From Pseudobdellovibrionaceae bacterium (GTDB taxonomy: Bacteria > Bdellovibrionota > Bdellovibrionia > Bdellovibrionales > UBA1609), in the NCBI GenBank assembly GCA_023954155.1, contig JAMLIO010000006.1, positions 62,001 through 126,000 on the forward strand: a stretch of 64,000 nucleotides of DNA, written 5' to 3'. Shown piece after piece: positions 1 through 64,000 of this stretch. Under the pieces are notes generated by a model, which saw only the letters and a program-made list of their open reading frames with translations, made no database searches and was not told the origin of the DNA. Positions within the stretch are counted from its first letter, which is position 1, and every line of letters starts with the position of its first letter. Both the position numbers and the translations under genes were made by a program.

Positions 1-55
1 TTAGAGTGATGTCTTTACCCAGCTGCAATGTTTGGTCTGTCAAATAACGTCTCAT
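1..55 (-). CDS. rsmE: RsmE, 16S rRNA m3U1498 methyltransferase (partial, N-terminus only)
   Basis: Only the first 18 codons are inside the window; the gene runs off the left edge. The visible start reads MRRYLTDQTLQLGKDITL, which fits the conserved RsmE N-terminus (MRRY-x-x-D, then an L-G-x-x-x-T/L turn). Its ATG overlaps the prmA stop codon in an ATGA, so it should be translationally coupled to prmA. prmA-rsmE is a common bacterial pair, and RsmE would methylate U1498 of 16S rRNA. The call rests on 18 residues plus context. Confidence 0.7.
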   Translation of the reverse strand, partial: MRRYLTDQTLQLGKDITL

Positions 56-939
56 GATTTTTTTAATACGTAGGCCCACCACTCCTGCGAGCGCAAACTC
101 TTCACCACTGTCAAAGATCCACCTTCGATAAACTCTTTTACAAATCGAGGATTTCTTTCATCCAAAATTCCTGAAACAATCAACGTATCACTGAATGAAG
201 GAAGGATGGCATCACGAAGTTTTAATAGGACTCCATCAATAATATTGGCCACAACAATAGGATAAGGTTCTGTCACTTTAAAAATATAATTTTCATCATC
301 CACGACAAAGCGTTCTGCCAACTGGTTGAGTTCTAGGTTTTCTACACACTTCTCTCTGGCCATAGGATCAATTTCTGTGGCCACGCCTCTCTGCACCCCA
401 AGGCGGGCCATAAGTATGCTTAAAATCCCCGTGCCCGCACCCAAGTCTAAGGAGTGAGTAAAAGTTTTTCCATTTATAGCCATCTCATCATAGATCAATT
501 GCGCAACCAGCTGAGTCGTGGGATGGGTTCCCGTTCCAAATGCCAAACCTGGGTTGATACGAATCGTATGAGTGTCTGCCACAGGTGATTCTAACCATGA
601 AGGCACCACCCAATAGCCCTCCACAATTGCAAAGGCTTTATAATGTTTTTTCCACTCTTCTAACCAGTCCTTTTGTTCCTCTTCCTTCAGATCAATCTGT
701 TTACAGTGATCTTTTAAAGAAGAAAGGTCTTCTGTGCTGATCGCTTTTGAAAAGTAGGCCACGAGATTGACCTCTTCTTCATCAATGATTTCAGGATTAA
801 AATCTTCGGCAATTTGAATGAACTTTAAATTTTGAGTGATACCCTCAGCACCCAATTCAAAAAGAACTGAGCTGATGTACTCTTCATCTGTGGCTTTTAC
901 TCCGTTTAGGAGAACTTCAAAGTAAGTCTGCATCCTCAC
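52..939 (-). CDS. prmA: PrmA, ribosomal protein L11 methyltransferase
   Basis: Class I SAM-dependent methyltransferase of 295 aa, the usual PrmA length, predicted to trimethylate ribosomal protein L11 in the cytosol. Visible motifs: FGTGTHPTT at about residues 134-142, which is diagnostic for PrmA; the SAM-binding DLGAGTG at 165-171; and VANIIDG near 230, matching the NPPY-like position (NI in PrmA). The N-terminal 90 residues form the L11-recognition domain. The 5' end overlaps the 3' end of fliW by about 23 nt and the stop overlaps the rsmE start, so fliW-prmA-rsmE look co-transcribed. The start could be the second Met, two codons in. Confidence 0.95.
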   Translation of the reverse strand: MRMQTYFEVLLNGVKATDEEYISSVLFELGAEGITQNLKFIQIAEDFNPEIIDEEEVNLVAYFSKAISTEDLSSLKDHCKQIDLKEEEQKDWLEEWKKHYKAFAIVEGYWVVPSWLESPVADTHTIRINPGLAFGTGTHPTTQLVAQLIYDEMAINGKTFTHSLDLGAGTGILSILMARLGVQRGVATEIDPMAREKCVENLELNQLAERFVVDDENYIFKVTEPYPIVVANIIDGVLLKLRDAILPSFSDTLIVSGILDERNPRFVKEFIEGGSLTVVKSLRSQEWWAYVLKKS

Positions 940-1378
940 GCACTTTGTTCCTTAGCAAATCAAAAACTGGATACTGCACTTGCAGATTTTGATTGGCAAG
1001 AACAAACTGGTAGCCCATGTGTTCCCTTTTATTTATTACAATGGGAGCCTTTAAATTTGCTGTCATGCCCGTGGCTTCTGAAGCCACTCGAACCATACAG
1101 TAAAAATTGGCCTCTTGCGCGTTTGTAATGTTGAGCTTCTCACACTCATATTGTGTCAACTGCATTTGAGACATGTCTGCCACAAACCCCGCTTCAATCA
1201 CAGGAAAGGCAATGTCTTTTTGATCGCAGCTTTGCAGCCACATAAAAACGTCATCTTGTGGATCAGTGATAAATACAAATTTTTTAAAATCAGAAAAACC
1301 CAAAAGACCTTCTGGAAAAGTCACAACATCGTCTTCTGATATTTTTAATGTACCCACTAGGCTTTGAATCTCAATCAT
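917..1378 (-). CDS. fliW: FliW flagellar assembly factor, CsrA antagonist
   Basis: FliW binds CsrA and, alternatively, flagellin, so that CsrA repression is released when flagellin is scarce (known for the family). The protein starts MIEIQSLVGTL and carries the family hallmarks V-x-FPEGLLGF (about residues 20-30) and a later NLKAPIVIN. I chose the ATG at 1378 because a strong GA-rich Shine-Dalgarno (AGAGGGGG) lies just upstream. An upstream in-frame ATG at 1408 would place that SD inside the gene. It sits between csrA and prmA on the same strand and overlaps prmA by 23 nt. Confidence 0.93.
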   Translation of the reverse strand: MIEIQSLVGTLKISEDDVVTFPEGLLGFSDFKKFVFITDPQDDVFMWLQSCDQKDIAFPVIEAGFVADMSQMQLTQYECEKLNITNAQEANFYCMVRVASEATGMTANLKAPIVINKREHMGYQFVLANQNLQVQYPVFDLLRNKVREDADLL

Positions 1379-1546
1379 GCACTCATCCCCCTCTTTGTGA
1401 GTTAGCACTCCCGTAGCAATCGCCTCAATAATATGTGGTTATGAGAGCACAGGTCTTTTCAAACAACAAGTTTTTGATCGCATCCCGACGGTCTTGCGAC
1501 ATGCTCAAATGCAAAATATGGGGGTCTCAGGGTAAAATCAGGACCT

Positions 1547-1777
1547 TTAGGTGTTTTTAATTTGACGCGAGGCGCTTCTAAGAGCTTCGATGTCTGTTTT
1601 GGCAGCACTTTCGTTTTCGTCTTGAATGGATTGGTAGATCTCTTCTCTGTGGATTTTAGTTTCGCGGGGAGCTTCGATGCCTAAACGCACCTGTTTGCCT
1701 TTAAGCTGAACCACACGAATTTTGATGTGGTCATCAATGGCTATAGATTCTCCAACTTTCCTTGTCAGAACTAACAT
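1547..1777 (-). CDS. csrA: CsrA, global translational regulator
   Basis: Small RNA-binding protein of 76 aa that binds GGA motifs near ribosome-binding sites. It opens with [12 protein letters not shown] and continues with [20 protein letters not shown], the near-invariant CsrA core; RLGIEAP is the RNA-contacting strand. The C-terminal tail of about 20 residues is slightly longer than in enteric CsrA, as is common where FliW is present. It lies between flgM and fliW on the same strand, which is the flagellin-control arrangement. Confidence 0.97.
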
Positions 1778-1815
1778 GACTCCTCCAGAACTAAGGAAAT
1801 GAATTATTCCTAGGC
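1778..1815 (-). promoter_or_regulatory. csrA leader with GGA motifs (possible autoregulation site)
   Basis: Immediately upstream of csrA the minus strand reads CTGGAGGAGTC before the ATG, a near-perfect Shine-Dalgarno containing two GGA triplets. About 20 nt further upstream a short inverted repeat (AGGAA...TTCCT) presents another AGGA. CsrA-type proteins bind GGA in and near ribosome-binding sites, so autorepression is plausible. This is inference from sequence only. Confidence 0.4.
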
Positions 1816-1835
1816 GTTTAAGAAGTCAACAACAG

Positions 1836-2087
1836 TCATGGCTCCTCTGTAGTTTTCGAATTTTTTTCAATCACCAGATGTGGTGAGGATGGTCTCTCTT
1901 CTGACTCAGACTCTTCTTGTATCTCATCAAAATTTTCTTTGGATAGCCACGAGTCGGCAATCTCTTGAGCGGAAACTTTGTACTCACCAGCATCAATCAT
2001 TTTTTGTAAACGCATAAGACGCTCTTCACGCTGTCTTTTTTCATCCAAATCCACGACCTTAGGCTGGTTCTCTTTTTCTAAGTCCAT
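1836..2087 (-). CDS. flgM: FlgM-like anti-sigma-28 factor
   Basis: An 83-aa acidic, low-complexity protein with no signal peptide. Its centre reads ...MIDAGEYKVSAQEIADSWL..., matching the FlgM core pattern (Y-x-V-x-x-x-x-I-A-x-x-L) that contacts the flagellar sigma factor. FlgM-family members are short, charged and weakly conserved, and this one also lies directly upstream of csrA-fliW on the same strand, which supports the call. FlgM would hold sigma-28 inactive until the flagellar hook is complete. It could instead be an unrelated small acidic protein. Confidence 0.6.
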   Translation of the reverse strand: MDLEKENQPKVVDLDEKRQREERLMRLQKMIDAGEYKVSAQEIADSWLSKENFDEIQEESESEERPSSPHLVIEKNSKTTEEP

Positions 2088-2161
2088 TGCTGTCAGTTTA
2101 ACATCGAGTTTTTCAAATGAATACGGTAAAAGCGTGGCCTTCTTTGCAATTTTTTCATAGA

Positions 2162-3076
2162 ATGATTTTTGTGAAACGGCTCTGCATCTCTTTCTTTTTG
2201 ATCTTTAGCTTGGCTTGGACTGCTGAAGCCAGTGTGCCTTCGTCTAAAGGTTTTGGAGATTTAGGTCGTCGCTCTCAGAACGAAACCATTCGTTTTGACA
2301 TTCCCATCACTTATAACAGTCATGTTTCTAAATGGGTGAAGTACTTTCAGAACAGCGGGCGAAAGTGGTTTCAAGTGTGGTTGGATCGCTCTGCCAGCTA
2401 TATCCCTCACATTCATCGCCTGCTGGATAAAAGAAATTTACCTCGAGACTTGGCGTATCTGGCCATGATTGAAAGCGGTTACTCTTCACAAGCCATCAGC
2501 AGTGCCTCTGCTGTGGGATACTGGCAGTTCATGTTACCGACAGCTAAGCGGTATGGCTTAAAACATAGCTGGTGGATTGATGAGCGCCGAGACATCATCA
2601 AGAGCACTTGGGCCGCCTCTCAGTACCTCAATGATTTAAACAAAGAGTTCAACTCTTGGTACCTTGCTGCTTCGGCCTATAATATGGGGGAAACCCGTCT
2701 GCGTCGTTTAGTGAAAAAATACAAGTCCACCGACTTTTGGGTTCTGTCCAAACAACGCGACTTCCCTAAAGAGACTCGCGACTATGTGCCTAAACTGATT
2801 GCAGCCACCATGATTGCTAAAGCCCCTCACCTTTACGGTTTTAAAGCTCCAGATGGGAAAGCTTTAGAGTACAACTACTTCTATGTTCCAGGTGGCACAG
2901 ACCTCTTTCGTTTAGCTGAACATTTAAAAATTGAACGACGAGCTTTGTTAAAACTCAACCCCGAACTTTTACACGGTATTGTGCCTAAAGAGATTCCTTC
3001 CCACCGCATCCGCATTCCCTTGGGTTCCGCCAAACAGGTTGCAGCATATATCAACGTGCGCCAAGGTCATTTATAA
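2162..3076 (+). CDS. Lytic murein transglycosylase, MltD/Slt type, exported
   Basis: Exported enzyme expected to cleave the MurNAc-GlcNAc bond of peptidoglycan. The start at 2162 gives a typical signal peptide (MIFVKRLCISFFLIFSLAW...AEAS). The SLT domain follows: IHRLLDKRNLPRDLAYLAMIESGY contains the catalytic Glu in AMIES, then SAVGYWQFMLPTAKRYGL and ASAYNMGE, all family motifs. The last 60 residues (DLFRLAEHLKIERRALLKLNPEL, then IRIPLG) look like a degenerate LysM-type wall-binding domain. It is divergent from flgM. The upstream ATG at 2117 would precede the signal peptide and is unlikely. Confidence 0.88.
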   Translation: MIFVKRLCISFFLIFSLAWTAEASVPSSKGFGDLGRRSQNETIRFDIPITYNSHVSKWVKYFQNSGRKWFQVWLDRSASYIPHIHRLLDKRNLPRDLAYLAMIESGYSSQAISSASAVGYWQFMLPTAKRYGLKHSWWIDERRDIIKSTWAASQYLNDLNKEFNSWYLAASAYNMGETRLRRLVKKYKSTDFWVLSKQRDFPKETRDYVPKLIAATMIAKAPHLYGFKAPDGKALEYNYFYVPGGTDLFRLAEHLKIERRALLKLNPELLHGIVPKEIPSHRIRIPLGSAKQVAAYINVRQGHL

Positions 3077-3161
3077 ACGCCAAACTCAGTGCTACACTTC
3101 GTTGTGACCTCTAGTGGGCCGCAGTCTAAAATGGATTTTCATTTTATATGGGTAGGAAGCT

Positions 3162-4355
3162 ATGATTGTTAAAAAATATGGTGGAAGTGCTTTGGCCTCA
3201 CCTCAACACATCGAAAACATCGCCCAACATATTGCTTCAGAATATAAAAAAAATCCTGAACCCACTTTGATCGTGGTCAGCGCTATGGGTGAAACCACCA
3301 ATGAACTTTTAAAACTGGGACATGAACTGTCCCATCGCGCTCCTGCCCGAGAGCTAGATATGTTGATCTCTGCTGGAGAGCGCATCAGTATGGCCTTGAT
3401 GAGCATTGCATTGCAAAAGCACGGATGTCCATCTATTAGCTTTACAGGAAGCCAAGCAGGCATCATGACGTCTTCCAAACACGGGTATGCTTATATCCAT
3501 GAGATCAAACCCATCCGCGTGGACGAAGAGCTTAAGAAAAATAAAATTGTGGTGATCGCGGGATTTCAAGGTGTTGATCCCTTAACTAAAGAGGTGACCA
3601 CCTTAGGGCGCGGTGGAACAGACACCACTGCCGTGGCTCTTGCCGCCCACTACAAGGCTAGGTCGTGTGAACTGTATAAGGATGTGGCAGGTATTTTGAC
3701 TGCTCCTCCTCAACTTGTTCCACAAACTCAATTGATTCCTCACATGCACTATGATGAGTTGCTCTCTTTGTGTTATTGGGGATCGAAGGTGGTTCAACAC
3801 AGAGCGGTTGAATTGGCTAAACGTTTTTCTGTTCCTCTTAAGATTGGCTCGTGGAAAGACCATCGCATTGGAACCCTTATTAACAACGACATAGGAAAAA
3901 ATAAAACTATGGAATCCGTAAATATAAATGCCATCAGCATCTTTGAACCCATTTTAACCGTTTCTTATCGTCTGCCTTTAGATCAAGCGATCTGTAAACT
4001 GATGGATGTGTCTCGAACCTTGGACATTCCTTTCCCGATACTTGTAGCCTCTACTGCGGCAGGAGAAGGCTCAAGACTGATGGTCACTGGACACAAAGAC
4101 TGGATTGGAGATCTATTCACCCAACTTCAAAGCGAAGCTGATATTGAAAAGGTCGTCTCTGATCATGTCGGCATCATGATTCAAGGCATGGGGTTAGAAA
4201 ACGGAACAGCCTTAGTCAGCCTGATTCAAAAGCTACAAGAAGCCCAAGTGCAAATTGATAAGATTCTTAAAGACCCACAAGGAATTTTATTTTCTTTCCC
4301 CCATTCAGAAAAAGAAAAGGCCTTAGAAATTCTAAAGCCTACGGGCAACTTCTAA
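3162..4355 (+). CDS. lysC: Aspartate kinase
   Basis: First committed step of the aspartate-family amino acids (Lys, Met, Thr, diaminopimelate): phosphorylation of aspartate. The N-terminus VKKYGGSAL is the kinase K-x-GG-x-S motif, FTGSQAGI and TLGRGGTDTTAVALA are further family motifs, and the C-terminal 130 residues form the ACT regulatory region. At 397 aa it is a typical monofunctional enzyme. The partner asd lies far away at 36.6 kb. A GGTAGGAAG Shine-Dalgarno precedes the ATG. Confidence 0.95.
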   Translation: MIVKKYGGSALASPQHIENIAQHIASEYKKNPEPTLIVVSAMGETTNELLKLGHELSHRAPARELDMLISAGERISMALMSIALQKHGCPSISFTGSQAGIMTSSKHGYAYIHEIKPIRVDEELKKNKIVVIAGFQGVDPLTKEVTTLGRGGTDTTAVALAAHYKARSCELYKDVAGILTAPPQLVPQTQLIPHMHYDELLSLCYWGSKVVQHRAVELAKRFSVPLKIGSWKDHRIGTLINNDIGKNKTMESVNINAISIFEPILTVSYRLPLDQAICKLMDVSRTLDIPFPILVASTAAGEGSRLMVTGHKDWIGDLFTQLQSEADIEKVVSDHVGIMIQGMGLENGTALVSLIQKLQEAQVQIDKILKDPQGILFSFPHSEKEKALEILKPTGNF

Positions 4356-4376
4356 CTCAAAAGTATTTGAGTTAGA
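4351..4376. terminator. Convergent hairpin between lysC and the lipoprotein gene
   Basis: A perfect 11-bp stem (TCTAACTCAAA / TTTGAGTTAGA) with a 4-nt loop spans both stop codons of two convergent genes. There is no long T tract, so it is a modest candidate for a bidirectional terminator or mRNA 3'-end stabiliser. Confidence 0.5.
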
Positions 4377-4821
4377 ACAAAGCTAACTGATCTCGCTCAC
4401 ACTCCTTGAAGGTTTTAACTTCTTCAAGCAAGTCCGTTTTTAAAGTTTGTTTAGTGTCATCTAGGGTGAACTTCACCACACCCAGACCGTAACACTCCAT
4501 CACATTTTCTTGTGAGGTCAGACTACAATTCAAAACATTTTGCTGTCGTTGGGGAGGGTTCACAAACGCGGATCTGGTGAGGGCTGTCACATATATATAA
4601 CCAGGTTGAGTAAGGTCTAATTTCACAAGCGAGGGAACCACTCCCACAGGCGCTCCAAAAGCAATCTGAGCACTGGCACACCACTGTTTGGACATCACCA
4701 CTGCTTCATTAGTGGTGAACTCTCTTTCTTCTTCTTCTTTTACAGGATCACAACCCAAAGTCAGACTTAAAGCAAAAAAGATAAACATCGTATAAATGAG
4801 TTTTTTTAAGTTAAGGAACAT
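4372..4821 (-). CDS. Small putative lipoprotein, function unknown
   Basis: About 149 aa. The start at 4821 is chosen because AAGGAGG lies 6 nt upstream; the signal sequence then reads MFLNLKKLIYTMFIFFALSLTLGC, with a lipobox (LTLGC) giving a lipidated Cys. After it comes an acidic EEEERE stretch and a globular region with five cysteines (C-x-S-A-Q-I, NCSL, ECYGLG, FKECE), possibly disulfide-bonded in the periplasm. I do not recognise the family. It is convergent with lysC and upstream of palindrome E1. Confidence 0.6.
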   Translation of the reverse strand: MFLNLKKLIYTMFIFFALSLTLGCDPVKEEEEREFTTNEAVVMSKQWCASAQIAFGAPVGVVPSLVKLDLTQPGYIYVTALTRSAFVNPPQRQQNVLNCSLTSQENVMECYGLGVVKFTLDDTKQTLKTDLLEEVKTFKECERDQLALF

Positions 4822-4970
4822 CGAACGCCTCCTTGCTGATTCAAAGAACGCCATTAGGAACTCTTCAATTTAATGCTAGGGGGTTGGTGCGGAAAGTGCA
4901 ACTTAAATCTAAATTTACAATTTGATTACACATCTCACCTTACAGCTAACTCTCTGAATAGGCAGCTGCC

Positions 4971-5115
4971 ATTTGGAAGGTCTTTAGAAGAGATATCTCT
5001 CTAACAATAGGCACGCCCATCCATGGGCTCTTCCAGTATTTGCCCTGCGGGCAAAACGCGTCACGCTTACTGGAGGCCTATTCTTAGAGAGATCTCTTCT
5101 AAAGACCTTCCAAAT
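4971..5115 (+). repeat. Structured palindrome E1 (nested-hairpin core in long arms)
   Basis: The left arm 4971-5010 (40 nt) pairs with the right arm 5078-5115 (38 nt) with one mismatch and a 2-nt bulge. The 67-nt core 5011-5077 folds into hairpin H1 (5015-5028, GCCCA/TGGGC), an enclosing stem CCAGTA/TACTGG (5033-5038 with 5068-5073), H2 (5039-5055, TTTGCCC/GGGCAAA) and H3 (5058-5066, GCG-TCA-CGC). The core is identical to that of E2 on the other strand and homologous to E3. It has no T tract and no coding potential I trust. Confidence 0.9.
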
Positions 5116-5474
5116 AGCAACGCCAGTGTGATTGTGTTTAAAGCGGGATAATGAATCTTTATTTAAAAAATCCTGAGTAGGAAATTTTATTCCTTCTGAC
5201 TGGATGAAGATTGGGGGAAGGTCAATAAAGGGTGTCAATATTTTTTGCTTAGAAAGTCAGCAATATAGATTGTAAAGGAAAATTAAATGAAAACAACAAA
5301 AGACAGTGGGCCCTCTGAATTTGAAATGAAAAATAGGAAGTCTGTAAGTTTTCGCAAGCCTTATATTGAACGTGCTTAGTTTTTTAATTTTGTTGATGAT
5401 ATAAATAACCAAATAGGACAACGGCGCAGAGACAGCTATATCCCGACTTAAACACAATCACACAGGCAGTTGTT
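5116..5474. other. Spacer between inverted palindromes E1 and E2
   Basis: About 360 nt, AT-rich. Both edges carry an inverted copy of GTGTGATTGTGTTTAA followed by a CGGGATA-like box (near 5126-5152 and 5431-5464), so the E1/E2 homology extends inward past the arms. The only coding candidate is the 30-codon ORF at 5287-5379. The whole unit resembles a small non-autonomous element with long terminal inverted repeats. Confidence 0.55.
5287..5379 (+). CDS. Possible 30-aa small protein between E1 and E2
   Basis: ATG at 5287 with a good Shine-Dalgarno (AAAGGA at 5274-5279, 7-nt spacing) opens a 30-codon frame starting MKTTKDSGPSEFEMKNRK and ending ...PYIERA. It is basic, with no membrane segment or known motif. 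It lies wholly inside the E1-E2 spacer. It may be cargo of the element, a remnant, or chance; the ribosome-binding site is the main support. Confidence 0.3.
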   Translation: MKTTKDSGPSEFEMKNRKSVSFRKPYIERA

Positions 5475-5621
5475 GTTTGGAAGGTCTTTAGAAGAGATAT
5501 CTCCCTAACAAGAGGCCTCCAGTAAGCGTGACGCGTTTTGCCCGCAGGGCAAATACTGGAAGAGCCCATGGATGGGCGTGCCTCTTGTTAGGGAGATATC
5601 TCTTCTAAAGACCTTCCAAAC
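5475..5621 (-). repeat. Structured palindrome E2 (inverted copy of E1)
   Basis: The 40-nt arms 5475-5514 and 5582-5621 are perfectly complementary. The 67-nt core 5515-5581 is the exact reverse complement of the E1 core. The arms are related to those of E1 but differ at paired positions (for example CTCTCTAACAATAG in E1 versus CTCCCTAACAAGAG in E2), and each change is matched in the opposite arm, so pairing is kept. It lies about 160 nt downstream of the recA stop. Confidence 0.9.
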
Positions 5622-5646
5622 AGCAACACCGCCCCACATCTTCGTC

Positions 5647-5677
5647 AAAAAAAAAGAGACCCGAAGTGGATCTCTTT
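5647..5677 (-). terminator. Rho-independent terminator of recA
   Basis: On the minus strand, AAAGAGATCC pairs with GGGTCTCTTT (10 pairs including one U-G) around a 5-nt loop, followed directly by a run of about nine T. It lies roughly 105 nt past the recA stop. Confidence 0.85.
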
Positions 5678-5781
5678 AATACTTGATCTTGGATTTTTTC
5701 CTCATCAACACATAAAAACGGCTAGGTGCAATTCCGATTAGGCCCCCCCCTTTGCAGACGAAGCACCTATGGCAATCGTGC

Positions 5782-6912
5782 TTAGTTTTTCTTTGCGCGC
5801 TTGCTGGATTCTTTTGCCAGTGCGTCTTTCATGTCATCTAAATTAGGCTCAGCCACCACGGCGTCATCTGTCGCCGTAGCTTCGCTGACTTCTAGGTTGG
5901 CACCAATTCCGTAAGAAGATAAAACTTTTGATTTTACTTCTTCTCTGATAGCAGGGTTGTCTTTAAGGAATTGTTTTACGTTTTCACGGCCTTGACCTAA
6001 ACGCTCACCCTCATAGCTGAACCATGCGCCCGCTTTATCAATGATATTTTTTTGAACAGCAAGATCAATGATGTCACCTTCTAAAGAAATACCTTCGTTA
6101 TACATCAAATCAAATTCCACTTTAGCAAATGGGGGTGCCAGTTTGTTTTTTACCACTTTTACAGCTGTACGGTTGCCCACTACGTCCTCACCGTTTTTAA
6201 TGGCACCCACACGGCGCACATCTAAACGCACTGAAGAGTAAAACTTTAAAGCGTTACCACCAGTTGTGGTTTCAGGGTTACCAAACATCACACCAATTTT
6301 CATACGGATTTGGTTAATGAAAATCACCATGGTGTTACTTCTATTGATCACAGCAGTTAATTTTCTTAAAGCCTGAGACATTAAACGCGCTTGTAGACCC
6401 ATGTGACTGTCACCCATGTCGCCTTCGATCTCTGCTTTCGGAGTCAAAGCCGCAACCGAGTCCACAACTAAGATGTCTACTGCACCTGAACGAACTAAAG
6501 TTTCAGTGATCTCTAGAGCTTGTTCACCTGTGTCAGGTTGAGAGACCAACATTTCTTCGATGTTCACACCTAATTTCTTAGCGTAGTTGATGTCCAAAGC
6601 GTGCTCGGCATCCACGAAAGCCACAGTGCCCCCGTTCTTTTGGCATTGAGCAATAGTAGATAACGCCAAAGTGGTTTTACCCGAACTTTCTGGTCCATAA
6701 ATTTCAACGATACGTCCTTTAGGTAGGCCGCCAGTTCCAAGACCCACATCTAAGGCCAAAGAACCTGTACTGATAAAAGAGATCCCGTCATGAATTTTAG
6801 CGTCTCCGCCAAGCTTCATGATTGAGCCTTTGCCAAATTGCTTTTCAATTGCAGCTACTGCAAGATCTAAAGCCTTCGCTTTTTCTGAGACATTTTTTTG
6901 AGCGTCTTTCAT
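5782..6912 (-). CDS. recA: RecA recombinase
   Basis: Homologous recombination and SOS coprotease, 376 aa. Walker A GPESSGKT is at residues 73-80; [11 protein letters not shown] is the Walker B strand; [24 protein letters not shown] covers loop L1/L2 signatures; the C-terminus is acidic then basic, as usual. An AAGGGG Shine-Dalgarno precedes the ATG. cinA lies 30 nt upstream on the same strand, so transcription probably enters through cinA. I did not find an obvious LexA box. recX is divergent and 1.3 kb away instead of directly downstream. Confidence 0.98.
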
Positions 6913-6942
6913 TATGCAACCCCTTTATGTGTTGTTAAGATT

Positions 6943-7437
6943 TTAATTTTGTAAAACTTCGTCTAATAAGGCCCATGCTCGCTTTGCGGCTTCTTGTTGT
7001 ATCTCTTCGCGAGAAAGGGTCTTACCATTAGAGCCTGTAAAGATATGTCTTTCAACCTTTTCAAAGCCTGGACCAACCACAGCAATGAAAACTAAGCCCA
7101 CAGGCTTTGACGCTGTACCGCCACTCGGACCCGCAAGGCCTGTAACACTGAGTGCCACATGCACATTCAGCACTTGCCTTGCCCCTTCTGCCATCATTTT
7201 AGCCACTGGCGCGCTCTCTGCACTGTGGGTTTTGAGCAGAGCATAAGGCACGGCCAAAACTTCTTCTTTGACCAAGCTGCTATAGGACACCACCGCACCC
7301 TTATAAATTTCAGAAACTCCAGGGATTTGAGCCGCCTGATAGGACACAAGTCCCCCCGTGCAGCTTTCAGCAAAACCCAAAGTCCATTGTCTTTTCTTAA
7401 AAGCGGCAATGACTTGATGTTGTAAAGACTGTGACAA
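6943..7437 (-). CDS. CinA C-terminal domain protein (nicotinamide-nucleotide amidohydrolase)
   Basis: 164 aa, corresponding to the CinA C-terminal (PncC) domain alone, without the N-terminal MoCF-like domain. Motifs: AESCTGGLVSYQAAQIPGVS at about residues 24-43, YKGAVVSYS, and ALSVTGLAGPSGGTASKPVGLV, all typical. The family deamidates nicotinamide mononucleotide to nicotinic acid mononucleotide for NAD recycling. It is placed directly upstream of recA, a widespread pairing. Confidence 0.93.
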   Translation of the reverse strand: MSQSLQHQVIAAFKKRQWTLGFAESCTGGLVSYQAAQIPGVSEIYKGAVVSYSSLVKEEVLAVPYALLKTHSAESAPVAKMMAEGARQVLNVHVALSVTGLAGPSGGTASKPVGLVFIAVVGPGFEKVERHIFTGSNGKTLSREEIQQEAAKRAWALLDEVLQN

Positions 7438-7547
7438 GACTCCTCCGTTTTTTTCTTTTGAGATATTCTTAAACCCGCAGACCCTATAGTTTTAAACCTG
7501 AAGCCCTTAAAGCTTTTGATGCGTTTGGCAAACTCTTCTGCCCGCTC

Positions 7548-8054
7548 TTAACCTATAGGCCACCCATTTAACCACCCATTGGGCAAAATCAGGAAATGAA
7601 ATAGCATATTGGCAATAAAGCCCGCGACAATGTCATCACTCATCACTCCCGCGGCCCCTGGTACTTTTTTATCAAAAATAGAAATAGGTGGTGGTTTTAA
7701 AATGTCTAAAACACGAAACATTAAAAAACCCACCAAAAGCGCAAGAGGAGTCACAGGGACCAGAAAAAAAGTGACCAAAATCCCCACCACTTCATCCACA
7801 ACCACCTCTTTGGGGTCTTGGTTGTCAGGATTTTTATGCAAGTACATGGCTGTGATCCACAATGACAGAGCCAAAAACAGCAAAGTAAGAACCATATAAA
7901 TCTCAGCACCAAGAGCCGCCAAAAGAATCACAAACGGAATCGTGCCTAAGCTGCCCCAAGTCCCAGGAGCTTTAGGGATACAACCCAGTCCTCCAAAGGT
8001 GACAAAGATCTTGATATAATCTACGTCTGAAGATGATTTTTGATTGTGTTGCAT
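7548..8054 (-). CDS. pgpA: Phosphatidylglycerophosphatase A
   Basis: 168-aa inner-membrane enzyme converting phosphatidylglycerol phosphate to phosphatidylglycerol. APGTWGSLGTIP near residues 29-40, VVDEVVG and the later MSDDIVAG are the PgpA metal-binding and catalytic signatures; three to four hydrophobic segments lie between them. It is upstream of cinA-recA on the same strand, in the common order pgpA-cinA-recA. Confidence 0.93.
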   Translation of the reverse strand: MQHNQKSSSDVDYIKIFVTFGGLGCIPKAPGTWGSLGTIPFVILLAALGAEIYMVLTLLFLALSLWITAMYLHKNPDNQDPKEVVVDEVVGILVTFFLVPVTPLALLVGFLMFRVLDILKPPPISIFDKKVPGAAGVMSDDIVAGFIANMLFHFLILPNGWLNGWPIG

Positions 8055-8174
8055 TTCGTCTCGCCTGTTTACTCTTGCTGACCCATAAACCCCAATGATG
8101 GAAAGTGCTGATTTTTTTGCGTTTTTGGGTTTATTTTATTTCACTTTCACAATTTGTTGATTATACCTTAAGAC

Positions 8175-8636
8175 ATGTCTTCAAAGGAATCTATTCTTCA
8201 TAAAATCGCAGATTACTTAGCGCGTAGAGACCACAGCCCCAAAGAAATTTTGGACAAACTGGAACGCAAAAAGGTCTTTACCACCGAAGAGATTCTTGCA
8301 GGCATAAAAAAAGCACAAGACGCAGGATGGTTTTTACCTGATGACGAGCTGGCCTTAAAAGTCCATGCCTATCTTGTACGCAAAGGCAAAAGCCACAAGT
8401 ACATCGAGCAGTATTTAAAAACAAAGGGTTTGCCCTCCACAGCCTTTGATCGCAGTGAAGAGGTCCAGACCATTCGGCGTCACCTAGAGAAGAAGTTTCA
8501 AACTTATTCCAATCTAGAGTATGATGATAAACAAAAAGTTTTGCGGTCTTTAGCGCAAAAAGGCTTTGATCTGAGTTGCTGCTATGAAGCCCTTCGCCTT
8601 GAAGCAAATATGGAGTCTATGAATGAAGAGTTTTGA
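8175..8636 (+). CDS. recX: RecX, RecA modulator
   Basis: 153 aa. The pattern ADYLARRDHSPKEILDKLERK near the N-terminus, then WFLPDDELALKVHAYLVRKGKS and later ALRSLAQKGFD-type helices are the three-helix RecX repeats. RecX limits RecA filament growth. Its last 14 nt overlap the start of alaS, so the two are coupled. In most Gram-negatives recX follows recA directly; here it is divergent, which suggests a local inversion. Confidence 0.88.
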   Translation: MSSKESILHKIADYLARRDHSPKEILDKLERKKVFTTEEILAGIKKAQDAGWFLPDDELALKVHAYLVRKGKSHKYIEQYLKTKGLPSTAFDRSEEVQTIRRHLEKKFQTYSNLEYDDKQKVLRSLAQKGFDLSCCYEALRLEANMESMNEEF

Positions 8637-11286
8637 AATACGAAAAAGTTTTTTAGATCATTTTGAGAGCCACAACCATGAGTTGATAAAAAGCTCTTCA
8701 CTTGTTCCCCACAATGACCCCACCTTGCTTTTTAACAATGCAGGTATGAATCAATTTAAAGGCGTCTTTTTGGGGCAAGAAGCACCTCCTGCTTCTCGAC
8801 GCGCGACCACCTCACAAAAATGCGTGCGCGCAGGTGGTAAACACAATGATCTTGAAAATGTCGGCTTTACAGCTAGACACCATACGTTTTTTGAAATGTT
8901 AGGTAACTTTTCTTTTGGTGATTATTTTAAAGAAGAAGCTCTGATCTTTGCTTGGGAACTTTTAACAAAAAAATGGGGCCTTGATGAACGTCGACTTTAT
9001 GTCACCGTATATGACGATGACGATGAGGCCGCAGAGCTTTGGCATAAAGTCATTGGGGTGTCCAAAGATAAAATTTATCGCTTTGGTCAAAAAGATAATT
9101 TCTGGCGCATGGGAGATACAGGTCCATGTGGTCCATGTTCTGAAATCTTTTATGATCAAGGAGATCGCGTTGGAGGTAACCCCAAAGACAACGTTATGGG
9201 TGGCGAAGGCGATCGCTTTATTGAGATTTGGAACTTAGTGTTTATGCAGTACTTTGAAGATGAGTCGGGTAAACTGACACCACTGCCTCGCCCTTCCATT
9301 GATACGGGAATGGGACTGGAAAGAATCAGTGCCATCATGCAAGGGCAGATCAATAACTATAACAGTGATCTGTTCTTGCCTTTGATTGATGTAGCCTCAA
9401 AGATCAGTAAAACCACTTATAGCTTAGCGGCGTCTACAGATAACAAAGAGGCCGCAGCTCTTCGAGTGATTGCGGATCACGCTCGTGCTGTAAGTTTTTT
9501 ATTAGCAGATGGAGTCATCCCCTCTAATGAAGGACGAGGCTATGTGCTTCGACGTATTTTACGTCGTGCCATTCGTTATGCTCGCACCTTAACCGATCAA
9601 TCTGTTCTACCTGAGGTGTGCAATAAGGTGATCATCACCATGAACGATGTTTACCCTGAACTGCAACAGTCTAAGGAGTTCATCTTAAAAAGTGTGACCG
9701 ATGAACAGGAACGCTTTTTAGAAACTTTAGATAAAGGAACAGAACTTCTGAAAGATGAAATTCAAAAAGTAAAATCCAGAAACGCCAAAGCCCTATCTGG
9801 TGAGTTTGTATTTAAACTTTACGACACTTTTGGATTTCCCGCTGACCTCACCCAGCTAATGGCCAAAGAAGATGGCATTGCCATTGATGAAAAGTCTTTT
9901 GAAGATCATCTGCAAATGGCTAAAGAACGCTCTAAATCCAGTCGTAAAGGACAAAGCTTTAAAGTTTCTAATGTGGAAGTGAACCAACTGGCCACACAAT
10001 ATTCACCCACCCAGTTTTTAGGATACGAAACTTTAGAAACTGCCGAAGCCCAAGCCATTGCGTTCTTTAAAATTGAAGAGACAGGCTTATCATCCGCTTC
10101 CACTTTAAACTCAGGCGAAGAGGCTTATGTTCTTTTTGATCAAACTCCCTTTTATGCCGAAGGCGGGGGGCAAGTCGCTGATCTCGGTACGGGTTCAAGT
10201 TCTTCTGGGGCGTTTAATGTTTTAGATGTGCAAAAGTATAAAGACGTCTTTTTTCATCGAGTAGAAGTGGCTAGAGGCAGCATCAACTCCACAGAGACTT
10301 TCAGTTTGCATGTGGATGGAGCGCGACGAGCACAGATCGCGGCCCACCATTCCGCCACCCATCTTTTGCATTTTGCTTTAAGACAGGTTTTAGGAACTCA
10401 TGTAAAGCAAGCAGGGTCTTTAGTGGCCGAAGACAAACTCCGTTTTGACTTCACCAACAAAGGTCCTCTGACCTCTGAACAAAAACAACTGATCGAACAG
10501 ATTGTAAACTCAGCAATTAAAGATGCAGAACAGGTTTCAAGTACGGTCAGTTCTTACAATGAGGCTTTAGAAGCAGGTGCCCTTGCGCTTTTTGGGGAAA
10601 AGTATGGGGACACTGTGCGTGTGATCCAGATGGCGGACTCAGTAGAACTCTGCGGAGGTACACATGTTCATAATCTTGCTGACATTAAGTACTTTAAAAT
10701 TGTTTCTGAGACAGGTGTAAGTTCAGGCGTACGTCGCATTGAAGCCCTAGCAGGTACGAAGGCCATTGAAATGTTAGATCAGAAGTTTTCTGACTATAAA
10801 AAAATCTGTAGTGAATTGAAACTTTCTGAAGACACCCACGCTGAGGCCGTGATTCAAACCATCGAAAAGTTCAAAGCAGAAATTTCAGATTTAAAAAAGA
10901 AATTGAAATCTGCCGCGCAAGGCTCAGTCTCTGTGGATGATATTGTTAAAAACAAAGTCACTTTAGATTCTGGACTTAGTTACATCTTTTATAGCAGTGA
11001 TATTGACGACACAGAAACTCTAAGAACTTTAGTGGATCAACTTAAAAATAAATTAGGCTCTGGTATTGTTGTGGTGACAGGTGCGGTTTCTGACAAGACG
11101 CCTTTGATTGTATCTGTAGACGCCTCATTAAACAAAAAAGCTCCTGCAGGACAAATTTTAAAGTCCATTGCCGAAAAGCACGGTGGTCGCGGGGGTGGGC
11201 GCCCTGACTTTGCTCAAGGGGCTGTGAGTGACGTTGACAACATCACGCAAACCGTAAACGAGGTCATCGCGTCTATCCTTGCCTGA
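8623..11286 (+). CDS. alaS: Alanyl-tRNA synthetase
   Basis: 887 aa, full length. It opens with the class II aminoacylation domain (IRKSFLDHFESHNHELIKSSSLVPHNDPTLLF...), then the tRNA-recognition region. The editing domain carries HHSATHLLH near residue 573 and CGGTH near 676 as zinc ligands, and the C-terminal oligomerisation domain ends in the glycine-rich GGRGGGRPDFAQG. It charges tRNA-Ala and edits Ser/Gly. Coupled to recX by a 14-nt overlap. Confidence 0.98.
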   Translation: MKSFEIRKSFLDHFESHNHELIKSSSLVPHNDPTLLFNNAGMNQFKGVFLGQEAPPASRRATTSQKCVRAGGKHNDLENVGFTARHHTFFEMLGNFSFGDYFKEEALIFAWELLTKKWGLDERRLYVTVYDDDDEAAELWHKVIGVSKDKIYRFGQKDNFWRMGDTGPCGPCSEIFYDQGDRVGGNPKDNVMGGEGDRFIEIWNLVFMQYFEDESGKLTPLPRPSIDTGMGLERISAIMQGQINNYNSDLFLPLIDVASKISKTTYSLAASTDNKEAAALRVIADHARAVSFLLADGVIPSNEGRGYVLRRILRRAIRYARTLTDQSVLPEVCNKVIITMNDVYPELQQSKEFILKSVTDEQERFLETLDKGTELLKDEIQKVKSRNAKALSGEFVFKLYDTFGFPADLTQLMAKEDGIAIDEKSFEDHLQMAKERSKSSRKGQSFKVSNVEVNQLATQYSPTQFLGYETLETAEAQAIAFFKIEETGLSSASTLNSGEEAYVLFDQTPFYAEGGGQVADLGTGSSSSGAFNVLDVQKYKDVFFHRVEVARGSINSTETFSLHVDGARRAQIAAHHSATHLLHFALRQVLGTHVKQAGSLVAEDKLRFDFTNKGPLTSEQKQLIEQIVNSAIKDAEQVSSTVSSYNEALEAGALALFGEKYGDTVRVIQMADSVELCGGTHVHNLADIKYFKIVSETGVSSGVRRIEALAGTKAIEMLDQKFSDYKKICSELKLSEDTHAEAVIQTIEKFKAEISDLKKKLKSAAQGSVSVDDIVKNKVTLDSGLSYIFYSSDIDDTETLRTLVDQLKNKLGSGIVVVTGAVSDKTPLIVSVDASLNKKAPAGQILKSIAEKHGGRGGGRPDFAQGAVSDVDNITQTVNEVIASILA

Positions 11287-11331
11287 TCTCAATGAATTGG
11301 GTAGTTTAGGAGAGCCTACTTTGGAGTTTTT

Positions 11332-12258
11332 ATGAATTATACCCTTGGAATTGTACATGCCCCCATTTGGGAAGGGCAGAAAAAACCAGGTGTGGCATTC
11401 GGCCCTTCTACGATGGAAGAATTTGGAATCAATCAGTTTTTATTTGATTTAGGTGCAAATTTTAAAGTTTTTAAAAAACCCGAAAGCACCGAATTTGTCT
11501 ATGGCCAACCAGATCAGTTAGAACAAAAATACAAAGAGATCTTTCAACTTGTGGACCATGCCTTTTGGGAGTCCCTACTGCCCATCACACTCGGCGGCGA
11601 CCACAGTCTTGCTATGGCTTCCGTATCTGCGGTTTTAAAACACTATCCTAGGACAGGTATTCTTTGGGTGGATGCTCATGCAGATATCAACACTTTTGAA
11701 AGCTCACCTTCTGGTAATTTACACGGAATGCCTGTGGCTGCTTTAGCGGGAATCATTTCTCGCGAAGAGATGTTTAAAGGCGAATGGATGCGAACGAACT
11801 TAGATTTAAAACAGATCGTTTATATTGGCCTGAGGGACGTGGATGAAGGCGAGTATAAAATTCTTAAAGATCATAACGTGCTTTATTACACTTCAGAACA
11901 AGTTCATAACGGAAGCCTTGCACAGATCATTGCCGAATCCAAAGCCCACTTTGTAAAGCATGGATTTACTGAAGGTCTTCACTTAAGTTTTGATATTGAT
12001 GCTTTAAGTTCAGAATTAGTTCCCGCCACAGGCACACCCGTACCTAAAGGCTTAACCTTTGCCGAGCTTGAAGAGCTGATCAAGAACATCAAAAATACAT
12101 TTCGTTTGATCTCTGTAGATTGTGTGGAGTTTAACCCTGAAAAAGTAAGTGATCCCAAAGAAGTTTTAAAAACCTACAGCGCTATCCAAACCTTTTTTAG
12201 GCTCTTGCTCTCGCACCCAAGTCCTGTAGTGGATCGTCATCCTTTGGAAAAAATCTAA
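11332..12258 (+). CDS. rocF: Arginase
   Basis: Ureohydrolase, 308 aa. Manganese ligands are in GGDHSLAM (about 87-94), WVDAHADINT (about 111-120) and LSFDIDAL (about 218-225). The stretch ESSPSGNLHGMPVAAL is characteristic of true arginases rather than agmatinases, and ATGTPVPKGLT follows. It hydrolyses arginine to ornithine and urea. The last 93 nt overlap the 3' end of the convergent M14 peptidase gene. TTGGAG precedes the ATG. Confidence 0.9.
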   Translation: MNYTLGIVHAPIWEGQKKPGVAFGPSTMEEFGINQFLFDLGANFKVFKKPESTEFVYGQPDQLEQKYKEIFQLVDHAFWESLLPITLGGDHSLAMASVSAVLKHYPRTGILWVDAHADINTFESSPSGNLHGMPVAALAGIISREEMFKGEWMRTNLDLKQIVYIGLRDVDEGEYKILKDHNVLYYTSEQVHNGSLAQIIAESKAHFVKHGFTEGLHLSFDIDALSSELVPATGTPVPKGLTFAELEELIKNIKNTFRLISVDCVEFNPEKVSDPKEVLKTYSAIQTFFRLLLSHPSPVVDRHPLEKI

Positions 12259-13302
12259 AAGTCCCCAGTGCTTGCGCATTGTAAAGGCGTACTTGTTTGT
12301 GGTCTTTTCGGTATGGAAGAGCCCCGACGTGCTAAAAATGCGATGAGGTTTTCTTAAAAGCCATGACCAGCTTCCCACCTCTAATGTCCATGGGATAAAA
12401 ATCTTTTTATGATCCTCTGGTGCAGAAAATCTTGAGTCAAACACATTAGACATAAGTTGCTTGTGCTCTAAATTCATTTGTGAATGCAAAGCTAAACTTT
12501 GACTGTCTTGTGATGATCCATAAAGTGATTTATGAATATCGTAAATATGATCCCACATATCACCATGGATCAAATAACTGTCGGATTGTTTTTCAACAAT
12601 ATAACGGTGGTAAGGATGGGACAGCTTTAAGTACCTTGCAAAGACACTGGTAATACGTGTTTGATCAAATGGCAGATATGATTTTGCATACGGATACCAT
12701 AAGCGATCATGCCATCCAAAACCTGAGTGAATATCAACTGACATCGCAAACGGAGAGGGCATCATATTTTTAATAACAAAATCCCTGAGCACTTGGTTTT
12801 CATATTCCAAAACACCTTGCTCACCTCGATACCATGGGAGCCTTTTACTGATACGATGACCCGATCCCAAAAAAACTCCCCCACTTTCTGCATCTACGGG
12901 GGCGTTTCTCATTAAGTCTACACCGTTGGGATTAGATCTTTTGCGTAAATACATCCCGCCAGGATTTACAATGGGAATCGTTACAATTTTAATCTTTTCA
13001 AGACTGGAAGTTAAAGATGTGTCCCAATTGAGATTGCTAGCGAGAGTATTTAAATAATTCACAATGATATGTGTGCCGATCTTTTCTAAACCATGAACAC
13101 CAGCAAAAATTCCAAGCACAGGCACAGATGGATCAGTCTGTCCTAATTGCAAGCCGTAAATGGGAATCGTTCTATCTTTAACAGAAACCTCACCCAACAC
13201 TTCGTAGTTAAAAAGCGAACCAAACTTAGATAGCTTTTTGATAAGTTTTTCTACATAATAATTTTCTGGGAAAACCTTGCTCACACTTACTTTCTCGGTC
13301 AA
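12166..13302 (-). CDS. M14-family zinc carboxypeptidase
   Basis: 378 aa. Zinc ligands: H70 and E73 in GVHGLEKIG, and H192 in SVDIHSGFGW. VNPGGMYLRKRSNPNGVDLMRN is the substrate-binding N-P-x-G / N-x-x-G-V-D-L-x-R-N motif, and the catalytic Glu is probably in WTLEVGSW. No signal peptide is visible. The substrate could be peptides or a murein amide (M14 includes the gamma-D-Glu-mDAP and AgaC-like types). The start is a TTG without a clear Shine-Dalgarno, so it is uncertain. The 3' end overlaps arginase by 93 nt. Confidence 0.85.
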   Translation of the reverse strand: MTEKVSVSKVFPENYYVEKLIKKLSKFGSLFNYEVLGEVSVKDRTIPIYGLQLGQTDPSVPVLGIFAGVHGLEKIGTHIIVNYLNTLASNLNWDTSLTSSLEKIKIVTIPIVNPGGMYLRKRSNPNGVDLMRNAPVDAESGGVFLGSGHRISKRLPWYRGEQGVLEYENQVLRDFVIKNMMPSPFAMSVDIHSGFGWHDRLWYPYAKSYLPFDQTRITSVFARYLKLSHPYHRYIVEKQSDSYLIHGDMWDHIYDIHKSLYGSSQDSQSLALHSQMNLEHKQLMSNVFDSRFSAPEDHKKIFIPWTLEVGSWSWLLRKPHRIFSTSGLFHTEKTTNKYAFTMRKHWGLLDFFQRMTIHYRTWVREQEPKKGLDSAVGF

Positions 13303-13309
13303 AACGGTT

Positions 13310-13315
13310 TATAAT
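13310..13315 (+). promoter_or_regulatory. Candidate -10 box upstream of the MFS gene
   Basis: A perfect TATAAT lies in the divergent region between the M14 and MFS genes, but no convincing -35 is present 16-18 nt upstream. It would start transcription near 13322, leaving a leader of about 100 nt that contains the 26-codon ORF. Confidence 0.3.
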
Positions 13316-13358
13316 TAAAGCTCTAAACGCACTTGCTGCTCTTGGAGAGACACCCTCT

Positions 13359-13439
13359 ATGAAACAAGAACTCGACAGATACCTTTTGCACAGATGCTCT
13401 CATTTCTTTTACACAAAGGTTTTTCGTGAAATTTACTAA
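13359..13439 (+). CDS. Possible 26-aa leader ORF overlapping the MFS start
   Basis: ATG at 13359 preceded by GGAGAG (about 8 nt) opens 26 codons, beginning MKQELDRYLLHRC and ending VFREIY, and it terminates 11 nt inside the MFS coding sequence in another frame. Such overlap is a known way to couple or regulate translation of a transporter. No homolog can be judged at this size. Confidence 0.25.
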   Translation: MKQELDRYLLHRCSHFFYTKVFREIY

Positions 13440-14628
13440 ATCAGAGCTTTCTTTAATTCTGGTGCTTTCCTCTATCCAGTTTGCCCATATCATTGATTTT
13501 GTGATCATGATGCCTCTTGGGCCGCAACTCATGCGCAGTCTACAGATTAACCCAGGACAGTTTAGTCTTCTAGTTTCTAGTTATACTCTAGCCGCAGGTC
13601 TAAGTGGTCTAGTGGCTTCTTTTTTTGTAGACCGTTTTGATCGCAAAAACATTCTGCTGTTATTTTTTGTGGGTTTTATTCTCGGGACTTTAGGCTGTGC
13701 CTTCTCATCTCATTATCATCTTTTGCTTTTTGCCAGATGTTTTACAGGTGTCTTTGGTGGGGTACTGACTTCCATTGTGATGTCTATCGTTTCAGATTCT
13801 TTTGAATACTCTAGACGTGGATCGGCGATGGGCATTGTCATGTCAGCATTTGCTGCCGCCTCTATATTTGGACTTCCTTTAGGAATTTATCTTGCGAATC
13901 ACAGAAATTGGCAGACTCCGTTTTTAGTTTTAGGAGTACTTGCCATTTTTATTTTTGCCTTAGCTTTTGCTCTGATTCCAAAACAAAATGCGCACTTACA
14001 ACATAAAGCTCCTACCAGAGACAACTTCCAAGTGTTTAAAATGATCCTTTCTGATCATAATCAAGTCTTAGCCTTAATACTGGTGTTTTCATTAGTCTTG
14101 GGGCAATTCACCATCATTCCCTTTATCAGTCCTAGTTTTGTGCTCAATGCAGGTTTAAAAGAAGACCAACTTCCTTTGATTTATCTTCTAGGCGGATTCT
14201 GTTCGATGTTTGCCTCTCCGCTTATGGGGCGCCTAGCAGATAAATATGGCAAACATGCCGTATTTCGTGTGGCTGTTCTTATGTCATTAGTTTCTATTTA
14301 TCTTATCACACATCTTGGCCCTCAGCCCGTATTAGTAATTTTAGCAATAAGTTGTTTCTTTTTTATTGTGATGTCAGGACGGCTTGTACCTTCAATGGCA
14401 CTGATTACAGCTACAGCACCCACTGAAATGCGCGCAGGTTTTTTGGCCATAGTGAGTTGCGTGCAACAACTGTCTGCGGCTACCGCATCGTGGCTTGCGG
14501 GCATGATCATTATTGAATCCCCTACTGGAAGCCTAGAACACTTTAACTATGTGGGCTACATCGCTATTTTATTTAGCTTGCTGGCCTTATTTATCATCAG
14601 AAAAGTACAAAACACTTACGACACCTAA
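13426..14628 (+). CDS. MFS transporter (sugar-efflux / multidrug type)
   Basis: 400-aa inner-membrane protein with about 12 hydrophobic helices. The N-terminus FAHIIDFVIMMPLGPQLMR is typical of the AraJ/NepI-like DHA1 group; the loop 2-3 motif reads DRFDRKNILL and the equivalent in the second half GRLADKYGKHAVF. It starts at a GTG with AAAGG upstream. The substrate cannot be read from the sequence. Palindrome E3 follows 22 nt after the stop. Confidence 0.88.
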   Translation: MKFTKSELSLILVLSSIQFAHIIDFVIMMPLGPQLMRSLQINPGQFSLLVSSYTLAAGLSGLVASFFVDRFDRKNILLLFFVGFILGTLGCAFSSHYHLLLFARCFTGVFGGVLTSIVMSIVSDSFEYSRRGSAMGIVMSAFAAASIFGLPLGIYLANHRNWQTPFLVLGVLAIFIFALAFALIPKQNAHLQHKAPTRDNFQVFKMILSDHNQVLALILVFSLVLGQFTIIPFISPSFVLNAGLKEDQLPLIYLLGGFCSMFASPLMGRLADKYGKHAVFRVAVLMSLVSIYLITHLGPQPVLVILAISCFFFIVMSGRLVPSMALITATAPTEMRAGFLAIVSCVQQLSAATASWLAGMIIIESPTGSLEHFNYVGYIAILFSLLALFIIRKVQNTYDT

Positions 14629-14650
14629 ATCCCTAGCGCGGATGGCGGCC

Positions 14651-14816
14651 CCGTTGTCTGTTTATAAGGTCTTTTAATTAAGGTCTATCTTTCGAAGGAG
14701 GCACGCCCCTCCTGGGCTCTGCCAGCATTTGCCCTTTGGGCAAAACACGTCACGTTTGCTGGAGGCCTCCTTCGAAAGATAGACCTTAATTAAAAGACCT
14801 TATAAACAGACAACGG
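14651..14816 (+). repeat. Structured palindrome E3, same core family as E1/E2
   Basis: The 50-nt arms 14651-14700 and 14767-14816 are perfectly complementary. The 66-nt core 14701-14766 aligns with the E1 core over its whole length. Relative to E1, the enclosing stem changes CCAGTA/TACTGG to CCAGCA/TGCTGG and H3 changes GCG-TCA-CGC to ACG-TCA-CGT, both with pairing kept; the H2 loop changes TGC to TTT. The arm sequence is mostly different from E1/E2, though both contain AAGGTCTTT. GGATGG occurs just outside both ends (14640-14645 and 14814-14819). Confidence 0.92.
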
Positions 14817-15066
14817 ATGGAGGGGTGTGACTAGTTTTGTACAACTTGTATCTATTACTACAAGAATTTATGGAGAAGACATCAACACTGATGTCTTCCT
14901 TTAGTTCACGGAATTCACCCCACATTTAAAAAAACAAGGTTTGGGTTCCCCGTTAAAATCTGTGGTCGGAGTTAAACGCAAAAGACATAAATTGTCACCC
15001 TCGCTCTAAAATAGCCGCTTTTCGCCCTTAAAGTAGCGTATACGCTCAAGAAATGGGGCATGGTCT
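14817..15066. other. Structured intergenic region upstream of the M74 peptidase gene
   Basis: No credible gene. It holds a 10-bp perfect hairpin at 14875-14898 (GAAGACATCA / TGATGTCTTC, loop ACAC), a 6-bp hairpin at 14845-14864 (CTTGTA/TACAAG), and a possible enclosing GGGGTG/CACCCC pairing (14822 and about 14914). It could be an RNA leader or a partial terminator; nothing identifies a known class. Confidence 0.35.
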
Positions 15067-15084
15067 TTGCCTCTTAAACTCTTG

Positions 15085-17250
15085 ATGAAATGGGTGCTTA
15101 AGTCGCTGCTTTTTATGATTGCTATTTTCACACTGACTCAGTGTGCTCAGCAGCAGGCTTATGAAAAACTTCCTGAGCTGATCAATGAGGATACAGGTTT
15201 AAGGGAGTTTCGTTTTCGTAGTGCCGATTGTATTGATACCGTTTACCAGCACATTTCAAGTAATTGCGATCACAAGCAACAGATTGTGACCGAGAAGAGT
15301 CCTAATTCTGATAAAGAAGTTGTACTTATACGTGAGTTGACTCCTAGCTTAAAAGAAAAATTTAAAACTGTGGTTTCACCTACGGTTCAATATGATGAGA
15401 AAAATGGAAAGATTTATGTATCAGCCACACTGAGAATCAATGAGAGTTCTGATAGAGACTTCACAGAATTTAAATACACTTTTGAAGGCGACCTCAAGGG
15501 ATTTCGCGAAAAGTATAAAACCGATAAAAGTTTGCGCTATATTCCTCTTGAGAAAAAATCAGGCCCTACAGAAAAACTAAATGGTGTTGTGTACTGTGCG
15601 ACTCAACCCAGTTGTGATGAAGTGGCTTTAGTCTTTTCATTTTTAAATCCAAGCCCTGACGGTAAAGAACTTGTAGATTCTAAAACTTTTACTATTGATG
15701 GACGTGAAAGTGAAAAAGCTCTAACAGACACTCAGCCTGGGAAAGCCGAACAAAGGACCTTAGATATTAAAATCACTGAAGTGGAATTTCCAGATGAGTT
15801 CGGTGTAGATGACATTGCTGATCCTGAAAACCATGAAGTCTTTGCCAATGTAAAAGCCCCCGTACTTCCTAAAGATCCTACGGGTACCTTATGTGCAGGG
15901 ATGGTTTCTGATCCTACACAATGTCCTGATTATATTTACGACTCCACTCAAAAAAATCCTCTTCATGAAGAAGAATCTGAAGATGAAGACGACGCTGTAG
16001 TTGACGTGTTTAATATGGATCAAGATATTTTGGGACAACCTCAAACTCCAGAGCAACCAGAAACAGACAAAGATACTGCCGATAACAACCCCACTCAGCC
16101 TGCTGTTCCGCCAACGGGACAAGCAAATTCTGCGGAAGATCAAAAAGCTATCGTTACAACCCCAGATCGCCATGAAGGAAGTGGTGGTTTTGTCATCACT
16201 GGTCCTGATGATCAAAATAGTAGTGGAGGCTTTGTGATCACTGGCCCTGATAATGACACCGGTTCAGTCTCTACAACAACACCTCCTGCTACGTCTGCAA
16301 CTACGCCAGCAGAAAATACCAATGACAATGAAGTGAAACTTCCCACGGAAAATATTCCCATTCCAACACCACGCCCAGACCACACTCCCCCTTCAGCAGA
16401 CAACAATACAGAGACACCCAAAGATACTGCATCTGAAGAGACTCCCAAGAATCCCACTCCCGCAGAGATTTTAGCCGAAATTCCTATTGATCAAATTCCA
16501 CGCCCCATGCCTCGTCCTGAGCATTTGGGACAAGGTAACGCTGGTCCTGCTGTAGCAGGAAAGAATCAACTTTTAAGTGTAGATGGGAAATTTATATTTG
16601 ATCTGACCAAATGCACAACCCAGTTGAATCGCCTGCAAACAGGTGTATTCAACCAATCTCGTGGTATCTATTACAGTGGAAGCTTAAGAAATGGTAAACC
16701 ATATTCTAAAAGTTTTGAAAGCAATCGCCCTAATACATCTAAAAAAAGTCGACAATTCAGTTCGGATTTAACGCTTCTTACGGTGGAATACGCCGCTTGT
16801 GTTTTAGAGCAAAAGTATAAAAATATTAAAATTGATATTCACGATTTTTCTTTACAAAATGGCGGCAAGATTGGGGGCCACGGTTCTCATCAAAATGGTT
16901 TGGATGTGGACTTGTCCTATCCTCATATAGGAAACAAAACCAAAGGCTTTGACAAATTTGTTAATAATATGACAGATGAACGAACCGAAGTGGCTCTGGA
17001 TTATGCTAAGATTCTTTATTCTACAGATCGAATCCATATTATTTTTACCGATACAAAAATCAAAAAGCGTTTTTGCCAGTATATGAAAAACAAAGGTCGT
17101 TTAACTAACGAGTATAAAAACTTTATCAACAACAACCTCAGACATATTGCTGGACACGGTAATCACTACCATATTCGCATGAAGTGCAATTCCCAAAATG
17201 AATTTTGTCAACCTCAGGGTAAACTCACTACCGAAAAGGTATGCCAATAA
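15085..17250 (+). CDS. Exported M74 (MepA-like) murein endopeptidase, lipoprotein, with long disordered linker
   Basis: About 721 aa. From the ATG at 15085 the leader MKWVLKSLLFMIAIFTLTQC ends in a lipobox, so the protein is probably lipid-anchored. Residues up to about 300 form a globular N-terminal part of unknown type; about 300-500 is an acidic, Pro/Thr-rich linker that contains GGFVITGPD twice and PxPRP repeats. The C-terminal catalytic domain has HGSHQNGLDVDLSYPH and GHGNHYHIRMKC, the two zinc motifs of penicillin-insensitive murein endopeptidases. It would cleave D-Ala-mDAP crosslinks. Its 3' end overlaps the next, convergent gene by 23 nt. A TTG 18 nt upstream of the chosen start is also in frame. 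Confidence 0.85.
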   Translation: MKWVLKSLLFMIAIFTLTQCAQQQAYEKLPELINEDTGLREFRFRSADCIDTVYQHISSNCDHKQQIVTEKSPNSDKEVVLIRELTPSLKEKFKTVVSPTVQYDEKNGKIYVSATLRINESSDRDFTEFKYTFEGDLKGFREKYKTDKSLRYIPLEKKSGPTEKLNGVVYCATQPSCDEVALVFSFLNPSPDGKELVDSKTFTIDGRESEKALTDTQPGKAEQRTLDIKITEVEFPDEFGVDDIADPENHEVFANVKAPVLPKDPTGTLCAGMVSDPTQCPDYIYDSTQKNPLHEEESEDEDDAVVDVFNMDQDILGQPQTPEQPETDKDTADNNPTQPAVPPTGQANSAEDQKAIVTTPDRHEGSGGFVITGPDDQNSSGGFVITGPDNDTGSVSTTTPPATSATTPAENTNDNEVKLPTENIPIPTPRPDHTPPSADNNTETPKDTASEETPKNPTPAEILAEIPIDQIPRPMPRPEHLGQGNAGPAVAGKNQLLSVDGKFIFDLTKCTTQLNRLQTGVFNQSRGIYYSGSLRNGKPYSKSFESNRPNTSKKSRQFSSDLTLLTVEYAACVLEQKYKNIKIDIHDFSLQNGGKIGGHGSHQNGLDVDLSYPHIGNKTKGFDKFVNNMTDERTEVALDYAKILYSTDRIHIIFTDTKIKKRFCQYMKNKGRLTNEYKNFINNNLRHIAGHGNHYHIRMKCNSQNEFCQPQGKLTTEKVCQ

Positions 17251-18301
17251 TAGGAATCACAGCAAATAACAGTGGGATTTGCTTCATAAGCGCAACTAGA
17301 TGAATCGAATGCAACAAAGTTCTTAACAGAGGGTCTTTACTGAATCTCCAAATAAAGCCATCTGAAAGATAATGAAATAAAATTATAGATAAAAATGTAG
17401 GTTCAATAGCAATGGCCCAGATTCCTGATTGGCCAGAATATAAAATCCAACCCATGACGATCCCATATATAAACGAGTACCCCAACCATTTTAGTCTGAC
17501 TCTCTTTTCTACTGCTTCAAAGAACTTTTTCTGATAGTGCATGATCCATCCTTGATATTGCACATCATGATAGATGGTCTCCATCACCACAATTAAAGAC
17601 AAGGGAACAGTAGGGTCTATATGTATAATGAGATTGGTCAATAGGGTTACAAAGTATAAGGACACCTTCGCCACACTGATATCACTTTGAAGATAAAACT
17701 TAAGATATAACTGGCGACCAAGATAAATCATTAAACCCATAATACTTAAGCCAACGAAGAAATAATTTGGAACATACTTTTGTAAAGGGTATAAAAAAGA
17801 TTCTGGGCTATTAAAGAAGTAGTGGCATCCTGTAGTAAAAAAGATGATCAAATACAAGTAACGATCAAAAAATATATCGGCTTTAAAAAACTGACCTGAC
17901 TTTGCCCGATAGGCCATCAAAAAACCCATATTCTGTTTGCCGATATGGTAGTAACCAATGCACGCAAAGAACACCATCCAGATTTCTTTGTATCCCAGAT
18001 AAAAGATATAAGTGTCAAAAATGATAAGAGCTAAAAATCCCCAAGTGAAAGCCAATCTGTATTTGCGATATTGGCTCATGTCTTTGTGAGTTCGGCTAAA
18101 AGATTGAAAGATATGGGGTGTATCAAAAAAACTATCAAAGACCACATAGATCCCAAACACCCACCACATCAAGTTGGGAACGCCCAAATGAACTAAGACC
18201 TCATAAAAAGAAAAAATAGCTAACGACAAAAGACAGGGTAAAATAAAAAATCCAAGATCATAAACAGGACTGACGATCCACGACTTTGCTTGTGTACCCA
18301 T
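17228..18301 (-). CDS. Polytopic membrane protein with conserved His motifs, function unknown
   Basis: 357 aa with roughly eight to ten hydrophobic segments. Histidine-bearing motifs recur near membrane edges: DTPHIFQSFSRTH, YYHIGKQNMGF, YHDVQYQGWIMHYQ and HYLSDGFIWRF. Such a pattern is what an integral-membrane metal enzyme (desaturase/oxygenase-like) might show, but I cannot name the family. No neighbour explains its role. It is convergent with, and overlaps, the M74 peptidase gene by 23 nt. Confidence 0.7.
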   Translation of the reverse strand: MGTQAKSWIVSPVYDLGFFILPCLLSLAIFSFYEVLVHLGVPNLMWWVFGIYVVFDSFFDTPHIFQSFSRTHKDMSQYRKYRLAFTWGFLALIIFDTYIFYLGYKEIWMVFFACIGYYHIGKQNMGFLMAYRAKSGQFFKADIFFDRYLYLIIFFTTGCHYFFNSPESFLYPLQKYVPNYFFVGLSIMGLMIYLGRQLYLKFYLQSDISVAKVSLYFVTLLTNLIIHIDPTVPLSLIVVMETIYHDVQYQGWIMHYQKKFFEAVEKRVRLKWLGYSFIYGIVMGWILYSGQSGIWAIAIEPTFLSIILFHYLSDGFIWRFSKDPLLRTLLHSIHLVALMKQIPLLFAVIPIIGIPFR

Positions 18302-18411
18302 ATTTCACTCTCGGTATTGGCCAAAACCTAAAATCAGGTCTGGCCCTACCTCAATTGAACACCATCACCTGTCGTTTGGGTAATGGTATTTTCCATATAC
18401 AGACCAAGTAG

Positions 18412-19350
18412 TTACTTTCCGCTCTGCTTTTCTTTGATCTCTTGTTCAAAAGATTTATAATAACCTGAAATGCGGATTTTCTTTCCTGTCTTTTTTTCAT
18501 AGGCCGCAACAGCTTGATCACATCTTTTACCATATTTAACACTGTCAGATATGAGCTGATCGTACTCATCAGGATTTAAACCCGATCGTCCCAGAGTAGA
18601 TACACCAAAGATTATAGGATACTCCCAGTCTATGATACCCGATGCTATACAATCAATAATAGCCTCTGGCTGATCTGAACAGATCCGATTTCCAGCATAT
18701 TTAGAATTCGCCTTCCAAAAATTTGGCTCTGCTTTATCTAAAGGAATTTTTTTACCTTTATAAATGTAATAAAGCCTTTTTTGAGAAGCCTTACTTTCAT
18801 ATACCCCTACACATCCGTGAATATCTTTTACTGGTGACTTTTTTGCTTCTTCTTCAAACTCTTTCCAACGCCCAAAATATCCATCTTCGCCAATCGTTCC
18901 CCATGGTGATCCCGATCTGTAAAGAGACGTCGAAATATATTGTCCTTTCTTAATTTGGACACCCATATATTCTTGATCTATAGGAGATATAAATTCAATG
19001 GGATATAATTTCCGATCGCCTACTAAAAAAAATTTTACTGGCTCATCTTTCTTGGCAACAATCTGAACTCCGTTAACCAGCATTTCTATTTTCTCTCCCT
19101 CATGAGCAGGGGTGATATATACAGCATAATTAACAATATTATCGATGTGCGGAGAACTCTTACGCATTGCCACCTTAATCTTATTATCTTTTAAATTATG
19201 ACTAAGAACCTCTATTTGATTTTCTTTCTCAAGCGACATGGGAACAAAGGCTATTTTAGTCAATGTCCTATATTCCTTGGCTAGAGAAAAAGAAGAACTG
19301 AAAAGACATATAGCCGCATATATCAAAAGCTTTCGTTTAAGTATTTTCAT
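18412..19350 (-). CDS. Exported protein of unknown function, third gene of the AT-rich operon
   Basis: 312 aa with a clear signal peptide (MKILKRKLLIYAAICLFSSSFSLAKE). The rest is predicted soluble and lysine-rich; four cysteines (HGCVGVY, RICSDQPE, IIDCIAS, KRCDQA) may form disulfides. I recognise no domain. Its start overlaps the stop of the upstream gene in ATGA, so the two are translationally coupled. Confidence 0.65.
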   Translation of the reverse strand: MKILKRKLLIYAAICLFSSSFSLAKEYRTLTKIAFVPMSLEKENQIEVLSHNLKDNKIKVAMRKSSPHIDNIVNYAVYITPAHEGEKIEMLVNGVQIVAKKDEPVKFFLVGDRKLYPIEFISPIDQEYMGVQIKKGQYISTSLYRSGSPWGTIGEDGYFGRWKEFEEEAKKSPVKDIHGCVGVYESKASQKRLYYIYKGKKIPLDKAEPNFWKANSKYAGNRICSDQPEAIIDCIASGIIDWEYPIIFGVSTLGRSGLNPDEYDQLISDSVKYGKRCDQAVAAYEKKTGKKIRISGYYKSFEQEIKEKQSGK

Positions 19351-21734
19351 AATACACTGGCCTCAATATGTAGATGGCTTAAATGAGATTGATCGTTTTC
19401 ATTATATTCAAAAGTCTTTGGAGCATCAAGCCACTCACCCAGAGGAACAGATGATTCTGTTGCTTGAACGCCATCAGGAAATACTCCTTCCTGCATTAGA
19501 AGTTTATGCCAATCCGTCGAATACTCAAAACCAATTGTACTTTGTTCCGTGGGGAAACAATCCGTTAAATCTCTGCCGTCAGAAGATAATATCAGAGTCA
19601 ACTTATAGTCTGTCTCTTCATCCATAAGTTCAATATTAGACCTAGTTTCTCTAATATACGTTACTAAATTATCAATATCTACTAAATTGCCAGACGTATA
19701 GACATCAAATAAATCATAACACAATCCTTGCAAAGATGTGGGGGTTGGAGGTTTAGGAATAGGGGCCTCTGAAGGGCAAAATGTATTTGCTATATAATCA
19801 ACCAAATCTCCTCTGTGATCTTCAGTTGCTGTATCAAGCAATTTCATATTGGCATCTCCATACATATATTTATAGTTTTCATGGATATCTTTGGTCAATC
19901 TTTTAATCCAAAGATAATTTTTAATTGATAAATATTTTTTATATCCATGAATCCTTACCCCATCACCAAACTTTATTCGCCCCCGTGTAGAAGAACAAAA
20001 TGAGGTGCTAGCCTCTGATCTGTTTTTACTCTGATCCCAATCCTGACTTTGAGGATGAGGATAACGTATGTCCAACTCAACACCTCTTTGATGACCACCA
20101 TGCACATCAAACCCTCCTCCATAGGGCAAAGTACCATCATTAATTCTTAATAATTGATCTGTTAAAGGGTTAAACACTAGAGTTTCTGTAAGTTTTCTAA
20201 TCGCCTTTGCCAAACTATTTTTCGCGTACGATCCTCTTGGTGTGCTGTATATTGAGGGTTCATTAAATGACCAAGGAGGAACTATTGGAGCATAATCCAT
20301 AATATCTTCGTTCATTAAATCATAAATAGGCTCAAGCGTTACAATAGTAAATACTGGACTGATAAGCTCCTCTACTCCTGGTGTAGTTGTATCATCTAAA
20401 ACTAATTGAAATCTTAAATCTAAAGCATTATCTTCTTCCATCTCTAATATAAGGCTATCTTCAAATATATCATAAGGATTCACTACAATAGAAATAATAT
20501 TAGGATTCCCATCAACATTCATAGTTACACTACTACCTGTATATATTTTACCTCCTTTTGGATAAGTAATTACGTTTGGGTAATGCTCATCGCCTCTTTT
20601 AATGCTAACCATAACACCCGTGACCTCATAATCTTTCAAGTCACTCGTATGTAATTGAACCTCAAACGCATGGCTCTTACCATAATAAAAACCCGCCTCT
20701 TGTGATTCTAAAGATACAGGCACAAATCTATTCATCATCATAAGGCGGCCATGGGCCTTACTATTTCTCACCATACTAGCATCTTTTACCTTCCCTGCTA
20801 TAGATTCATTAAAAGGTTCTACATTGATGACCTTTGGCAACTCTCTTTCGTCTTCTACCAAACCTGCTGCGATGTATGCCTTTAAATTAAGAGTGTCTAA
20901 GTCATCAAAAATATCATCTGGGATTTGCGTGAACATTTCTAATGTGACTGTAGGACTAGTAAAATAATCTGGGACATAAATATACGGTGTTTTTCCAAAA
21001 AGCCATCCATCATTGATATCTGTACCTTCTGGACTATACATATACTTTGATGATGCCACATCTAAATTACCATTAACATCTACGAACGTTTTATTATTGT
21101 ATACAAAATCGTGAACAACTTGATGTTCTTGTGAAGAATAAGTGCCCTTTAAAGTATATCTTATATGAATACTACCTATTTCATAAAAATAGTTAAAAAG
21201 TACATTCCAAGCCTCTAAAGCAATAAGATACTGAAATTTACACATCTCAATTGAAGGGGGATCAATTCCTGCACCGATAAGACATCGCTCAAAAATGATC
21301 TCTATTGTCTCTTTACTTTTTGCCACGTGTAAAATTGGCAAATCACCAAATATAAACGGAGCGTAGTTTGTATCTGGAATTACATCTACACCGTTAGAAA
21401 GTGCACCAATATCAACATTTTTATTGGGAAGAGTAGTGTATCCGTTAGGCACAGTTCCATTTACTTTCATATTATAAACAGAGGCTATGGGTTCTGGAAA
21501 TTCTGGATATTCTGATACAAAAGTTTTTTGTACACCATTTTTACCTTTCACTTCTATCGAAGAAGCTTTAAGTGGTACAGGTAAAGGATCCAAAAACTGA
21601 CTTTTTAATGTTTCATAGTTTTGAATAAACATGTCTTCAGTATATTGTGTAGGGTAAGTTATACTGCTTTCTGTATATCCGTTCCAATAAACAATATCAG
21701 CCAGTGGGTCGACTGGTTTTTCATTTTTTTTCAT
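19347..21734 (-). CDS. Large protein with C-terminal M74/LAS-like peptidase domain
   Basis: 795 aa. No signal peptide is visible at the annotated start (MKKNEKPVDPLADIVYW). Residues 1-500 look like beta-rich domains. Near residue 545 comes GGGFDVHGGHQRGVELDIRY, closely resembling the zinc motif of the M74 protein at 15.1 kb (HGSHQNGLDVDLSY), and the chain ends in HLSHLHIEASVL, matching the G-H-x-x-H-x-H motif. Asp of the first motif is retained (ELDIR). The gene starts 8 nt after the upstream stop and overlaps the downstream start by 4 nt. Confidence 0.65.
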   Translation of the reverse strand: MKKNEKPVDPLADIVYWNGYTESSITYPTQYTEDMFIQNYETLKSQFLDPLPVPLKASSIEVKGKNGVQKTFVSEYPEFPEPIASVYNMKVNGTVPNGYTTLPNKNVDIGALSNGVDVIPDTNYAPFIFGDLPILHVAKSKETIEIIFERCLIGAGIDPPSIEMCKFQYLIALEAWNVLFNYFYEIGSIHIRYTLKGTYSSQEHQVVHDFVYNNKTFVDVNGNLDVASSKYMYSPEGTDINDGWLFGKTPYIYVPDYFTSPTVTLEMFTQIPDDIFDDLDTLNLKAYIAAGLVEDERELPKVINVEPFNESIAGKVKDASMVRNSKAHGRLMMMNRFVPVSLESQEAGFYYGKSHAFEVQLHTSDLKDYEVTGVMVSIKRGDEHYPNVITYPKGGKIYTGSSVTMNVDGNPNIISIVVNPYDIFEDSLILEMEEDNALDLRFQLVLDDTTTPGVEELISPVFTIVTLEPIYDLMNEDIMDYAPIVPPWSFNEPSIYSTPRGSYAKNSLAKAIRKLTETLVFNPLTDQLLRINDGTLPYGGGFDVHGGHQRGVELDIRYPHPQSQDWDQSKNRSEASTSFCSSTRGRIKFGDGVRIHGYKKYLSIKNYLWIKRLTKDIHENYKYMYGDANMKLLDTATEDHRGDLVDYIANTFCPSEAPIPKPPTPTSLQGLCYDLFDVYTSGNLVDIDNLVTYIRETRSNIELMDEETDYKLTLILSSDGRDLTDCFPTEQSTIGFEYSTDWHKLLMQEGVFPDGVQATESSVPLGEWLDAPKTFEYNENDQSHLSHLHIEASVL

Positions 21735-21742
21735 TTTTCCAC

Positions 21743-22897
21743 TTAAATCAGCATATTTTTTTGTAATTCTAATAACTTATTTTTAAGTTTTTCTTTCTTA
21801 GAAATTGGAGCTTGTTTTAATAAACTACTGCTCTTATTAAATAATGAAGTTGACGTCACTGTATAGCTGTCGGCAAGTGCCGTTCTGCCAGAACTTATTG
21901 GATTCTTAGATTGCATACTAAAACTTATGCTTACCAGTTCTTCTGGATTGACATACACCTGCGCATAGCCTTCTTTGGTCGCGTTTTCTACATGAATCAC
22001 ATAATGACCTGCAGGAAGGTAGGATAAACTATATGTACTAGTTCCGATACCACTTACTAACACTTTTCCAAAGGGTGTATCAGAACTGTAAATACTTAAT
22101 TGGTTAGCCGTTTCGCCAAAATTAAGACTAAGCGCAGAGCTACCTAACTTAAAACTTTTTGATCTTGCATTTGTGTTCTCATAATCAAAGGTCGCTGAAA
22201 TTGTATCGTAATTTCCATACAAACTAAGATAAAATTTATCATTTAGATCAATCGTTAAAGATGAGCCTAAGGCTAACATGTTAATAACCAAATTTGAACC
22301 CGATAAACTTGTAGCGGCCGTAATATCTACGCTCTCACCCGTGCTTTCTGAAACCAAAAGTACTTGTCTATCAGACAAATTTCCATTTAAAGTTTCACCA
22401 TGAGCCAAATAGAAACTAAGAAAAGGCTGATTTAAGGCAATAAATTCACCATCACCTGAAAAGTTATTACTTTTTAAACAAAATCCAAAATTACTGTCTT
22501 GTGTTTCTTCTTCACAAAAGTCAGCAAACTCCAAATCAATATCTTTTGTCTCGTAATCATCGTCATCGTCTGTAACTTTGACCGTAATCGTAGAACCTTT
22601 ATCTTCTGAGATATAAGGAAAAAAACTCCATCCTTCCCATGTTACTCCATTGTAGGTCCACTCTATTTTTTTTATTGGCTTACCTGATCTTGTTGGAGCA
22701 GCTGAATACATCAAAACTGTGCTCTCACGATTTATACTATAATCACCACTCAAGCCCACGCTTTGAACCAGGTCTATGCCCGAAACTTGTATATTGATAT
22801 CTGGGGTTGTTTTAGATTTTTCTTGCTCTTTGGCGCAGACGCTTTCTGTGTATATAAAACTAAATAAAATAATTAAAAACAAAAAACTCCCCTTCAT
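21743..22897 (-). CDS. Exported beta-rich protein, first gene of the AT-rich operon
   Basis: About 384 aa. The start at 22897 is chosen because AAAAAGGAG lies just upstream; it yields a signal peptide MKGSFLFLIILFSFIYTESVCAKE. Residues about 30-125 read like a PKD/Ig-type domain (STVLMYSAAPTRSGKPIKKI, then TITVKVTDDDDDYE); further beta-sandwich-like stretches follow, with a PxGxY-type HYVIHVENA motif near 310. Probably a surface or periplasmic binding partner for the peptidase encoded next. Function unknown. Confidence 0.6.
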   Translation of the reverse strand: MKGSFLFLIILFSFIYTESVCAKEQEKSKTTPDINIQVSGIDLVQSVGLSGDYSINRESTVLMYSAAPTRSGKPIKKIEWTYNGVTWEGWSFFPYISEDKGSTITVKVTDDDDDYETKDIDLEFADFCEEETQDSNFGFCLKSNNFSGDGEFIALNQPFLSFYLAHGETLNGNLSDRQVLLVSESTGESVDITAATSLSGSNLVINMLALGSSLTIDLNDKFYLSLYGNYDTISATFDYENTNARSKSFKLGSSALSLNFGETANQLSIYSSDTPFGKVLVSGIGTSTYSLSYLPAGHYVIHVENATKEGYAQVYVNPEELVSISFSMQSKNPISSGRTALADSYTVTSTSLFNKSSSLLKQAPISKKEKLKNKLLELQKNMLI

Positions 22898-23086
22898 ACA
22901 ATCTCCTTTTTGCATAAAGGGTATTCATCAAGATTAAAAAAGAAAAGTTTTTAATCCGTTACCCACAATCTCAAATAGCACAAATCTTTGGCACGTAATT
23001 ATTTTTGTATATGTAAACCTTTGGATTGAATAGATAAATATAAAATTAAGTTTTTTTATTTGGATCAAAGAAGAAAACGAAATCTA

Positions 23087-23096
23087 GACCTAGGTC
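23087..23096. promoter_or_regulatory. Perfect 10-bp palindrome upstream of the AT-rich operon
   Basis: GACCTAGGTC lies about 190 nt upstream of the first operon gene, in an AT-rich intergenic stretch (22916-23190) that otherwise shows only AT-rich sequence and the 3' end of the peroxidase operon. It overlaps a TTGACC that could act as a minus-strand -35. An operator is possible but unproven. Confidence 0.25.
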
Positions 23097-23190
23097 AAAA
23101 AAATTTTACAATTTAGTTTTCATTTACAGCATAGGTTATATTTGACACACATCGTAGTGCTTCTCCTAAAAGAAAGTTAAAACCTTTTAA

Positions 23191-23769
23191 TTACAAAATC
23201 TCTTTCAAATCAGGGGCGATGTCTTCGGGGTTTACTTTGGAGTTGTATCTTTTTAAAACTTCGCCCTTAGAACTTAAAAGGAACTTTTCGAAGTTCCAAA
23301 GGATTTCAGAGTTTTTTTCTGAAGCTTGTAAAAGATATTTGTAGAACTCTTGTTTGTCTTCGCCTTTGACTGGAGCTTTAGCAAATAAAGGAAATGTGAC
23401 ACCAAAGTTGATCTTGCAAAACGTTTTGATCTCTTCAGCTGATCCAGGCTCTTGAGAGCCAAAGTCGTTGCTAGGAAAACCTAAAACTTGTAAGCCCTTG
23501 GGACCAAACTCTTTGTTTAATTTTTCTAAACCTTCATACTGGTAGGTGAAGCCACACTTTGAAGCCGTGTTCACAACCAAATACGCCTTAGCGGGCATAT
23601 CTTTTAAAGAGGTCTTTTTGCCATCTAAGGTGGTCAACTCCATTTTTAAAAGCTCAGCCGAAGCCGCTTGGCGTTCTGTCATCGTCCCCACCTCTGGTGT
23701 TTTTTGTGTCACTTTATTGTAGCAACCCATAGCAAATAAAAATACCGCACTTAATGTCGACTTGATCAT
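23191..23769 (-). CDS. Glutathione peroxidase family protein (Cys type), probable lipoprotein
   Basis: Thiol peroxidase. NTASKCGFTYQYEGLEKL carries the peroxidatic Cys in place of Sec, GFPSNDFGSQEPGS the conserved Gln, and ILWNFEKFLL the conserved Trp/Asn. The start at 23769 has AAGGA 8 nt upstream and gives MIKSTLSAVFLFAMGC, a lipoprotein signal with lipobox FAMGC, so it may act in the periplasm, probably with thioredoxin-like reductants. It is the last gene of a tight operon after the decarboxylase; an alternative upstream start at 23793 would overlap it. Confidence 0.9.
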   Translation of the reverse strand: MIKSTLSAVFLFAMGCYNKVTQKTPEVGTMTERQAASAELLKMELTTLDGKKTSLKDMPAKAYLVVNTASKCGFTYQYEGLEKLNKEFGPKGLQVLGFPSNDFGSQEPGSAEEIKTFCKINFGVTFPLFAKAPVKGEDKQEFYKYLLQASEKNSEILWNFEKFLLSSKGEVLKRYNSKVNPEDIAPDLKEIL

Positions 23770-23786
23770 AATCTCTTTTCCTTTTT

Positions 23787-25277
23787 TCAACATTTCATCC
23801 TCGCCTCTTCAATTAGATCAAAAGTTCTTTGCAATGTCAGCTCGTTGATTTGAAGATGACTTAAAACTAAACGAATAAAAACGCCATTTTTAGAATCACT
23901 GGAATAATTGACAAACAGCTCTCCTCCATGAATCAGACTTTGCCGCAACCTTGTGTGCTGAGAGTCGCTTAACATCTGCGAAGAGTTTTTGGCGACAGGA
24001 ACCTTAAAACACAAGTTCAAATACTCAGGTTCGTGCAGAAGCTCGAATCCCCTTTGGCGCAATTCTGTGATTGCGAAGTTTTGAAGTGTTAAAAAACGAT
24101 CTATATAATCTTTAAAGCCCTGCTGGCCTAAATACTTCCACAGCGTCCAAAGCGTTAAAGCCTCTACCTTACGACCACATTGTAAAGCCTTAACACCCGT
24201 ATCCCACTCCGAATCAGGCTCTTCGTGAAAGATGTACTCGGTCCCCATACAAGAGTTAGTCTGTTCCAAAATCTCTGCATGAGAGGTGACAAACAAAGCT
24301 TTGGTCACACCTGCCCCAAAAAGTTTATGAAAGTCATAGGTGATGGAATCCACATCGCGCAGATCATTTTGCAGGTCTTTGGAAGTAAAGATCAAGGGTC
24401 CACCCCATGCGGCATCCACATGGTGCCAGACTCCATATTTTTTGCAGACAGCTTGAATGTCTTTGATGGGATCTAAGGCTCCAAAAACCGTAGTGCCTAA
24501 CGTGGACACCACCGCACACGGACGAAGACCTTGGGATAAGTCTTGCAAGATTTGTTTTTCCAAATACACAGGTGACATTTTATATTTACTGTCACTGGCA
24601 ATAATACGAACCGCATTTTCGCCAAAACCCAAAAGATGAGCTGCCTTTTGGATACTATAATGAGCCTGATCACTGACATACACACACAATTTGGAATCTT
24701 GTCCCTGCGACTTCACTTGCGGGCACTTATGGTAGCGGGCCACATGAAAGGCCATCATGTTGGCGTAACTGCCTCCAGGAACAAAAAGTCCATCAATCTC
24801 TGGCCAGTCTGTCAGTGACGCTAAAGCCTTTAAAATCTCATTTTCCATCATCGTGGCCACAGGAGCAATTTCATAAGTGGCCATAGAGGTGTTCATAAAG
24901 GCCGTCACAAATTCCGCAAGTACAGCCAAAGGATGAGCCCCACCATAAAGTTGATTCAAAAAATAGGGGCTTTGAGTATTGACGGCTTTTTGCATGTACT
25001 GCTGTAACGACGTGATCACATCTGGAATCGAGGCTCCCTCTTCAACCAGTTGGTAGTCTTCGGTTTGTGATCTCTCAAGGGCCGACTTGTAATGAGCTAC
25101 TCTAGACTCTTGCAGCAAAGACGCTACGGATTTTAAAATTTGTTCTAAATGTCCTTCTTGCAAAAGCGTCTGCCAAATCTCAGCAAAATCTTTTGGACTT
25201 GCAAACGCCACACTCTTGTTGGTTTTAGAAGTGGACTGTGATTGCGTAAGGCTTAAATCTTCATGTCCCGACTTCAT
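23787..25277 (-). CDS. PLP-dependent group II decarboxylase (glutamate/aromatic/sulfinoalanine type)
   Basis: 496 aa. The PLP lysine is in TYDFHKLFGAG near residue 317, and HVDAAWGGPLIF near 290 is the cofactor Asp motif, both standard for the GAD/DDC/CSAD superfamily. GGSYANMMAFHVARY resembles the GGSxANxxA motif of glutamate or cysteine-sulfinate decarboxylases. The substrate cannot be decided. Its start overlaps the stop of the ATP-grasp gene by 4 nt, so amino-acid decarboxylation and a ligation step are probably coupled. Confidence 0.85.
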   Translation of the reverse strand: MKSGHEDLSLTQSQSTSKTNKSVAFASPKDFAEIWQTLLQEGHLEQILKSVASLLQESRVAHYKSALERSQTEDYQLVEEGASIPDVITSLQQYMQKAVNTQSPYFLNQLYGGAHPLAVLAEFVTAFMNTSMATYEIAPVATMMENEILKALASLTDWPEIDGLFVPGGSYANMMAFHVARYHKCPQVKSQGQDSKLCVYVSDQAHYSIQKAAHLLGFGENAVRIIASDSKYKMSPVYLEKQILQDLSQGLRPCAVVSTLGTTVFGALDPIKDIQAVCKKYGVWHHVDAAWGGPLIFTSKDLQNDLRDVDSITYDFHKLFGAGVTKALFVTSHAEILEQTNSCMGTEYIFHEEPDSEWDTGVKALQCGRKVEALTLWTLWKYLGQQGFKDYIDRFLTLQNFAITELRQRGFELLHEPEYLNLCFKVPVAKNSSQMLSDSQHTRLRQSLIHGGELFVNYSSDSKNGVFIRLVLSHLQINELTLQRTFDLIEEARMKC

Positions 25278-26257
25278 ACATCACTGCCTTTAGAAAAAAA
25301 AATGGTCTTATAGGTCGTGCTCGCGGACTCTTTAGAGAGTCTTTTGCGATTCACATTGACGATGTCGCTGAGTCTTTTCCAATGCCACAATATATCTTTG
25401 ATCGCTTGAGTCCATTTGTACCCTGAATCATAAATGTGCCCAGGGACCGAGCCCACACCGCTGATATCCATCACTTTAAATCGTCCCTCTGACAAGGCCC
25501 TTACGGACTCTGCACGCACTTCCAAACGGCCATAGAAAAATTGTGGGATATGTTTAGTTAAAATTTGAAAGTGATCCGTCAACGACTCATCAATAATGCT
25601 GTTCGCATTTACGAACCTTGTGCCCTTACGGCGACTCCCTAGCGGTTGCAGCCACACATTCTGACCGACCTCTAAAATTCTTTCGCTGTAATGAGGCAAC
25701 TCGTGAACGCTGATGAACTGACTGGCTCGACCGTGTTTATAAAATAATTCCTTAATAGAAGATCGGCCATCGCCATGCAAAATCAAAAAATCTTTTTGCA
25801 CTAAAGAACTGATTTGAAACCCTTCTGAGGTGCGAAGAACAAAAACTCCAAACTCTTCGGGTTCATCCACATAAGTTTGAATTAAATAGTTGTACTTTAC
25901 TTTTTTATGATATTTTAACAGCTCTTCCTGATCGTTGATGAGTTTGACACCAAAACCTTGGCTGCCACCCAAGTCGGGCTTAACCACTATAGGAAATGCT
26001 CCGCCTTTTTCAGACCAAAGTTTTTCTACATCCTCTGGTGTTGCCGAGGCAAAAACCAAAACTGTAGCAGGCAAATGCGACTCAGGAACGTGCTGCAAGA
26101 TTTTATATCTTGAGTATCCCTTAAGTCCGCCCGTTGCAATTTTGGGATTGGCCCACACAAAATAGTTCAGTGATCTAAAGCGCAAAGCTTGTCCAAGCGC
26201 GTAGATATAAACTGGCAAGTGCAGTAATGAGGTGGGCCAAAATTCATGGTGGATCAA
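25274..26257 (-). CDS. ATP-grasp enzyme of unknown specificity
   Basis: 327 aa. AFPIVVKPDLGGSQGFGVKLI (about residues 88-108) is the ATP-grasp lysine and glycine-rich loop; YLIQTYVDEPEEFGVFV is the adenine-binding strand, with DGRSSIKELF following, and VMDISGVGSVPGHIYDSGYKW is near the metal-binding end. N-terminal residues 1-80 form a separate cap. These enzymes ligate a carboxylate to an amine or thiol; D-Ala-D-Ala ligase, peptide ligases and tail ligases share the fold. Operon with the decarboxylase suggests the amine product may be a substrate (inference). Confidence 0.72.
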   Translation of the reverse strand: MIHHEFWPTSLLHLPVYIYALGQALRFRSLNYFVWANPKIATGGLKGYSRYKILQHVPESHLPATVLVFASATPEDVEKLWSEKGGAFPIVVKPDLGGSQGFGVKLINDQEELLKYHKKVKYNYLIQTYVDEPEEFGVFVLRTSEGFQISSLVQKDFLILHGDGRSSIKELFYKHGRASQFISVHELPHYSERILEVGQNVWLQPLGSRRKGTRFVNANSIIDESLTDHFQILTKHIPQFFYGRLEVRAESVRALSEGRFKVMDISGVGSVPGHIYDSGYKWTQAIKDILWHWKRLSDIVNVNRKRLSKESASTTYKTIFFSKGSDV

Positions 26258-26303
26258 AAAACCCTTCCTTGTTAAAAAAACACCGTGTTATAACACATAA
26301 ATA

Positions 26304-27422
26304 ATGGCACTCAAAGCTCCGAAAACACATGATATTCATACTCTTGAAAACTGGTTTAGAGAGCGCCAAAGGCCTCTTCCATGGCGTACAGATCGCGATC
26401 CCTACAAAATTTGGATTTCCGAGATCATGCTGCAACAAACCACAACGGCAGCCGTCATCCCCTACTTTGAACGTTTTATGCACGCCTTTCCTGATGTGCA
26501 AAGCTTGGCCAAAGCCCCACTAGAAAAGGTCTATGAGTTATGGACAGGTTTAGGATACTACTCTAGAGCCAGAAACATCCATAAGGCTGCACAGATCTTT
26601 GCCACCGAGGGTTTTAGCTCCAGTTATGAAGACCTGTTAAAGGTTCCAGGTATTGGCCCCTACGCCTCAAGAGCCATTTCAAGCCAAGCCTTTGGTGAAC
26701 GCGTGGGCGTGGTAGATGGAAATGTGATTCGTGTTTACACGCGGCTTTTTAATTTTTCTGAGCCTTGGTGGAATCGTAAAACCCAGGTCGAAATTCAAAA
26801 TTGGTCTGATGCTCTGGCACAAAAGGCCACTAACCCTTCTGATGCCAATCAAGCTTTGATGGAACTCGGAGCCACTGTCTGCACTCCTAAGTCGCCCACC
26901 TGTATGCTATGCCCATGGTCTAAAGACTGTTTAGCTTTACAGCAACAAACTCAAAACGTACTGCCCATTAAAAAATCTAAAAAGCAAAAAGAAATTTGGT
27001 TATGGCAGCCCCAGATGTACATCCACAAGGATCAAATTCTTCTCGTGCACAACAAAACAGTATCGACTTCAAATGCAAAACCAGAGATGGTCTCCCCTCA
27101 AGTTTCCGAAAACAAAGCCCACTATACGAAAACCTCTTTGCCCACTAAGGCTAAAAACAGCAGCCCCGCTCCCGTCGCTCCTCTGTTTTTAAATAACAAG
27201 TGGGTGCCTCCTGGAGACGCGCAGAAACTTAAAACCAAACCGCAAAAGTTCGACTATAAACATAATATCACCCACCATGAAATCTATGTGGACATTCAAA
27301 AGACTGAGCAGCACCCCCACGTAAGTCCTAACCAAGAGCAACAAATGGTGGTTTTAAACAAAGTGAAAGAAATTTCTCCTTTTTCATTGGTTCAGAAAGC
27401 AATTCAGCATATCATTAAATGA
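26304..27422 (+). CDS. mutY: MutY adenine DNA glycosylase
   Basis: Removes A mispaired with 8-oxoG. Catalytic Glu40 in IWISEIMLQQT; the helix-hairpin-helix VPGIGPYAS (about 114-122); Asp138 in GVVDGNVIRV; and an iron-sulfur loop with C193, C200, C203 and C209. The C-terminal 140 residues should be the NUDIX-like 8-oxoG recognition domain; it looks unusually rich in Lys, Pro and Thr and weakly conserved. Divergent from the ATP-grasp operon, and it overlaps the next gene by 4 nt. Confidence 0.93.
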   Translation: MALKAPKTHDIHTLENWFRERQRPLPWRTDRDPYKIWISEIMLQQTTTAAVIPYFERFMHAFPDVQSLAKAPLEKVYELWTGLGYYSRARNIHKAAQIFATEGFSSSYEDLLKVPGIGPYASRAISSQAFGERVGVVDGNVIRVYTRLFNFSEPWWNRKTQVEIQNWSDALAQKATNPSDANQALMELGATVCTPKSPTCMLCPWSKDCLALQQQTQNVLPIKKSKKQKEIWLWQPQMYIHKDQILLVHNKTVSTSNAKPEMVSPQVSENKAHYTKTSLPTKAKNSSPAPVAPLFLNNKWVPPGDAQKLKTKPQKFDYKHNITHHEIYVDIQKTEQHPHVSPNQEQQMVVLNKVKEISPFSLVQKAIQHIIK

Positions 27423-27967
27423 TGAACTGCTTGCAGAAGCTTATTACTCTTCTTTTTTTAACTTTCATTCCTCTTGGGTATGCACTAGCCACACCTACGG
27501 CTCTGAATATTTCTGAACTCTTAGGCACACAAGAGCAGGACATTTATTTTGGTAAAGACGACTTCCAAATCAGTCCTGCCCATACAGATTGGCTTATGGT
27601 GCCCACACCTGAGAATTCATCGGTGCAGACCCAATTCATCAATCCTAAAAGTAGTTCACAAGCCAAAATGACAGTCCGATCTGAAACTCTAGAGCAGGAC
27701 CTGTCTTTGCTGAAATACATTGGTCGATCTGTGCGTGATTATAATCGCTTTGGTTTTGAGATTTTATCGCAACGTCCACTTAAAATTAACAACCAGTCGG
27801 CCTACCTTGTAGACCTCAAGCAAAACGGTTCGCCTATACAATTGCGACAAGTTTTATTTAAAAAAGATAAAACCGTGGTGATCCTCACATGCAGTTCCCA
27901 CCAAGAGAGCTTCAAACAAGAGCTTAAAGCTTGCAATCAAATCTACAGAAATTTTAAATGGCTTTAG
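27419..27967 (+). CDS. Exported protein of unknown function, coupled to mutY
   Basis: 182 aa with a signal peptide (MMNCLQKLITLLFLTFIPLGYALA). The mature part resembles a small periplasmic single-domain protein with alternating hydrophobic strands (TVVILTCSSHQESFKQELKA near the end, two Cys). Start overlaps the mutY stop (ATGA). I do not recognise a family. Confidence 0.65.
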   Translation: MMNCLQKLITLLFLTFIPLGYALATPTALNISELLGTQEQDIYFGKDDFQISPAHTDWLMVPTPENSSVQTQFINPKSSSQAKMTVRSETLEQDLSLLKYIGRSVRDYNRFGFEILSQRPLKINNQSAYLVDLKQNGSPIQLRQVLFKKDKTVVILTCSSHQESFKQELKACNQIYRNFKWL

Positions 27968-28042
27968 GCTCTTAACTTAAAGCGTAAGCCTGCCTTTAAA
28001 CTTTGGATTTAAAATTAAATTTTTGCACTTCAAAAGCTTACA

Positions 28043-28100
28043 GCCGTTTACCGTAAATATTTTTGCGGCCGCTTGCCGCGAATCTTCTGCGGCCGTCGCC
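28043..28100. repeat. Short tandem repeat abutting the helicase stop codon
   Basis: Two units of about 24-25 nt (28043-28067 and 28068-28091), both starting GCCG and ending TGCG with a central CCG, followed by a partial third (28092-28100). Read on the helicase strand past its stop, the frame stays open for 20 more codons rich in Gly, Arg and Lys (GDGRRRFAAS then GRKNIYGKRL). Confidence 0.6.
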
Positions 28101-29735
28101 TTATAGACCAAAAAGTTTTTTGACTTTAGAAAATAATCCGCCAGAAGAAGTGGCACCCGTTTGAGTGGAAGTCACTGTGCGTTTGCGGGTCTTAAAGTTA
28201 TCGTAACGTTGGCCTTGGGCTTTGAAACCTTTGCTTTTATCACTTGGTTTTTTCTTTTTAAAATTCGCGTTGTCGCCTGATTTTGCAGGACGTTTAAAAT
28301 CTTTTTTATACTTCTTATCTTTAAAAGAAGCCCCCGTGCCTTCAGCTCGTTGTGCCTCATAGTTGTCGTTAGGTTTGCTCCCACGATGATCCGCAGGTCT
28401 ACCACTACTACGGTTATCCGTCGGCTTACCACCTCGCCCTTCTTTAAAAGGACGTTTTTTATCTCGTCTCTTTCCTCTCGGGCGATCTTCTTGCAAACGA
28501 TCTATACGCGATTTCTTTTGCACACGATCTAAACCTGACTCGGCATCATAGTGATACGGGAAGGACTTAAAGTCTTTAACCAACTCTGTGTCTTCCATCC
28601 ATCCCACTTGCACTTTATTACCCACATAATCTTCGATACGGTTTAACGCCAACACATCACGGTCAGACACCAAACTGTAAGCAATCCCTTTTTCACCTGC
28701 ACGACCCGTACGACCGATTCGATGCACGTAGTTTTCAGGGTCGTCGGGGAGTTCAAAGTTAATCACCAAATCCACACCTTTGATGTCTAGTCCTCTGGCT
28801 GCGACATCCGTAGCGACAAGAACTTGCACCTGGCCTTCTTTAAATTTTTCCATCACACGGTGGCGTTGGTTTTGGTTTAAAGAACTGGATATCCCTTGGG
28901 TTTTATACCCATTATCAATCAAAAACTTTTCCAGTTTAGGAATGTTTCTTTTAAAGTTACTAAAGATGATTCCTTGTGAGGGGTTGATCTTTTTAAGCAA
29001 CGACAATAAGAACTGGGGCTTTTCATCCTGACCCACATGAAATATGGCATCATCCACGTTTTCTGCACGGGCTTGATCTTTATCAATGTTGACTTCAACA
29101 GGCTCAGAGCCAAATTCATAAGCCACATTGAGCACATCAAAATTCATCGTCGCACTAAACATTAAAAGCTGACGATCCGCAGGGACTCTTTGTAAGAGAT
29201 AAACCATGTCATCCTTAAAGCCCATGTCAAACATTCTGTCGGCCTCGTCAAAAATCACAGAACGTACTAAATTTAAGTCCACTTTCTTTTCTTTATAAAG
29301 ATCAATCAGTCGACCTGGAGTAGCCACAATGAAGTCCACGCCTTCAGAGATTTTGCGAATCTGCTCTTCGTACTCTTTACCACCAATGATCACCGCGGAT
29401 TTGATTTTGCCTTCGCAACTTAAGGATTCGATATTTTGATTGACCTGCTCGGCCAACTCACGAGTGGGCACAAGAATCAAACAGAAGCTTTGAGCTCCCC
29501 ACTCTTCAAAAGCCATAGGCCCTTGGGGTTCTATGATCGAATCTAAAATGCGGTGAATGGTCGGTAATAAAAAGGCGGCGGTTTTTCCCGTTCCCGTCTG
29601 CGCTAATCCTGCCACGTCTTTTTTCTGTAAAATGGTGGGAATGGACTCTTGTTGAATGGGGGTGGGTTCTTTTAACCCTAATTTTTCCAAGTTCTGTAAT
29701 AGGGCCTCATGTAACCCTAAGCTTTTAAAATCCAA
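28101..29735 (-). CDS. DEAD-box RNA helicase, RhlE/DbpA-like
   Basis: 544 aa. Q motif PTPIQQESIP (25-34), Walker A AQTGTGKT (45-52), TPGRLID, DEAD in VIFDEADRMFD, SAT, and HRIGRTGRAG complete the helicase core (about residues 1-370). The C-terminal 170 residues are a low-complexity basic tail rich in Lys, Arg, Asp and Gly (for example RPRGKRRDKKRPFKEG), ending KVKKLFGL. Such tails bind RNA non-specifically. Likely roles are ribosome assembly or mRNA decay. Confidence 0.93.
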   Translation of the reverse strand: MDFKSLGLHEALLQNLEKLGLKEPTPIQQESIPTILQKKDVAGLAQTGTGKTAAFLLPTIHRILDSIIEPQGPMAFEEWGAQSFCLILVPTRELAEQVNQNIESLSCEGKIKSAVIIGGKEYEEQIRKISEGVDFIVATPGRLIDLYKEKKVDLNLVRSVIFDEADRMFDMGFKDDMVYLLQRVPADRQLLMFSATMNFDVLNVAYEFGSEPVEVNIDKDQARAENVDDAIFHVGQDEKPQFLLSLLKKINPSQGIIFSNFKRNIPKLEKFLIDNGYKTQGISSSLNQNQRHRVMEKFKEGQVQVLVATDVAARGLDIKGVDLVINFELPDDPENYVHRIGRTGRAGEKGIAYSLVSDRDVLALNRIEDYVGNKVQVGWMEDTELVKDFKSFPYHYDAESGLDRVQKKSRIDRLQEDRPRGKRRDKKRPFKEGRGGKPTDNRSSGRPADHRGSKPNDNYEAQRAEGTGASFKDKKYKKDFKRPAKSGDNANFKKKKPSDKSKGFKAQGQRYDNFKTRKRTVTSTQTGATSSGGLFSKVKKLFGL

Positions 29736-29776
29736 AACAGCTCCCTAGCTCCAAAATCAATAAATGCACTTTAGCT

Positions 29777-30598
29777 TTAACCTAAATTCTGTAGAAACTG
29801 CAACACATGTGCTGAAAATTCTTCGGGTTTTTGGTAATGCACCCAATGCCCAGCATCGGCAATCACCACACCCCTAATATCTGGAGCACTTTTGAGCATC
29901 ATTTCATAAGTCTCTTGGCGTAAATGTCTAGATTTTTCTCCGCGCACCACAAAAGTAGGAACCTCTAAACACTTAAATTCAGCCCAACGCGGTGTAAAGC
30001 CCTCTTCGATGGTTTTTAAAACCCCATCCAAAGAGAAGCGCCAGTTGATTTCACCATTAGGCTGCCTTTGCAAGTTGGCTTTTAAAAACTGCGCCATCAC
30101 CTGCTTTTGCTTATCACCACTGGCTTTTTTCAAAAAGAACTCCTCTTCAAAAAAACGATCCATCTCTTCTTTAGACTTAAAAGGCACAGGCACACGCAGA
30201 ATCATCTGTTGCGTGGACAATGTCTCTTCAGGTTCTGGACTGGGGCCAATGTCTTCCAACACCAAAGATAAAGTGCGACCAGGGTGCTTCACCACAAAAT
30301 CAAGGGCCGTTCGCCCTCCCATAGAGTGTCCCACCAAGTGAGCCGTCTGGATGTCTTTTGCATCCAAAAGCTCTAACAGATCCATGGCGTAGTCTTCGGT
30401 TTTGTAAGATGGGGGATGGAAAGATCGACCATGCCCGCGTTGGTCGTAAGTGATGATATGATAATCTTGCTCAAAGTGCTTAATAATTGGGCTCCAATTC
30501 AAACCCCACCCCAGTAGGCCATGAATAAAGACCAAAGTGGGAGCCTCATTCTGGGCTCGCCCGTACTCTCTGATGAATAAGTTTTCCAATATCGACAT
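29777..30598 (-). CDS. Alpha/beta hydrolase
   Basis: 273 aa. Nucleophile elbow GHSMGG with Ser92; FIHGLLGWGLNW holds the oxyanion region; YDQRGHGRS is conserved; AGHWVHYQKPEEF supplies the catalytic His, with Asp of LEDIGPSP or the region near 220 as acid. The pattern resembles YbfF/esterase-type enzymes. No signal peptide, so cytosolic; substrate unknown. Upstream TTGTCA-derived promoter at 30606-30633. Confidence 0.88.
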   Translation of the reverse strand: MSILENLFIREYGRAQNEAPTLVFIHGLLGWGLNWSPIIKHFEQDYHIITYDQRGHGRSFHPPSYKTEDYAMDLLELLDAKDIQTAHLVGHSMGGRTALDFVVKHPGRTLSLVLEDIGPSPEPEETLSTQQMILRVPVPFKSKEEMDRFFEEEFFLKKASGDKQKQVMAQFLKANLQRQPNGEINWRFSLDGVLKTIEEGFTPRWAEFKCLEVPTFVVRGEKSRHLRQETYEMMLKSAPDIRGVVIADAGHWVHYQKPEEFSAHVLQFLQNLG

Positions 30599-30605
30599 GT
30601 TTAAA

Positions 30606-30633
30606 GTAATAGAGCTATATTTGATCTTGTCAA
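30606..30633 (-). promoter_or_regulatory. Sigma70-type promoter of the hydrolase gene
   Basis: On the minus strand, TTGACA at 30628-30633 is followed after 16 nt by TATTAC at 30606-30611, giving a start close to the ATG at 30598 and a very short leader. The -35 is perfect; the -10 is weak. Confidence 0.4.
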
Positions 30634-30761
30634 ATAGCGGCTCAAGAATTAACGATAATCCATCCTTTAAAAATTAAAGGCTACAAATTAGATTTGATCA
30701 GCATCATAATGCTTATGAGACACATCTGCGAGATGATTTACAACTTGGGAGCCAGAACCAC

Positions 30762-31943
30762 TTGAAGTCGAAACTGAGATTGAACCACAAATGGATTAAC
30801 AGCCACGCGCTGGGGATCGTGAAAGCCCTACAAGAAAACGGCTTTGAAACCTATCTTGTGGGAGGATGCGTCAGAGACCTTCTGGTAGGCATAGAACCCA
30901 AAGATTTTGATATCAGCACTACGGCTCGTCCCCGACAGGTTAAAAAACTCATCGGCAACTCGTTTATCATCGGCCGCCGCTTCCGTTTGGTTTTAGCCAA
31001 AAGAGATGAAGAGCAATTTGAAATCTCTACTTTCAGACGAGCCCCTACCGCTGAAGATTTAGAAAATGATGACTTAGAGGGGGATAATTTATTTGGCTCT
31101 CCCGAAGAGGATGCCCACCGTAGAGACTTCACTCTGAATGCCCTATTTTACGATCCTGTCAGAGGCCAAATTGTAGATCATGCTGACGGATTGATAGACC
31201 TTAAGGCGCGTAAACTTCGGATGATTGGCGACCCTAATGTACGATTATTAGAAGACCCCATTCGCATTCTGCGCGCTATTCGTTTAGCCCATAAAACAGG
31301 GTGTCGTATTGATCCTGAGCTTAAGGAAAACATCACCAAACACGCTCATAGTCTGAAAGACACAGCATTACCCAGACGTCGCGAGGAGATTTTAAAATTT
31401 TTACGACTTAAAAATCCCTATGCCGCTTTCATTCAACTTTATGATTTAGGAGTTTTAGAACAACTCAGTCCGCATTTGAATTTTCTATTTGAAAATCCAA
31501 CGGCTCGCTCTTGGTTTTATGAATTGCTGATCAAAGCCACACTTGAGTTTCGTAAAAATGCCCCCACTCACTATCTGTTTATGATTCTATTAACGGGCTA
31601 TGTTTTAGGCCACACCACTTTTGACCAAGCCTGTGACTGGTTAAAAGAGGAAGAACAGCAACAGGTTCTAAAAATGGAGTTGGGACTGTTTAATATCGAA
31701 AGTACGGCCATTGCCCAAGCCTTCCGACAACTTACTGAACTTACACAGATTGAAATTGATGACTTTGAACGCAAAGGAGATCGCCGTAAGATGGGACTGT
31801 TGTCACAGAAGAGCTTTCCTATGGCTCTTACGCTGGGACAGTGGACCTCAATGCTTTCAGATTATCAGATCGCATTCTGGAGTGAGCAGTACCTAAAATA
31901 CGAAAAGGATTGGACAAAAACTCCGATCAGTGACAATAGTTAG
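30762..31943 (+). CDS. pcnB: Poly(A) polymerase I / tRNA nucleotidyltransferase family
   Basis: 393 aa. YLVGGCVRDLLVGIEPKDFDI carries the GG-x-V-R-D motif (34-39) and the catalytic DFD (48-50). RRDFTLNALFYDP and DPIRILRAIRLAHK are further family motifs, with RRREEILKFLR at the end of the neck. The RR motif favours bacterial poly(A) polymerase over a CCA-adding enzyme, though I cannot exclude the latter. The start is TTG with GGGAG upstream. tatA follows after 30 nt. Confidence 0.88.
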   Translation: MKSKLRLNHKWINSHALGIVKALQENGFETYLVGGCVRDLLVGIEPKDFDISTTARPRQVKKLIGNSFIIGRRFRLVLAKRDEEQFEISTFRRAPTAEDLENDDLEGDNLFGSPEEDAHRRDFTLNALFYDPVRGQIVDHADGLIDLKARKLRMIGDPNVRLLEDPIRILRAIRLAHKTGCRIDPELKENITKHAHSLKDTALPRRREEILKFLRLKNPYAAFIQLYDLGVLEQLSPHLNFLFENPTARSWFYELLIKATLEFRKNAPTHYLFMILLTGYVLGHTTFDQACDWLKEEEQQQVLKMELGLFNIESTAIAQAFRQLTELTQIEIDDFERKGDRRKMGLLSQKSFPMALTLGQWTSMLSDYQIAFWSEQYLKYEKDWTKTPISDNS

Positions 31944-31973
31944 AAGTACCTTAACTCTAAATTCGGAGGGTGT

Positions 31974-32216
31974 ATGGCTGTCGGATATTGGCAACTTATC
32001 ATACTTGTAGTGATTGTATTGATATTTTTTGTAGGCCCTAAAAAACTTCCAGACATTGGCAAGTCACTAGGAAAATCAATCCGCGATTTCAAAAAAGCTT
32101 TAAACGAAGATGACACTTTAGATGTGACAGACTCTGCTAAAGCCGAAAGAATTGAATCTAATTCTGACGAAGCTCAATCTTCCAAATCTAAGTCTTCAGA
32201 AAAGGACAAGGCTTAA
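31974..32216 (+). CDS. tatA: TatA/TatE, twin-arginine translocase subunit
   Basis: 80 aa. One N-terminal membrane helix (WQLIILVVIVLIFFVGPKKL) ends in the conserved FGPKKLPD-type hinge, then an amphipathic helix (GKSLGKSIRDFKKALNE) and a charged, disordered tail. TatA forms the pore of the Tat system that exports folded proteins. No tatB or tatC is adjacent. Its stop is directly followed by the stop of the convergent gene; a short GGCTT/AAGCC hairpin there may terminate both. Confidence 0.93.
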   Translation: MAVGYWQLIILVVIVLIFFVGPKKLPDIGKSLGKSIRDFKKALNEDDTLDVTDSAKAERIESNSDEAQSSKSKSSEKDKA

Positions 32217-32744
32217 TTAAAAGCCGAGTCCAAATCCAAAGGACATCGTGATCCCACGAGACTTTTCGTCAACACCATCACGATCAGCAAATGTGAATTG
32301 ATACCCCAGCATCCACATGACATAAGCGCGGCTGCCGCCAATAAAACTTCTTAAAAACGCATAAGGCATAAAACCAAAACTGCGGTAGTCTTGAGTGCCG
32401 TATTCCCCATCTGTAAACCCTGCCACAACACCAGGTCCAATCTCGACATTTTCACTTCGGCCAAAAATGTCCTTTTCAATTCCCAGTTCAAGTCCAAAGG
32501 CATTGATGGTCGCAGAGTCTAAAAAACTAAAACCTGAAACCAAATACAAACTGGGTTGGATTTGATTGCGGTACTTCACAAAAAGTTCAAACTGGTTGAC
32601 CTTACTTTCTCCCGCAGAGTCAGAAGTGGTTCTGGTGTTAGAAAGGTTCACGCTTCCATCTATCAAATGCTGATACTCACCCGCCACAGCCAGTGAAGAC
32701 AAAAATAAAACTGTAGATACGGCTAATGCTTTCATCGCTTTCAT
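32217..32744 (-). CDS. Small outer-membrane beta-barrel protein
   Basis: About 175 aa. The ATG at 32744 has AAGGGG upstream and gives a signal peptide (MKAMKALAVSTVLFLSSLAVAGE). The mature part alternates hydrophobic and polar residues in strand-like blocks with aromatic belts (YLVSGFSFLD, FGLELGIEKD, YQFTFADRD) and ends in Phe (FGFGLGF), the signature of Bam-dependent outer-membrane barrels. Probably an 8-strand barrel; function unknown. Confidence 0.68.
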   Translation of the reverse strand: MKAMKALAVSTVLFLSSLAVAGEYQHLIDGSVNLSNTRTTSDSAGESKVNQFELFVKYRNQIQPSLYLVSGFSFLDSATINAFGLELGIEKDIFGRSENVEIGPGVVAGFTDGEYGTQDYRSFGFMPYAFLRSFIGGSRAYVMWMLGYQFTFADRDGVDEKSRGITMSFGFGLGF

Positions 32745-32779
32745 TCTAGGCACCCCTTTTGTTCCTTTATTATGATCAA

Positions 32780-34789
32780 CTATAGGCAATCAAGCAATGC
32801 CTGTGCATCCATTTTATGTTTGCGGTAAAGCTCATCGGCTTGATAGGCACTTTGTCCAAAGTGGCCCTCAACACCTAAAGATTGATACTCAGTGATTAAA
32901 CCTGGATGACTCTTGGTGATCTCACCCACCAAGTGCTGCCCAAAACCTGCAATCTGTTGATGGTCTTCCATCACAATCAGTTTGCCTCCTGTATTTTGTA
33001 AGGACCGTACAATGGGAGTTAAATCTATATGATTCAAAGATGAAGGGTGAATCACATCCATAGTTTGTCCCGTTTGTTCTAACTGGTCTAAAGCGCGCAT
33101 GGCTTGTGTTAATAAAGACCCTGCTGCCACCACTGTAGCTAAAGATTCTGAAGATTCTGCAATCACTTGGGCTTTACCCAATTTATACTTTAGACCTTGC
33201 TTCCACGAAGGCTTAAAGTTTTCACGTCCTAAAAAGAAGATGTAAGAGTAAGGAGTCTTCCCACTTTCTAAAGACGACTTATACTCTTCTAAAGCCTGTC
33301 CCATAAGTTCATAAGCTTCTTCTGAAGACGACAATGCAAACACCTTAGTGTAAGGGATAGACGCTACCATAGAAAAGTAACTTAAAGCTTGGTGAGAAGC
33401 TCCATCGGCCGCATCTTGAAAACCTGTATGAGAGAAGACCGCAATCACAGGTGCACAAGACAGATTGGCCATCGTTAATGGTAAGGCTCCTTTAGTCACA
33501 CCAAACTGTGCAAAGGTGTCCACCACTGGGATGTATCCCACTTTGGATAATCCCGCACCTAAACTGACCATATTGCTTTCTGCCACGCCGACATCAATGC
33601 AAGATTCAGGAAAGGCTTTTCTAAATTCCGCCACCCCTGTTGAACCTGGCAGATCAGAGGTGACTGAAATGATCGGATAGTTTTTATTTTTATAATCTAT
33701 CAATGCTTTAGAGATTCCTGTTTGAATCTTTTCATCTTTGTGATCGTTAAGCCATGACCAGCTTTTACTTTTATACGTATAATTAGAACTATCGGGCTTG
33801 TAGTTTTTCAACTCCTCAAGCCATGGAGAAAATTCTGGCGGCATAGATTCGCCTTTAAGAACCTCTTGTAAAAAACCCTCTAACTCTTCTGCTTTTTTGA
33901 GAGGAAAACCATGTCCTCCCGAAGAGGACTTTTCTGAAGCTCCATGCCCATAACCTTTGATGGTTTTAAAATGCAAGGCCCAAGGCTGATCGGGTTTACA
34001 GTTTTCTATGGCGTTAGCAATCGCCTCTAGGCAGGATTTTAAATCATGTCCGTCTTCGATGTGGACCACGTTCCAACCCAAAGTTGTCAAACTCTCAAAA
34101 GTCGGCTGCATAGAAAAGGCATCCGTATCAATACGGCCAGAAAGTTTAGTGTTGTTATCACTGATCAAGACCACAAATGGATTCATTTTACCTTGACGGG
34201 CAAGACCAGGAATAGATGTCAAAGCCTCTTTGACTTCGCCTTCCATACACGCACCATCAGACAAAGTCAGAAGTGTCACCCGAGAGTTTCCTGCAAATTT
34301 ATCGGCCACAGCTAAGCCTTGCGCTTGTGCCACAGCCGACCCTAATGGACCGTTAGAGATGAACACACCTTCTGGGAAAATATGATGCTCCCCGTGACCC
34401 GTCAGAGGGCTCTTGATGGAGCGAAACCCTTTTAAACTTTCGATGCTTAAATCTGCAAAACCATATAGGGCCTTCAAAGCATACAGACCATTTTCACAGT
34501 GTCCCGCATCATTCACTAAGTGGAAACGATCCATCCAGTTCGAACCTCCACGATCAAAAACATAAGCATAAAGCGCAGAGTTGATTTCTGCTAAAGCCGA
34601 GGGGCCACCAAAATGACTTGCCGCTCCGCCCAACACCGCCTGCATGTCCATCAGTGCGATCAGTCCTCTGACCACTTCTGGACTTGCAACTTGAAACTCT
34701 CCAAACTGTGTCTGAACTGTTTTTGAATATTTAGGCGCAGAAAGAGGGCCTTTGGCTAATGGGTTAGGGCGATTTAATGGCTGAATCAT
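32780..34789 (-). CDS. tkt: Transketolase
   Basis: 669 aa. TPP-binding region SDGACMEGEVKEALTSIPGL...VLISDNN (about 190-225) with the catalytic His-Gly GHGEHH; the pyrimidine domain SVTSDLPGSTG...VGVAESNMVS and the C-terminal domain follow. It moves two-carbon units in the pentose phosphate pathway. The sequence is somewhat divergent from E. coli TktA (for instance HFGGPSALAEINSALYAYV) but all domains are in order. Confidence 0.87.
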   Translation of the reverse strand: MIQPLNRPNPLAKGPLSAPKYSKTVQTQFGEFQVASPEVVRGLIALMDMQAVLGGAASHFGGPSALAEINSALYAYVFDRGGSNWMDRFHLVNDAGHCENGLYALKALYGFADLSIESLKGFRSIKSPLTGHGEHHIFPEGVFISNGPLGSAVAQAQGLAVADKFAGNSRVTLLTLSDGACMEGEVKEALTSIPGLARQGKMNPFVVLISDNNTKLSGRIDTDAFSMQPTFESLTTLGWNVVHIEDGHDLKSCLEAIANAIENCKPDQPWALHFKTIKGYGHGASEKSSSGGHGFPLKKAEELEGFLQEVLKGESMPPEFSPWLEELKNYKPDSSNYTYKSKSWSWLNDHKDEKIQTGISKALIDYKNKNYPIISVTSDLPGSTGVAEFRKAFPESCIDVGVAESNMVSLGAGLSKVGYIPVVDTFAQFGVTKGALPLTMANLSCAPVIAVFSHTGFQDAADGASHQALSYFSMVASIPYTKVFALSSSEEAYELMGQALEEYKSSLESGKTPYSYIFFLGRENFKPSWKQGLKYKLGKAQVIAESSESLATVVAAGSLLTQAMRALDQLEQTGQTMDVIHPSSLNHIDLTPIVRSLQNTGGKLIVMEDHQQIAGFGQHLVGEITKSHPGLITEYQSLGVEGHFGQSAYQADELYRKHKMDAQALLDCL

Positions 34790-34890
34790 AATGGCTCCTT
34801 ATTACTTAAATAAATGCCACAAAGATTAAGGCTTTTAAACCTATGTCTGCTGCGTTAATATCTCCAAATTAAAAAATAAAGGAGAACTCC

Positions 34891-35901
34891 ATGAACTCAA
34901 AATGGACTGACATGCCCAAAGTTGAATTGCACCGACACTTAGAGTTGTCGTTACGCCCTTCCACCATCCAAGAACTAGCTCCTTCCCACGGTTTTGACCT
35001 CAAGTCTCCTGGGGCCTACGAGCATCACTTTGTCATTCCAGAGCAGATGCCTGATTTGGGTGCCGTATTGCATAAGTTTTTAGATACACAGAAACTTCTT
35101 AGCTCTTTGGAAATTTTAGAGCGCATTGCTTACGAGGCGTGTGAAGATGCCCACAAAGAGGGAATCAAAATTCTTGAACTTCGTTATGCCCCCACCTTTG
35201 TACAATTAGGACATACTTTTAGCTTTGAACAGATTCATCAGGCTTTTTCTAAAGGCGTGGCTCGTGCTGAAAAAGATTTTAACATGGCTGTCGGCATGAT
35301 TTGTATTATTCAAAGAATCCTTGGGGTAGAGGTGGCAGAAAAAGTCACCGACTTTGCCATTGAAAACAAAGATAGTTTTGTTGCTTTAGACCTTGCCGAC
35401 AATGAAGTGGGTTTTGAAGCTCGCCCTTATGCTCCCGTTTTTCAAAAGGCTAAAAAACATGGACTGTCTATTACTGTGCACGCTGGAGAGGCCTTGGCCG
35501 AAGGTTCTGAACAAAATGTAGTTGTTTCTATTGATGAACTTGGTGCTACTCGTATTGGTCACGGCATTCAGATTCACAGAAACCCTGAGGTCTTAGATTA
35601 CGTTGTTAAAACAGGAACTGTGCTAGAAGTCTGCCCCAAAAGTAATTGGCTCACATCTGCCGTGCCGACTTATGAAGACCATCCTATTAACGTTTTAAGA
35701 GACAAAGGCGTAAAGGTCACTGTGAACAGCGATGACCCTGGGATTTTTGAGTCTAGCTTGCTAGTAGAATACGATATTTTAGAAAAGCATTTAGGATGGA
35801 AAGAGTCTGACTTTGTGGAGTGCAATAAGATTGCCGCTCTAGCCAGCTTTATCCCTGAGGCTAAAAAAAGAGCCGTCTGGCCTCAAAATATTTGGTCTTA
35901 A
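34891..35901 (+). CDS. Adenosine deaminase family protein
   Basis: 336 aa. Zinc ligands HRH (14 and 16) in KVELHRHLELS; VHAGEAL carries the third His and catalytic Glu; RIGHGIQIHRNPEVL the next; and NSDDPGIFESSL the final Asp pair. The usual G after HLE is replaced by L-S, and this variant motif occurs in adenosine/adenine or aminodeoxyfutalosine deaminase-like members, so adenosine is likely but not certain. GGAG precedes the ATG; genes for a DAG/dolichol-kinase-like protein and asd follow closely. Confidence 0.78.
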   Translation: MNSKWTDMPKVELHRHLELSLRPSTIQELAPSHGFDLKSPGAYEHHFVIPEQMPDLGAVLHKFLDTQKLLSSLEILERIAYEACEDAHKEGIKILELRYAPTFVQLGHTFSFEQIHQAFSKGVARAEKDFNMAVGMICIIQRILGVEVAEKVTDFAIENKDSFVALDLADNEVGFEARPYAPVFQKAKKHGLSITVHAGEALAEGSEQNVVVSIDELGATRIGHGIQIHRNPEVLDYVVKTGTVLEVCPKSNWLTSAVPTYEDHPINVLRDKGVKVTVNSDDPGIFESSLLVEYDILEKHLGWKESDFVECNKIAALASFIPEAKKRAVWPQNIWS

Positions 35902-35922
35902 TTTGAAAAAAAGGAGTTTGAG

Positions 35923-36573
35923 ATGGAGAATGTTCTTATGTCAGAAAATACGAATGTAAAATTGGCCTCAAGAAAGGACCTTCACATTGCCCGTAAGATT
36001 TGGCACGTTTTAGGCGTAGCCTTTATCCTATGGCTTTATTCTACATTGCCCCTAAAGGTGTCTTTAGGTCTATGCAGTGCCGCCGCTGCCTTTGTGATCA
36101 CTTGCGATTACTTGCGTATGCGCTTTGCTTTTTTTCAAAAGATCGTTCTATTTTTTATGCGCCCCTTTATGCGTGAAGAAGAAAAGAAACACTTCACGGG
36201 TTTAAGTTATATGCTCGCAGGGTTTTGGATTCTCTTTCTTTTCTGTTCCGAAGAAGTAGTTACCCTCAGTCTTCTTTTTGTGATGCTGGGTGACCCCATC
36301 GCCTCTTGGTTTGGGTCCAAGTATGGTCGAGACAAGATCGGCGATAAGTCCCTTCAGGGCTTTATGGCTTGTTTTGCCATTTGTTTTTTAATTTCTGTGG
36401 GATTTTTATATTACACCAACTTTTCATCTGATCGTTTGCTGTATGTGGCTCTCTTTGCGGGTTTGATTGGGGGGGTAGCAGAACTGATCCAAATCCCCAA
36501 AGTGGATGATAATTTTTCCATGCCCGTGATCAGTGGAATTTTACTCAGTTTACTTTTCTACTTAAGCGTGTAA
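35923..36573 (+). CDS. Dolichol/diacylglycerol kinase or CTP:phosphatidate-type membrane enzyme
   Basis: 216 aa with six to seven membrane helices. ARKIWHVLGV near the N-terminus and MLGDPIASWFGSKYGRDKIGDKSLQGF are the signatures of the SEC59/DGK1/phytol-kinase group, which use CTP to phosphorylate lipid alcohols. The ATG at 35923 is preceded by AAAGGAG. It lies 21 nt after the deaminase stop and 22 nt before asd, so co-transcription is likely. The substrate lipid is unknown. Confidence 0.75.
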   Translation: MENVLMSENTNVKLASRKDLHIARKIWHVLGVAFILWLYSTLPLKVSLGLCSAAAAFVITCDYLRMRFAFFQKIVLFFMRPFMREEEKKHFTGLSYMLAGFWILFLFCSEEVVTLSLLFVMLGDPIASWFGSKYGRDKIGDKSLQGFMACFAICFLISVGFLYYTNFSSDRLLYVALFAGLIGGVAELIQIPKVDDNFSMPVISGILLSLLFYLSV

Positions 36574-36595
36574 AACACTTAAAAGGAAATATTTT

Positions 36596-37603
36596 ATGAA
36601 CGCAACGGAATCAAAAAGACCTATTAAAATTGGAATTTTAGGGGCTACGGGCCTTGTTGGAACCACATTTTTAAATCTGTTAGAAAAAAGTCCTCTGGAT
36701 ATTACAAACTTAGTCCCCTTTGCTTCCGAGCGAAGTGCAGGACAACAGATTCAATTTCGCGGCAAACCCTACACCATTGAAGTTCCGAGTAAAGACAGCC
36801 TTAAAGGTTTAGATTTAGTTTTTGTCTCTTCTGAAGCTGACATCAGCGAAAAGTGGGCTCCTGTAGCTATAGAACAAGGGACATTTGTTGTGGACAATTC
36901 TTCGGCGTTTAGAATGGACGAACGTTTTCCCTTGGTCGTTCCTGAGGTGAATAAACATCTGATTCAAAGAGACAAGCCCACTATTTTTGCCAACCCGAAC
37001 TGCTCTACTATCCAATTGATGTTACCTCTTTATGGCATCTCTCAAGACTTCACCATTGAAAGTGTACGTGTGGCCAGTTACCAGTCTGTCAGTGGTGCGG
37101 GCAAAGAGGCCCAAGAAGAGCTACTTGCCCAAAGTGTAAAACCCCTTGAGGAGCACACACCCAAGGCCTTCCCTCATCCTATTGCTTTTAATACCATCCC
37201 GCAGATCGGATCTTTTTTGGATGATGGGTTCTGCTCTGAAGAAGATAAGATCATGCGTGAAAGTCGCAAGATTTTAAATCTGCCTGATTTAAACATCAGT
37301 GCATTTACAGTGCGTGTTCCTTCCTTAAACGGTCATGCTGAAGCGGTGTGGGTGCGCCTCAAAGAAGACATCTCTAAAGAGCAGTTCATCAAGGCTTTAA
37401 AAAAAGTCGATAACCTTGTGGTGATGGAAGAAGGGTATCCTGTCGTGCGCCAAGTTTCGGGTCAGACCGACACTTATGTGGGTCGTATTCACCAAGATCG
37501 TTATGATCCCAAAACATGGTTATTTTGGGTTGTGGCTGATAATCTTTTAAAGGGCGCAGCGTGGAATGCCCTTCAAATTGCAGAAACTTTATACGACCAC
37601 TAA
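36596..37603 (+). CDS. asd: Aspartate-semialdehyde dehydrogenase
   Basis: 335 aa. NADP-binding ILGATGLVG (14-22), catalytic Cys136 in FANPNCSTIQ, SYQSVSGAGKEAQEEL and the C-terminal VRVPSLNGHAEAVWV with the catalytic His. It makes the branch-point intermediate for Lys/DAP, Thr and Met, together with LysC at 3.2 kb. A rho-independent terminator follows. Confidence 0.96.
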   Translation: MNATESKRPIKIGILGATGLVGTTFLNLLEKSPLDITNLVPFASERSAGQQIQFRGKPYTIEVPSKDSLKGLDLVFVSSEADISEKWAPVAIEQGTFVVDNSSAFRMDERFPLVVPEVNKHLIQRDKPTIFANPNCSTIQLMLPLYGISQDFTIESVRVASYQSVSGAGKEAQEELLAQSVKPLEEHTPKAFPHPIAFNTIPQIGSFLDDGFCSEEDKIMRESRKILNLPDLNISAFTVRVPSLNGHAEAVWVRLKEDISKEQFIKALKKVDNLVVMEEGYPVVRQVSGQTDTYVGRIHQDRYDPKTWLFWVVADNLLKGAAWNALQIAETLYDH

Positions 37604-37646
37604 ACTTTCCAAAGCGAAAGAGCTTAAAAACACTTATATTCATAAC

Positions 37647-37669
37647 AAAGCCCCTCTCTAGGGCTTTTT
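37647..37669 (+). terminator. Rho-independent terminator after asd
   Basis: Stem AAAGCCC / GGGCTTT (7 bp) with a 7-nt loop and a T run directly after, about 45 nt past the asd stop. Confidence 0.8.
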
Positions 37670-37706
37670 CTTGATTTTCAATTCGGTCTCCGAGACAATA
37701 GTAGGG

Positions 37707-39338
37707 ATGAAGACCCTATGGATCGCCTTACTTTTATTATTTGCACCCACTCTTTCTCAAGCGCAGATCGTTGCAGGCTCCGTTAAAATTGATGGGGCTT
37801 CGGCTGTAGTGCAAAACGGGGACAACAACTTTGATGTGTATGGAAGTTTTTTGGGTGTGAACCATAGTACCGACCCAGCAAAGACCTTTGATAGTTGCAA
37901 TGACCCTTCTCTCACATACTCAGGCGCCAACCCCGCCACACTACCAAGCGTCACTTTCCCTGGGTGTAATAGAAAAAAAGTGGGCAAAGACACTGAGTTG
38001 ACCATTTCTTTTAGTGACACCCAAGAGTTTACAGACAGTCGACAGCTTCTAGCTTTTGTTCGTGTCAGCAACACTGTAGGCGGAGGAACAAATAACATTC
38101 CCGTCGCAGTACAAGGCCCCACTAACATACAAGGTTCATTAGGAAACTATACTGTAAGAATCAAATGGAGCGAAATCTGTTTACGCGCTGGAGGGGGAAT
38201 GGGCACCATCACCTCACCCGCCGGGCCTATGGATGTTTGTGTCGATAGTGGCGTCATCCATAACGGAGCGATTCAGTTGGCCGTTGGAGTTGGAAATTCT
38301 GCGGGGACTGATGTGCCCTATCCTGTGAACTTAAAGACTATCATCTTTACTCCTGATCCTGCGGTGGGTTTGTTTAATGTGAGTCCAGGAGCAACCTCTA
38401 TCGCAGGTACTGATGGGCACAGCTCTCAATCCCCTTGCCCAGGAAGTATCACTGATGCCAGCGGAAACTCGGTTCCTACTGGTGCCACAGATGTAGGTCA
38501 CTATTTCACTTGCGACTTTGCAATTTGGCCTGGTGATCGTAAAGTTCGCATAGAATCCGACCAAGGTATCATCAACACTCTACGTCTCATTGACAATTCC
38601 GTGGCAACTGGCGGTTCTGGCGGAGTCAGTGTGCCGCTTAAAAGTATTATTATTTATACTTCAAATAGCTTTGCTACCGCTTTACCTCGTTTGGGAAAGG
38701 CCAAGGAGATTTCCCTGAGAATTCCAGGAGATGAGACCACCTTTATATCCAACACAGTCAAAACAGAATTTACAAGAAACGATCAGGCAGTTTTTGCAAG
38801 AGTCGCTTCTGTAGATATGGCAGGAAACGTCACCCACCTTACAGGTGATAATACGATACTTACAAAAACCGAATGTTCTCCTGCAACAAGCCCACCTGAC
38901 CCTACTACCAATCTCACATATTATGTCGGAGCCAGCTCCTGCCCCTATGCCACGGTACCTAGTGCCGTCTACGGAATTTTGGATAAAGACTTGCAATGTT
39001 TTATTGCTACGGCTTTACGTGGGACATCTTCAGATTATCAAGTGGTGGCCTTGCGCGAATTTAGAAGACGTTTTTTAAACACGACATCCTTGGGCAAAGA
39101 GTTCATCAAATTTTATTACACACATGGCCCCAAAGCCGCACAGTGGATTGATCAACATCCCCAGTTTAAACCTGTATTACAAGTAGGTTTATGGCCTTTC
39201 TATTTTACCGCTCGCATGTTTAACACATGGGGAGCATGGGGAGGTCTAGTTTTCTTATTCTCTACAATCAGCTTGGCTGGGATTCTGTTTTATCAGCTGG
39301 GACACATGATGAGACGCTTAAACTCTTTGTTTAAATGA
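37707..39338 (+). CDS. Secreted protein with C-terminal CFI-box membrane-anchor domain
   Basis: About 543 aa. ATG at 37707 has TAGGG upstream; the signal peptide is MKTLWIALLLLFAPTLSQA. The middle (about 20-420) is Gly/Thr/Ser-rich and beta-like. The C-terminus has CFIATALRG, then LREFRRRFLNTTSLGKEFI, a YYTHGPKAAQWI stretch and a last hydrophobic helix with basic end. This matches the CFI-box C-terminal domain of exported proteins in delta-type bacteria, thought to act as an envelope anchor. The function of the large domain is unknown. Confidence 0.75.
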   Translation: MKTLWIALLLLFAPTLSQAQIVAGSVKIDGASAVVQNGDNNFDVYGSFLGVNHSTDPAKTFDSCNDPSLTYSGANPATLPSVTFPGCNRKKVGKDTELTISFSDTQEFTDSRQLLAFVRVSNTVGGGTNNIPVAVQGPTNIQGSLGNYTVRIKWSEICLRAGGGMGTITSPAGPMDVCVDSGVIHNGAIQLAVGVGNSAGTDVPYPVNLKTIIFTPDPAVGLFNVSPGATSIAGTDGHSSQSPCPGSITDASGNSVPTGATDVGHYFTCDFAIWPGDRKVRIESDQGIINTLRLIDNSVATGGSGGVSVPLKSIIIYTSNSFATALPRLGKAKEISLRIPGDETTFISNTVKTEFTRNDQAVFARVASVDMAGNVTHLTGDNTILTKTECSPATSPPDPTTNLTYYVGASSCPYATVPSAVYGILDKDLQCFIATALRGTSSDYQVVALREFRRRFLNTTSLGKEFIKFYYTHGPKAAQWIDQHPQFKPVLQVGLWPFYFTARMFNTWGAWGGLVFLFSTISLAGILFYQLGHMMRRLNSLFK

Positions 39339-39361
39339 TATTTTCAAGTTACGATTTAATA

Positions 39362-40561
39362 ATGCGTAGAGTTTTTCTTATTTTATTTTTCAGTTTAGCA
39401 TGGGGAAGTTTTCCTTTCGTACAAGCTGCGACTACGCCCCCGACTCTATCTCATACCAAAGAAAAGTTTGATAGCAGCCTTTTTACATTAACAAGCGAGT
39501 CACTCCTGGCTCAGGCAGATACCGAAGAGGACTTCGATTTAGAAACTGAAAACTTTGACTTTCAAGATTCAAACTCTTCAGACAACTCTGAATCCGAAGC
39601 CTCTGATGAAGATATTGAAAACGATCCCTTTGATGAAAGCTCACTTTTTGACGGAGGCGATGAAGAAACTGCCGACACAGGATTTCCAGAAGAGGACTTA
39701 AACGCTGAGTCCCCTGCTTTTGAAGATGATTCTAGCTTTGCCACAGACAGTGTTTGGGAAGAAGGCGAAGCGCAACAGATTGTTGAGGATGAGATCAAGG
39801 GTCTCAATGCTCCGCCTGTGGAACGCGTACAACCCAAAGAGACCAACCGCCACTACTACATCAAACATCCCAACCAAAAAAAGGGGCTTTATAAAATCAC
39901 CTCTGATGGCAAATACTACTATCGGGTGAAAGAATCGCCCAAAAAGTATGGGATTGCCGTTAAAGGTGGCGCATTTTTATTCAAAGACCTTATGAATCAG
40001 CGCACGCAAAATAAATTTACAGACGTTTATGGTAACTCGGCTAAACCCTCTGCGTTTGTTGAATACCTATGGCCCTTCTTCCGCAATAAAAATGTACCTC
40101 AAATTTTAAAAGCTGCTCGCTTAAAATTAGGTGCGGGACTTATCTTTGCCAATGGTAACGGGATATTTGGTTCTGGTGACTATAGTGGCATTCCCGCCCC
40201 TGAAAAATACACCTTTATAGGCATACCCATTGAAGTAGGTCTTCAGTATGCCCTTGAGTTTTATGACGAACAGATCTTTATCCCCTACGGAACAGCCGCC
40301 TTAAGTTACATGGTGGCTACAGAAATTCAGGATGGCAGTTTTAAAAATATGAAATACCTGGGCCAAGCTGGGGCACACTTTTCTGGTGGTGTAGCGCTGG
40401 GTTTAGGTTGGTTAGAAGAGTCGGCAAAGTTTGATTTAGACGCTGAATTTGGAATCAACCAAGCTTATTTAACTGTAGAATTCCGCCAAAACATCGCCAT
40501 TCAACAAGAGTTTAAATTCACTTCCGCATCTATCGTAGGCGGGCTCTGGTTAGAGTTTTAA
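39362..40561 (+). CDS. Outer-membrane protein with acidic N-terminal region and C-terminal barrel
   Basis: About 399 aa. Start at 39362 gives MRRVFLILFFSLAWGSFPFVQA as signal peptide; the annotated frame opens 27 nt earlier, overlapping the previous stop. Residues about 45-140 are extremely acidic (Asp/Glu/Ser rich). After an HYYIKHPN linker comes a strand-rich domain ending in GGLWLEF with a terminal Phe, as in outer-membrane barrels. Adjacent to the CFI-box gene and possibly co-transcribed. Function unknown. Confidence 0.65.
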   Translation: MRRVFLILFFSLAWGSFPFVQAATTPPTLSHTKEKFDSSLFTLTSESLLAQADTEEDFDLETENFDFQDSNSSDNSESEASDEDIENDPFDESSLFDGGDEETADTGFPEEDLNAESPAFEDDSSFATDSVWEEGEAQQIVEDEIKGLNAPPVERVQPKETNRHYYIKHPNQKKGLYKITSDGKYYYRVKESPKKYGIAVKGGAFLFKDLMNQRTQNKFTDVYGNSAKPSAFVEYLWPFFRNKNVPQILKAARLKLGAGLIFANGNGIFGSGDYSGIPAPEKYTFIGIPIEVGLQYALEFYDEQIFIPYGTAALSYMVATEIQDGSFKNMKYLGQAGAHFSGGVALGLGWLEESAKFDLDAEFGINQAYLTVEFRQNIAIQQEFKFTSASIVGGLWLEF

Positions 40562-40646
40562 TTTTATTGAGGAAATGTCGTGTAGTGATTGATGCCAGTG
40601 CAAACATCGAATATAGTTTGTCTCGTTAAAATCACAAAAGCACTTT

Positions 40647-41423
40647 ATGAGATATCGTATTCACATCAGTTATGACGGCACCGATTATTTGGGTTGGCAA
40701 AAACAACCTGAGGGACGCACCGTTCAAGGGGCCATTGAAAACGCCCTCAAACTTCTTTTGAAAAATGATATTTCCACTCAAGGCTCTGGCCGCACGGATG
40801 CTGGAGTTCACGCTTTAGACCAAGTGGCCCATTTTGATTATGATGGAGACCTTGCCCGTTTTGATATGGTCAGGGGACTAAATAGATTTTTACCCTCCGC
40901 TGTTGTAGTGCGAGAGGCTTATCGCTGCCCCGATGACTTTCACTGCCTCAGAGATGCTGAAAGCAAAACCTACTTGTATCGAGTGCTCAACACTCCCACC
41001 CCTAACCCACTTAAAACCAGATATGGATATTGGGTTCGTTCTAAGGTGGACCTAGATTATTTAAATCAGATCACTCAGCCACTTTTAGGCGAGCACGACT
41101 TTAAAGCCTTCCAAACCTCTGGCACTGAGCTAAAAACCACGGTCAGACATATTTTTGAGGCCCAGTGGAGCCCATCCCCCCAAGACGATGAGGAGGTTCT
41201 GTTCCTTATCCGAGGCAATGGCTTTTTAAAACAAATGGTGAGGAACATCGTAGGCACCCTTTTAGATGGCCATTGGGAAAGGCGCCACAGCCCAGAGTCC
41301 ATTCGGTCCATTTTAAGCTCAAAAGATAGGCAAATTGCAGGTTCTACAGCCCCTGCCCAAGGATTGACCCTTTTTAAGGTGAATTATCCTGAAAACCTTG
41401 ACAATAAGTGCCTAAAACTCTAA
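40647..41423 (+). CDS. truA: tRNA pseudouridine(38-40) synthase TruA
   Basis: 258 aa, standard length. RIHISYDGTDYLGWQKQ opens the protein; GSGRTDAGVHALDQVAHF contains catalytic Asp51; LKQMVRNIVGTLL is the C-terminal motif. It makes pseudouridine at positions 38-40 of tRNA anticodon stems. The C-terminal frame ends just before the rplM promoter region. Confidence 0.95.
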   Translation: MRYRIHISYDGTDYLGWQKQPEGRTVQGAIENALKLLLKNDISTQGSGRTDAGVHALDQVAHFDYDGDLARFDMVRGLNRFLPSAVVVREAYRCPDDFHCLRDAESKTYLYRVLNTPTPNPLKTRYGYWVRSKVDLDYLNQITQPLLGEHDFKAFQTSGTELKTTVRHIFEAQWSPSPQDDEEVLFLIRGNGFLKQMVRNIVGTLLDGHWERRHSPESIRSILSSKDRQIAGSTAPAQGLTLFKVNYPENLDNKCLKL

Positions 41424-41598
41424 AAATTTCACTCTTGTTAGGTCTAATCTGACGATCTTGCTTGCATCTACTAATGGCATAAGTAATAAGTAGACAAAGC
41501 ATTTGTATGTAGAATTAGATACTTAATAAAGTGCATTTTTATAGATTGATGTGCGTTGAAATGGATACACCAAACGCCACTAGAAAACAGAGGTTGAA

Positions 41599-42033
41599 AT
41601 GAAAACTTGGAGTGCTAAAGCATCTGACATTAAAGAAAAATGGTGGATCGTTGATGCTGAAGGAAAAACATTAGGTCGTATGGCCACAGAAATCGCTAAC
41701 GTTTTAAGAGGAAAGAACAAACCTACATTTACTCCTCATGTGGATACTGGTGATTTCGTAGTTGTAGTGAATCCAGAAAAGATCGTTCTAAAAGGTCGTA
41801 AACTGGATCAAAAAGTGTACTACAGACACACTGGTTTTTTTGGTGGTTTAAAAGAAACTTCTGTTCAAGAGATGCTTGATAAAAATCCTGAACAGATCAT
41901 CATCAATGCGGTTGAAGGTATGCTTCCCAAAAACAAACTTTCTCGCAAAATCATTAAGAAGTTAAAAGTTTACAAAGGTTCCGAGCACCCTCACGATGCT
42001 CAACAACCAGAAGTTCTAGAGATCAAGGCTTAA
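41599..42033 (+). CDS. rplM: Ribosomal protein L13
   Basis: 144 aa. [33 protein letters not shown], then [29 protein letters not shown] and [15 protein letters not shown] are L13 signatures. It pairs with rpsI 11 nt downstream, the standard L13-S9 operon. AGAGG precedes the ATG. Confidence 0.97.
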
Positions 42034-42044
42034 GGGGTCAATAA

Positions 42045-42440
42045 ATGGCAAATGATAACGTTTACTACGCAACTGGAAGAAGAAAAACAAGCGCTGCTCG
42101 TGTGTTCCTAAAACAAGGAAGCGGCAAAATTACTGTCAACGGAAAATCTCTTGAAGAGTACATCGTTGACCCCACTCGTAGACAATTAGTATGGCAAGCT
42201 TTTGAAGTGACTGGCAGCAAAGGTCAATTCGATGCTTACATCACTGTTGCTGGCGGCGGTTTATCTGGTCAAGCTGGTGCCATCAGACACGGTATTTCTC
42301 GTGCTCTTTGCAACACTGACGAAACCAATCGTCCTAAGCTTAAGGCTGCGGGTCTTCTTACTCGTGACCCTCGTATGGTGGAAAGAAAAAAATACGGTCT
42401 ACACAAAGCCCGTCGTGCAGTTCAGTTCTCAAAACGTTAA
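42045..42440 (+). CDS. rpsI: Ribosomal protein S9
   Basis: 131 aa. [25 protein letters not shown] begins the protein and the C-terminus ends in the basic, tRNA-contacting [17 protein letters not shown] (the final Lys-Arg being characteristic). Follows rplM. A strong terminator lies 27 nt downstream. Confidence 0.97.
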
Positions 42441-42466
42441 TCCAACGTTTCAGACTGTTCTTCAAC

Positions 42467-42495
42467 AAAGCCTCCGTTTCGGGGGCTTTTTTTTT
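42467..42495 (+). terminator. Rho-independent terminator of rplM-rpsI
   Basis: Stem AGCCTCCG / CGGGGGCT with a TTT loop (one G-T pair) and a run of nine T directly after, 27 nt past the rpsI stop. Confidence 0.92.
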
Positions 42496-42783
42496 GCTCA
42501 TCTTTTTTCTATCCTACTTCATTTTAAGACACTCTCAAGGCACGGGTTTAGATTTCTCTTATCTCTGAGAAGCTCACATACGGCGGGCGCGAAATACTAC
42601 TTCTATTTTCGGTGTATATGTTCTAAGTCCATATAATGTATGTGAGTTTGGCAAAAAGTAAATTATTTACATGATTACAGTATAATTTTTTTTGAAACTT
42701 CATCCTGACATGATCTTTGAAAAAAACCGTATATTGATACTGCTACGGCGTATCTAGGCTGTTTTTCTTGGGGAACATTTTTA
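42496..42783. other. Intergenic region upstream of the HAD/metallophosphoesterase operon
   Basis: 288 nt, AT-rich, no credible gene. A 9-bp inverted repeat (CTCACATAC at 42573-42581 and GTATGTGAG at 42638-42646) encloses a 56-nt loop; it could be a structured leader or operator pair. The only ORFs are short and frame-shadowed from rpsI. Confidence 0.35.
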
Positions 42784-43998
42784 GTGATGGGGAAGATTAT
42801 GTTTTGTACCTTTTTAAAATTCAAAATGAGAGCCTGTCTCTTTATTTTCATGGCATTCGGTCCTCTTTTTATCACTCACCCTCTTTATGCCGCTACGGTT
42901 TATGTTTTAGATTTTGATGGGACTATAGTGAATGATGCTGGGCCAAGAGCGACATGGAAAACGCCTTGGGTTCTTGTTAGAGTCAATCAACTTCACTCTG
43001 TGGCCCAAACTGCTTTTTTAGAAAACCAACCCGAGCGTATTGAACTTTCATACGCTGAGTATCGCGGGCTTCTTTCTCGTCTTGCGAAAGGTGACGGGCT
43101 TCTTGGTGATTTGACGGATGTTAAACTTACGCCCGATCCTTTTTTAAGACGTCCTTTAACCATTCGTCCTGGATTTTATAAAGTGAATCCTGACATCACA
43201 TTTGAATATTACAAAACCAATTCTAACCCCAAAGGTCCAAGTCACCTTCTGTCCAGTTACGAACAAGCTCTGGTCCGAGCTGATAAGGGTTTAGGGCGCA
43301 GAGACGCATGGCAAGGACCCGCATTCACGTTGTTACAAAAGGCCTTGTCTGAAAGTTCGGACCAGTCGCGTGTGATCATCTCTACAGCGCGAGATCAGAA
43401 GCTCACTGAGTTTTTGCATCTGTTTTCACAAATGGAAAAGGATGGGCATCTGAAGTTTGCCGAACCTCTAAGTCCTGAGAGCAACAAAGTGATCGTGCGT
43501 AACTTAGAGTCCTTAACCGAAGGTCTTGAGCTGGGACGCAGTCTATCTGAAAGAAAAGTGCAATCTGTGGTGGAGACAGCCCAGCAGCTTTTAATTTCTC
43601 CGCTGAAGCCCCATGTGGAAGGCACCACTCAAAACCTATCCTATGCTCTAGAGGCCAAACACACCTTGATTGTGGCAGAAGACCATCCTGGTTATGTTGC
43701 TAAAATTGGACAAAAACTCGCAGAACTTTCTAGAGAATATAGATTCAAAGACGCCATAAGATTTGTACTTTTAAATGCAGGCGTTGAGTCAGATTTAGTC
43801 GGCGCAAGATGGGCCAATAGATGGACCGTGTTTGAAGGTGGGTTTGCCAGAGAGGCCTCACCAGAAGAGATTCGAGCTTGGACTAAAATTTCAAAAGATC
43901 AAACAGTCTCTACACAAGATCTGTTATCTCATGTGCGATCCCAACGTTCACAGAGACTGTGTACAAAATTTTTAAGTAGTAACAAGGGTGGTAACTAA
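42784..43998 (+). CDS. Exported HAD-superfamily protein (phosphatase-like)
   Basis: 404 aa, GTG start. An extended signal peptide (KMRACLFIFMAFGPLFITHPLYAATV) is followed by VLDFDGTIVNDAG, the HAD motif I with Asp43/Asp45. Later RVIISTARDQKL could be motif II (Ser/Thr), and HTLIVAEDHPGYVAKI motif III/IV. It is longer than most HAD phosphatases. Its last residues LCTKFLSSNKGGN resemble the mature start of the next protein. The start of the next gene overlaps its stop by 1 nt. Confidence 0.7.
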   Translation: MMGKIMFCTFLKFKMRACLFIFMAFGPLFITHPLYAATVYVLDFDGTIVNDAGPRATWKTPWVLVRVNQLHSVAQTAFLENQPERIELSYAEYRGLLSRLAKGDGLLGDLTDVKLTPDPFLRRPLTIRPGFYKVNPDITFEYYKTNSNPKGPSHLLSSYEQALVRADKGLGRRDAWQGPAFTLLQKALSESSDQSRVIISTARDQKLTEFLHLFSQMEKDGHLKFAEPLSPESNKVIVRNLESLTEGLELGRSLSERKVQSVVETAQQLLISPLKPHVEGTTQNLSYALEAKHTLIVAEDHPGYVAKIGQKLAELSREYRFKDAIRFVLLNAGVESDLVGARWANRWTVFEGGFAREASPEEIRAWTKISKDQTVSTQDLLSHVRSQRSQRLCTKFLSSNKGGN

Positions 43999-46658
43999 TG
44001 ACGGCATTACAAACTATTCTTACGGCTATCGTTATTCTTTTTATGGCTCAAAACGCCTCGGCAAATATGTGCGTCAAGTATTTAAGTAGCAACTCCCCTA
44101 AGGTTATCCCCTCCCCAGTAGTTACAGAATTTAAATCCTTTAATTTCACGGCGTTTTGGAATGAGCCTGCCAAATCTTTTGATTTCAATAAACACAAAAA
44201 TTTTAATGGTGTTTTAGTCCATGAAGTTTCAAGGTTCTTTTCAAAAAACCATCAACTTCCTCCTGAAAATATTCTAATCAGAAGCATTATTGGGTTTTTA
44301 GATTCCTCTGGAACTGCGTCACGCTTTACTAAATCCATGGAGCAAACAGGTAAACTTGAAGAGTACTTCAGTCATGAAAAGTCTCCTAGTTCTGTTGCTA
44401 ATATTTTAAAGGCCTCCGTCGAATCCAATCCCAGCTTAGTGGCTGAATTAGTCAAAAAGATTCAGTCATTTTCTGCGGATCATCTTGTGCAAAGATTAAG
44501 ATTTCCCACATACGAAGCCATCGCACAAAAAATGGAAGTCACCGAAGAAGTTTTAAGGATTATTATACCTGATTCAAATAAGTTCTTTAAAGATGTCGCA
44601 AGTTCCAATCCTGAAGCCTTACAAAAGGCACAAAATAAATTGATTGCCGCTTACCTCAGAGTCATTAGAAATACCGACGAAGCCGAACATACAAAAACCC
44701 GTCCTCAATCACCTAGTCCAGAAAAATTGTTGCAAGCTCTTGTGGCCATTTCTAAAGACAAGGCTCTGGCTATGGATATTGAAAGCAAAGCTTTTACTGT
44801 AGAAACCTTACGCGAGCTTATTGGTGAAGCTGAAACTGCTGGTCCATTTAGTCTTTTTAAAGGCGGCATTAAAGGTGTAGAAGAGAAAGCGCGCGAACGT
44901 AACCCCAATGCCTTTAAAAGCTTTATCCCTGAAGAGATTTATAACGAAAGAAAACTGGCCGAAATCATGACCGCCTTAGAAGCTCGTGATGGGTTTCTAG
45001 TGACTTCCGTCAATGCGGGGATACCTGTTGTGGAAAGCCAACTGGCCACCATGCTCAAATATGCCAAAGATAAAAATTATGACATTCTTGTGATTCCCAC
45101 CAGTCAAATTTTAGAAGGCTTAGATAAGAGATTGATTTCTAATCCTAGAATTCATATTCTTACGCACACCATCTCCAATGCTCATCTTAAACTTTGGAAC
45201 ATTCCTATTTTAACGAAAAACCAAAATCCGCTGGCCTCTTTGGATGCTCCAGGACAGGTCAACCCAGGACAGCTGACGATTGTGGGGCACTCGCAACTCA
45301 CTTTAAAAGTAAAACCCACAGGCAGTAACCATATCAGACCTACAGAAATTTGGTCCACAGGCTCTTTAAGTCAAAACAGTTATCCCTTTCAACATGCCAT
45401 ACAAGGTAGAACCAGTGAACTTGCTAAAAACAATCACAAGAATGGTTTTTTAGTTCTTGAAAAGTCCGATTCCAAAGCTGGTCCTCTGGGAGATGGAGCG
45501 CAAAATATATGGCACGTCCGCCCTGTTTACTTCAAAGGTCACAGAGGTATTGAAGGCTTTACTGACATGAACATCAGTTACTTTGTTCGAGACACAGCCA
45601 AAGAAAAGCTACAACAAGAAGGCAAAGTGGACATCAAGTTGATTGTTGAAAAGGTTCAACATGGGGCTGAAGTGATTGTACTTGGTGATCTTCATGATCG
45701 GGTCACTGACCAAGCTTATATGGCTTCGATCACCAACTTTATTCGTAACAATCCTTCTATTAAAAAGATTGTTTTACATGATCCCATTGATGGTAATTCA
45801 CACAACCGACATGAAGCCGAGCAAACATCTCTGCTCATTCGAAAGTTTACCAATGGAGACTTGGACTTTCATAAAGAAATGATGGGAATCGTTCAAGTCG
45901 TGAATGCTTTAACTTCCATCAGACCTGACATACAGATTGTACTTACAGATTCTAACCACAGCTATTGGGCCAAAACCTTGATCGACAAACAACCCCAAGC
46001 TCAATCTGTGATCAATGGACTCTTCTTAGCCGAGTTGACTTATGCTTCGAGAATGCTTGGAATCAGTGATCCTTTAACTTACGTATTTCAAGCCCGAAAC
46101 GATGTACTTAAAAATCTTCCTCCAGAAAAACGCATCGAAGTTGAAGCTCATGCCATCCCTGTCTTACACCCAGGACGTGTGATTGTGCTCCCCTTTGGTG
46201 AGTCCTTTGTGTATGGGCCCAAAGAAAACCCTACCCATCTTAACTTTCACGGACACCAAGGTGCTAACGGCGCGAAAGGGTCTCCAAGAGCACACGCTAC
46301 AGGGTCACAAAATGCTGTCACCGCAGACTCGCACCAATCTTTTATTCTTGGTGACTGGATGAGTGTCGGGACCACCACCTCACAACGTGTGGGCTACAAC
46401 AACGGCGGGTATTCGGCATGGAGTAACTCTTTTGTGCTGTTATATCCTGACGGCTCAAAACAACTTGTGATCTATTCGTCATTGACCCAAACATTCATGC
46501 AACGAAAAGAATTCGGAACCTTAAAACCCGAAGACTTCTACGGCCGAGAACCTTTAGAAGTTAAAGCCAACGACAATGACGTCGTCTCTGGTATCATCGT
46601 AGACCAATTCTCACACTTCCTAGAAGCCACAGGACAAATCAAAAAACCAACCGACTAA
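43998..46658 (+). CDS. Large exported metallophosphoesterase resembling phage T5 A1-type proteins
   Basis: 886 aa with a signal peptide (MTALQTILTAIVILFMAQNASANM). Residues about 25-540 are a unique region. The C-terminal domain has, in order, VIVLGDLHDRV (about 560), LHDPIDGNSHNRHE (about 593), VLTDSNHSYWAKTLI (about 650), FHGHQGANGAKGSPRAH (about 750) and TADSHQSFILGDWMSVGTT (about 776), then GGYSAWSNSFVLLYPDG. That order matches calcineurin-like phosphoesterases of T5-like phages (GDxHD, GNHD/SNHD, HGHxGANG-x-RGS). T5 A1-type proteins are linked to host DNA breakdown; export here would suit prey DNA degradation, which is inference. Confidence 0.72.
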   Translation: MTALQTILTAIVILFMAQNASANMCVKYLSSNSPKVIPSPVVTEFKSFNFTAFWNEPAKSFDFNKHKNFNGVLVHEVSRFFSKNHQLPPENILIRSIIGFLDSSGTASRFTKSMEQTGKLEEYFSHEKSPSSVANILKASVESNPSLVAELVKKIQSFSADHLVQRLRFPTYEAIAQKMEVTEEVLRIIIPDSNKFFKDVASSNPEALQKAQNKLIAAYLRVIRNTDEAEHTKTRPQSPSPEKLLQALVAISKDKALAMDIESKAFTVETLRELIGEAETAGPFSLFKGGIKGVEEKARERNPNAFKSFIPEEIYNERKLAEIMTALEARDGFLVTSVNAGIPVVESQLATMLKYAKDKNYDILVIPTSQILEGLDKRLISNPRIHILTHTISNAHLKLWNIPILTKNQNPLASLDAPGQVNPGQLTIVGHSQLTLKVKPTGSNHIRPTEIWSTGSLSQNSYPFQHAIQGRTSELAKNNHKNGFLVLEKSDSKAGPLGDGAQNIWHVRPVYFKGHRGIEGFTDMNISYFVRDTAKEKLQQEGKVDIKLIVEKVQHGAEVIVLGDLHDRVTDQAYMASITNFIRNNPSIKKIVLHDPIDGNSHNRHEAEQTSLLIRKFTNGDLDFHKEMMGIVQVVNALTSIRPDIQIVLTDSNHSYWAKTLIDKQPQAQSVINGLFLAELTYASRMLGISDPLTYVFQARNDVLKNLPPEKRIEVEAHAIPVLHPGRVIVLPFGESFVYGPKENPTHLNFHGHQGANGAKGSPRAHATGSQNAVTADSHQSFILGDWMSVGTTTSQRVGYNNGGYSAWSNSFVLLYPDGSKQLVIYSSLTQTFMQRKEFGTLKPEDFYGREPLEVKANDNDVVSGIIVDQFSHFLEATGQIKKPTD

Positions 46659-46668
46659 AAACCACGGC

Positions 46669-46921
46669 CCAAAGAACTATATTCTAGATTAAGTCTTGGT
46701 TATTCCATATATCCTTAGAAGATCACCTCACGTCGGGCGATGCGTATCCGACTTGCAGCATAGGTTTTGGATTAAGATTAAGGGGAGACCCCAAGGGGGT
46801 TCTCTTAATCTTAATCCAAAATCTATGATGAAAGCCGAAGACGCTTCGCACCCGCTCGTGTTGGGGGGCTTCTAAGGATATATGGAATAACCAAGACTTA
46901 ATCTAGAATATAGTTCTTTGG
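46669..46921. repeat. Giant palindrome E4, 53-bp perfect arms, arm copied from a gene end
   Basis: Arms 46669-46721 and 46869-46921 are perfectly complementary over 53 nt. Inside, a 24-bp stem (46759-46782 with 46804-46827, one G-T pair) carries an ACCCC/GGGGT tip hairpin; a GTCGG/CCGAC hairpin lies to its left and a GAAG/CTTC hairpin to its right. The right arm contains the last seven codons and stop of the M23 gene; the left arm is an inverted duplicate of that. The core differs from E1-E3. No T tract, so not a simple terminator. Confidence 0.9.
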
Positions 46922-47923
46922 ATCTACTGGGATTCCGTTGACGCGGACTTCGTAGTGAACGTGAGGGCCAGTGGAACGGCCTGTACTTCCTACGGCTGAA
47001 ATCTTCTCGCGACGCTTGACCTGTTGGCCTAATTTTACAAATACTTTTGAGTTATGAGCAAAACGGGTGACCACACCAAATCCGTGGTCAATAGACACAA
47101 TCTTTCCGTAACCAGATTCATATCCCACATAAGACACTACCCCTGCCGCAGGCGCTACCACTGTGGTTCCCACTGAAGCCGCCACGTCTAAGCCTTTATG
47201 TAAGATGACTCGGCCTGTGAACGGATCATTACGATAACCGAATTGAGACGAGATCCAACCCACTGCGGGCATAATGCTAGGAGTGTAATCCAAAAGATCT
47301 CTTCTTTCAGAAAGATCATCCCAAAGTTTGTTAAGCTCTAACTCCATGTTTTGGGCTGTTTTTGAAGAATCCCAAATGCGCACTTCTAAATCTGAGAAAA
47401 ACTGAGTGGAAGTGGATTGAATGGCATTCGGTGTTCTTGCAAGGATAGGCCATTTAAAAAACGAAAGCCCTGTTACGCCACTACTTGAAGAGGCCAAAGA
47501 GGCTGATTTTCTTTCTGCGGCCATCGCTGCTTCTTGTTCGTTAGGATAAATGGTGTCACCAGGGCGAGGTTCTGAGTTGAACACCAAGTCCATCTCTCGG
47601 TCTTCATCATTCACATCTGTGATGGCTTTAAGTTTTGTAGACAGAGACTTTACTCTTTCTACTTGTAACTCTAGGGATTCTAACTTGGTGATCAGACGGT
47701 CGTATTGAACTTCCATCTGTTCGTTTTTTAATCTTAAAATTTTATTCTCGTTATTTTGTGCAATCAGACGGAAGTAATCCCCCACCATAGACAGCATGAT
47801 CAAAACAAACAGACCAAAAATAAATAAAGAAAAATGAATCCAACTTCTGGAGATCGTAAATTTTCTAACAGGGGCACGATGGTTTCCAGTAATGATAATG
47901 TTATATTTCTTGCTTGATTTCAT
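46898..47923 (-). CDS. M23-family metallopeptidase, membrane-anchored, coiled coil
   Basis: 341 aa. Uncleaved N-terminal membrane helix (HFSLFIFGLFVLIMLSMVGDYF), then a coiled coil (about 50-95), a linker, and an M23 (lysostaphin-type) domain: FGYRNDPFTGRVILHKGLDVAA, SIDHGFGVVTRFAHNS and GRSTGPHVHYEVRVNG supply the zinc and catalytic residues. The first zinc His is in HKGLD and the HxH in HVHYE, so it is likely catalytic, unlike EnvC/NlpD types. Its 3' end lies inside the right arm of E4. Probably a crosslink-cleaving endopeptidase. Confidence 0.9.
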   Translation of the reverse strand: MKSSKKYNIIITGNHRAPVRKFTISRSWIHFSLFIFGLFVLIMLSMVGDYFRLIAQNNENKILRLKNEQMEVQYDRLITKLESLELQVERVKSLSTKLKAITDVNDEDREMDLVFNSEPRPGDTIYPNEQEAAMAAERKSASLASSSSGVTGLSFFKWPILARTPNAIQSTSTQFFSDLEVRIWDSSKTAQNMELELNKLWDDLSERRDLLDYTPSIMPAVGWISSQFGYRNDPFTGRVILHKGLDVAASVGTTVVAPAAGVVSYVGYESGYGKIVSIDHGFGVVTRFAHNSKVFVKLGQQVKRREKISAVGSTGRSTGPHVHYEVRVNGIPVDPKNYILD

Positions 47924-48116
47924 TCTTCCTCTACTGTTTTTCCCTAACCATCGTCACTTTATAGTCTGCACACTTTGCAAGCTGAGTCTCTTTTAGTTTA
48001 GCTTGCCTATGCCTTCAAACCGCCTGCCACCTTGGATTTCGCGGCTTTTGCCACTGACTCCTTAGTTATACGAATCTTTTTTGTCTGCGTCAAAAAAACC
48101 ACAGCACCTAGACCAA

Positions 48117-48842
48117 TTACTTAAGACAAACGACAAGGCAGGTGATGTTGTCATTGCCTCCTGCTTCATTGGCGCGTTCTACACACACATTGGCCACCTT
48201 ATCCAAAGGATTTTCGGCTATGATTTTTGCAATCTCACCATTAGAAATCAAGCCTGATAATCCATCCGAGCACAATAAATAGATCTCGCCAGGTACATAA
48301 TCTCTATAAACAATGTCAGATTTGACATACGACTCATAGCCCACACTTCTGGTGATCACGTTTTTGCCTATAACTTCAGCAGAGTTTTCGTTATTCACTA
48401 AACCTGCACGAAACTGCTCTTGGATTAAAGAGTGGTCCTCGGTCATCTGCCAAAGTTTCCCATCGCTGTACATATAAGCACGAGAATCGCCTACATTTGA
48501 AATATAAATGCGCTTCTCTGTAGCAATGAGTGAGACTAAAGTCGTGCCCATGCCCTCAAGCTCTATAAAATTGGGATCATGACTCTTTGTGTAAATTCTC
48601 TCGTTCGCTAGACGATAGGCCATTTCAATCTTGTCTTCGACGGCTTCAGTGGCTGTGCGCGGTGTGCCTAAAACCTCTTGCATGGCTTCAACGGCCATAG
48701 CTGACGCCACCTCACCACCTTTATGTCCCCCCATGCCATCGGCCACAGCGTAAATATGATACTTAGAGTTCACCAAAACCGAATCTTGGTTAATTTTACG
48801 CTTTCTACCAACGTCTGTTTTCGCATAGGCAATGATCTTCAT
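48117..48842 (-). CDS. PP2C-family protein phosphatase
   Basis: About 241 aa from the ATG at 48842. DVGRKRKINQDSVLV, AVADGMGGHKGGEVAS, EGMGTTLVSL, ISNVGDSRAYMY, EDHSLIQEQ, CSDGLSGLI and GGNDNITCLVV are the complete set of PP2C metal-binding motifs. It reverses Ser/Thr phosphorylation and may oppose the PEGA-domain kinase at 60.7 kb. Divergent from the TonB-C gene with a 99-nt gap. A longer upstream start is possible but has no signal of its own. Confidence 0.93.
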   Translation of the reverse strand: MKIIAYAKTDVGRKRKINQDSVLVNSKYHIYAVADGMGGHKGGEVASAMAVEAMQEVLGTPRTATEAVEDKIEMAYRLANERIYTKSHDPNFIELEGMGTTLVSLIATEKRIYISNVGDSRAYMYSDGKLWQMTEDHSLIQEQFRAGLVNNENSAEVIGKNVITRSVGYESYVKSDIVYRDYVPGEIYLLCSDGLSGLISNGEIAKIIAENPLDKVANVCVERANEAGGNDNITCLVVCLK

Positions 48843-48941
48843 AATATCTCTATTTTTCGACAGCTCGCACATAGAGTCTAGTGAAAAAAGCACAAACCTA
48901 GTCCTCTATTTTTTTTCACGTTTATCCGATAAAATAAGCAA

Positions 48942-49949
48942 GTGATGAAGCCGCAAAACACAAGGCAGATGCTCCTTACCAGTTTTTTGATTATTTCCAT
49001 AGCTCTACACGCTATGCTGGGTGGATTTGTACATTATGCACCGCGCTTGGCCTTCATGCAGGAATTAGCAAAACGACTCAATCACACGATCGAAGACAAA
49101 ACCGAAGATGTCGTAACACAGATCGAACTGATCAATGAAGAAGACCTGCGACGTCAGGTGGTTTCGCAAAACGAGAAAAGCATTAACGATCAAATTCCAG
49201 AAAAAGATTATTTCTTAAGTCAGAGCAATCAAACCGTAGAGCAAGAGACCCGTGCCGCAAACGTCGGAAAATTCAATAATGCGTCTGCACCTGGAGCTTT
49301 TATACCTCCCCAAAGACAGATCGACCCTACACCACAGGCAAAATCTAAAACACAACCACAACAAGAACTTCCACGAATAGAAAAGACACCCGAGTTCCCT
49401 CTGACAGCCTCACAAGCAGCAGAGACTAAACCTAAAACTAAAGCTCAAAAACTAGGACTTACTGGAGCCTCTTTTGAAGACACCGTGGAACGCACTGCTG
49501 AGCAAGCCGTCGCTGCACAGGCAGGACAAAGAGGCTTTGCTGGAGACGGATTCAGTCAGACTGATGACCACCTTAAAGACATTCCTATTGGTGAAAGAAC
49601 TTTGTTAAACACTCGTGAGTTCATCTACTATTCTTACTTTGCACGCGTTAAAGAGCAGCTTCGCAGTCACTGGAACCCACAGGTGCGCCATAGTGTGCAA
49701 CTGCTGTTCGCTAAAGACGATCGTCGCTTAGCCTCTGTAGACATTAAGTCCACATCTCTAAGAATCACTTTAGATAAAAAAGGGTATTTGAAAAAGATTG
49801 AACTGCTTAAAACCTCTGGCTTTAAAGAACTCGACATCGCTGCCATTGAGGCTTTCAGAGCGGCGGCCCCCTTCTTAAATCCGCCTTCAGGTTTGGTTGA
49901 AAAAGACGGAACTATCAAAGTCTTCTGGGACTTTATTCTCGAAAGCTAA
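48942..49949 (+). CDS. TonB C-terminal domain protein
   Basis: 335 aa. N-terminal membrane anchor (LLTSFLIISIALHAMLGGF), acidic then Pro/Gln/Lys-rich linker (about 60-170), and a C-terminal TonB-like domain: YYSYFARVKEQLRSHWNPQV, then LRITLDKKGYLKKIELLKTSGFKELDIAAIEAFRAAAPF. This domain transmits energy to outer-membrane receptors or joins motility/gliding complexes (AgmX/PglI type). No exbB/exbD nearby, so partners are elsewhere. Starts GTG-ATG; either may be used. Confidence 0.85.
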   Translation: MMKPQNTRQMLLTSFLIISIALHAMLGGFVHYAPRLAFMQELAKRLNHTIEDKTEDVVTQIELINEEDLRRQVVSQNEKSINDQIPEKDYFLSQSNQTVEQETRAANVGKFNNASAPGAFIPPQRQIDPTPQAKSKTQPQQELPRIEKTPEFPLTASQAAETKPKTKAQKLGLTGASFEDTVERTAEQAVAAQAGQRGFAGDGFSQTDDHLKDIPIGERTLLNTREFIYYSYFARVKEQLRSHWNPQVRHSVQLLFAKDDRRLASVDIKSTSLRITLDKKGYLKKIELLKTSGFKELDIAAIEAFRAAAPFLNPPSGLVEKDGTIKVFWDFILES

Positions 49950-50062
49950 CCTTTACGCCTCTACTTTTGTCCCCAAATTGGAAGCTCAAATCGACTGCTA
50001 ACTTTATAAAAACATTAGGCTTTTACTCTTTCTAGCTTTATTCAGCATCAAGTCACTTTAGG

Positions 50063-50091
50063 TTGATACTGCCCCCCAGTTGGGGTAATAA
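50063..50091 (+). promoter_or_regulatory. Sigma70-type promoter of aceE
   Basis: TTGATA at 50063-50068 and TAATAA at 50086-50091 with 17-nt spacing. The spacer is a C6/G4 self-complementary block (CCCCAGTTGGGG). Transcription would start near 50098. Confidence 0.65.
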
Positions 50092-50116
50092 TGGTGCTTT
50101 CACAGGTCAGAAAACG

Positions 50117-50148
50117 CAGCTTATAGATTCCCTCTATAAGCTGTTTTT
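50117..50148 (+). terminator. Leader terminator/attenuator 40 nt upstream of aceE
   Basis: An 11-bp perfect stem (CAGCTTATAGA / TCTATAAGCTG), 5-nt loop, then TTTTT. It begins about 20 nt after the predicted start site and ends before the AAGGAG Shine-Dalgarno of aceE, so it would sit inside the aceE leader and could terminate it early. It might also end transcripts from the upstream TonB-C gene. Confidence 0.7.
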
Positions 50149-50188
50149 ACGCGAACATCTGATTGTGATTTTAAAAGGAGCATGAAAC

Positions 50189-52990
50189 ATGAGTTCACTA
50201 AAAGACATCAGCCCTAAGGCTCTAGATCATATTTTCAGACGCGCCCACTATCTGGCTAACCAAATGGTCTTCCAAGCCAACCATCGCAAAAACAAAGCAA
50301 AAGGCGATCCCAAAGTAGGCGGTCACTCGTCGGCAAGCTCCAGTGCTTTACATATCCTCGGAACACTTCACCTATTTGCCAAAACCAGTTTTGATCATAT
50401 TTCAAATAAGCCTCATGCTTCACCTGCAGACCATTCGTTTAATTATTTATTAGATTTATTTCTTCGTGATGACTTTTCTAAATTCACACAAGAAGAGTGT
50501 GACACAGCGATGATGGGTCTACGTGCTTTCTCTCAAAATGGAGAGCCCGTATTTCAATCTTATCACTCGGCTTGGGATCCTGATCGTCATAACTTTTTCC
50601 CATCAGGAACAGTGGGCATTCCCGCAGTTCAAGCTGGGTACTTAGCTCTGGCTTACCGATATGCAAAAAAACATGGATACAATGTTCCTGATGCCCACTT
50701 TTGGTGTGTGATTGGAGATTCGGAATTCCGCGAAGGCTCCTTGTTTGAGGCTGTGCCTGACTTTGCAGAACGTGAACTGGGCAATTTGACTTGGATCATT
50801 GATTATAACCGCCAAAGTTTAGATGGACATAGAATCACCAACACCGATGCCCTTAATGGAACCGATGCTCATCGTATCGAAAGAACCATGGCTGCTAACG
50901 GTTGGGAAGTGATCACTGTTCAGCATGGTCGATTCAGACAGAAATTATTTTCTGCCCAAGGTGGTGAAGCTTTTAAAAATTGGTTTGAAACTGAATTGAC
51001 GGACTACGATCTTCAAACTCTACTGCTGATCAAAGATGCCAACACCTTAAAGAGCGAACTGGCAAAGATTAAATCCATTGCTCAATTTGTTGAGTCACAA
51101 AAGGCCGAAGATCTTTTAATGGCCCTTAACGATATGGGTGGACATGATGTCGAATGCTTACTGCAAGCCTTCGAAGCTTCAAAAAAATCTACAGACAGAC
51201 CAACAGCAATTGTAGCTCATACCATCAAAGGCTGGGGTCTTGAGATGGCGGCAAGCAGTGGAAACCACTCTGCCCTACCCGAACCCGAAGAGATGGAGGC
51301 CCTACGTCAGGCCCAAGGTATCACTGGTGATAAATTGTTTGAACGCTTTGATGCCAAGTCTGAAGAAGGGAAATTTCTAAAAGCCCGTAGTGAAAAACTT
51401 TATAATGACATTTTAAAACAAGAAGAGATTCGTAAAACCAATAAAGACGCTTTTGCGAAAAAAGTGAATGAGCTTCCCACTTCCCTAGATATCAATTTAA
51501 AGTTTGCAAGCTACCCTCATACACAGTGGATGTTAGGACAGCTGACTTCTAAACTGACTCGTATTGCAAATACGTCACTCGATACCAAAGACAAACCTTT
51601 AACTGACGAAGAAAAGCTGTGGAAGCCTCTTGCCGAAAATATTGTATCTATGGCTCCTGACGTGGGAACCAGCACTAACCTTAACCCTTCGATGGACGGT
51701 AAGATTTTTAGTGCCAACGAAGTGGATGACATCGAAGAGCAACGCGGAGTGAAGGATCATAAAAACCCTGACCTGATTCCTGGTGAAGAGATCACGGACA
51801 GATTCTTAAGGTTTGAAATTGCTGAAGCTAACGTGATGTCCTGTGCTGGAAGCTTTGGAAGAATGCGCGACATTCTTGGAATCCCGCTCTTCCCACTGAT
51901 GACTGTTTATGACTTCTTTATCAAAAGAGCTTTGGATCAGTACTTTTACAACATGTACTGGAAGTCGTCGTTCTTCTTGGGCGGAACTCCCTCTGGAGTC
52001 ACTCTGTCTCCTGAGGGCGCGCAACATGGTTGGAAGTCTGACATTCAGGTTCCTAACCAAACCACTTGGGAGCCTATGTTCTGCCAAGAACTGGATTGGA
52101 TCTTCTGTGAATCTTTAAAAAGACACTTCACTTATGATAATGACGAACGCCAAGGAGTTGTTTTCCGTGGTGTGACTCGTGGTATAGAGCAGAAAGACTT
52201 TTTAAAATATTTAAAAACTCAAAAAAGATTTAAGACGGATTCTAATGCAGTACTTGCTCATAAAGACTATCCTATGAGTGGCGCTGTTGCAGAAAATACT
52301 ATGAGCACCATTGCCGAAGCAGACATTCTAGAAACCGTTCGCAAAGATGTGTTAAACGGCGGCTACTACCTGATCAACTATGAATCTTATGCAGGTTACA
52401 ACCCTGGTGATAACGTGGTGAATATCTTTTCTTTGGGAAGCTTAGGGACGGAAGCCATCAAAGCGTCAAATGCCCTTTTAGCTAAAGGCATTTATGCCAA
52501 CGTAATTGTTGTAACAAATACGGATTTACTGATTGGTAATCCTGCATACAAAAACAACTATCAGCATTTAAAGCAAAACTTAAAGGTGAACGCAGATTTA
52601 TTCTTGCAACCCTTAAGCAACGGCGCTGCTCTTCCAGGCGAAGCTCAAACCTTCTCTGGTCGTCGCATCCCTATTGTGAGTGTGCATGATGGCGAAGCGG
52701 GGTTATTAGATAACATCGGTTCTATTGTTGGAGTTCGCCAAGAGGCTTTGGCTGTGCGCAAACATTCTAAATGTGGTCGTCCTACAGACATCTATGCCTA
52801 CCATGGCATTGATGCAGACAGTGTGATCCAAGCTTGCGGCAAAGTGCTTTCAGAGACTGCCTTAGAGCAAGTCAAAATCAACTTCTCGAATATGCCCGCA
52901 CAGGTTCGTCCACAAGTAGAACAAAGCTTTTATCCTAAGGTGACTCCTGATGTAGACTGGTCACATCTTTGGGATCAAACCAACGCCTAA
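50189..52990 (+). CDS. aceE: Homodimeric pyruvate dehydrogenase E1 (AceE-like)
   Basis: 933 aa, slightly longer than E. coli AceE. TPP-binding CVIGDSEFREGSLFEAVPDF...DYNRQSLDGHR replaces the usual GDGEMDE...CNLQRLDG; HASPADHSFN and HTIKGWGLEMA are conserved, and the C-terminal half has GGTPSGVTLSPEGAQH and FSLGSLGTEAIKAS. It decarboxylates pyruvate to acetyl-CoA with E2/E3, neither of which is adjacent. The divergent GDSEFREG motif leaves some doubt between AceE and a related 2-oxoacid enzyme. AAGGAG precedes the ATG. Confidence 0.83.
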   Translation: MSSLKDISPKALDHIFRRAHYLANQMVFQANHRKNKAKGDPKVGGHSSASSSALHILGTLHLFAKTSFDHISNKPHASPADHSFNYLLDLFLRDDFSKFTQEECDTAMMGLRAFSQNGEPVFQSYHSAWDPDRHNFFPSGTVGIPAVQAGYLALAYRYAKKHGYNVPDAHFWCVIGDSEFREGSLFEAVPDFAERELGNLTWIIDYNRQSLDGHRITNTDALNGTDAHRIERTMAANGWEVITVQHGRFRQKLFSAQGGEAFKNWFETELTDYDLQTLLLIKDANTLKSELAKIKSIAQFVESQKAEDLLMALNDMGGHDVECLLQAFEASKKSTDRPTAIVAHTIKGWGLEMAASSGNHSALPEPEEMEALRQAQGITGDKLFERFDAKSEEGKFLKARSEKLYNDILKQEEIRKTNKDAFAKKVNELPTSLDINLKFASYPHTQWMLGQLTSKLTRIANTSLDTKDKPLTDEEKLWKPLAENIVSMAPDVGTSTNLNPSMDGKIFSANEVDDIEEQRGVKDHKNPDLIPGEEITDRFLRFEIAEANVMSCAGSFGRMRDILGIPLFPLMTVYDFFIKRALDQYFYNMYWKSSFFLGGTPSGVTLSPEGAQHGWKSDIQVPNQTTWEPMFCQELDWIFCESLKRHFTYDNDERQGVVFRGVTRGIEQKDFLKYLKTQKRFKTDSNAVLAHKDYPMSGAVAENTMSTIAEADILETVRKDVLNGGYYLINYESYAGYNPGDNVVNIFSLGSLGTEAIKASNALLAKGIYANVIVVTNTDLLIGNPAYKNNYQHLKQNLKVNADLFLQPLSNGAALPGEAQTFSGRRIPIVSVHDGEAGLLDNIGSIVGVRQEALAVRKHSKCGRPTDIYAYHGIDADSVIQACGKVLSETALEQVKINFSNMPAQVRPQVEQSFYPKVTPDVDWSHLWDQTNA

Positions 52991-53030
52991 GCAGTACGGT
53001 TCTGCTTTTTAGTAAAATCTATGAATTTTG

Positions 53031-53062
53031 AAGTCACCTTTTAGCCAAAGGTGACTTTTTTT
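53031..53062. terminator. Bidirectional terminator between aceE and the O-methyltransferase gene
   Basis: 11-bp stem (AAGTCACCTTT / AAAGGTGACTT), 5-nt loop, followed by T-rich sequence. A weaker hairpin (AAGCAG/CTGCTT then T5) at 52989-53010 begins within the aceE stop codon. Confidence 0.8.
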
Positions 53063-53064
53063 AT

Positions 53065-53697
53065 TTAAAGAGACTTTTTGCGGGCGATGGTCATGCCTTC
53101 TGAGGTGGGAATCAGAATCGCATCATATTCGGGATGTTCACCTAAATTTTGATTGAACTCTCGCATCACCGCTACGGCTTTAGCATGGTTGGGTGGAGTT
53201 TCGTCTTGATAAACCATACCAAATAAAAATGTATTGTCGGCAACGATCAGTCCACCCGAACGCAAGTTGCGATGAGCCCAATTAAAATAATCCAAGTATG
53301 CGGCTTTATTGGCATCAATAAAAACCATATCAAAAGGGCCTTCACTTTCAATTTTGGGCAGTTCTTCGATGGCGTCTCCAAGGTGCAAACTTAAACGGTT
53401 TTGTTCGACTTCCGTTTTTAAAAGTTCTTGAGCAATCCTGTGATGCTCCGACATCTTTTCAAAAGACCAAACTTTACCCTTAGGTCCTACAGCCTCAAGA
53501 AGCCATGTAGTTGAAAAACCAAGCAGAGTGCCAATCTCTACAACCTTTTGTGCCCCTATCATTTTAGCTAGGACTTTGATCATTTGCCCTTCGCTACCAG
53601 AAATTTGAATCCCATCTTTGTCCACTTCTAGGATCGCACCTAGTATCTTCTCTCTTTGCTCTCCCATACGAACAAAGTTCTTTTCGATATATTGCAT
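53065..53697 (-). CDS. SAM-dependent O-methyltransferase (catechol/caffeoyl-CoA type)
   Basis: About 210 aa from the ATG at 53697. MIGAQKVVEIGTLLGFSTTWL is motif I of the family, with LHLGDAIEELP and MVFIDANKAAYLDYFNW (metal-binding Asp) and GGLIVADNTFLFG following, as in caffeoyl-CoA and bacterial O-methyltransferases (for example YrrM-like). The substrate is unknown. Confidence 0.88.
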   Translation of the reverse strand: MQYIEKNFVRMGEQREKILGAILEVDKDGIQISGSEGQMIKVLAKMIGAQKVVEIGTLLGFSTTWLLEAVGPKGKVWSFEKMSEHHRIAQELLKTEVEQNRLSLHLGDAIEELPKIESEGPFDMVFIDANKAAYLDYFNWAHRNLRSGGLIVADNTFLFGMVYQDETPPNHAKAVAVMREFNQNLGEHPEYDAILIPTSEGMTIARKKSL

Positions 53698-53968
53698 TCT
53701 TGGTTCTTTTTCTGTTCTCATAGATGTTCATCCTCACATTCAGATTTATATTACCATCATAGAACTCAAAGCCAACCCAAGCGTTTGTTATCTCTCCAGA
53801 ATTAACCTCATCTGCAATAAATTTGAGCTAAACTTTTTTGAGTAAGACACCAAGTGTTGTCGAATTTTGAGACACCTGCTTAGGGCTAAACAGCGGCTTT
53901 GTGCTGAAATGCAATATACACAGATTTGAAGAGCCCATTTTTGGCACTGGCTGTGCACCCATAAACCC

Positions 53969-55255
53969 GTGGTGAAACAAAGTATCTTTCTTATTTTAAT
54001 CTTTTGCAGTTGGTCTGCCCATGCAAGCCAAATCGAGATCAAAACCTCTCAAGGTCGCCTTAATGCCAGAAGAGACGCAGGCTTTAATAGCCGAGTGTGC
54101 GGTAAAGTCAGAAATGGCGCCAAGTACGAGGCGCTACAAGAAAAAAATGGTTGGGTACAGATTCGACTGAATCAACGTGGATGTCCTTCTAAAGTATGGA
54201 TTCATTCTTACTACACCAAAGAGCATTACAACGGGGAGCTTACAACAGCACAACTCAGAAACTGGAGTCCCACAAAGACAGACTCTGGAACAACAACGGA
54301 AACTCCTCCAGAGGGTGGCAACGGTGGATATGTGATCACAGCACCCGATGTCAGCGGTCAACAGAGTGGTGAGTTGGGAGATGGCGCAGGTGAACATTCA
54401 GGAGCTTCAGTAGTGGCACCTGTAGATCCCAATTTGCCTGTTCGTCCCAGTGGTCTTACTGATGAAGAGTATAACTTATGTCAGTTCTATGATTCACAAA
54501 GAAAAATTTTAGATAAAACTAAAACGGAAAACTGTTACAAGCTGATCAAAAAGGCCAACAGTCGTGAGATTTCCAAAAAGGCTTTGATCTATTCTTTAAA
54601 ATATCTCAAAGCGAATTTAGGTGAACTGCAAGATAAACGTTGTTTAGCTGCAGGTGGGGCCAAAGGCATTAAAAACAGCTGTCAGTTTGTCGTCAATGAC
54701 TTAAACCAACGAGTCAGTGGCTTTTCTAATCGTAGTCCTTCTTATTTTATTGATCTCTGCGACGGAGGAAGTGGTTCTGCCAGAAAAGGTTTGATCACTA
54801 AAACTTACATCAACAGAGGCACAGGCTCTTCGAGTAACAACTATACAGACCGCTCTGGAAAAAAGACCACTGTACCTGGGGCTTTTATCACAGGTTCACT
54901 TACGCCATTTATCCCTTACAGAGTGACTAGTGCTTACCGAAATTTGGGTTGGGCAAATTGTTTTCAAAAAAATTCTAAAGGTCAGCCCATCCTGAGTCGC
55001 CCCGTACGAGACATGTCAAAATGTCCCGTTACTCGTCTGGCTCTTTACGGTGCCCATGACAGTAATAATTCCACTTCAAGTGCCAAACCCATGCACGTAA
55101 GTCCTTACAAATCCAGTTGGGGTTGCCCTTCTGTGGGTGTGAATGACCGATGGATGTTAGAACAGCTTCATAAAAATGGCCCTTCTTTGGTGATCAACTA
55201 TGGTCCAGAAAAATATCATAAAGATTCAAGTATCAATAACTGTAGGAACAACTAA
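53969..55255 (+). CDS. Exported SH3-domain L,D-transpeptidase-like murein enzyme
   Basis: 428 aa, GTG start, signal peptide MVKQSIFLILIFCSWSAHA. Residues about 20-85 form an SH3-like domain (GRLNARRDAGFNSRVCGKV, then WVQIRL). A linker near 112-125 contains GGNGGYVITAPD. The C-terminal domain has ALYGAHDSNN and SPYKSSWGCPSVGV, with a Ser-x-Gly-Cys motif like the catalytic Cys of YkuD_2 L,D-transpeptidase-type domains. It may make or cut mDAP-mDAP crosslinks. The linker motif is shared with the M74 protein at 15.1 kb. Confidence 0.75.
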   Translation: MVKQSIFLILIFCSWSAHASQIEIKTSQGRLNARRDAGFNSRVCGKVRNGAKYEALQEKNGWVQIRLNQRGCPSKVWIHSYYTKEHYNGELTTAQLRNWSPTKTDSGTTTETPPEGGNGGYVITAPDVSGQQSGELGDGAGEHSGASVVAPVDPNLPVRPSGLTDEEYNLCQFYDSQRKILDKTKTENCYKLIKKANSREISKKALIYSLKYLKANLGELQDKRCLAAGGAKGIKNSCQFVVNDLNQRVSGFSNRSPSYFIDLCDGGSGSARKGLITKTYINRGTGSSSNNYTDRSGKKTTVPGAFITGSLTPFIPYRVTSAYRNLGWANCFQKNSKGQPILSRPVRDMSKCPVTRLALYGAHDSNNSTSSAKPMHVSPYKSSWGCPSVGVNDRWMLEQLHKNGPSLVINYGPEKYHKDSSINNCRNN

Positions 55256-55277
55256 AAAGGTAAGAGGAAAATAAATT

Positions 55278-55811
55278 ATGAGCACACATCATCTCAGCAC
55301 AAAAGTATTTAAAAAATCTTTGATCCTTTTTGGAGTCAGTTTAATTGCGCTGTCTCAACTTTCTCATGCACAAAACCTGCAACGACGCCCTCAACAGACC
55401 GATAAAGAACTGTGTTTTCATTTTGATCTTAAGCCCTTTCAAAAACATTTTGCTCACTCTCAAGGCATTGACTCCCTCACCTTTTATCCCTCTTTGTTTA
55501 ACTCGTCTAAAAAAAGCCAAACCACGATGTACTTTGTAGATCGTGGCGTCCATAACGACCCTGATGCGTACAATAATGTAAAATGCCATCTCAGTGCTTC
55601 ATATATAAGCTGCAAAGGCGAGGATGACAGCGCCAATTTGGGAATCTTTGTCGATCCCTCCAAAGCCCAACTTCATATCAAGTTTTTGGTTCTGAGTGAT
55701 TTGGACGAGGAACTGCGCGTCCTTCAACCCTTGAACGCCAAAAAAACCCCTTCTATCCCAGGAAAAGTCTTTCCGTGCCCTACAGATAGCCCCGAAGCGA
55801 GCCTCTACTAG
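55278..55811 (+). CDS. Exported protein of unknown function
   Basis: 177 aa with a signal peptide (KSLILFGVSLIALSQLSHAQ). The mature part has four Cys (LCFHFDL, VKCHLS, SYISCKG, VFPCPT), alternating beta-like stretches and no recognised family. An AGAGGAAAAT ribosome-binding region precedes the ATG; it follows the L,D-transpeptidase-like gene by 22 nt and is probably its operon partner. Confidence 0.6.
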   Translation: MSTHHLSTKVFKKSLILFGVSLIALSQLSHAQNLQRRPQQTDKELCFHFDLKPFQKHFAHSQGIDSLTFYPSLFNSSKKSQTTMYFVDRGVHNDPDAYNNVKCHLSASYISCKGEDDSANLGIFVDPSKAQLHIKFLVLSDLDEELRVLQPLNAKKTPSIPGKVFPCPTDSPEASLY

Positions 55812-55819
55812 TTTAAACA

Positions 55820-55902
55820 CTGCGCCAATCGCTAAAACTGACACACCCGACTACTCAATACGCCCTCTTTTATGTCATAAATGAGAGTTTGGAGGGCGCA
55901 GA
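55820..55902 (+). promoter_or_regulatory. Possible RNA switch masking the ABC gene ribosome-binding site
   Basis: The Shine-Dalgarno GGAGGG (55891-55896) can pair in two mutually exclusive 7-bp ways: CGCCCTC (55861-55867) with GAGGGCG (55892-55898), or CTGCGCC (55820-55826) with GGCGCAG (55895-55901). The first stem encloses a TTTAT/ATAAA hairpin. Both stems would block ribosome access, and each would exclude the other. Confidence 0.45.
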
Positions 55903-57633
55903 ATGTCCAATATTATCGAAGTAAAAAACTTGAAGGTAGATTTCAAAACTGACAATGGCATCGTTCAAGCAATTAAAGGGGTCTCCTTTAATATTCCTCA
56001 AGGAAAAACTGTCGGACTTGTGGGCGAATCAGGATCAGGAAAAAGCGTAAGCTCTCTGGCCATCATGCGACTGATTGCCAACCCTCCTGGAAAAATCTCA
56101 GGTGGTGAAATTTTATATAAAGGCGAAGACCTTTTAAAAAAGACCGAAGCTCAAATGCGCAAGATTCGAGGCAAGCAGATCTCTATGATCTTTCAAGAGC
56201 CTATGACTTCGTTAAATCCCGTGTTTACTGTTGGAGATCAAATCTCTGAAAGTTTAATTTTACACGAAGGTTTAAGTAAAAAAGAAGCGTGGGAAAAGTC
56301 CATTGAACTTTTAGATAAAGTGGGCATTCCTAATCCCTCTGTGCGGATCAAAGCCTACCCACACGAGATGTCAGGTGGGCAGAGACAACGAGTAATGATT
56401 GCCATGGCCATTGCGTGTTCACCTGAACTGTTAATCGCCGATGAACCCACTACAGCGTTAGATGTGACCATTCAAAAACAAATTTTAGATTTGATTGCTG
56501 AACTTCAAGATCAATCGAAGATGAGCGTTCTTTTTATTACCCACGATCTTGGTGTCATCGCTGACATCGCCGATGAAGTGGTGGTGATGTACAAAGGCGA
56601 CATCGTTGAGCATGGACAATCAGAAAGCATCTTTAAAAGTCCGCAGCATCCTTACACAAAAGGACTGCTAGCGTGTCGTCCCTCTTTGATCTCTAACCCT
56701 CACCGTCTCCCTATGGTTTCTGACTTTATGACTCCAGACGGAAAAGAAAAACCCACAAACTTTGATATTAAAAAAGTAGAAAAGTATGTGCGCCCCATTG
56801 ATGAAGAAAAAAATCCCGTCATCTTGGAAGTGAACAATTTAGAAAAGCACTTCCCCATGAAAAAGAACTTCTTAGGTCAAACTACGGAATGGTTTAAAGC
56901 CGTCAACGACGTCACCCTTAAAGTTCGTAAAGGCCGCACACTAGGTCTTGTGGGAGAATCGGGTTGTGGCAAAACCACACTTGGTCGCACACTGCTTCGT
57001 CTTATCGAACCCACTTCTGGAGATGTGATTTATAAGGGTACAAAATTAAATGATTTATCCAAAAATGATATGCGCGCGATGAGACGCAAATTGCAGATCA
57101 TTTTCCAAGATCCTTATGCCTCTCTGAATCCTAGAATGACTATTGGTTCGGCGATCATGGAACCCATGCAGATTCATAATTTATACAAAACCAAACAAGA
57201 ACGCCAAGAGCGTGCGGCAGCTTTAATTGAACGCTGTGGTCTTCCTGCCGAGTATTTAAACCGTTATCCTCACGAATTTTCTGGTGGACAACGTCAACGT
57301 ATTTGTATTGCCCGCGCACTAGCTGTGGAACCCGAGTTTATCGTCTGTGACGAGTCCGTTTCCGCTCTAGACGTGTCTGTGCAAGCACAGATTTTAAATC
57401 TGCTTTTAGACTTACAAGATGAGTTGGGCCTATCTTACATCTTTATCTCGCATGACCTAGCCGTGGTGAAATTCATCTCTGATGAAATTGCCGTGATGAA
57501 CAAAGGACAAGTTGTTGAGATGTCCGATGCTCTATCTATCTACGAAAATCCTAAAGATGAGTACACCAAAAAACTTTTATCTGCGATTCCCAAAGGAATT
57601 CCCAAAACTTTGTTGAATGAGTTGAATTTATAG
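55903..57633 (+). CDS. Peptide ABC transporter, two fused ATPase domains (DppDF/GsiA type)
   Basis: 576 aa with two complete ABC cassettes. Domain 1: Walker A GESGSGKS (41-48), [20 protein letters not shown]. Domain 2: GESGCGKT (about 353-360), [19 protein letters not shown]. The N-terminal cassette resembles DppD and the C-terminal one DppF, with the linker PFxMKKNF-type motif. Such fusions drive dipeptide, glutathione or microcin-type uptake. No permease or binding protein is adjacent. The 3' end overlaps sodC by 6 nt. Confidence 0.92.
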
Positions 57634-58176
57634 TGTGATCGCTCCACACGCTACGCGTGGGCCTGCGTTTCCAGCAGGTTGGGATTCTAGGTCGTCTTCA
57701 TCACCATGGACCACTACGGAACGATTGATGATGTAAGAGGCCGCAGAAGGGTTCATGGAAATGTGGGCAAAGACTTCATCTAACTTAGCCTCACCTTGTG
57801 CGTTGGCTTCAAGATTACCTAAATCACCTGCATGAAAACCTTCACCTGGGGAACCATGATCGTGACCCAGAGGATTAAAGTGTCCCCCCGCAGAAGAGGC
57901 ATCGGCAGCAGAGCAATCTGGCTTTTCGTGAATATGAAACCCATGTTTAGAATTAGGCTTTAAACCTTTAATGTCTGCAACCACGCGCACACCCTCTTCA
58001 CTGCTGATGAACTCTACAGTTCCCGTCACACTGCTCTCGCTCTTAGAAGCTAGCTCCACCTTAATGCGTTCCAGGGTGTTTTTCGGTGTTGCTGTTTTAG
58101 TACTGTCTTTTTTTGATGTGCATCCTACTGCCATCATCACTACGACTGCGGTGAATACGATCTTTGTATGTTTCAT
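57628..58176 (-). CDS. sodC: Cu/Zn superoxide dismutase, periplasmic lipoprotein
   Basis: About 182 aa. The start at 58176 has GGGAG upstream and gives MKHTKIVFTAVVVMMAVGC, a lipobox-type leader. GFHIHEKPDCSA and GGHFNPLGHDHG carry the copper and zinc His ligands; VVVHGDEDDLESQPAGNAGPRVACGAI completes the active site, with Cys pair for the structural disulfide. It removes periplasmic superoxide. Convergent with the ABC gene and overlapping it by 6 nt. Confidence 0.95.
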   Translation of the reverse strand: MKHTKIVFTAVVVMMAVGCTSKKDSTKTATPKNTLERIKVELASKSESSVTGTVEFISSEEGVRVVADIKGLKPNSKHGFHIHEKPDCSAADASSAGGHFNPLGHDHGSPGEGFHAGDLGNLEANAQGEAKLDEVFAHISMNPSAASYIINRSVVVHGDEDDLESQPAGNAGPRVACGAITL

Positions 58177-58321
58177 CTGTGCTCCCAGTTTGTGCTTTCC
58201 TTGGATTATCCTAAAAAAGGCTCTCGACATCAAGGATTGAAATATTCGTGTACAATTCTAAATAAATACTCAAGATCAATAAGACTTGATTTTTTGCTCC
58301 AGTGAGGTAGGTCTCTAAAAC

Positions 58322-58900
58322 ATGGCGTTCAATCGTAAGGACCATTTTTTTCATAAAGCAAAAAAAGACGGCTTTTTAGCGCGTTCAGCCTACAAACTAG
58401 AAGAAATCCAGAAAAAGCACCGCTTGTTTAAAAGAGGCGACTTTGTTTTAGACTTAGGAGCCTCCCCTGGATCGTGGTCTCAGTATGCTTCCAAGGCCGT
58501 GGGCCCAGAAGGACTTATTGTTGGGATTGATCTCAAACCCGTAGAGTTCACCGCTCTTAACGCAGAATTCCACCAGATGAACATCTTTGAACTTGATCCC
58601 GCAATCTTACATGACAGGCAGCCCGATGTGATCATGAGCGATATGGCTCCCAACACCACAGGCATTCGTTCTGTGGATCAGGCCCGCTCTGAAGATCTGT
58701 GTCTTGAAGTGATCAAAGTGGCCACCCAGTTCTTAAAACCTGGTGGACATCTTGTGATGAAAATCTTTGAAAGCCAGACAGATCAGACTGTGACCAAGGA
58801 GCTGAAGTCCCAATTCAAAGAGATCAAACGTCTTAAGCCAGAAGCCGTCAGAAAAGGGAGTTTTGAAACTTATCTTATTGCCAAAAACTATCAAGAGTAA
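58322..58900 (+). CDS. rlmE: RlmE, 23S rRNA 2'-O-ribose methyltransferase (FtsJ/RrmJ)
   Basis: 192 aa. DLGASPGSW (44-52) is the SAM motif, and the catalytic K-D-K-E tetrad can be placed at K25 (RSAYKLEEI), D107 (MSDMAPN), K147 (VMKIFE) and E182 (SFETYL). It methylates U2552 of 23S rRNA. GAGGTAGGTC lies upstream of the ATG. Confidence 0.93.
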   Translation: MAFNRKDHFFHKAKKDGFLARSAYKLEEIQKKHRLFKRGDFVLDLGASPGSWSQYASKAVGPEGLIVGIDLKPVEFTALNAEFHQMNIFELDPAILHDRQPDVIMSDMAPNTTGIRSVDQARSEDLCLEVIKVATQFLKPGGHLVMKIFESQTDQTVTKELKSQFKEIKRLKPEAVRKGSFETYLIAKNYQE

Positions 58901-58973
58901 GAAGATGGGGAACAAAAAAACAGGTGAAAAACCACACAGCTTTTAATGCTGCTTAGGAAGAAAGGGGTATATT

Positions 58974-59948
58974 ATGAGCTTAACCACAACACAATTTATT
59001 GATCACTACTTTAGACACTTCAATGCAGCAGCACTGAAAGATGCAGCTCAAGGTTATAAAGATCACTTGCAACAAGGGGGCAAGATGTTTGTGACTCTAG
59101 CGGGAGCTATGAGTACAGCCGAAATGGGATTGATCCTTGCAGAAATGATTCGTCAGGATAAGGTTCACGGCATCTGCTGTACTGGAGCCAACCTAGAAGA
59201 AGATATTTTTAATCTTGTGGCTCATGAACATTATGTTCGTATCCCTCACTACCGTGATTTAACTGCCGAAGATGAGTACAAACTTTTAGAGCGCCACTTA
59301 AATCGCGTGACTGACACTTGTATTCCTGAAGAAGAAGCCATCCGAAGAATTGAACACGTCATTTTAGATCACTGGCAAACTGCTGATCAAAAAGGCGAAG
59401 CTTACTTTCCACATGAGTTCATGTACCAAATGTTACGTTCAAAAAAACTTGAAGGCTCTTTCCAAATTGATCCTAAAGACAGTTGGCTGATGGCTGCTTG
59501 TGAAAAGAATCTTCCTATTTTTGTTCCTGGCTGGGAAGACTCTACATTAGGAAACATCTTCACTTCACACTGTATCAATGGTGACATCAAAAACATTCAC
59601 ACTGTACGTACAGGTATTGAGTACATGAAAGAACTTGCGGGTTGGTACAAAGAGATCACCGCCAAGTCCTCTCTGGGTTTTTTCCAAATTGGGGGCGGCA
59701 TTGCGGGAGACTTCCCGATCTGTGTGGTCCCTATGTTACATCAAGACTTAGGTGAAACGAACGTGCCTCTTTGGGGTTACTTCTGTCAGATTTCTGATTC
59801 CACAACCAGCTTTGGCTCTTACTCTGGAGCTGTACCTAATGAAAAGATCACTTGGGGTAAACTTGCTGCCGAAACACCTAAGTTTATCATCGAGTCTGAC
59901 GCCACTATCGTGGCTCCATTGATCTTTGCTTATATTCTTGGGATATAA
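58974..59948 (+). CDS. Deoxyhypusine-synthase-like protein (possibly homospermidine synthase)
   Basis: 324 aa. MFVTLAGAMSTAEMG is the N-terminal NAD-binding region; VHGICCTGANLEEDIFNL, FVPGWEDSTLGN, FFQIGGGIAGDFPICV and the end SGAVPNEKITWGKLA match the DHS family, the last giving catalytic Lys at residue 296. Known DHS modifies eukaryotic/archaeal IF5A; bacteria lack that target, so family members often act as homospermidine synthase or unknown polyamine enzymes. GAAAGGGG precedes the ATG. Confidence 0.85.
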   Translation: MSLTTTQFIDHYFRHFNAAALKDAAQGYKDHLQQGGKMFVTLAGAMSTAEMGLILAEMIRQDKVHGICCTGANLEEDIFNLVAHEHYVRIPHYRDLTAEDEYKLLERHLNRVTDTCIPEEEAIRRIEHVILDHWQTADQKGEAYFPHEFMYQMLRSKKLEGSFQIDPKDSWLMAACEKNLPIFVPGWEDSTLGNIFTSHCINGDIKNIHTVRTGIEYMKELAGWYKEITAKSSLGFFQIGGGIAGDFPICVVPMLHQDLGETNVPLWGYFCQISDSTTSFGSYSGAVPNEKITWGKLAAETPKFIIESDATIVAPLIFAYILGI

Positions 59949-59953
59949 AAAAA

Positions 59954-60547
59954 CTAACTGAGTTGCCAGTACAAGTTTTCAACTTGCTGCTCAAGATCTT
60001 CAAGGCTGCCATCATTAAAGATAATATGATCGCAGCCTTTTATTTTATCTTCGACTTTCATTTGTGTTTGTATACGTCTTTCTATTTCTTCTTTAGACCA
60101 TGTGTTGCGCTCTGAAATGCGCTGCCTTTGTACATCTTCGGAGGCAAACACTCCCACAATCAGATCAAATTGATCTTCCATATTTTTTTCAAATAAAAGT
60201 GGGACATCATAAAACGCAATGGCGTGATCTTTGGACTCTAGAGCTTGTCTTCGTGTTTGCACTTCATCACGGATCAAGGGGTGCATAAGACGTTCTAAAA
60301 ACAAAAGCTCCTCAGGCGCGCCAAAAACTTTGGCGGCAATGGCCTTTCGGTACTCTTCAGGATTCATTTGTTTTGGGTCCAAACCCCATCTTTGCTGGAT
60401 TTCTGTATGGACTATGGGACTGGTGAACATCACATTATGAGACACCTCATCAGCGGAAATCACCTCTACACCGTATTTGCTCTTAAGCAGCTGGGCCACC
60501 GTGGACTTTCCACACCCTATACAACCCGTAAGTCCTATCCATAACAT
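59954..60547 (-). CDS. coaE: Dephospho-CoA kinase
   Basis: 197 aa. WIGLTGCIGCGKSTVAQLL contains the P-loop; VISADEVSHNVMF the conserved Asp, and YDVPLLFEKNME the LFE motif. Last step of CoA synthesis. Convergent with the DHS-like gene and divergent from the kinase gene. Confidence 0.95.
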   Translation of the reverse strand: MLWIGLTGCIGCGKSTVAQLLKSKYGVEVISADEVSHNVMFTSPIVHTEIQQRWGLDPKQMNPEEYRKAIAAKVFGAPEELLFLERLMHPLIRDEVQTRRQALESKDHAIAFYDVPLLFEKNMEDQFDLIVGVFASEDVQRQRISERNTWSKEEIERRIQTQMKVEDKIKGCDHIIFNDGSLEDLEQQVENLYWQLS

Positions 60548-60650
60548 AAATTAGACCTTTTATTTCACTTATTCTTCCCACATCTTACCAAGGTCTTGTT
60601 AAGAGTCTACCCTCACAGACCGATATTTTCACTGAGACAACGAGGTTGAG

Positions 60651-62537
60651 TTGAGTAAGAGCAATTACGAAGTTTTTGGTAAACACGTCCTTCTGGAGCG
60701 CATTGCTATGGGAGGAATGGCAGAGATTTTCCTTGCCCGCAGTTCAGGTGCTGGTGGTATTGGAAAGTTCAGTGCCATTAAACGTATTTTGCCACAATAC
60801 TCTGGTAACAGCGAGTTCATTAACATGTTTAAGGACGAAGCTAAAATCAACGTGAACCTGTCTCATAGTAATATCGTTCCTGTTTATGAGTTTGGTGTTG
60901 AAAACGGTCAGTTTTACATCGTGATGGAATACGTCAACGGTAAAAACTTACGCCAAGTGATCAACCGTATGCTTAAGGACTCTGATGTTTACTTCTCTAT
61001 TGATCAGATCGTATATATCATTCGCGAAGTGGCTGCTGGTCTTGACCATGCACACAGATGTTTGGATGGAACCACTGGTAAACCCCTAAATATTATTCAT
61101 AGAGACATGAGTCCACAAAACATCATGGTCAGCTATGAAGGTGAAATCAAAGTCGTCGACTTTGGTATTGCTAAGGCGGAAAGCCAAGTCGAAAGCACTA
61201 AAGCAGGAACTCTTAAAGGTAAATTTGCCTATATGTCTCCAGAGCAAGCTGGTGGCGAAGAGATTGATTTAAAAACTGATATTTATTCTTTAGGTATTGT
61301 GCTTTGGGAGCTTTTAGCCAAAGACCGCTTATTTATGGCCTCTAACGAGATCAACACCCTTAAGAAGATTCGCGAAGGGAAAATCCCTTCTATCAGAAGT
61401 TTAAACTCTGATGTCAATGAAGCGCTGGAAAAGATCGTGATGAAGTCTTTGGCTAAAAACAAAGATGAGCGTTACCAAACTTGTGCCGATTTTCAAAGAG
61501 ACTTGAACAGATTTTTAAACACTCACTACCCTGATTTTTCTGCTCATGACTTTTCAATTTTTATTAAGTCTTTGTATGCAGATGAAATTCTACAAAATAG
61601 AAAAAAGCTAATTGAGTATTCTAATCTTAAAATTGATACCAGTGCTATGGCGTCTAATAATGCCGACGCTACTGTGGTGGCTTCAGTCACACAGCCTGAT
61701 ATTCCTTCTCCAAACAAGTCCAATCATTTGCGACTGGATTTCGAGATGGATCAACCTCAGCACGCTACTAACATTGATTTTAAAAGTATCACTATCAATA
61801 AGACACAAAAGTCTGACCCTAGGGCTCAACAATCAGCCTCAGGCGTGAGATCACAAACACAAAGCAGTTACTCCAGATATACAGGCAGTTACAATAAGTA
61901 CAGTTCTGATGTGGGCTCTGCCGCCAACTGGAGCAAATATGTTCTTTTTGTAGTAGTGGCGTGTGGATTGGCATTGATTGCTTCACAGATCTTTCCCAAC
62001 CTTGGATCGTCTAATAAAGTAAAAGAGATTTCGACCAAGGACCTTGCTTCCTTAGGAGACAAAGACTCTAACGTGCTCTTTAAAGGAGCGGAAAAGAAAT
62101 TGATCGTAAGAAGTAATCCTCCTGGCGCGCAAATTTTTGTCAATGGCAAAAACACAGGTCGTGTCACACCAGGAAGAATTGATGTTCCTGCTAATGGCGA
62201 ATACCAATTGGAAGTCAAAAAACAAGGGTTCATTGACTATGCTCGCCCTATGCCTAATGGATCTAAAGAGACTGAAGTGTTTGCCACTTTACAAAAGAAC
62301 CCCATCGGTTACTTAGATGTCAGTGTGGTCAATCCTAATAATGATCCCATCATGCTTTATATCAATAACGTCTCTATCCCCGATCAACTTCCGATCAGGA
62401 TGTATCGTGTGCCTTCTGGTAAAATTGTGGTTCGCGCTGTCAATCAACGCTTAGGACTGTTTGCCGAAGAGACTGTCGAGTTGAAAGTCGATCAACGTCT
62501 ACAAATTCGATTAAATCCACGCTCACAAATGCGTTAA
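60651..62537 (+). CDS. Ser/Thr protein kinase with transmembrane helix and PEGA domain
   Basis: 628 aa, TTG start with GAGG upstream. Kinase domain (about 7-290): GKHVLLERIAMGGMAEIFLA, IIHRDMSPQNIMV, KVVDFGIAKA and APEQ-equivalent SPEQ. An intrinsically disordered Ser/Thr/Asn-rich region follows (about 290-425), a TM helix near 430-448 (YVLFVVVACGLALIASQIF) and a periplasmic PEGA domain (LIVRSNPPGAQIFVNGKNTG). This architecture is common in delta-type bacteria and senses envelope cues. PP2C at 48.1 kb could reverse it. Confidence 0.93.
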   Translation: MSKSNYEVFGKHVLLERIAMGGMAEIFLARSSGAGGIGKFSAIKRILPQYSGNSEFINMFKDEAKINVNLSHSNIVPVYEFGVENGQFYIVMEYVNGKNLRQVINRMLKDSDVYFSIDQIVYIIREVAAGLDHAHRCLDGTTGKPLNIIHRDMSPQNIMVSYEGEIKVVDFGIAKAESQVESTKAGTLKGKFAYMSPEQAGGEEIDLKTDIYSLGIVLWELLAKDRLFMASNEINTLKKIREGKIPSIRSLNSDVNEALEKIVMKSLAKNKDERYQTCADFQRDLNRFLNTHYPDFSAHDFSIFIKSLYADEILQNRKKLIEYSNLKIDTSAMASNNADATVVASVTQPDIPSPNKSNHLRLDFEMDQPQHATNIDFKSITINKTQKSDPRAQQSASGVRSQTQSSYSRYTGSYNKYSSDVGSAANWSKYVLFVVVACGLALIASQIFPNLGSSNKVKEISTKDLASLGDKDSNVLFKGAEKKLIVRSNPPGAQIFVNGKNTGRVTPGRIDVPANGEYQLEVKKQGFIDYARPMPNGSKETEVFATLQKNPIGYLDVSVVNPNNDPIMLYINNVSIPDQLPIRMYRVPSGKIVVRAVNQRLGLFAEETVELKVDQRLQIRLNPRSQMR

Positions 62538-62576
62538 TACTTTCTGCCTCATTAAAAATCTGACACTTCTAGCATC

Positions 62577-63836
62577 TTAAATGGAATTAAATCCAAACTT
62601 TGTGACATCTGATACTTCAGATGTCCCTTCATCTAGAGTAGGTGTTGTTTTCGCTGACTTGGTTTGCTCCCATTCGTTTAAATACATGGGGTGGACCTCT
62701 GGTTTTTTGATCTCTTCAGGTCGTGGGTTGATGTACTTCTCTTGCACCCCATCCCAACCTTTAAAGTGATGCGCCTCCTCTGTCACCTGTGTGATGAAAT
62801 CGGGCACTAGATAGGCCTTCCCCCCTCCACTAGGTATATCTACAGACAAATTCGGCATGCTTAAGCCCGACATGTGCCCCCATAGCTCGCGTTGAATGGC
62901 TAAGGAGTCTTGGATGGACGTGCGCAAATGATCTGTGCCCTCTGAAGGATCACACTGAAACATATAGTAGGGTTTGACTCGGTAATACAGCAATCGACGA
63001 TTTAAGGCTTGCACAAGAGCAGGATGATTGTTCACACCATTTAGCAATACCATCTGATTCATGATGGGGAAACCTGCATCCACTAAGCGAGTCAACGCTT
63101 GGACACTTTGAACCGTCAACTCATCGGGATGATTAAAGTGGGTCATCAGGTATATAGGGTGGTACATTTTTAACATTTGAACCAGTGATTCTGAAATGCG
63201 CATGGGCATAATGACAGGCATGCGTGTTCCTATACGAATGATCTCAATGTGATCTATAGATCTTAAATCTGAAAGGATCTTTTCCAAACGTGAATCTGAA
63301 AGTGTTAAAGGATCACCACCTGATAGAATGACTTCCCGAATCCCTTTATGCTGCTTGATATAATCTAACGCCAGAGAATACTCTTGGGCCTTAGGGAAAG
63401 CTTGGTCCTTCCCCGTAAAATGTTTACGCGTGCAGTACCGACAGTACACACTGCAAAAGTCCGTCACTAAAAATAATACTCGATCTGAATAACGATGAAT
63501 GATTCTTGGAGCAGGGTTATTTTGATTTTCCCCAAGTGGATCAAATTGAGACTGCGTACCTGCACTGAACTCCTTCTGGGTGCCTAAAAAAATTTGTCGA
63601 AGAGGATGTTGCGGCCCCAAGTGTTTTAAAAAGGCCACTGTATAGGGGTTCATACGAAATTTAAAATGCGTGGACTGTTGATTTTGAAAAAACTGATGTT
63701 CGCTGACGTTTAAATCTAGATGCTGTAACACTTGCTCGTAAGACGAAATGGAGTTTTTGACCTGCCAAGTCCAACTGTCCCAATCTGTGTGAGAGACTCC
63801 CTGATAAGGCTGAATGTCTACGGGCTTAAACTTCAT
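62577..63836 (-). CDS. KamA-family radical SAM aminomutase (lysine/glutamate 2,3-aminomutase-like)
   Basis: 419 aa. The radical SAM cluster is C128-x3-C132-x2-C135 (CSVYCRYC), followed by TRKHF, VILSGGDPLTLSD and RIGTRMPVIMP; PSGGGKAYLVP near residue 338 supplies the PLP lysine. The family includes lysine 2,3-aminomutase (beta-lysine), glutamate 2,3-aminomutase and EpmB; length and the PLP site argue against EpmB alone, but the exact substrate is open. No epmA or efp is in view. Confidence 0.85.
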   Translation of the reverse strand: MKFKPVDIQPYQGVSHTDWDSWTWQVKNSISSYEQVLQHLDLNVSEHQFFQNQQSTHFKFRMNPYTVAFLKHLGPQHPLRQIFLGTQKEFSAGTQSQFDPLGENQNNPAPRIIHRYSDRVLFLVTDFCSVYCRYCTRKHFTGKDQAFPKAQEYSLALDYIKQHKGIREVILSGGDPLTLSDSRLEKILSDLRSIDHIEIIRIGTRMPVIMPMRISESLVQMLKMYHPIYLMTHFNHPDELTVQSVQALTRLVDAGFPIMNQMVLLNGVNNHPALVQALNRRLLYYRVKPYYMFQCDPSEGTDHLRTSIQDSLAIQRELWGHMSGLSMPNLSVDIPSGGGKAYLVPDFITQVTEEAHHFKGWDGVQEKYINPRPEEIKKPEVHPMYLNEWEQTKSAKTTPTLDEGTSEVSDVTKFGFNSI

Positions 63837-63944
63837 GGCCCAACCCTAAAACAGCCCCCTGTCTTTGGCAAAGAGATTTCTGCTTGTACTGCACACGGAC
63901 CTGCCGTAGAATTTTTGCTCAGGAAACACTGATAGAGGTAAGAT

Positions 63945-64000
63945 ATGTCTCAGTCATTTTTTACAAAACATCTATGCTCTAAAGCTCTTTTAATACTAGC
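63945..64000 (+). CDS. Exported protein, start only (runs off the right edge)
   Basis: ATG at 63945 with GAGG upstream opens MSQSFFTKHLCSKALLILA..., a basic-then-hydrophobic start typical of a signal peptide. Only 18 codons are visible, so no function can be given. Confidence 0.4.
   Translation, partial: MSQSFFTKHLCSKALLIL

Follow-up and report, generated by a model that had tools for sequence, protein, structure and literature searches.

A dispersed family of palindromic repeats in a Pseudobdellovibrionaceae genome carries a core that is common to its copies, and sequence comparisons support the view that the long inverted arms around each core are made from local DNA. At almost every site ~40-110 bases of neighboring DNA are repeated backwards, which would be an unusual mode of settling for a genome repeat. 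The case studied most closely, E4, lies in a window of 64,000 nt (the whole stretch analyzed, positions 62,001 to 126,000 of contig JAMLIO010000006.1), together with the elements E1, E2, and E3.

E4 carries an inverted copy of the end of a peptidase gene

The E4 palindrome spans positions 46669-46921. Its left arm (46669-46721, plus strand) and its right arm (46869-46921, plus strand) are 100% complementary over 53 nt and are separated by 147 nt, a perfect inverted match that is beyond chance. Folded as a single strand, E4 reaches -102 kcal/mol, whereas shuffled versions reach -26.6 ± 3.7 kcal/mol (z -20). The arms enclose a core region of what we call family A (46722-46868, plus strand), with conserved landmarks at ~46735-46854 (GGGCGATGCGTATCCG ... 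CGAAGACGCTTCGCACCCG) and an inner imperfect hairpin (46737-46849), whose arms, 46737-46791 and 46795-46849, are 80% complementary; the stem is variable in sequence yet paired. E4 matches no Rfam family at gathering score. As an earlier note on this DNA had described, the right arm extends into a gene for an M23 peptidase (46898-47923, minus strand, 341 aa; Pfam PF01551 at residues 242-335) and holds its last seven codons and stop (24 nt, 46898-46921), and the left arm is an exact inverted copy (53/53 nt) located 10 nt past the stop, at 46658, of a convergent 886-aa gene (43998-46658, plus strand). This second gene has no Pfam and no NCBIfam match.

The same note had regarded the M23 C terminus (...PVDPKNYILD) as native and had proposed that the gene was the source and the left arm the copy, and comparison with relatives bears out both points. 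Of 46 relatives, 43 have a match to the M23 gene at E ≤ 1e-20, and 22 orthologues from the bacterial family of the host keep a PVDPxNYIL-type end, reading P(V/I/A)(D/N)PxNY(I/V)L or a near-variant. In none of the 22 is there an inverted copy of the last 24 nt of M23 within 600 nt downstream; the best inverted match is 12-15 of 24 bases, which is background, against 22 of 24 at the E4 locus. These relatives have the gene end without a backward copy beside it, and the left arm of E4 is the derived inverted copy.

Gene order also identifies the M23 side as the native side of E4. In four relatives that lack the intervening segment (L048, L049, L050, and L054), rpsI and M23 are convergent neighbors, with the rpsI stop 7-69 nt beyond M23, and in two more relatives rpsI lies ~300-344 nt beyond it. 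In the genome of the window (hereafter the host genome), two further genes and E4 stand between rpsI and M23, so that E4 forms one edge of a lineage-specific segment. The segment comprises adjacent genes of 404 aa and 886 aa (42784-46658) without an NCBIfam match. In two other genera, a different inverted repeat is located just 3' of M23 (L051 2493-2646 and L052 2511-2601), with arms of 25-32 nt beginning AAAGGTAC.

Cores are dispersed and arms are local

E4 has the core of one dispersed family, A, and E1-E3 are members of a second, B. The right-hand motif of the E4 core occurs in 22 exact copies in the host genome, and the landmarks of this core are conserved across ten aligned cores. Carriers of family A are the host genome, G007, G041, G022, and G005, all from the family of the host, and G127 from another family of the same order, which amounts to five genera of the host's family and one genus of the other. 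Family B has ~15 copies in the host genome and many in G011. Among the matches listed in a genome-wide pattern scan, those outside Bdellovibrionales look like chance matches in GC-rich genomes, and phage and plasmid collections gave no match.

An automatic scan yielded 80 copies of families A and B, two of which are cut by contig ends. Inverted arms frame the core in 69 of the remaining 78 copies, at a score threshold of 40 (mismatched left/right pairs, our control, have a mean of 17 and a 95th percentile of 28), and also in all six copies of G127, where the arms are 41-50 nt long. Arms that are contiguous and begin no more than 25 nt from the core are present in 36/38 family-A and 33/40 family-B copies, with median arm identities of 97 and 93%, respectively. 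Copies without scored arms include decayed ones, one with an arm split by an insert, and the apparent hybrid L006 (see below). Inverted copies around a constant sequence could also result from sequencing or assembly, for example from a hairpin adapter or from fold-back during amplification, and contigs do break inside some G041 copies. We give such an artifact almost no credence, however, as the cores are not the same in all copies or lineages and are found in six genera, and the arms stop after ~50 nt, where each gives way to unique DNA of its own.

The arms differ from site to site. The E4 arm sequence is found nowhere else in the host genome, where other copies match only approximately query positions 63-249, that is, the core and its edges; the same arm away from M23, which the earlier note had named as the finding that would assign the arm to the element, was thus looked for and not found. 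Even where two cores are 98-100% identical, their arms resemble each other little more than shuffled sequences do. One arm includes the end of a recognizable gene in eight copies, a different gene in each: M23, an OppC-type permease, an MsbA-like transporter, RimO, a PaaE-like reductase, a siderophore-interacting protein, a YdfG-like dehydrogenase, and a SerA-like dehydrogenase. The note had suggested checking whether the arms of other E4-core copies also match neighboring genes, and besides E4 seven further arms contain or touch gene ends. The family models of the arm-overlapping genes extend to or near their last residues, and the direction in which copying went is shown at about eight genes; RimO and YdfG, with overlaps of only 13-14 nt, and SerA, with a short extension past the model, are the weaker cases. 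The native side lies left or right of the core, depending on the copy.

These findings bear on the idea that the arms are a fast-evolving part of the element and that gene matches are overlaps created on insertion. In some family-A copies the inner 25-40 nt of the arm are common, so that some of the arm may move together with the core, and a subgroup of family B has whole arms in common. Unrelated arms on identical cores and conserved gene ends inside arms nevertheless make arms belonging to the element a very improbable general explanation, and one already contradicted for E4. Of the earlier suggestion that arms arise from local flanking DNA by fold-back synthesis or template switching, the local origin is thus upheld, and the copying step is a reasonable inference.

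Within the core, 23 of 57 pairs of the inner stem show two-sided changes across ten copies; either selection or template switching could have kept the pairing through these changes. We also noted several unusual arrangements of copies. In G041, one family-A element is apparently nested at the center of another (L035 1490-1661 and L028 3-183), with contigs breaking inside. An array of about five family-B-like cores, spaced ~120 bp apart, is present in G011 (L154 497-1022). Nearby family-A pairs in opposite orientation occur in G007 (L108, L120, and L123) and in the host genome (L309 and L310), in minus-then-plus order in 5/5 cases; the four pairs with ORFs listed (L309, L310, L120, and L123) have no gene in common between the paired elements.

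Arm lengths tend to cluster by genome

Arm lengths range overall from about 40 to 110 nt and cluster by genome, at about 42, 45-54, or 65 nt. Arms end 52-55 nt from the landmark in 7/8 G007 copies and 72-75 nt from it in 4/4 full G041 copies. In the host genome, family-B arm ends are mostly found 49-62 nt from the landmark, and family-A arms vary more (37-114 nt). The elements are located mostly at gene 3' ends, in 14 convergent, 21 tandem, and 1 divergent settings, and in several convergent pairs the palindrome occupies the whole space between both stops. Read inward, the arms are T-rich (0.39-0.40, compared with 0.29 downstream of ordinary genes). A test for stable hairpins that might halt copying at the outer ends of the arms gave a weak signal, with P 0.03 at one offset and none at others. 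By eye, the outer arm end in G127 abuts a terminator-like hairpin or T-run in 4/6 copies (L315, L316, L319, and L320).

Arm lengths are pertinent to a second explanation, in which the core inserts without arms, and quasipalindrome template switching later lengthens and evens the arms until coding sequence halts their growth. In E. coli, imperfect inverted repeats are known to undergo template switching (PMC7202029), and the inner stems vary between our copies and remain paired. Outer arm ends of family A in the host genome lie closer to stop codons than under shuffled pairing (P 0.003), which is not so for family B; the test was read per family, and a pooled version, which filters on the gap itself, was set aside. 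This trend and the length range of family A are what arms that lengthen until halted by selection should show, and the palindromes that fill the space from stop to stop also speak for growth. Nearly all copies are armed, however, even those with identical and presumably recent cores, and within each of G007, G041, and G127 the lengths vary little, which in G007 also applies to copies far from genes. Because lengths cluster by genome, we prefer fold-back copying to slow growth of a palindrome, which we regard as unlikely though deserving serious attention; the stop-codon trend and the common inner arms leave room for some later growth of the arms.

A duplicated locus and the family-B elements

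A gene for a siderophore-interacting protein is duplicated at loci L158 and L006, with 85% identity over 970 nt, and a family-A core stands at the end of each copy. At L158, a backward copy of the gene end follows on the other side of the core, giving arms of 50 nt with 100% identity. L006 has the same gene side, but there the core is followed by the end of guaA, without a backward copy. Arm-like inner motifs on both sides of L006 make it a probable product of recombination between two elements. The guaA-side arm was found solely at L006, so that no reciprocal partner of the hybrid was seen. Recombinant or not, the gene side is the original one at this pair of loci.

The earlier note had also offered local copying as the reason why the arms of E1-E3 differ. 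This holds for E3 (14651-14816, plus strand), whose 52-nt perfect arms are locus-specific. It does not hold for E1 (4960-5119, plus strand) and E2 (5464-5630, minus strand), which belong to one subgroup, with cores in opposite orientation, and have whole arms and flanking sequence in common with each other and with further loci. As arms and flank are both common to several loci, the arms of this subgroup have spread as part of a larger duplicated segment. E1 and E2 bracket a segment (4960-5630), and a 3.8-kb region (L306 517-4440) lies between related family-B copies; by eye it contains an IS3-like transposase and Rhs-like fragments in translation. A moving gene was sought in the 3.8-kb segment, and none was obvious among its contents.

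A fold-back model for arm formation

We lean toward a model in which hairpin-primed fold-back copying of one flank is tied to arrival of the core. A dispersed, non-coding hairpin core of family A would become established, usually just downstream of a gene, and one flank of ~40-65 nt would be copied in reverse onto the other side, so that a long hairpin with local arms and a common core results; at E4 the flank copied would be the 3' end of the M23 gene. The core may become single-stranded at a replication fork or in a repair intermediate. The new strand would then pass through the core, fold back on the core hairpin, copy its own just-made flank for a limited distance, and rejoin the far side, where the copy would presumably be inserted rather than replace existing sequence. 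An enzyme would be expected to move the core. Length clustering, near-universal arms, and identical cores with different arms together favor copying on arrival; the inner 25-40 nt common to some family-A copies and the whole arms common to one family-B subgroup count against it. More tentatively, and with rather less than even confidence, we propose that each time such a mobile palindromic core is established it inversely duplicates a defined length of target DNA, a mode of insertion that we did not meet in the literature searched.

No sbcD match above the curated cut-off was found in 47 genomes of the host's family, carriers and non-carriers alike. The family may thus lack a nuclease attacking long palindromes, which fits with tolerance of such structures and would make it a natural setting for studying fold-back copying. 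If arms form on core arrival, each copy would be the record of a fold-back event at a known place, and a rarely observed kind of copying would become countable in genomes. The repeat would then be able to build its own long hairpin out of host DNA.

Comparison with known repeats and copying processes

A limited search of the open-access literature gave no description of locus-derived arms. REPINs and BIMEs, which are associated with RAYT transposases, are likewise palindromic doublets scattered outside genes, in which the ends are conserved and compensating changes maintain a spacer hairpin, judging from excerpts of the reports (PMC3116915, PMC3733652), and a conserved inverted pair of end motifs forming a hairpin is present in family-A cores. 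According to the same excerpts they also form tandem clusters, as family B does in G011, but long, near-perfect arms of local DNA are seen only here when set against these partial descriptions. The GTAG/CGTC tag rule, as excerpted from PMC3733652, has no clear fit to the core motifs; by eye, CGTC is present in some cores and not clearly unpaired. Our elements could be REPIN-like, with a RAYT (Y1) transposase as their mover and the arms as a by-product of single-strand transposition, and one family-B copy in G011 is indeed located ~220 bp from a Y1 gene. A Y1 transposase (PF01797) is present in several other carriers, but the 99%-complete host genome has no match. No family-A core is found in the sequence taken around two Y1 genes of G007 (0/2), and 1 of 14 G011 neighborhoods fetched has a core nearby. 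We therefore consider movement by a RAYT quite unlikely.

MITEs are also short and non-coding, with inverted-repeat ends and many copies. Their terminal repeats, however, are common to the copies, which the arms described here are not, except in the E1/E2 subgroup. Snap-back palindromic duplications and the ODIRA model, in the portions of text considered (PMC4689423, PMC10766183), share with our model inverted flank copies that are proposed to be made by strand or template switching at forks, but concern large inverted copy-number changes rather than a short repeat with arms of tens of bases. In quasipalindrome template switching (PMC7202029, PMC8604942), copying between inverted-repeat arms would similarly give local and near-perfect arms; it usually corrects an existing imperfect palindrome, whereas here 40-110 nt are found around a dispersed core, at genome-specific lengths. 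On the parts of these sources considered, the nearest described kind of element is the REPIN (PMC3116915) and the nearest described process is quasipalindrome template switching (PMC7202029).
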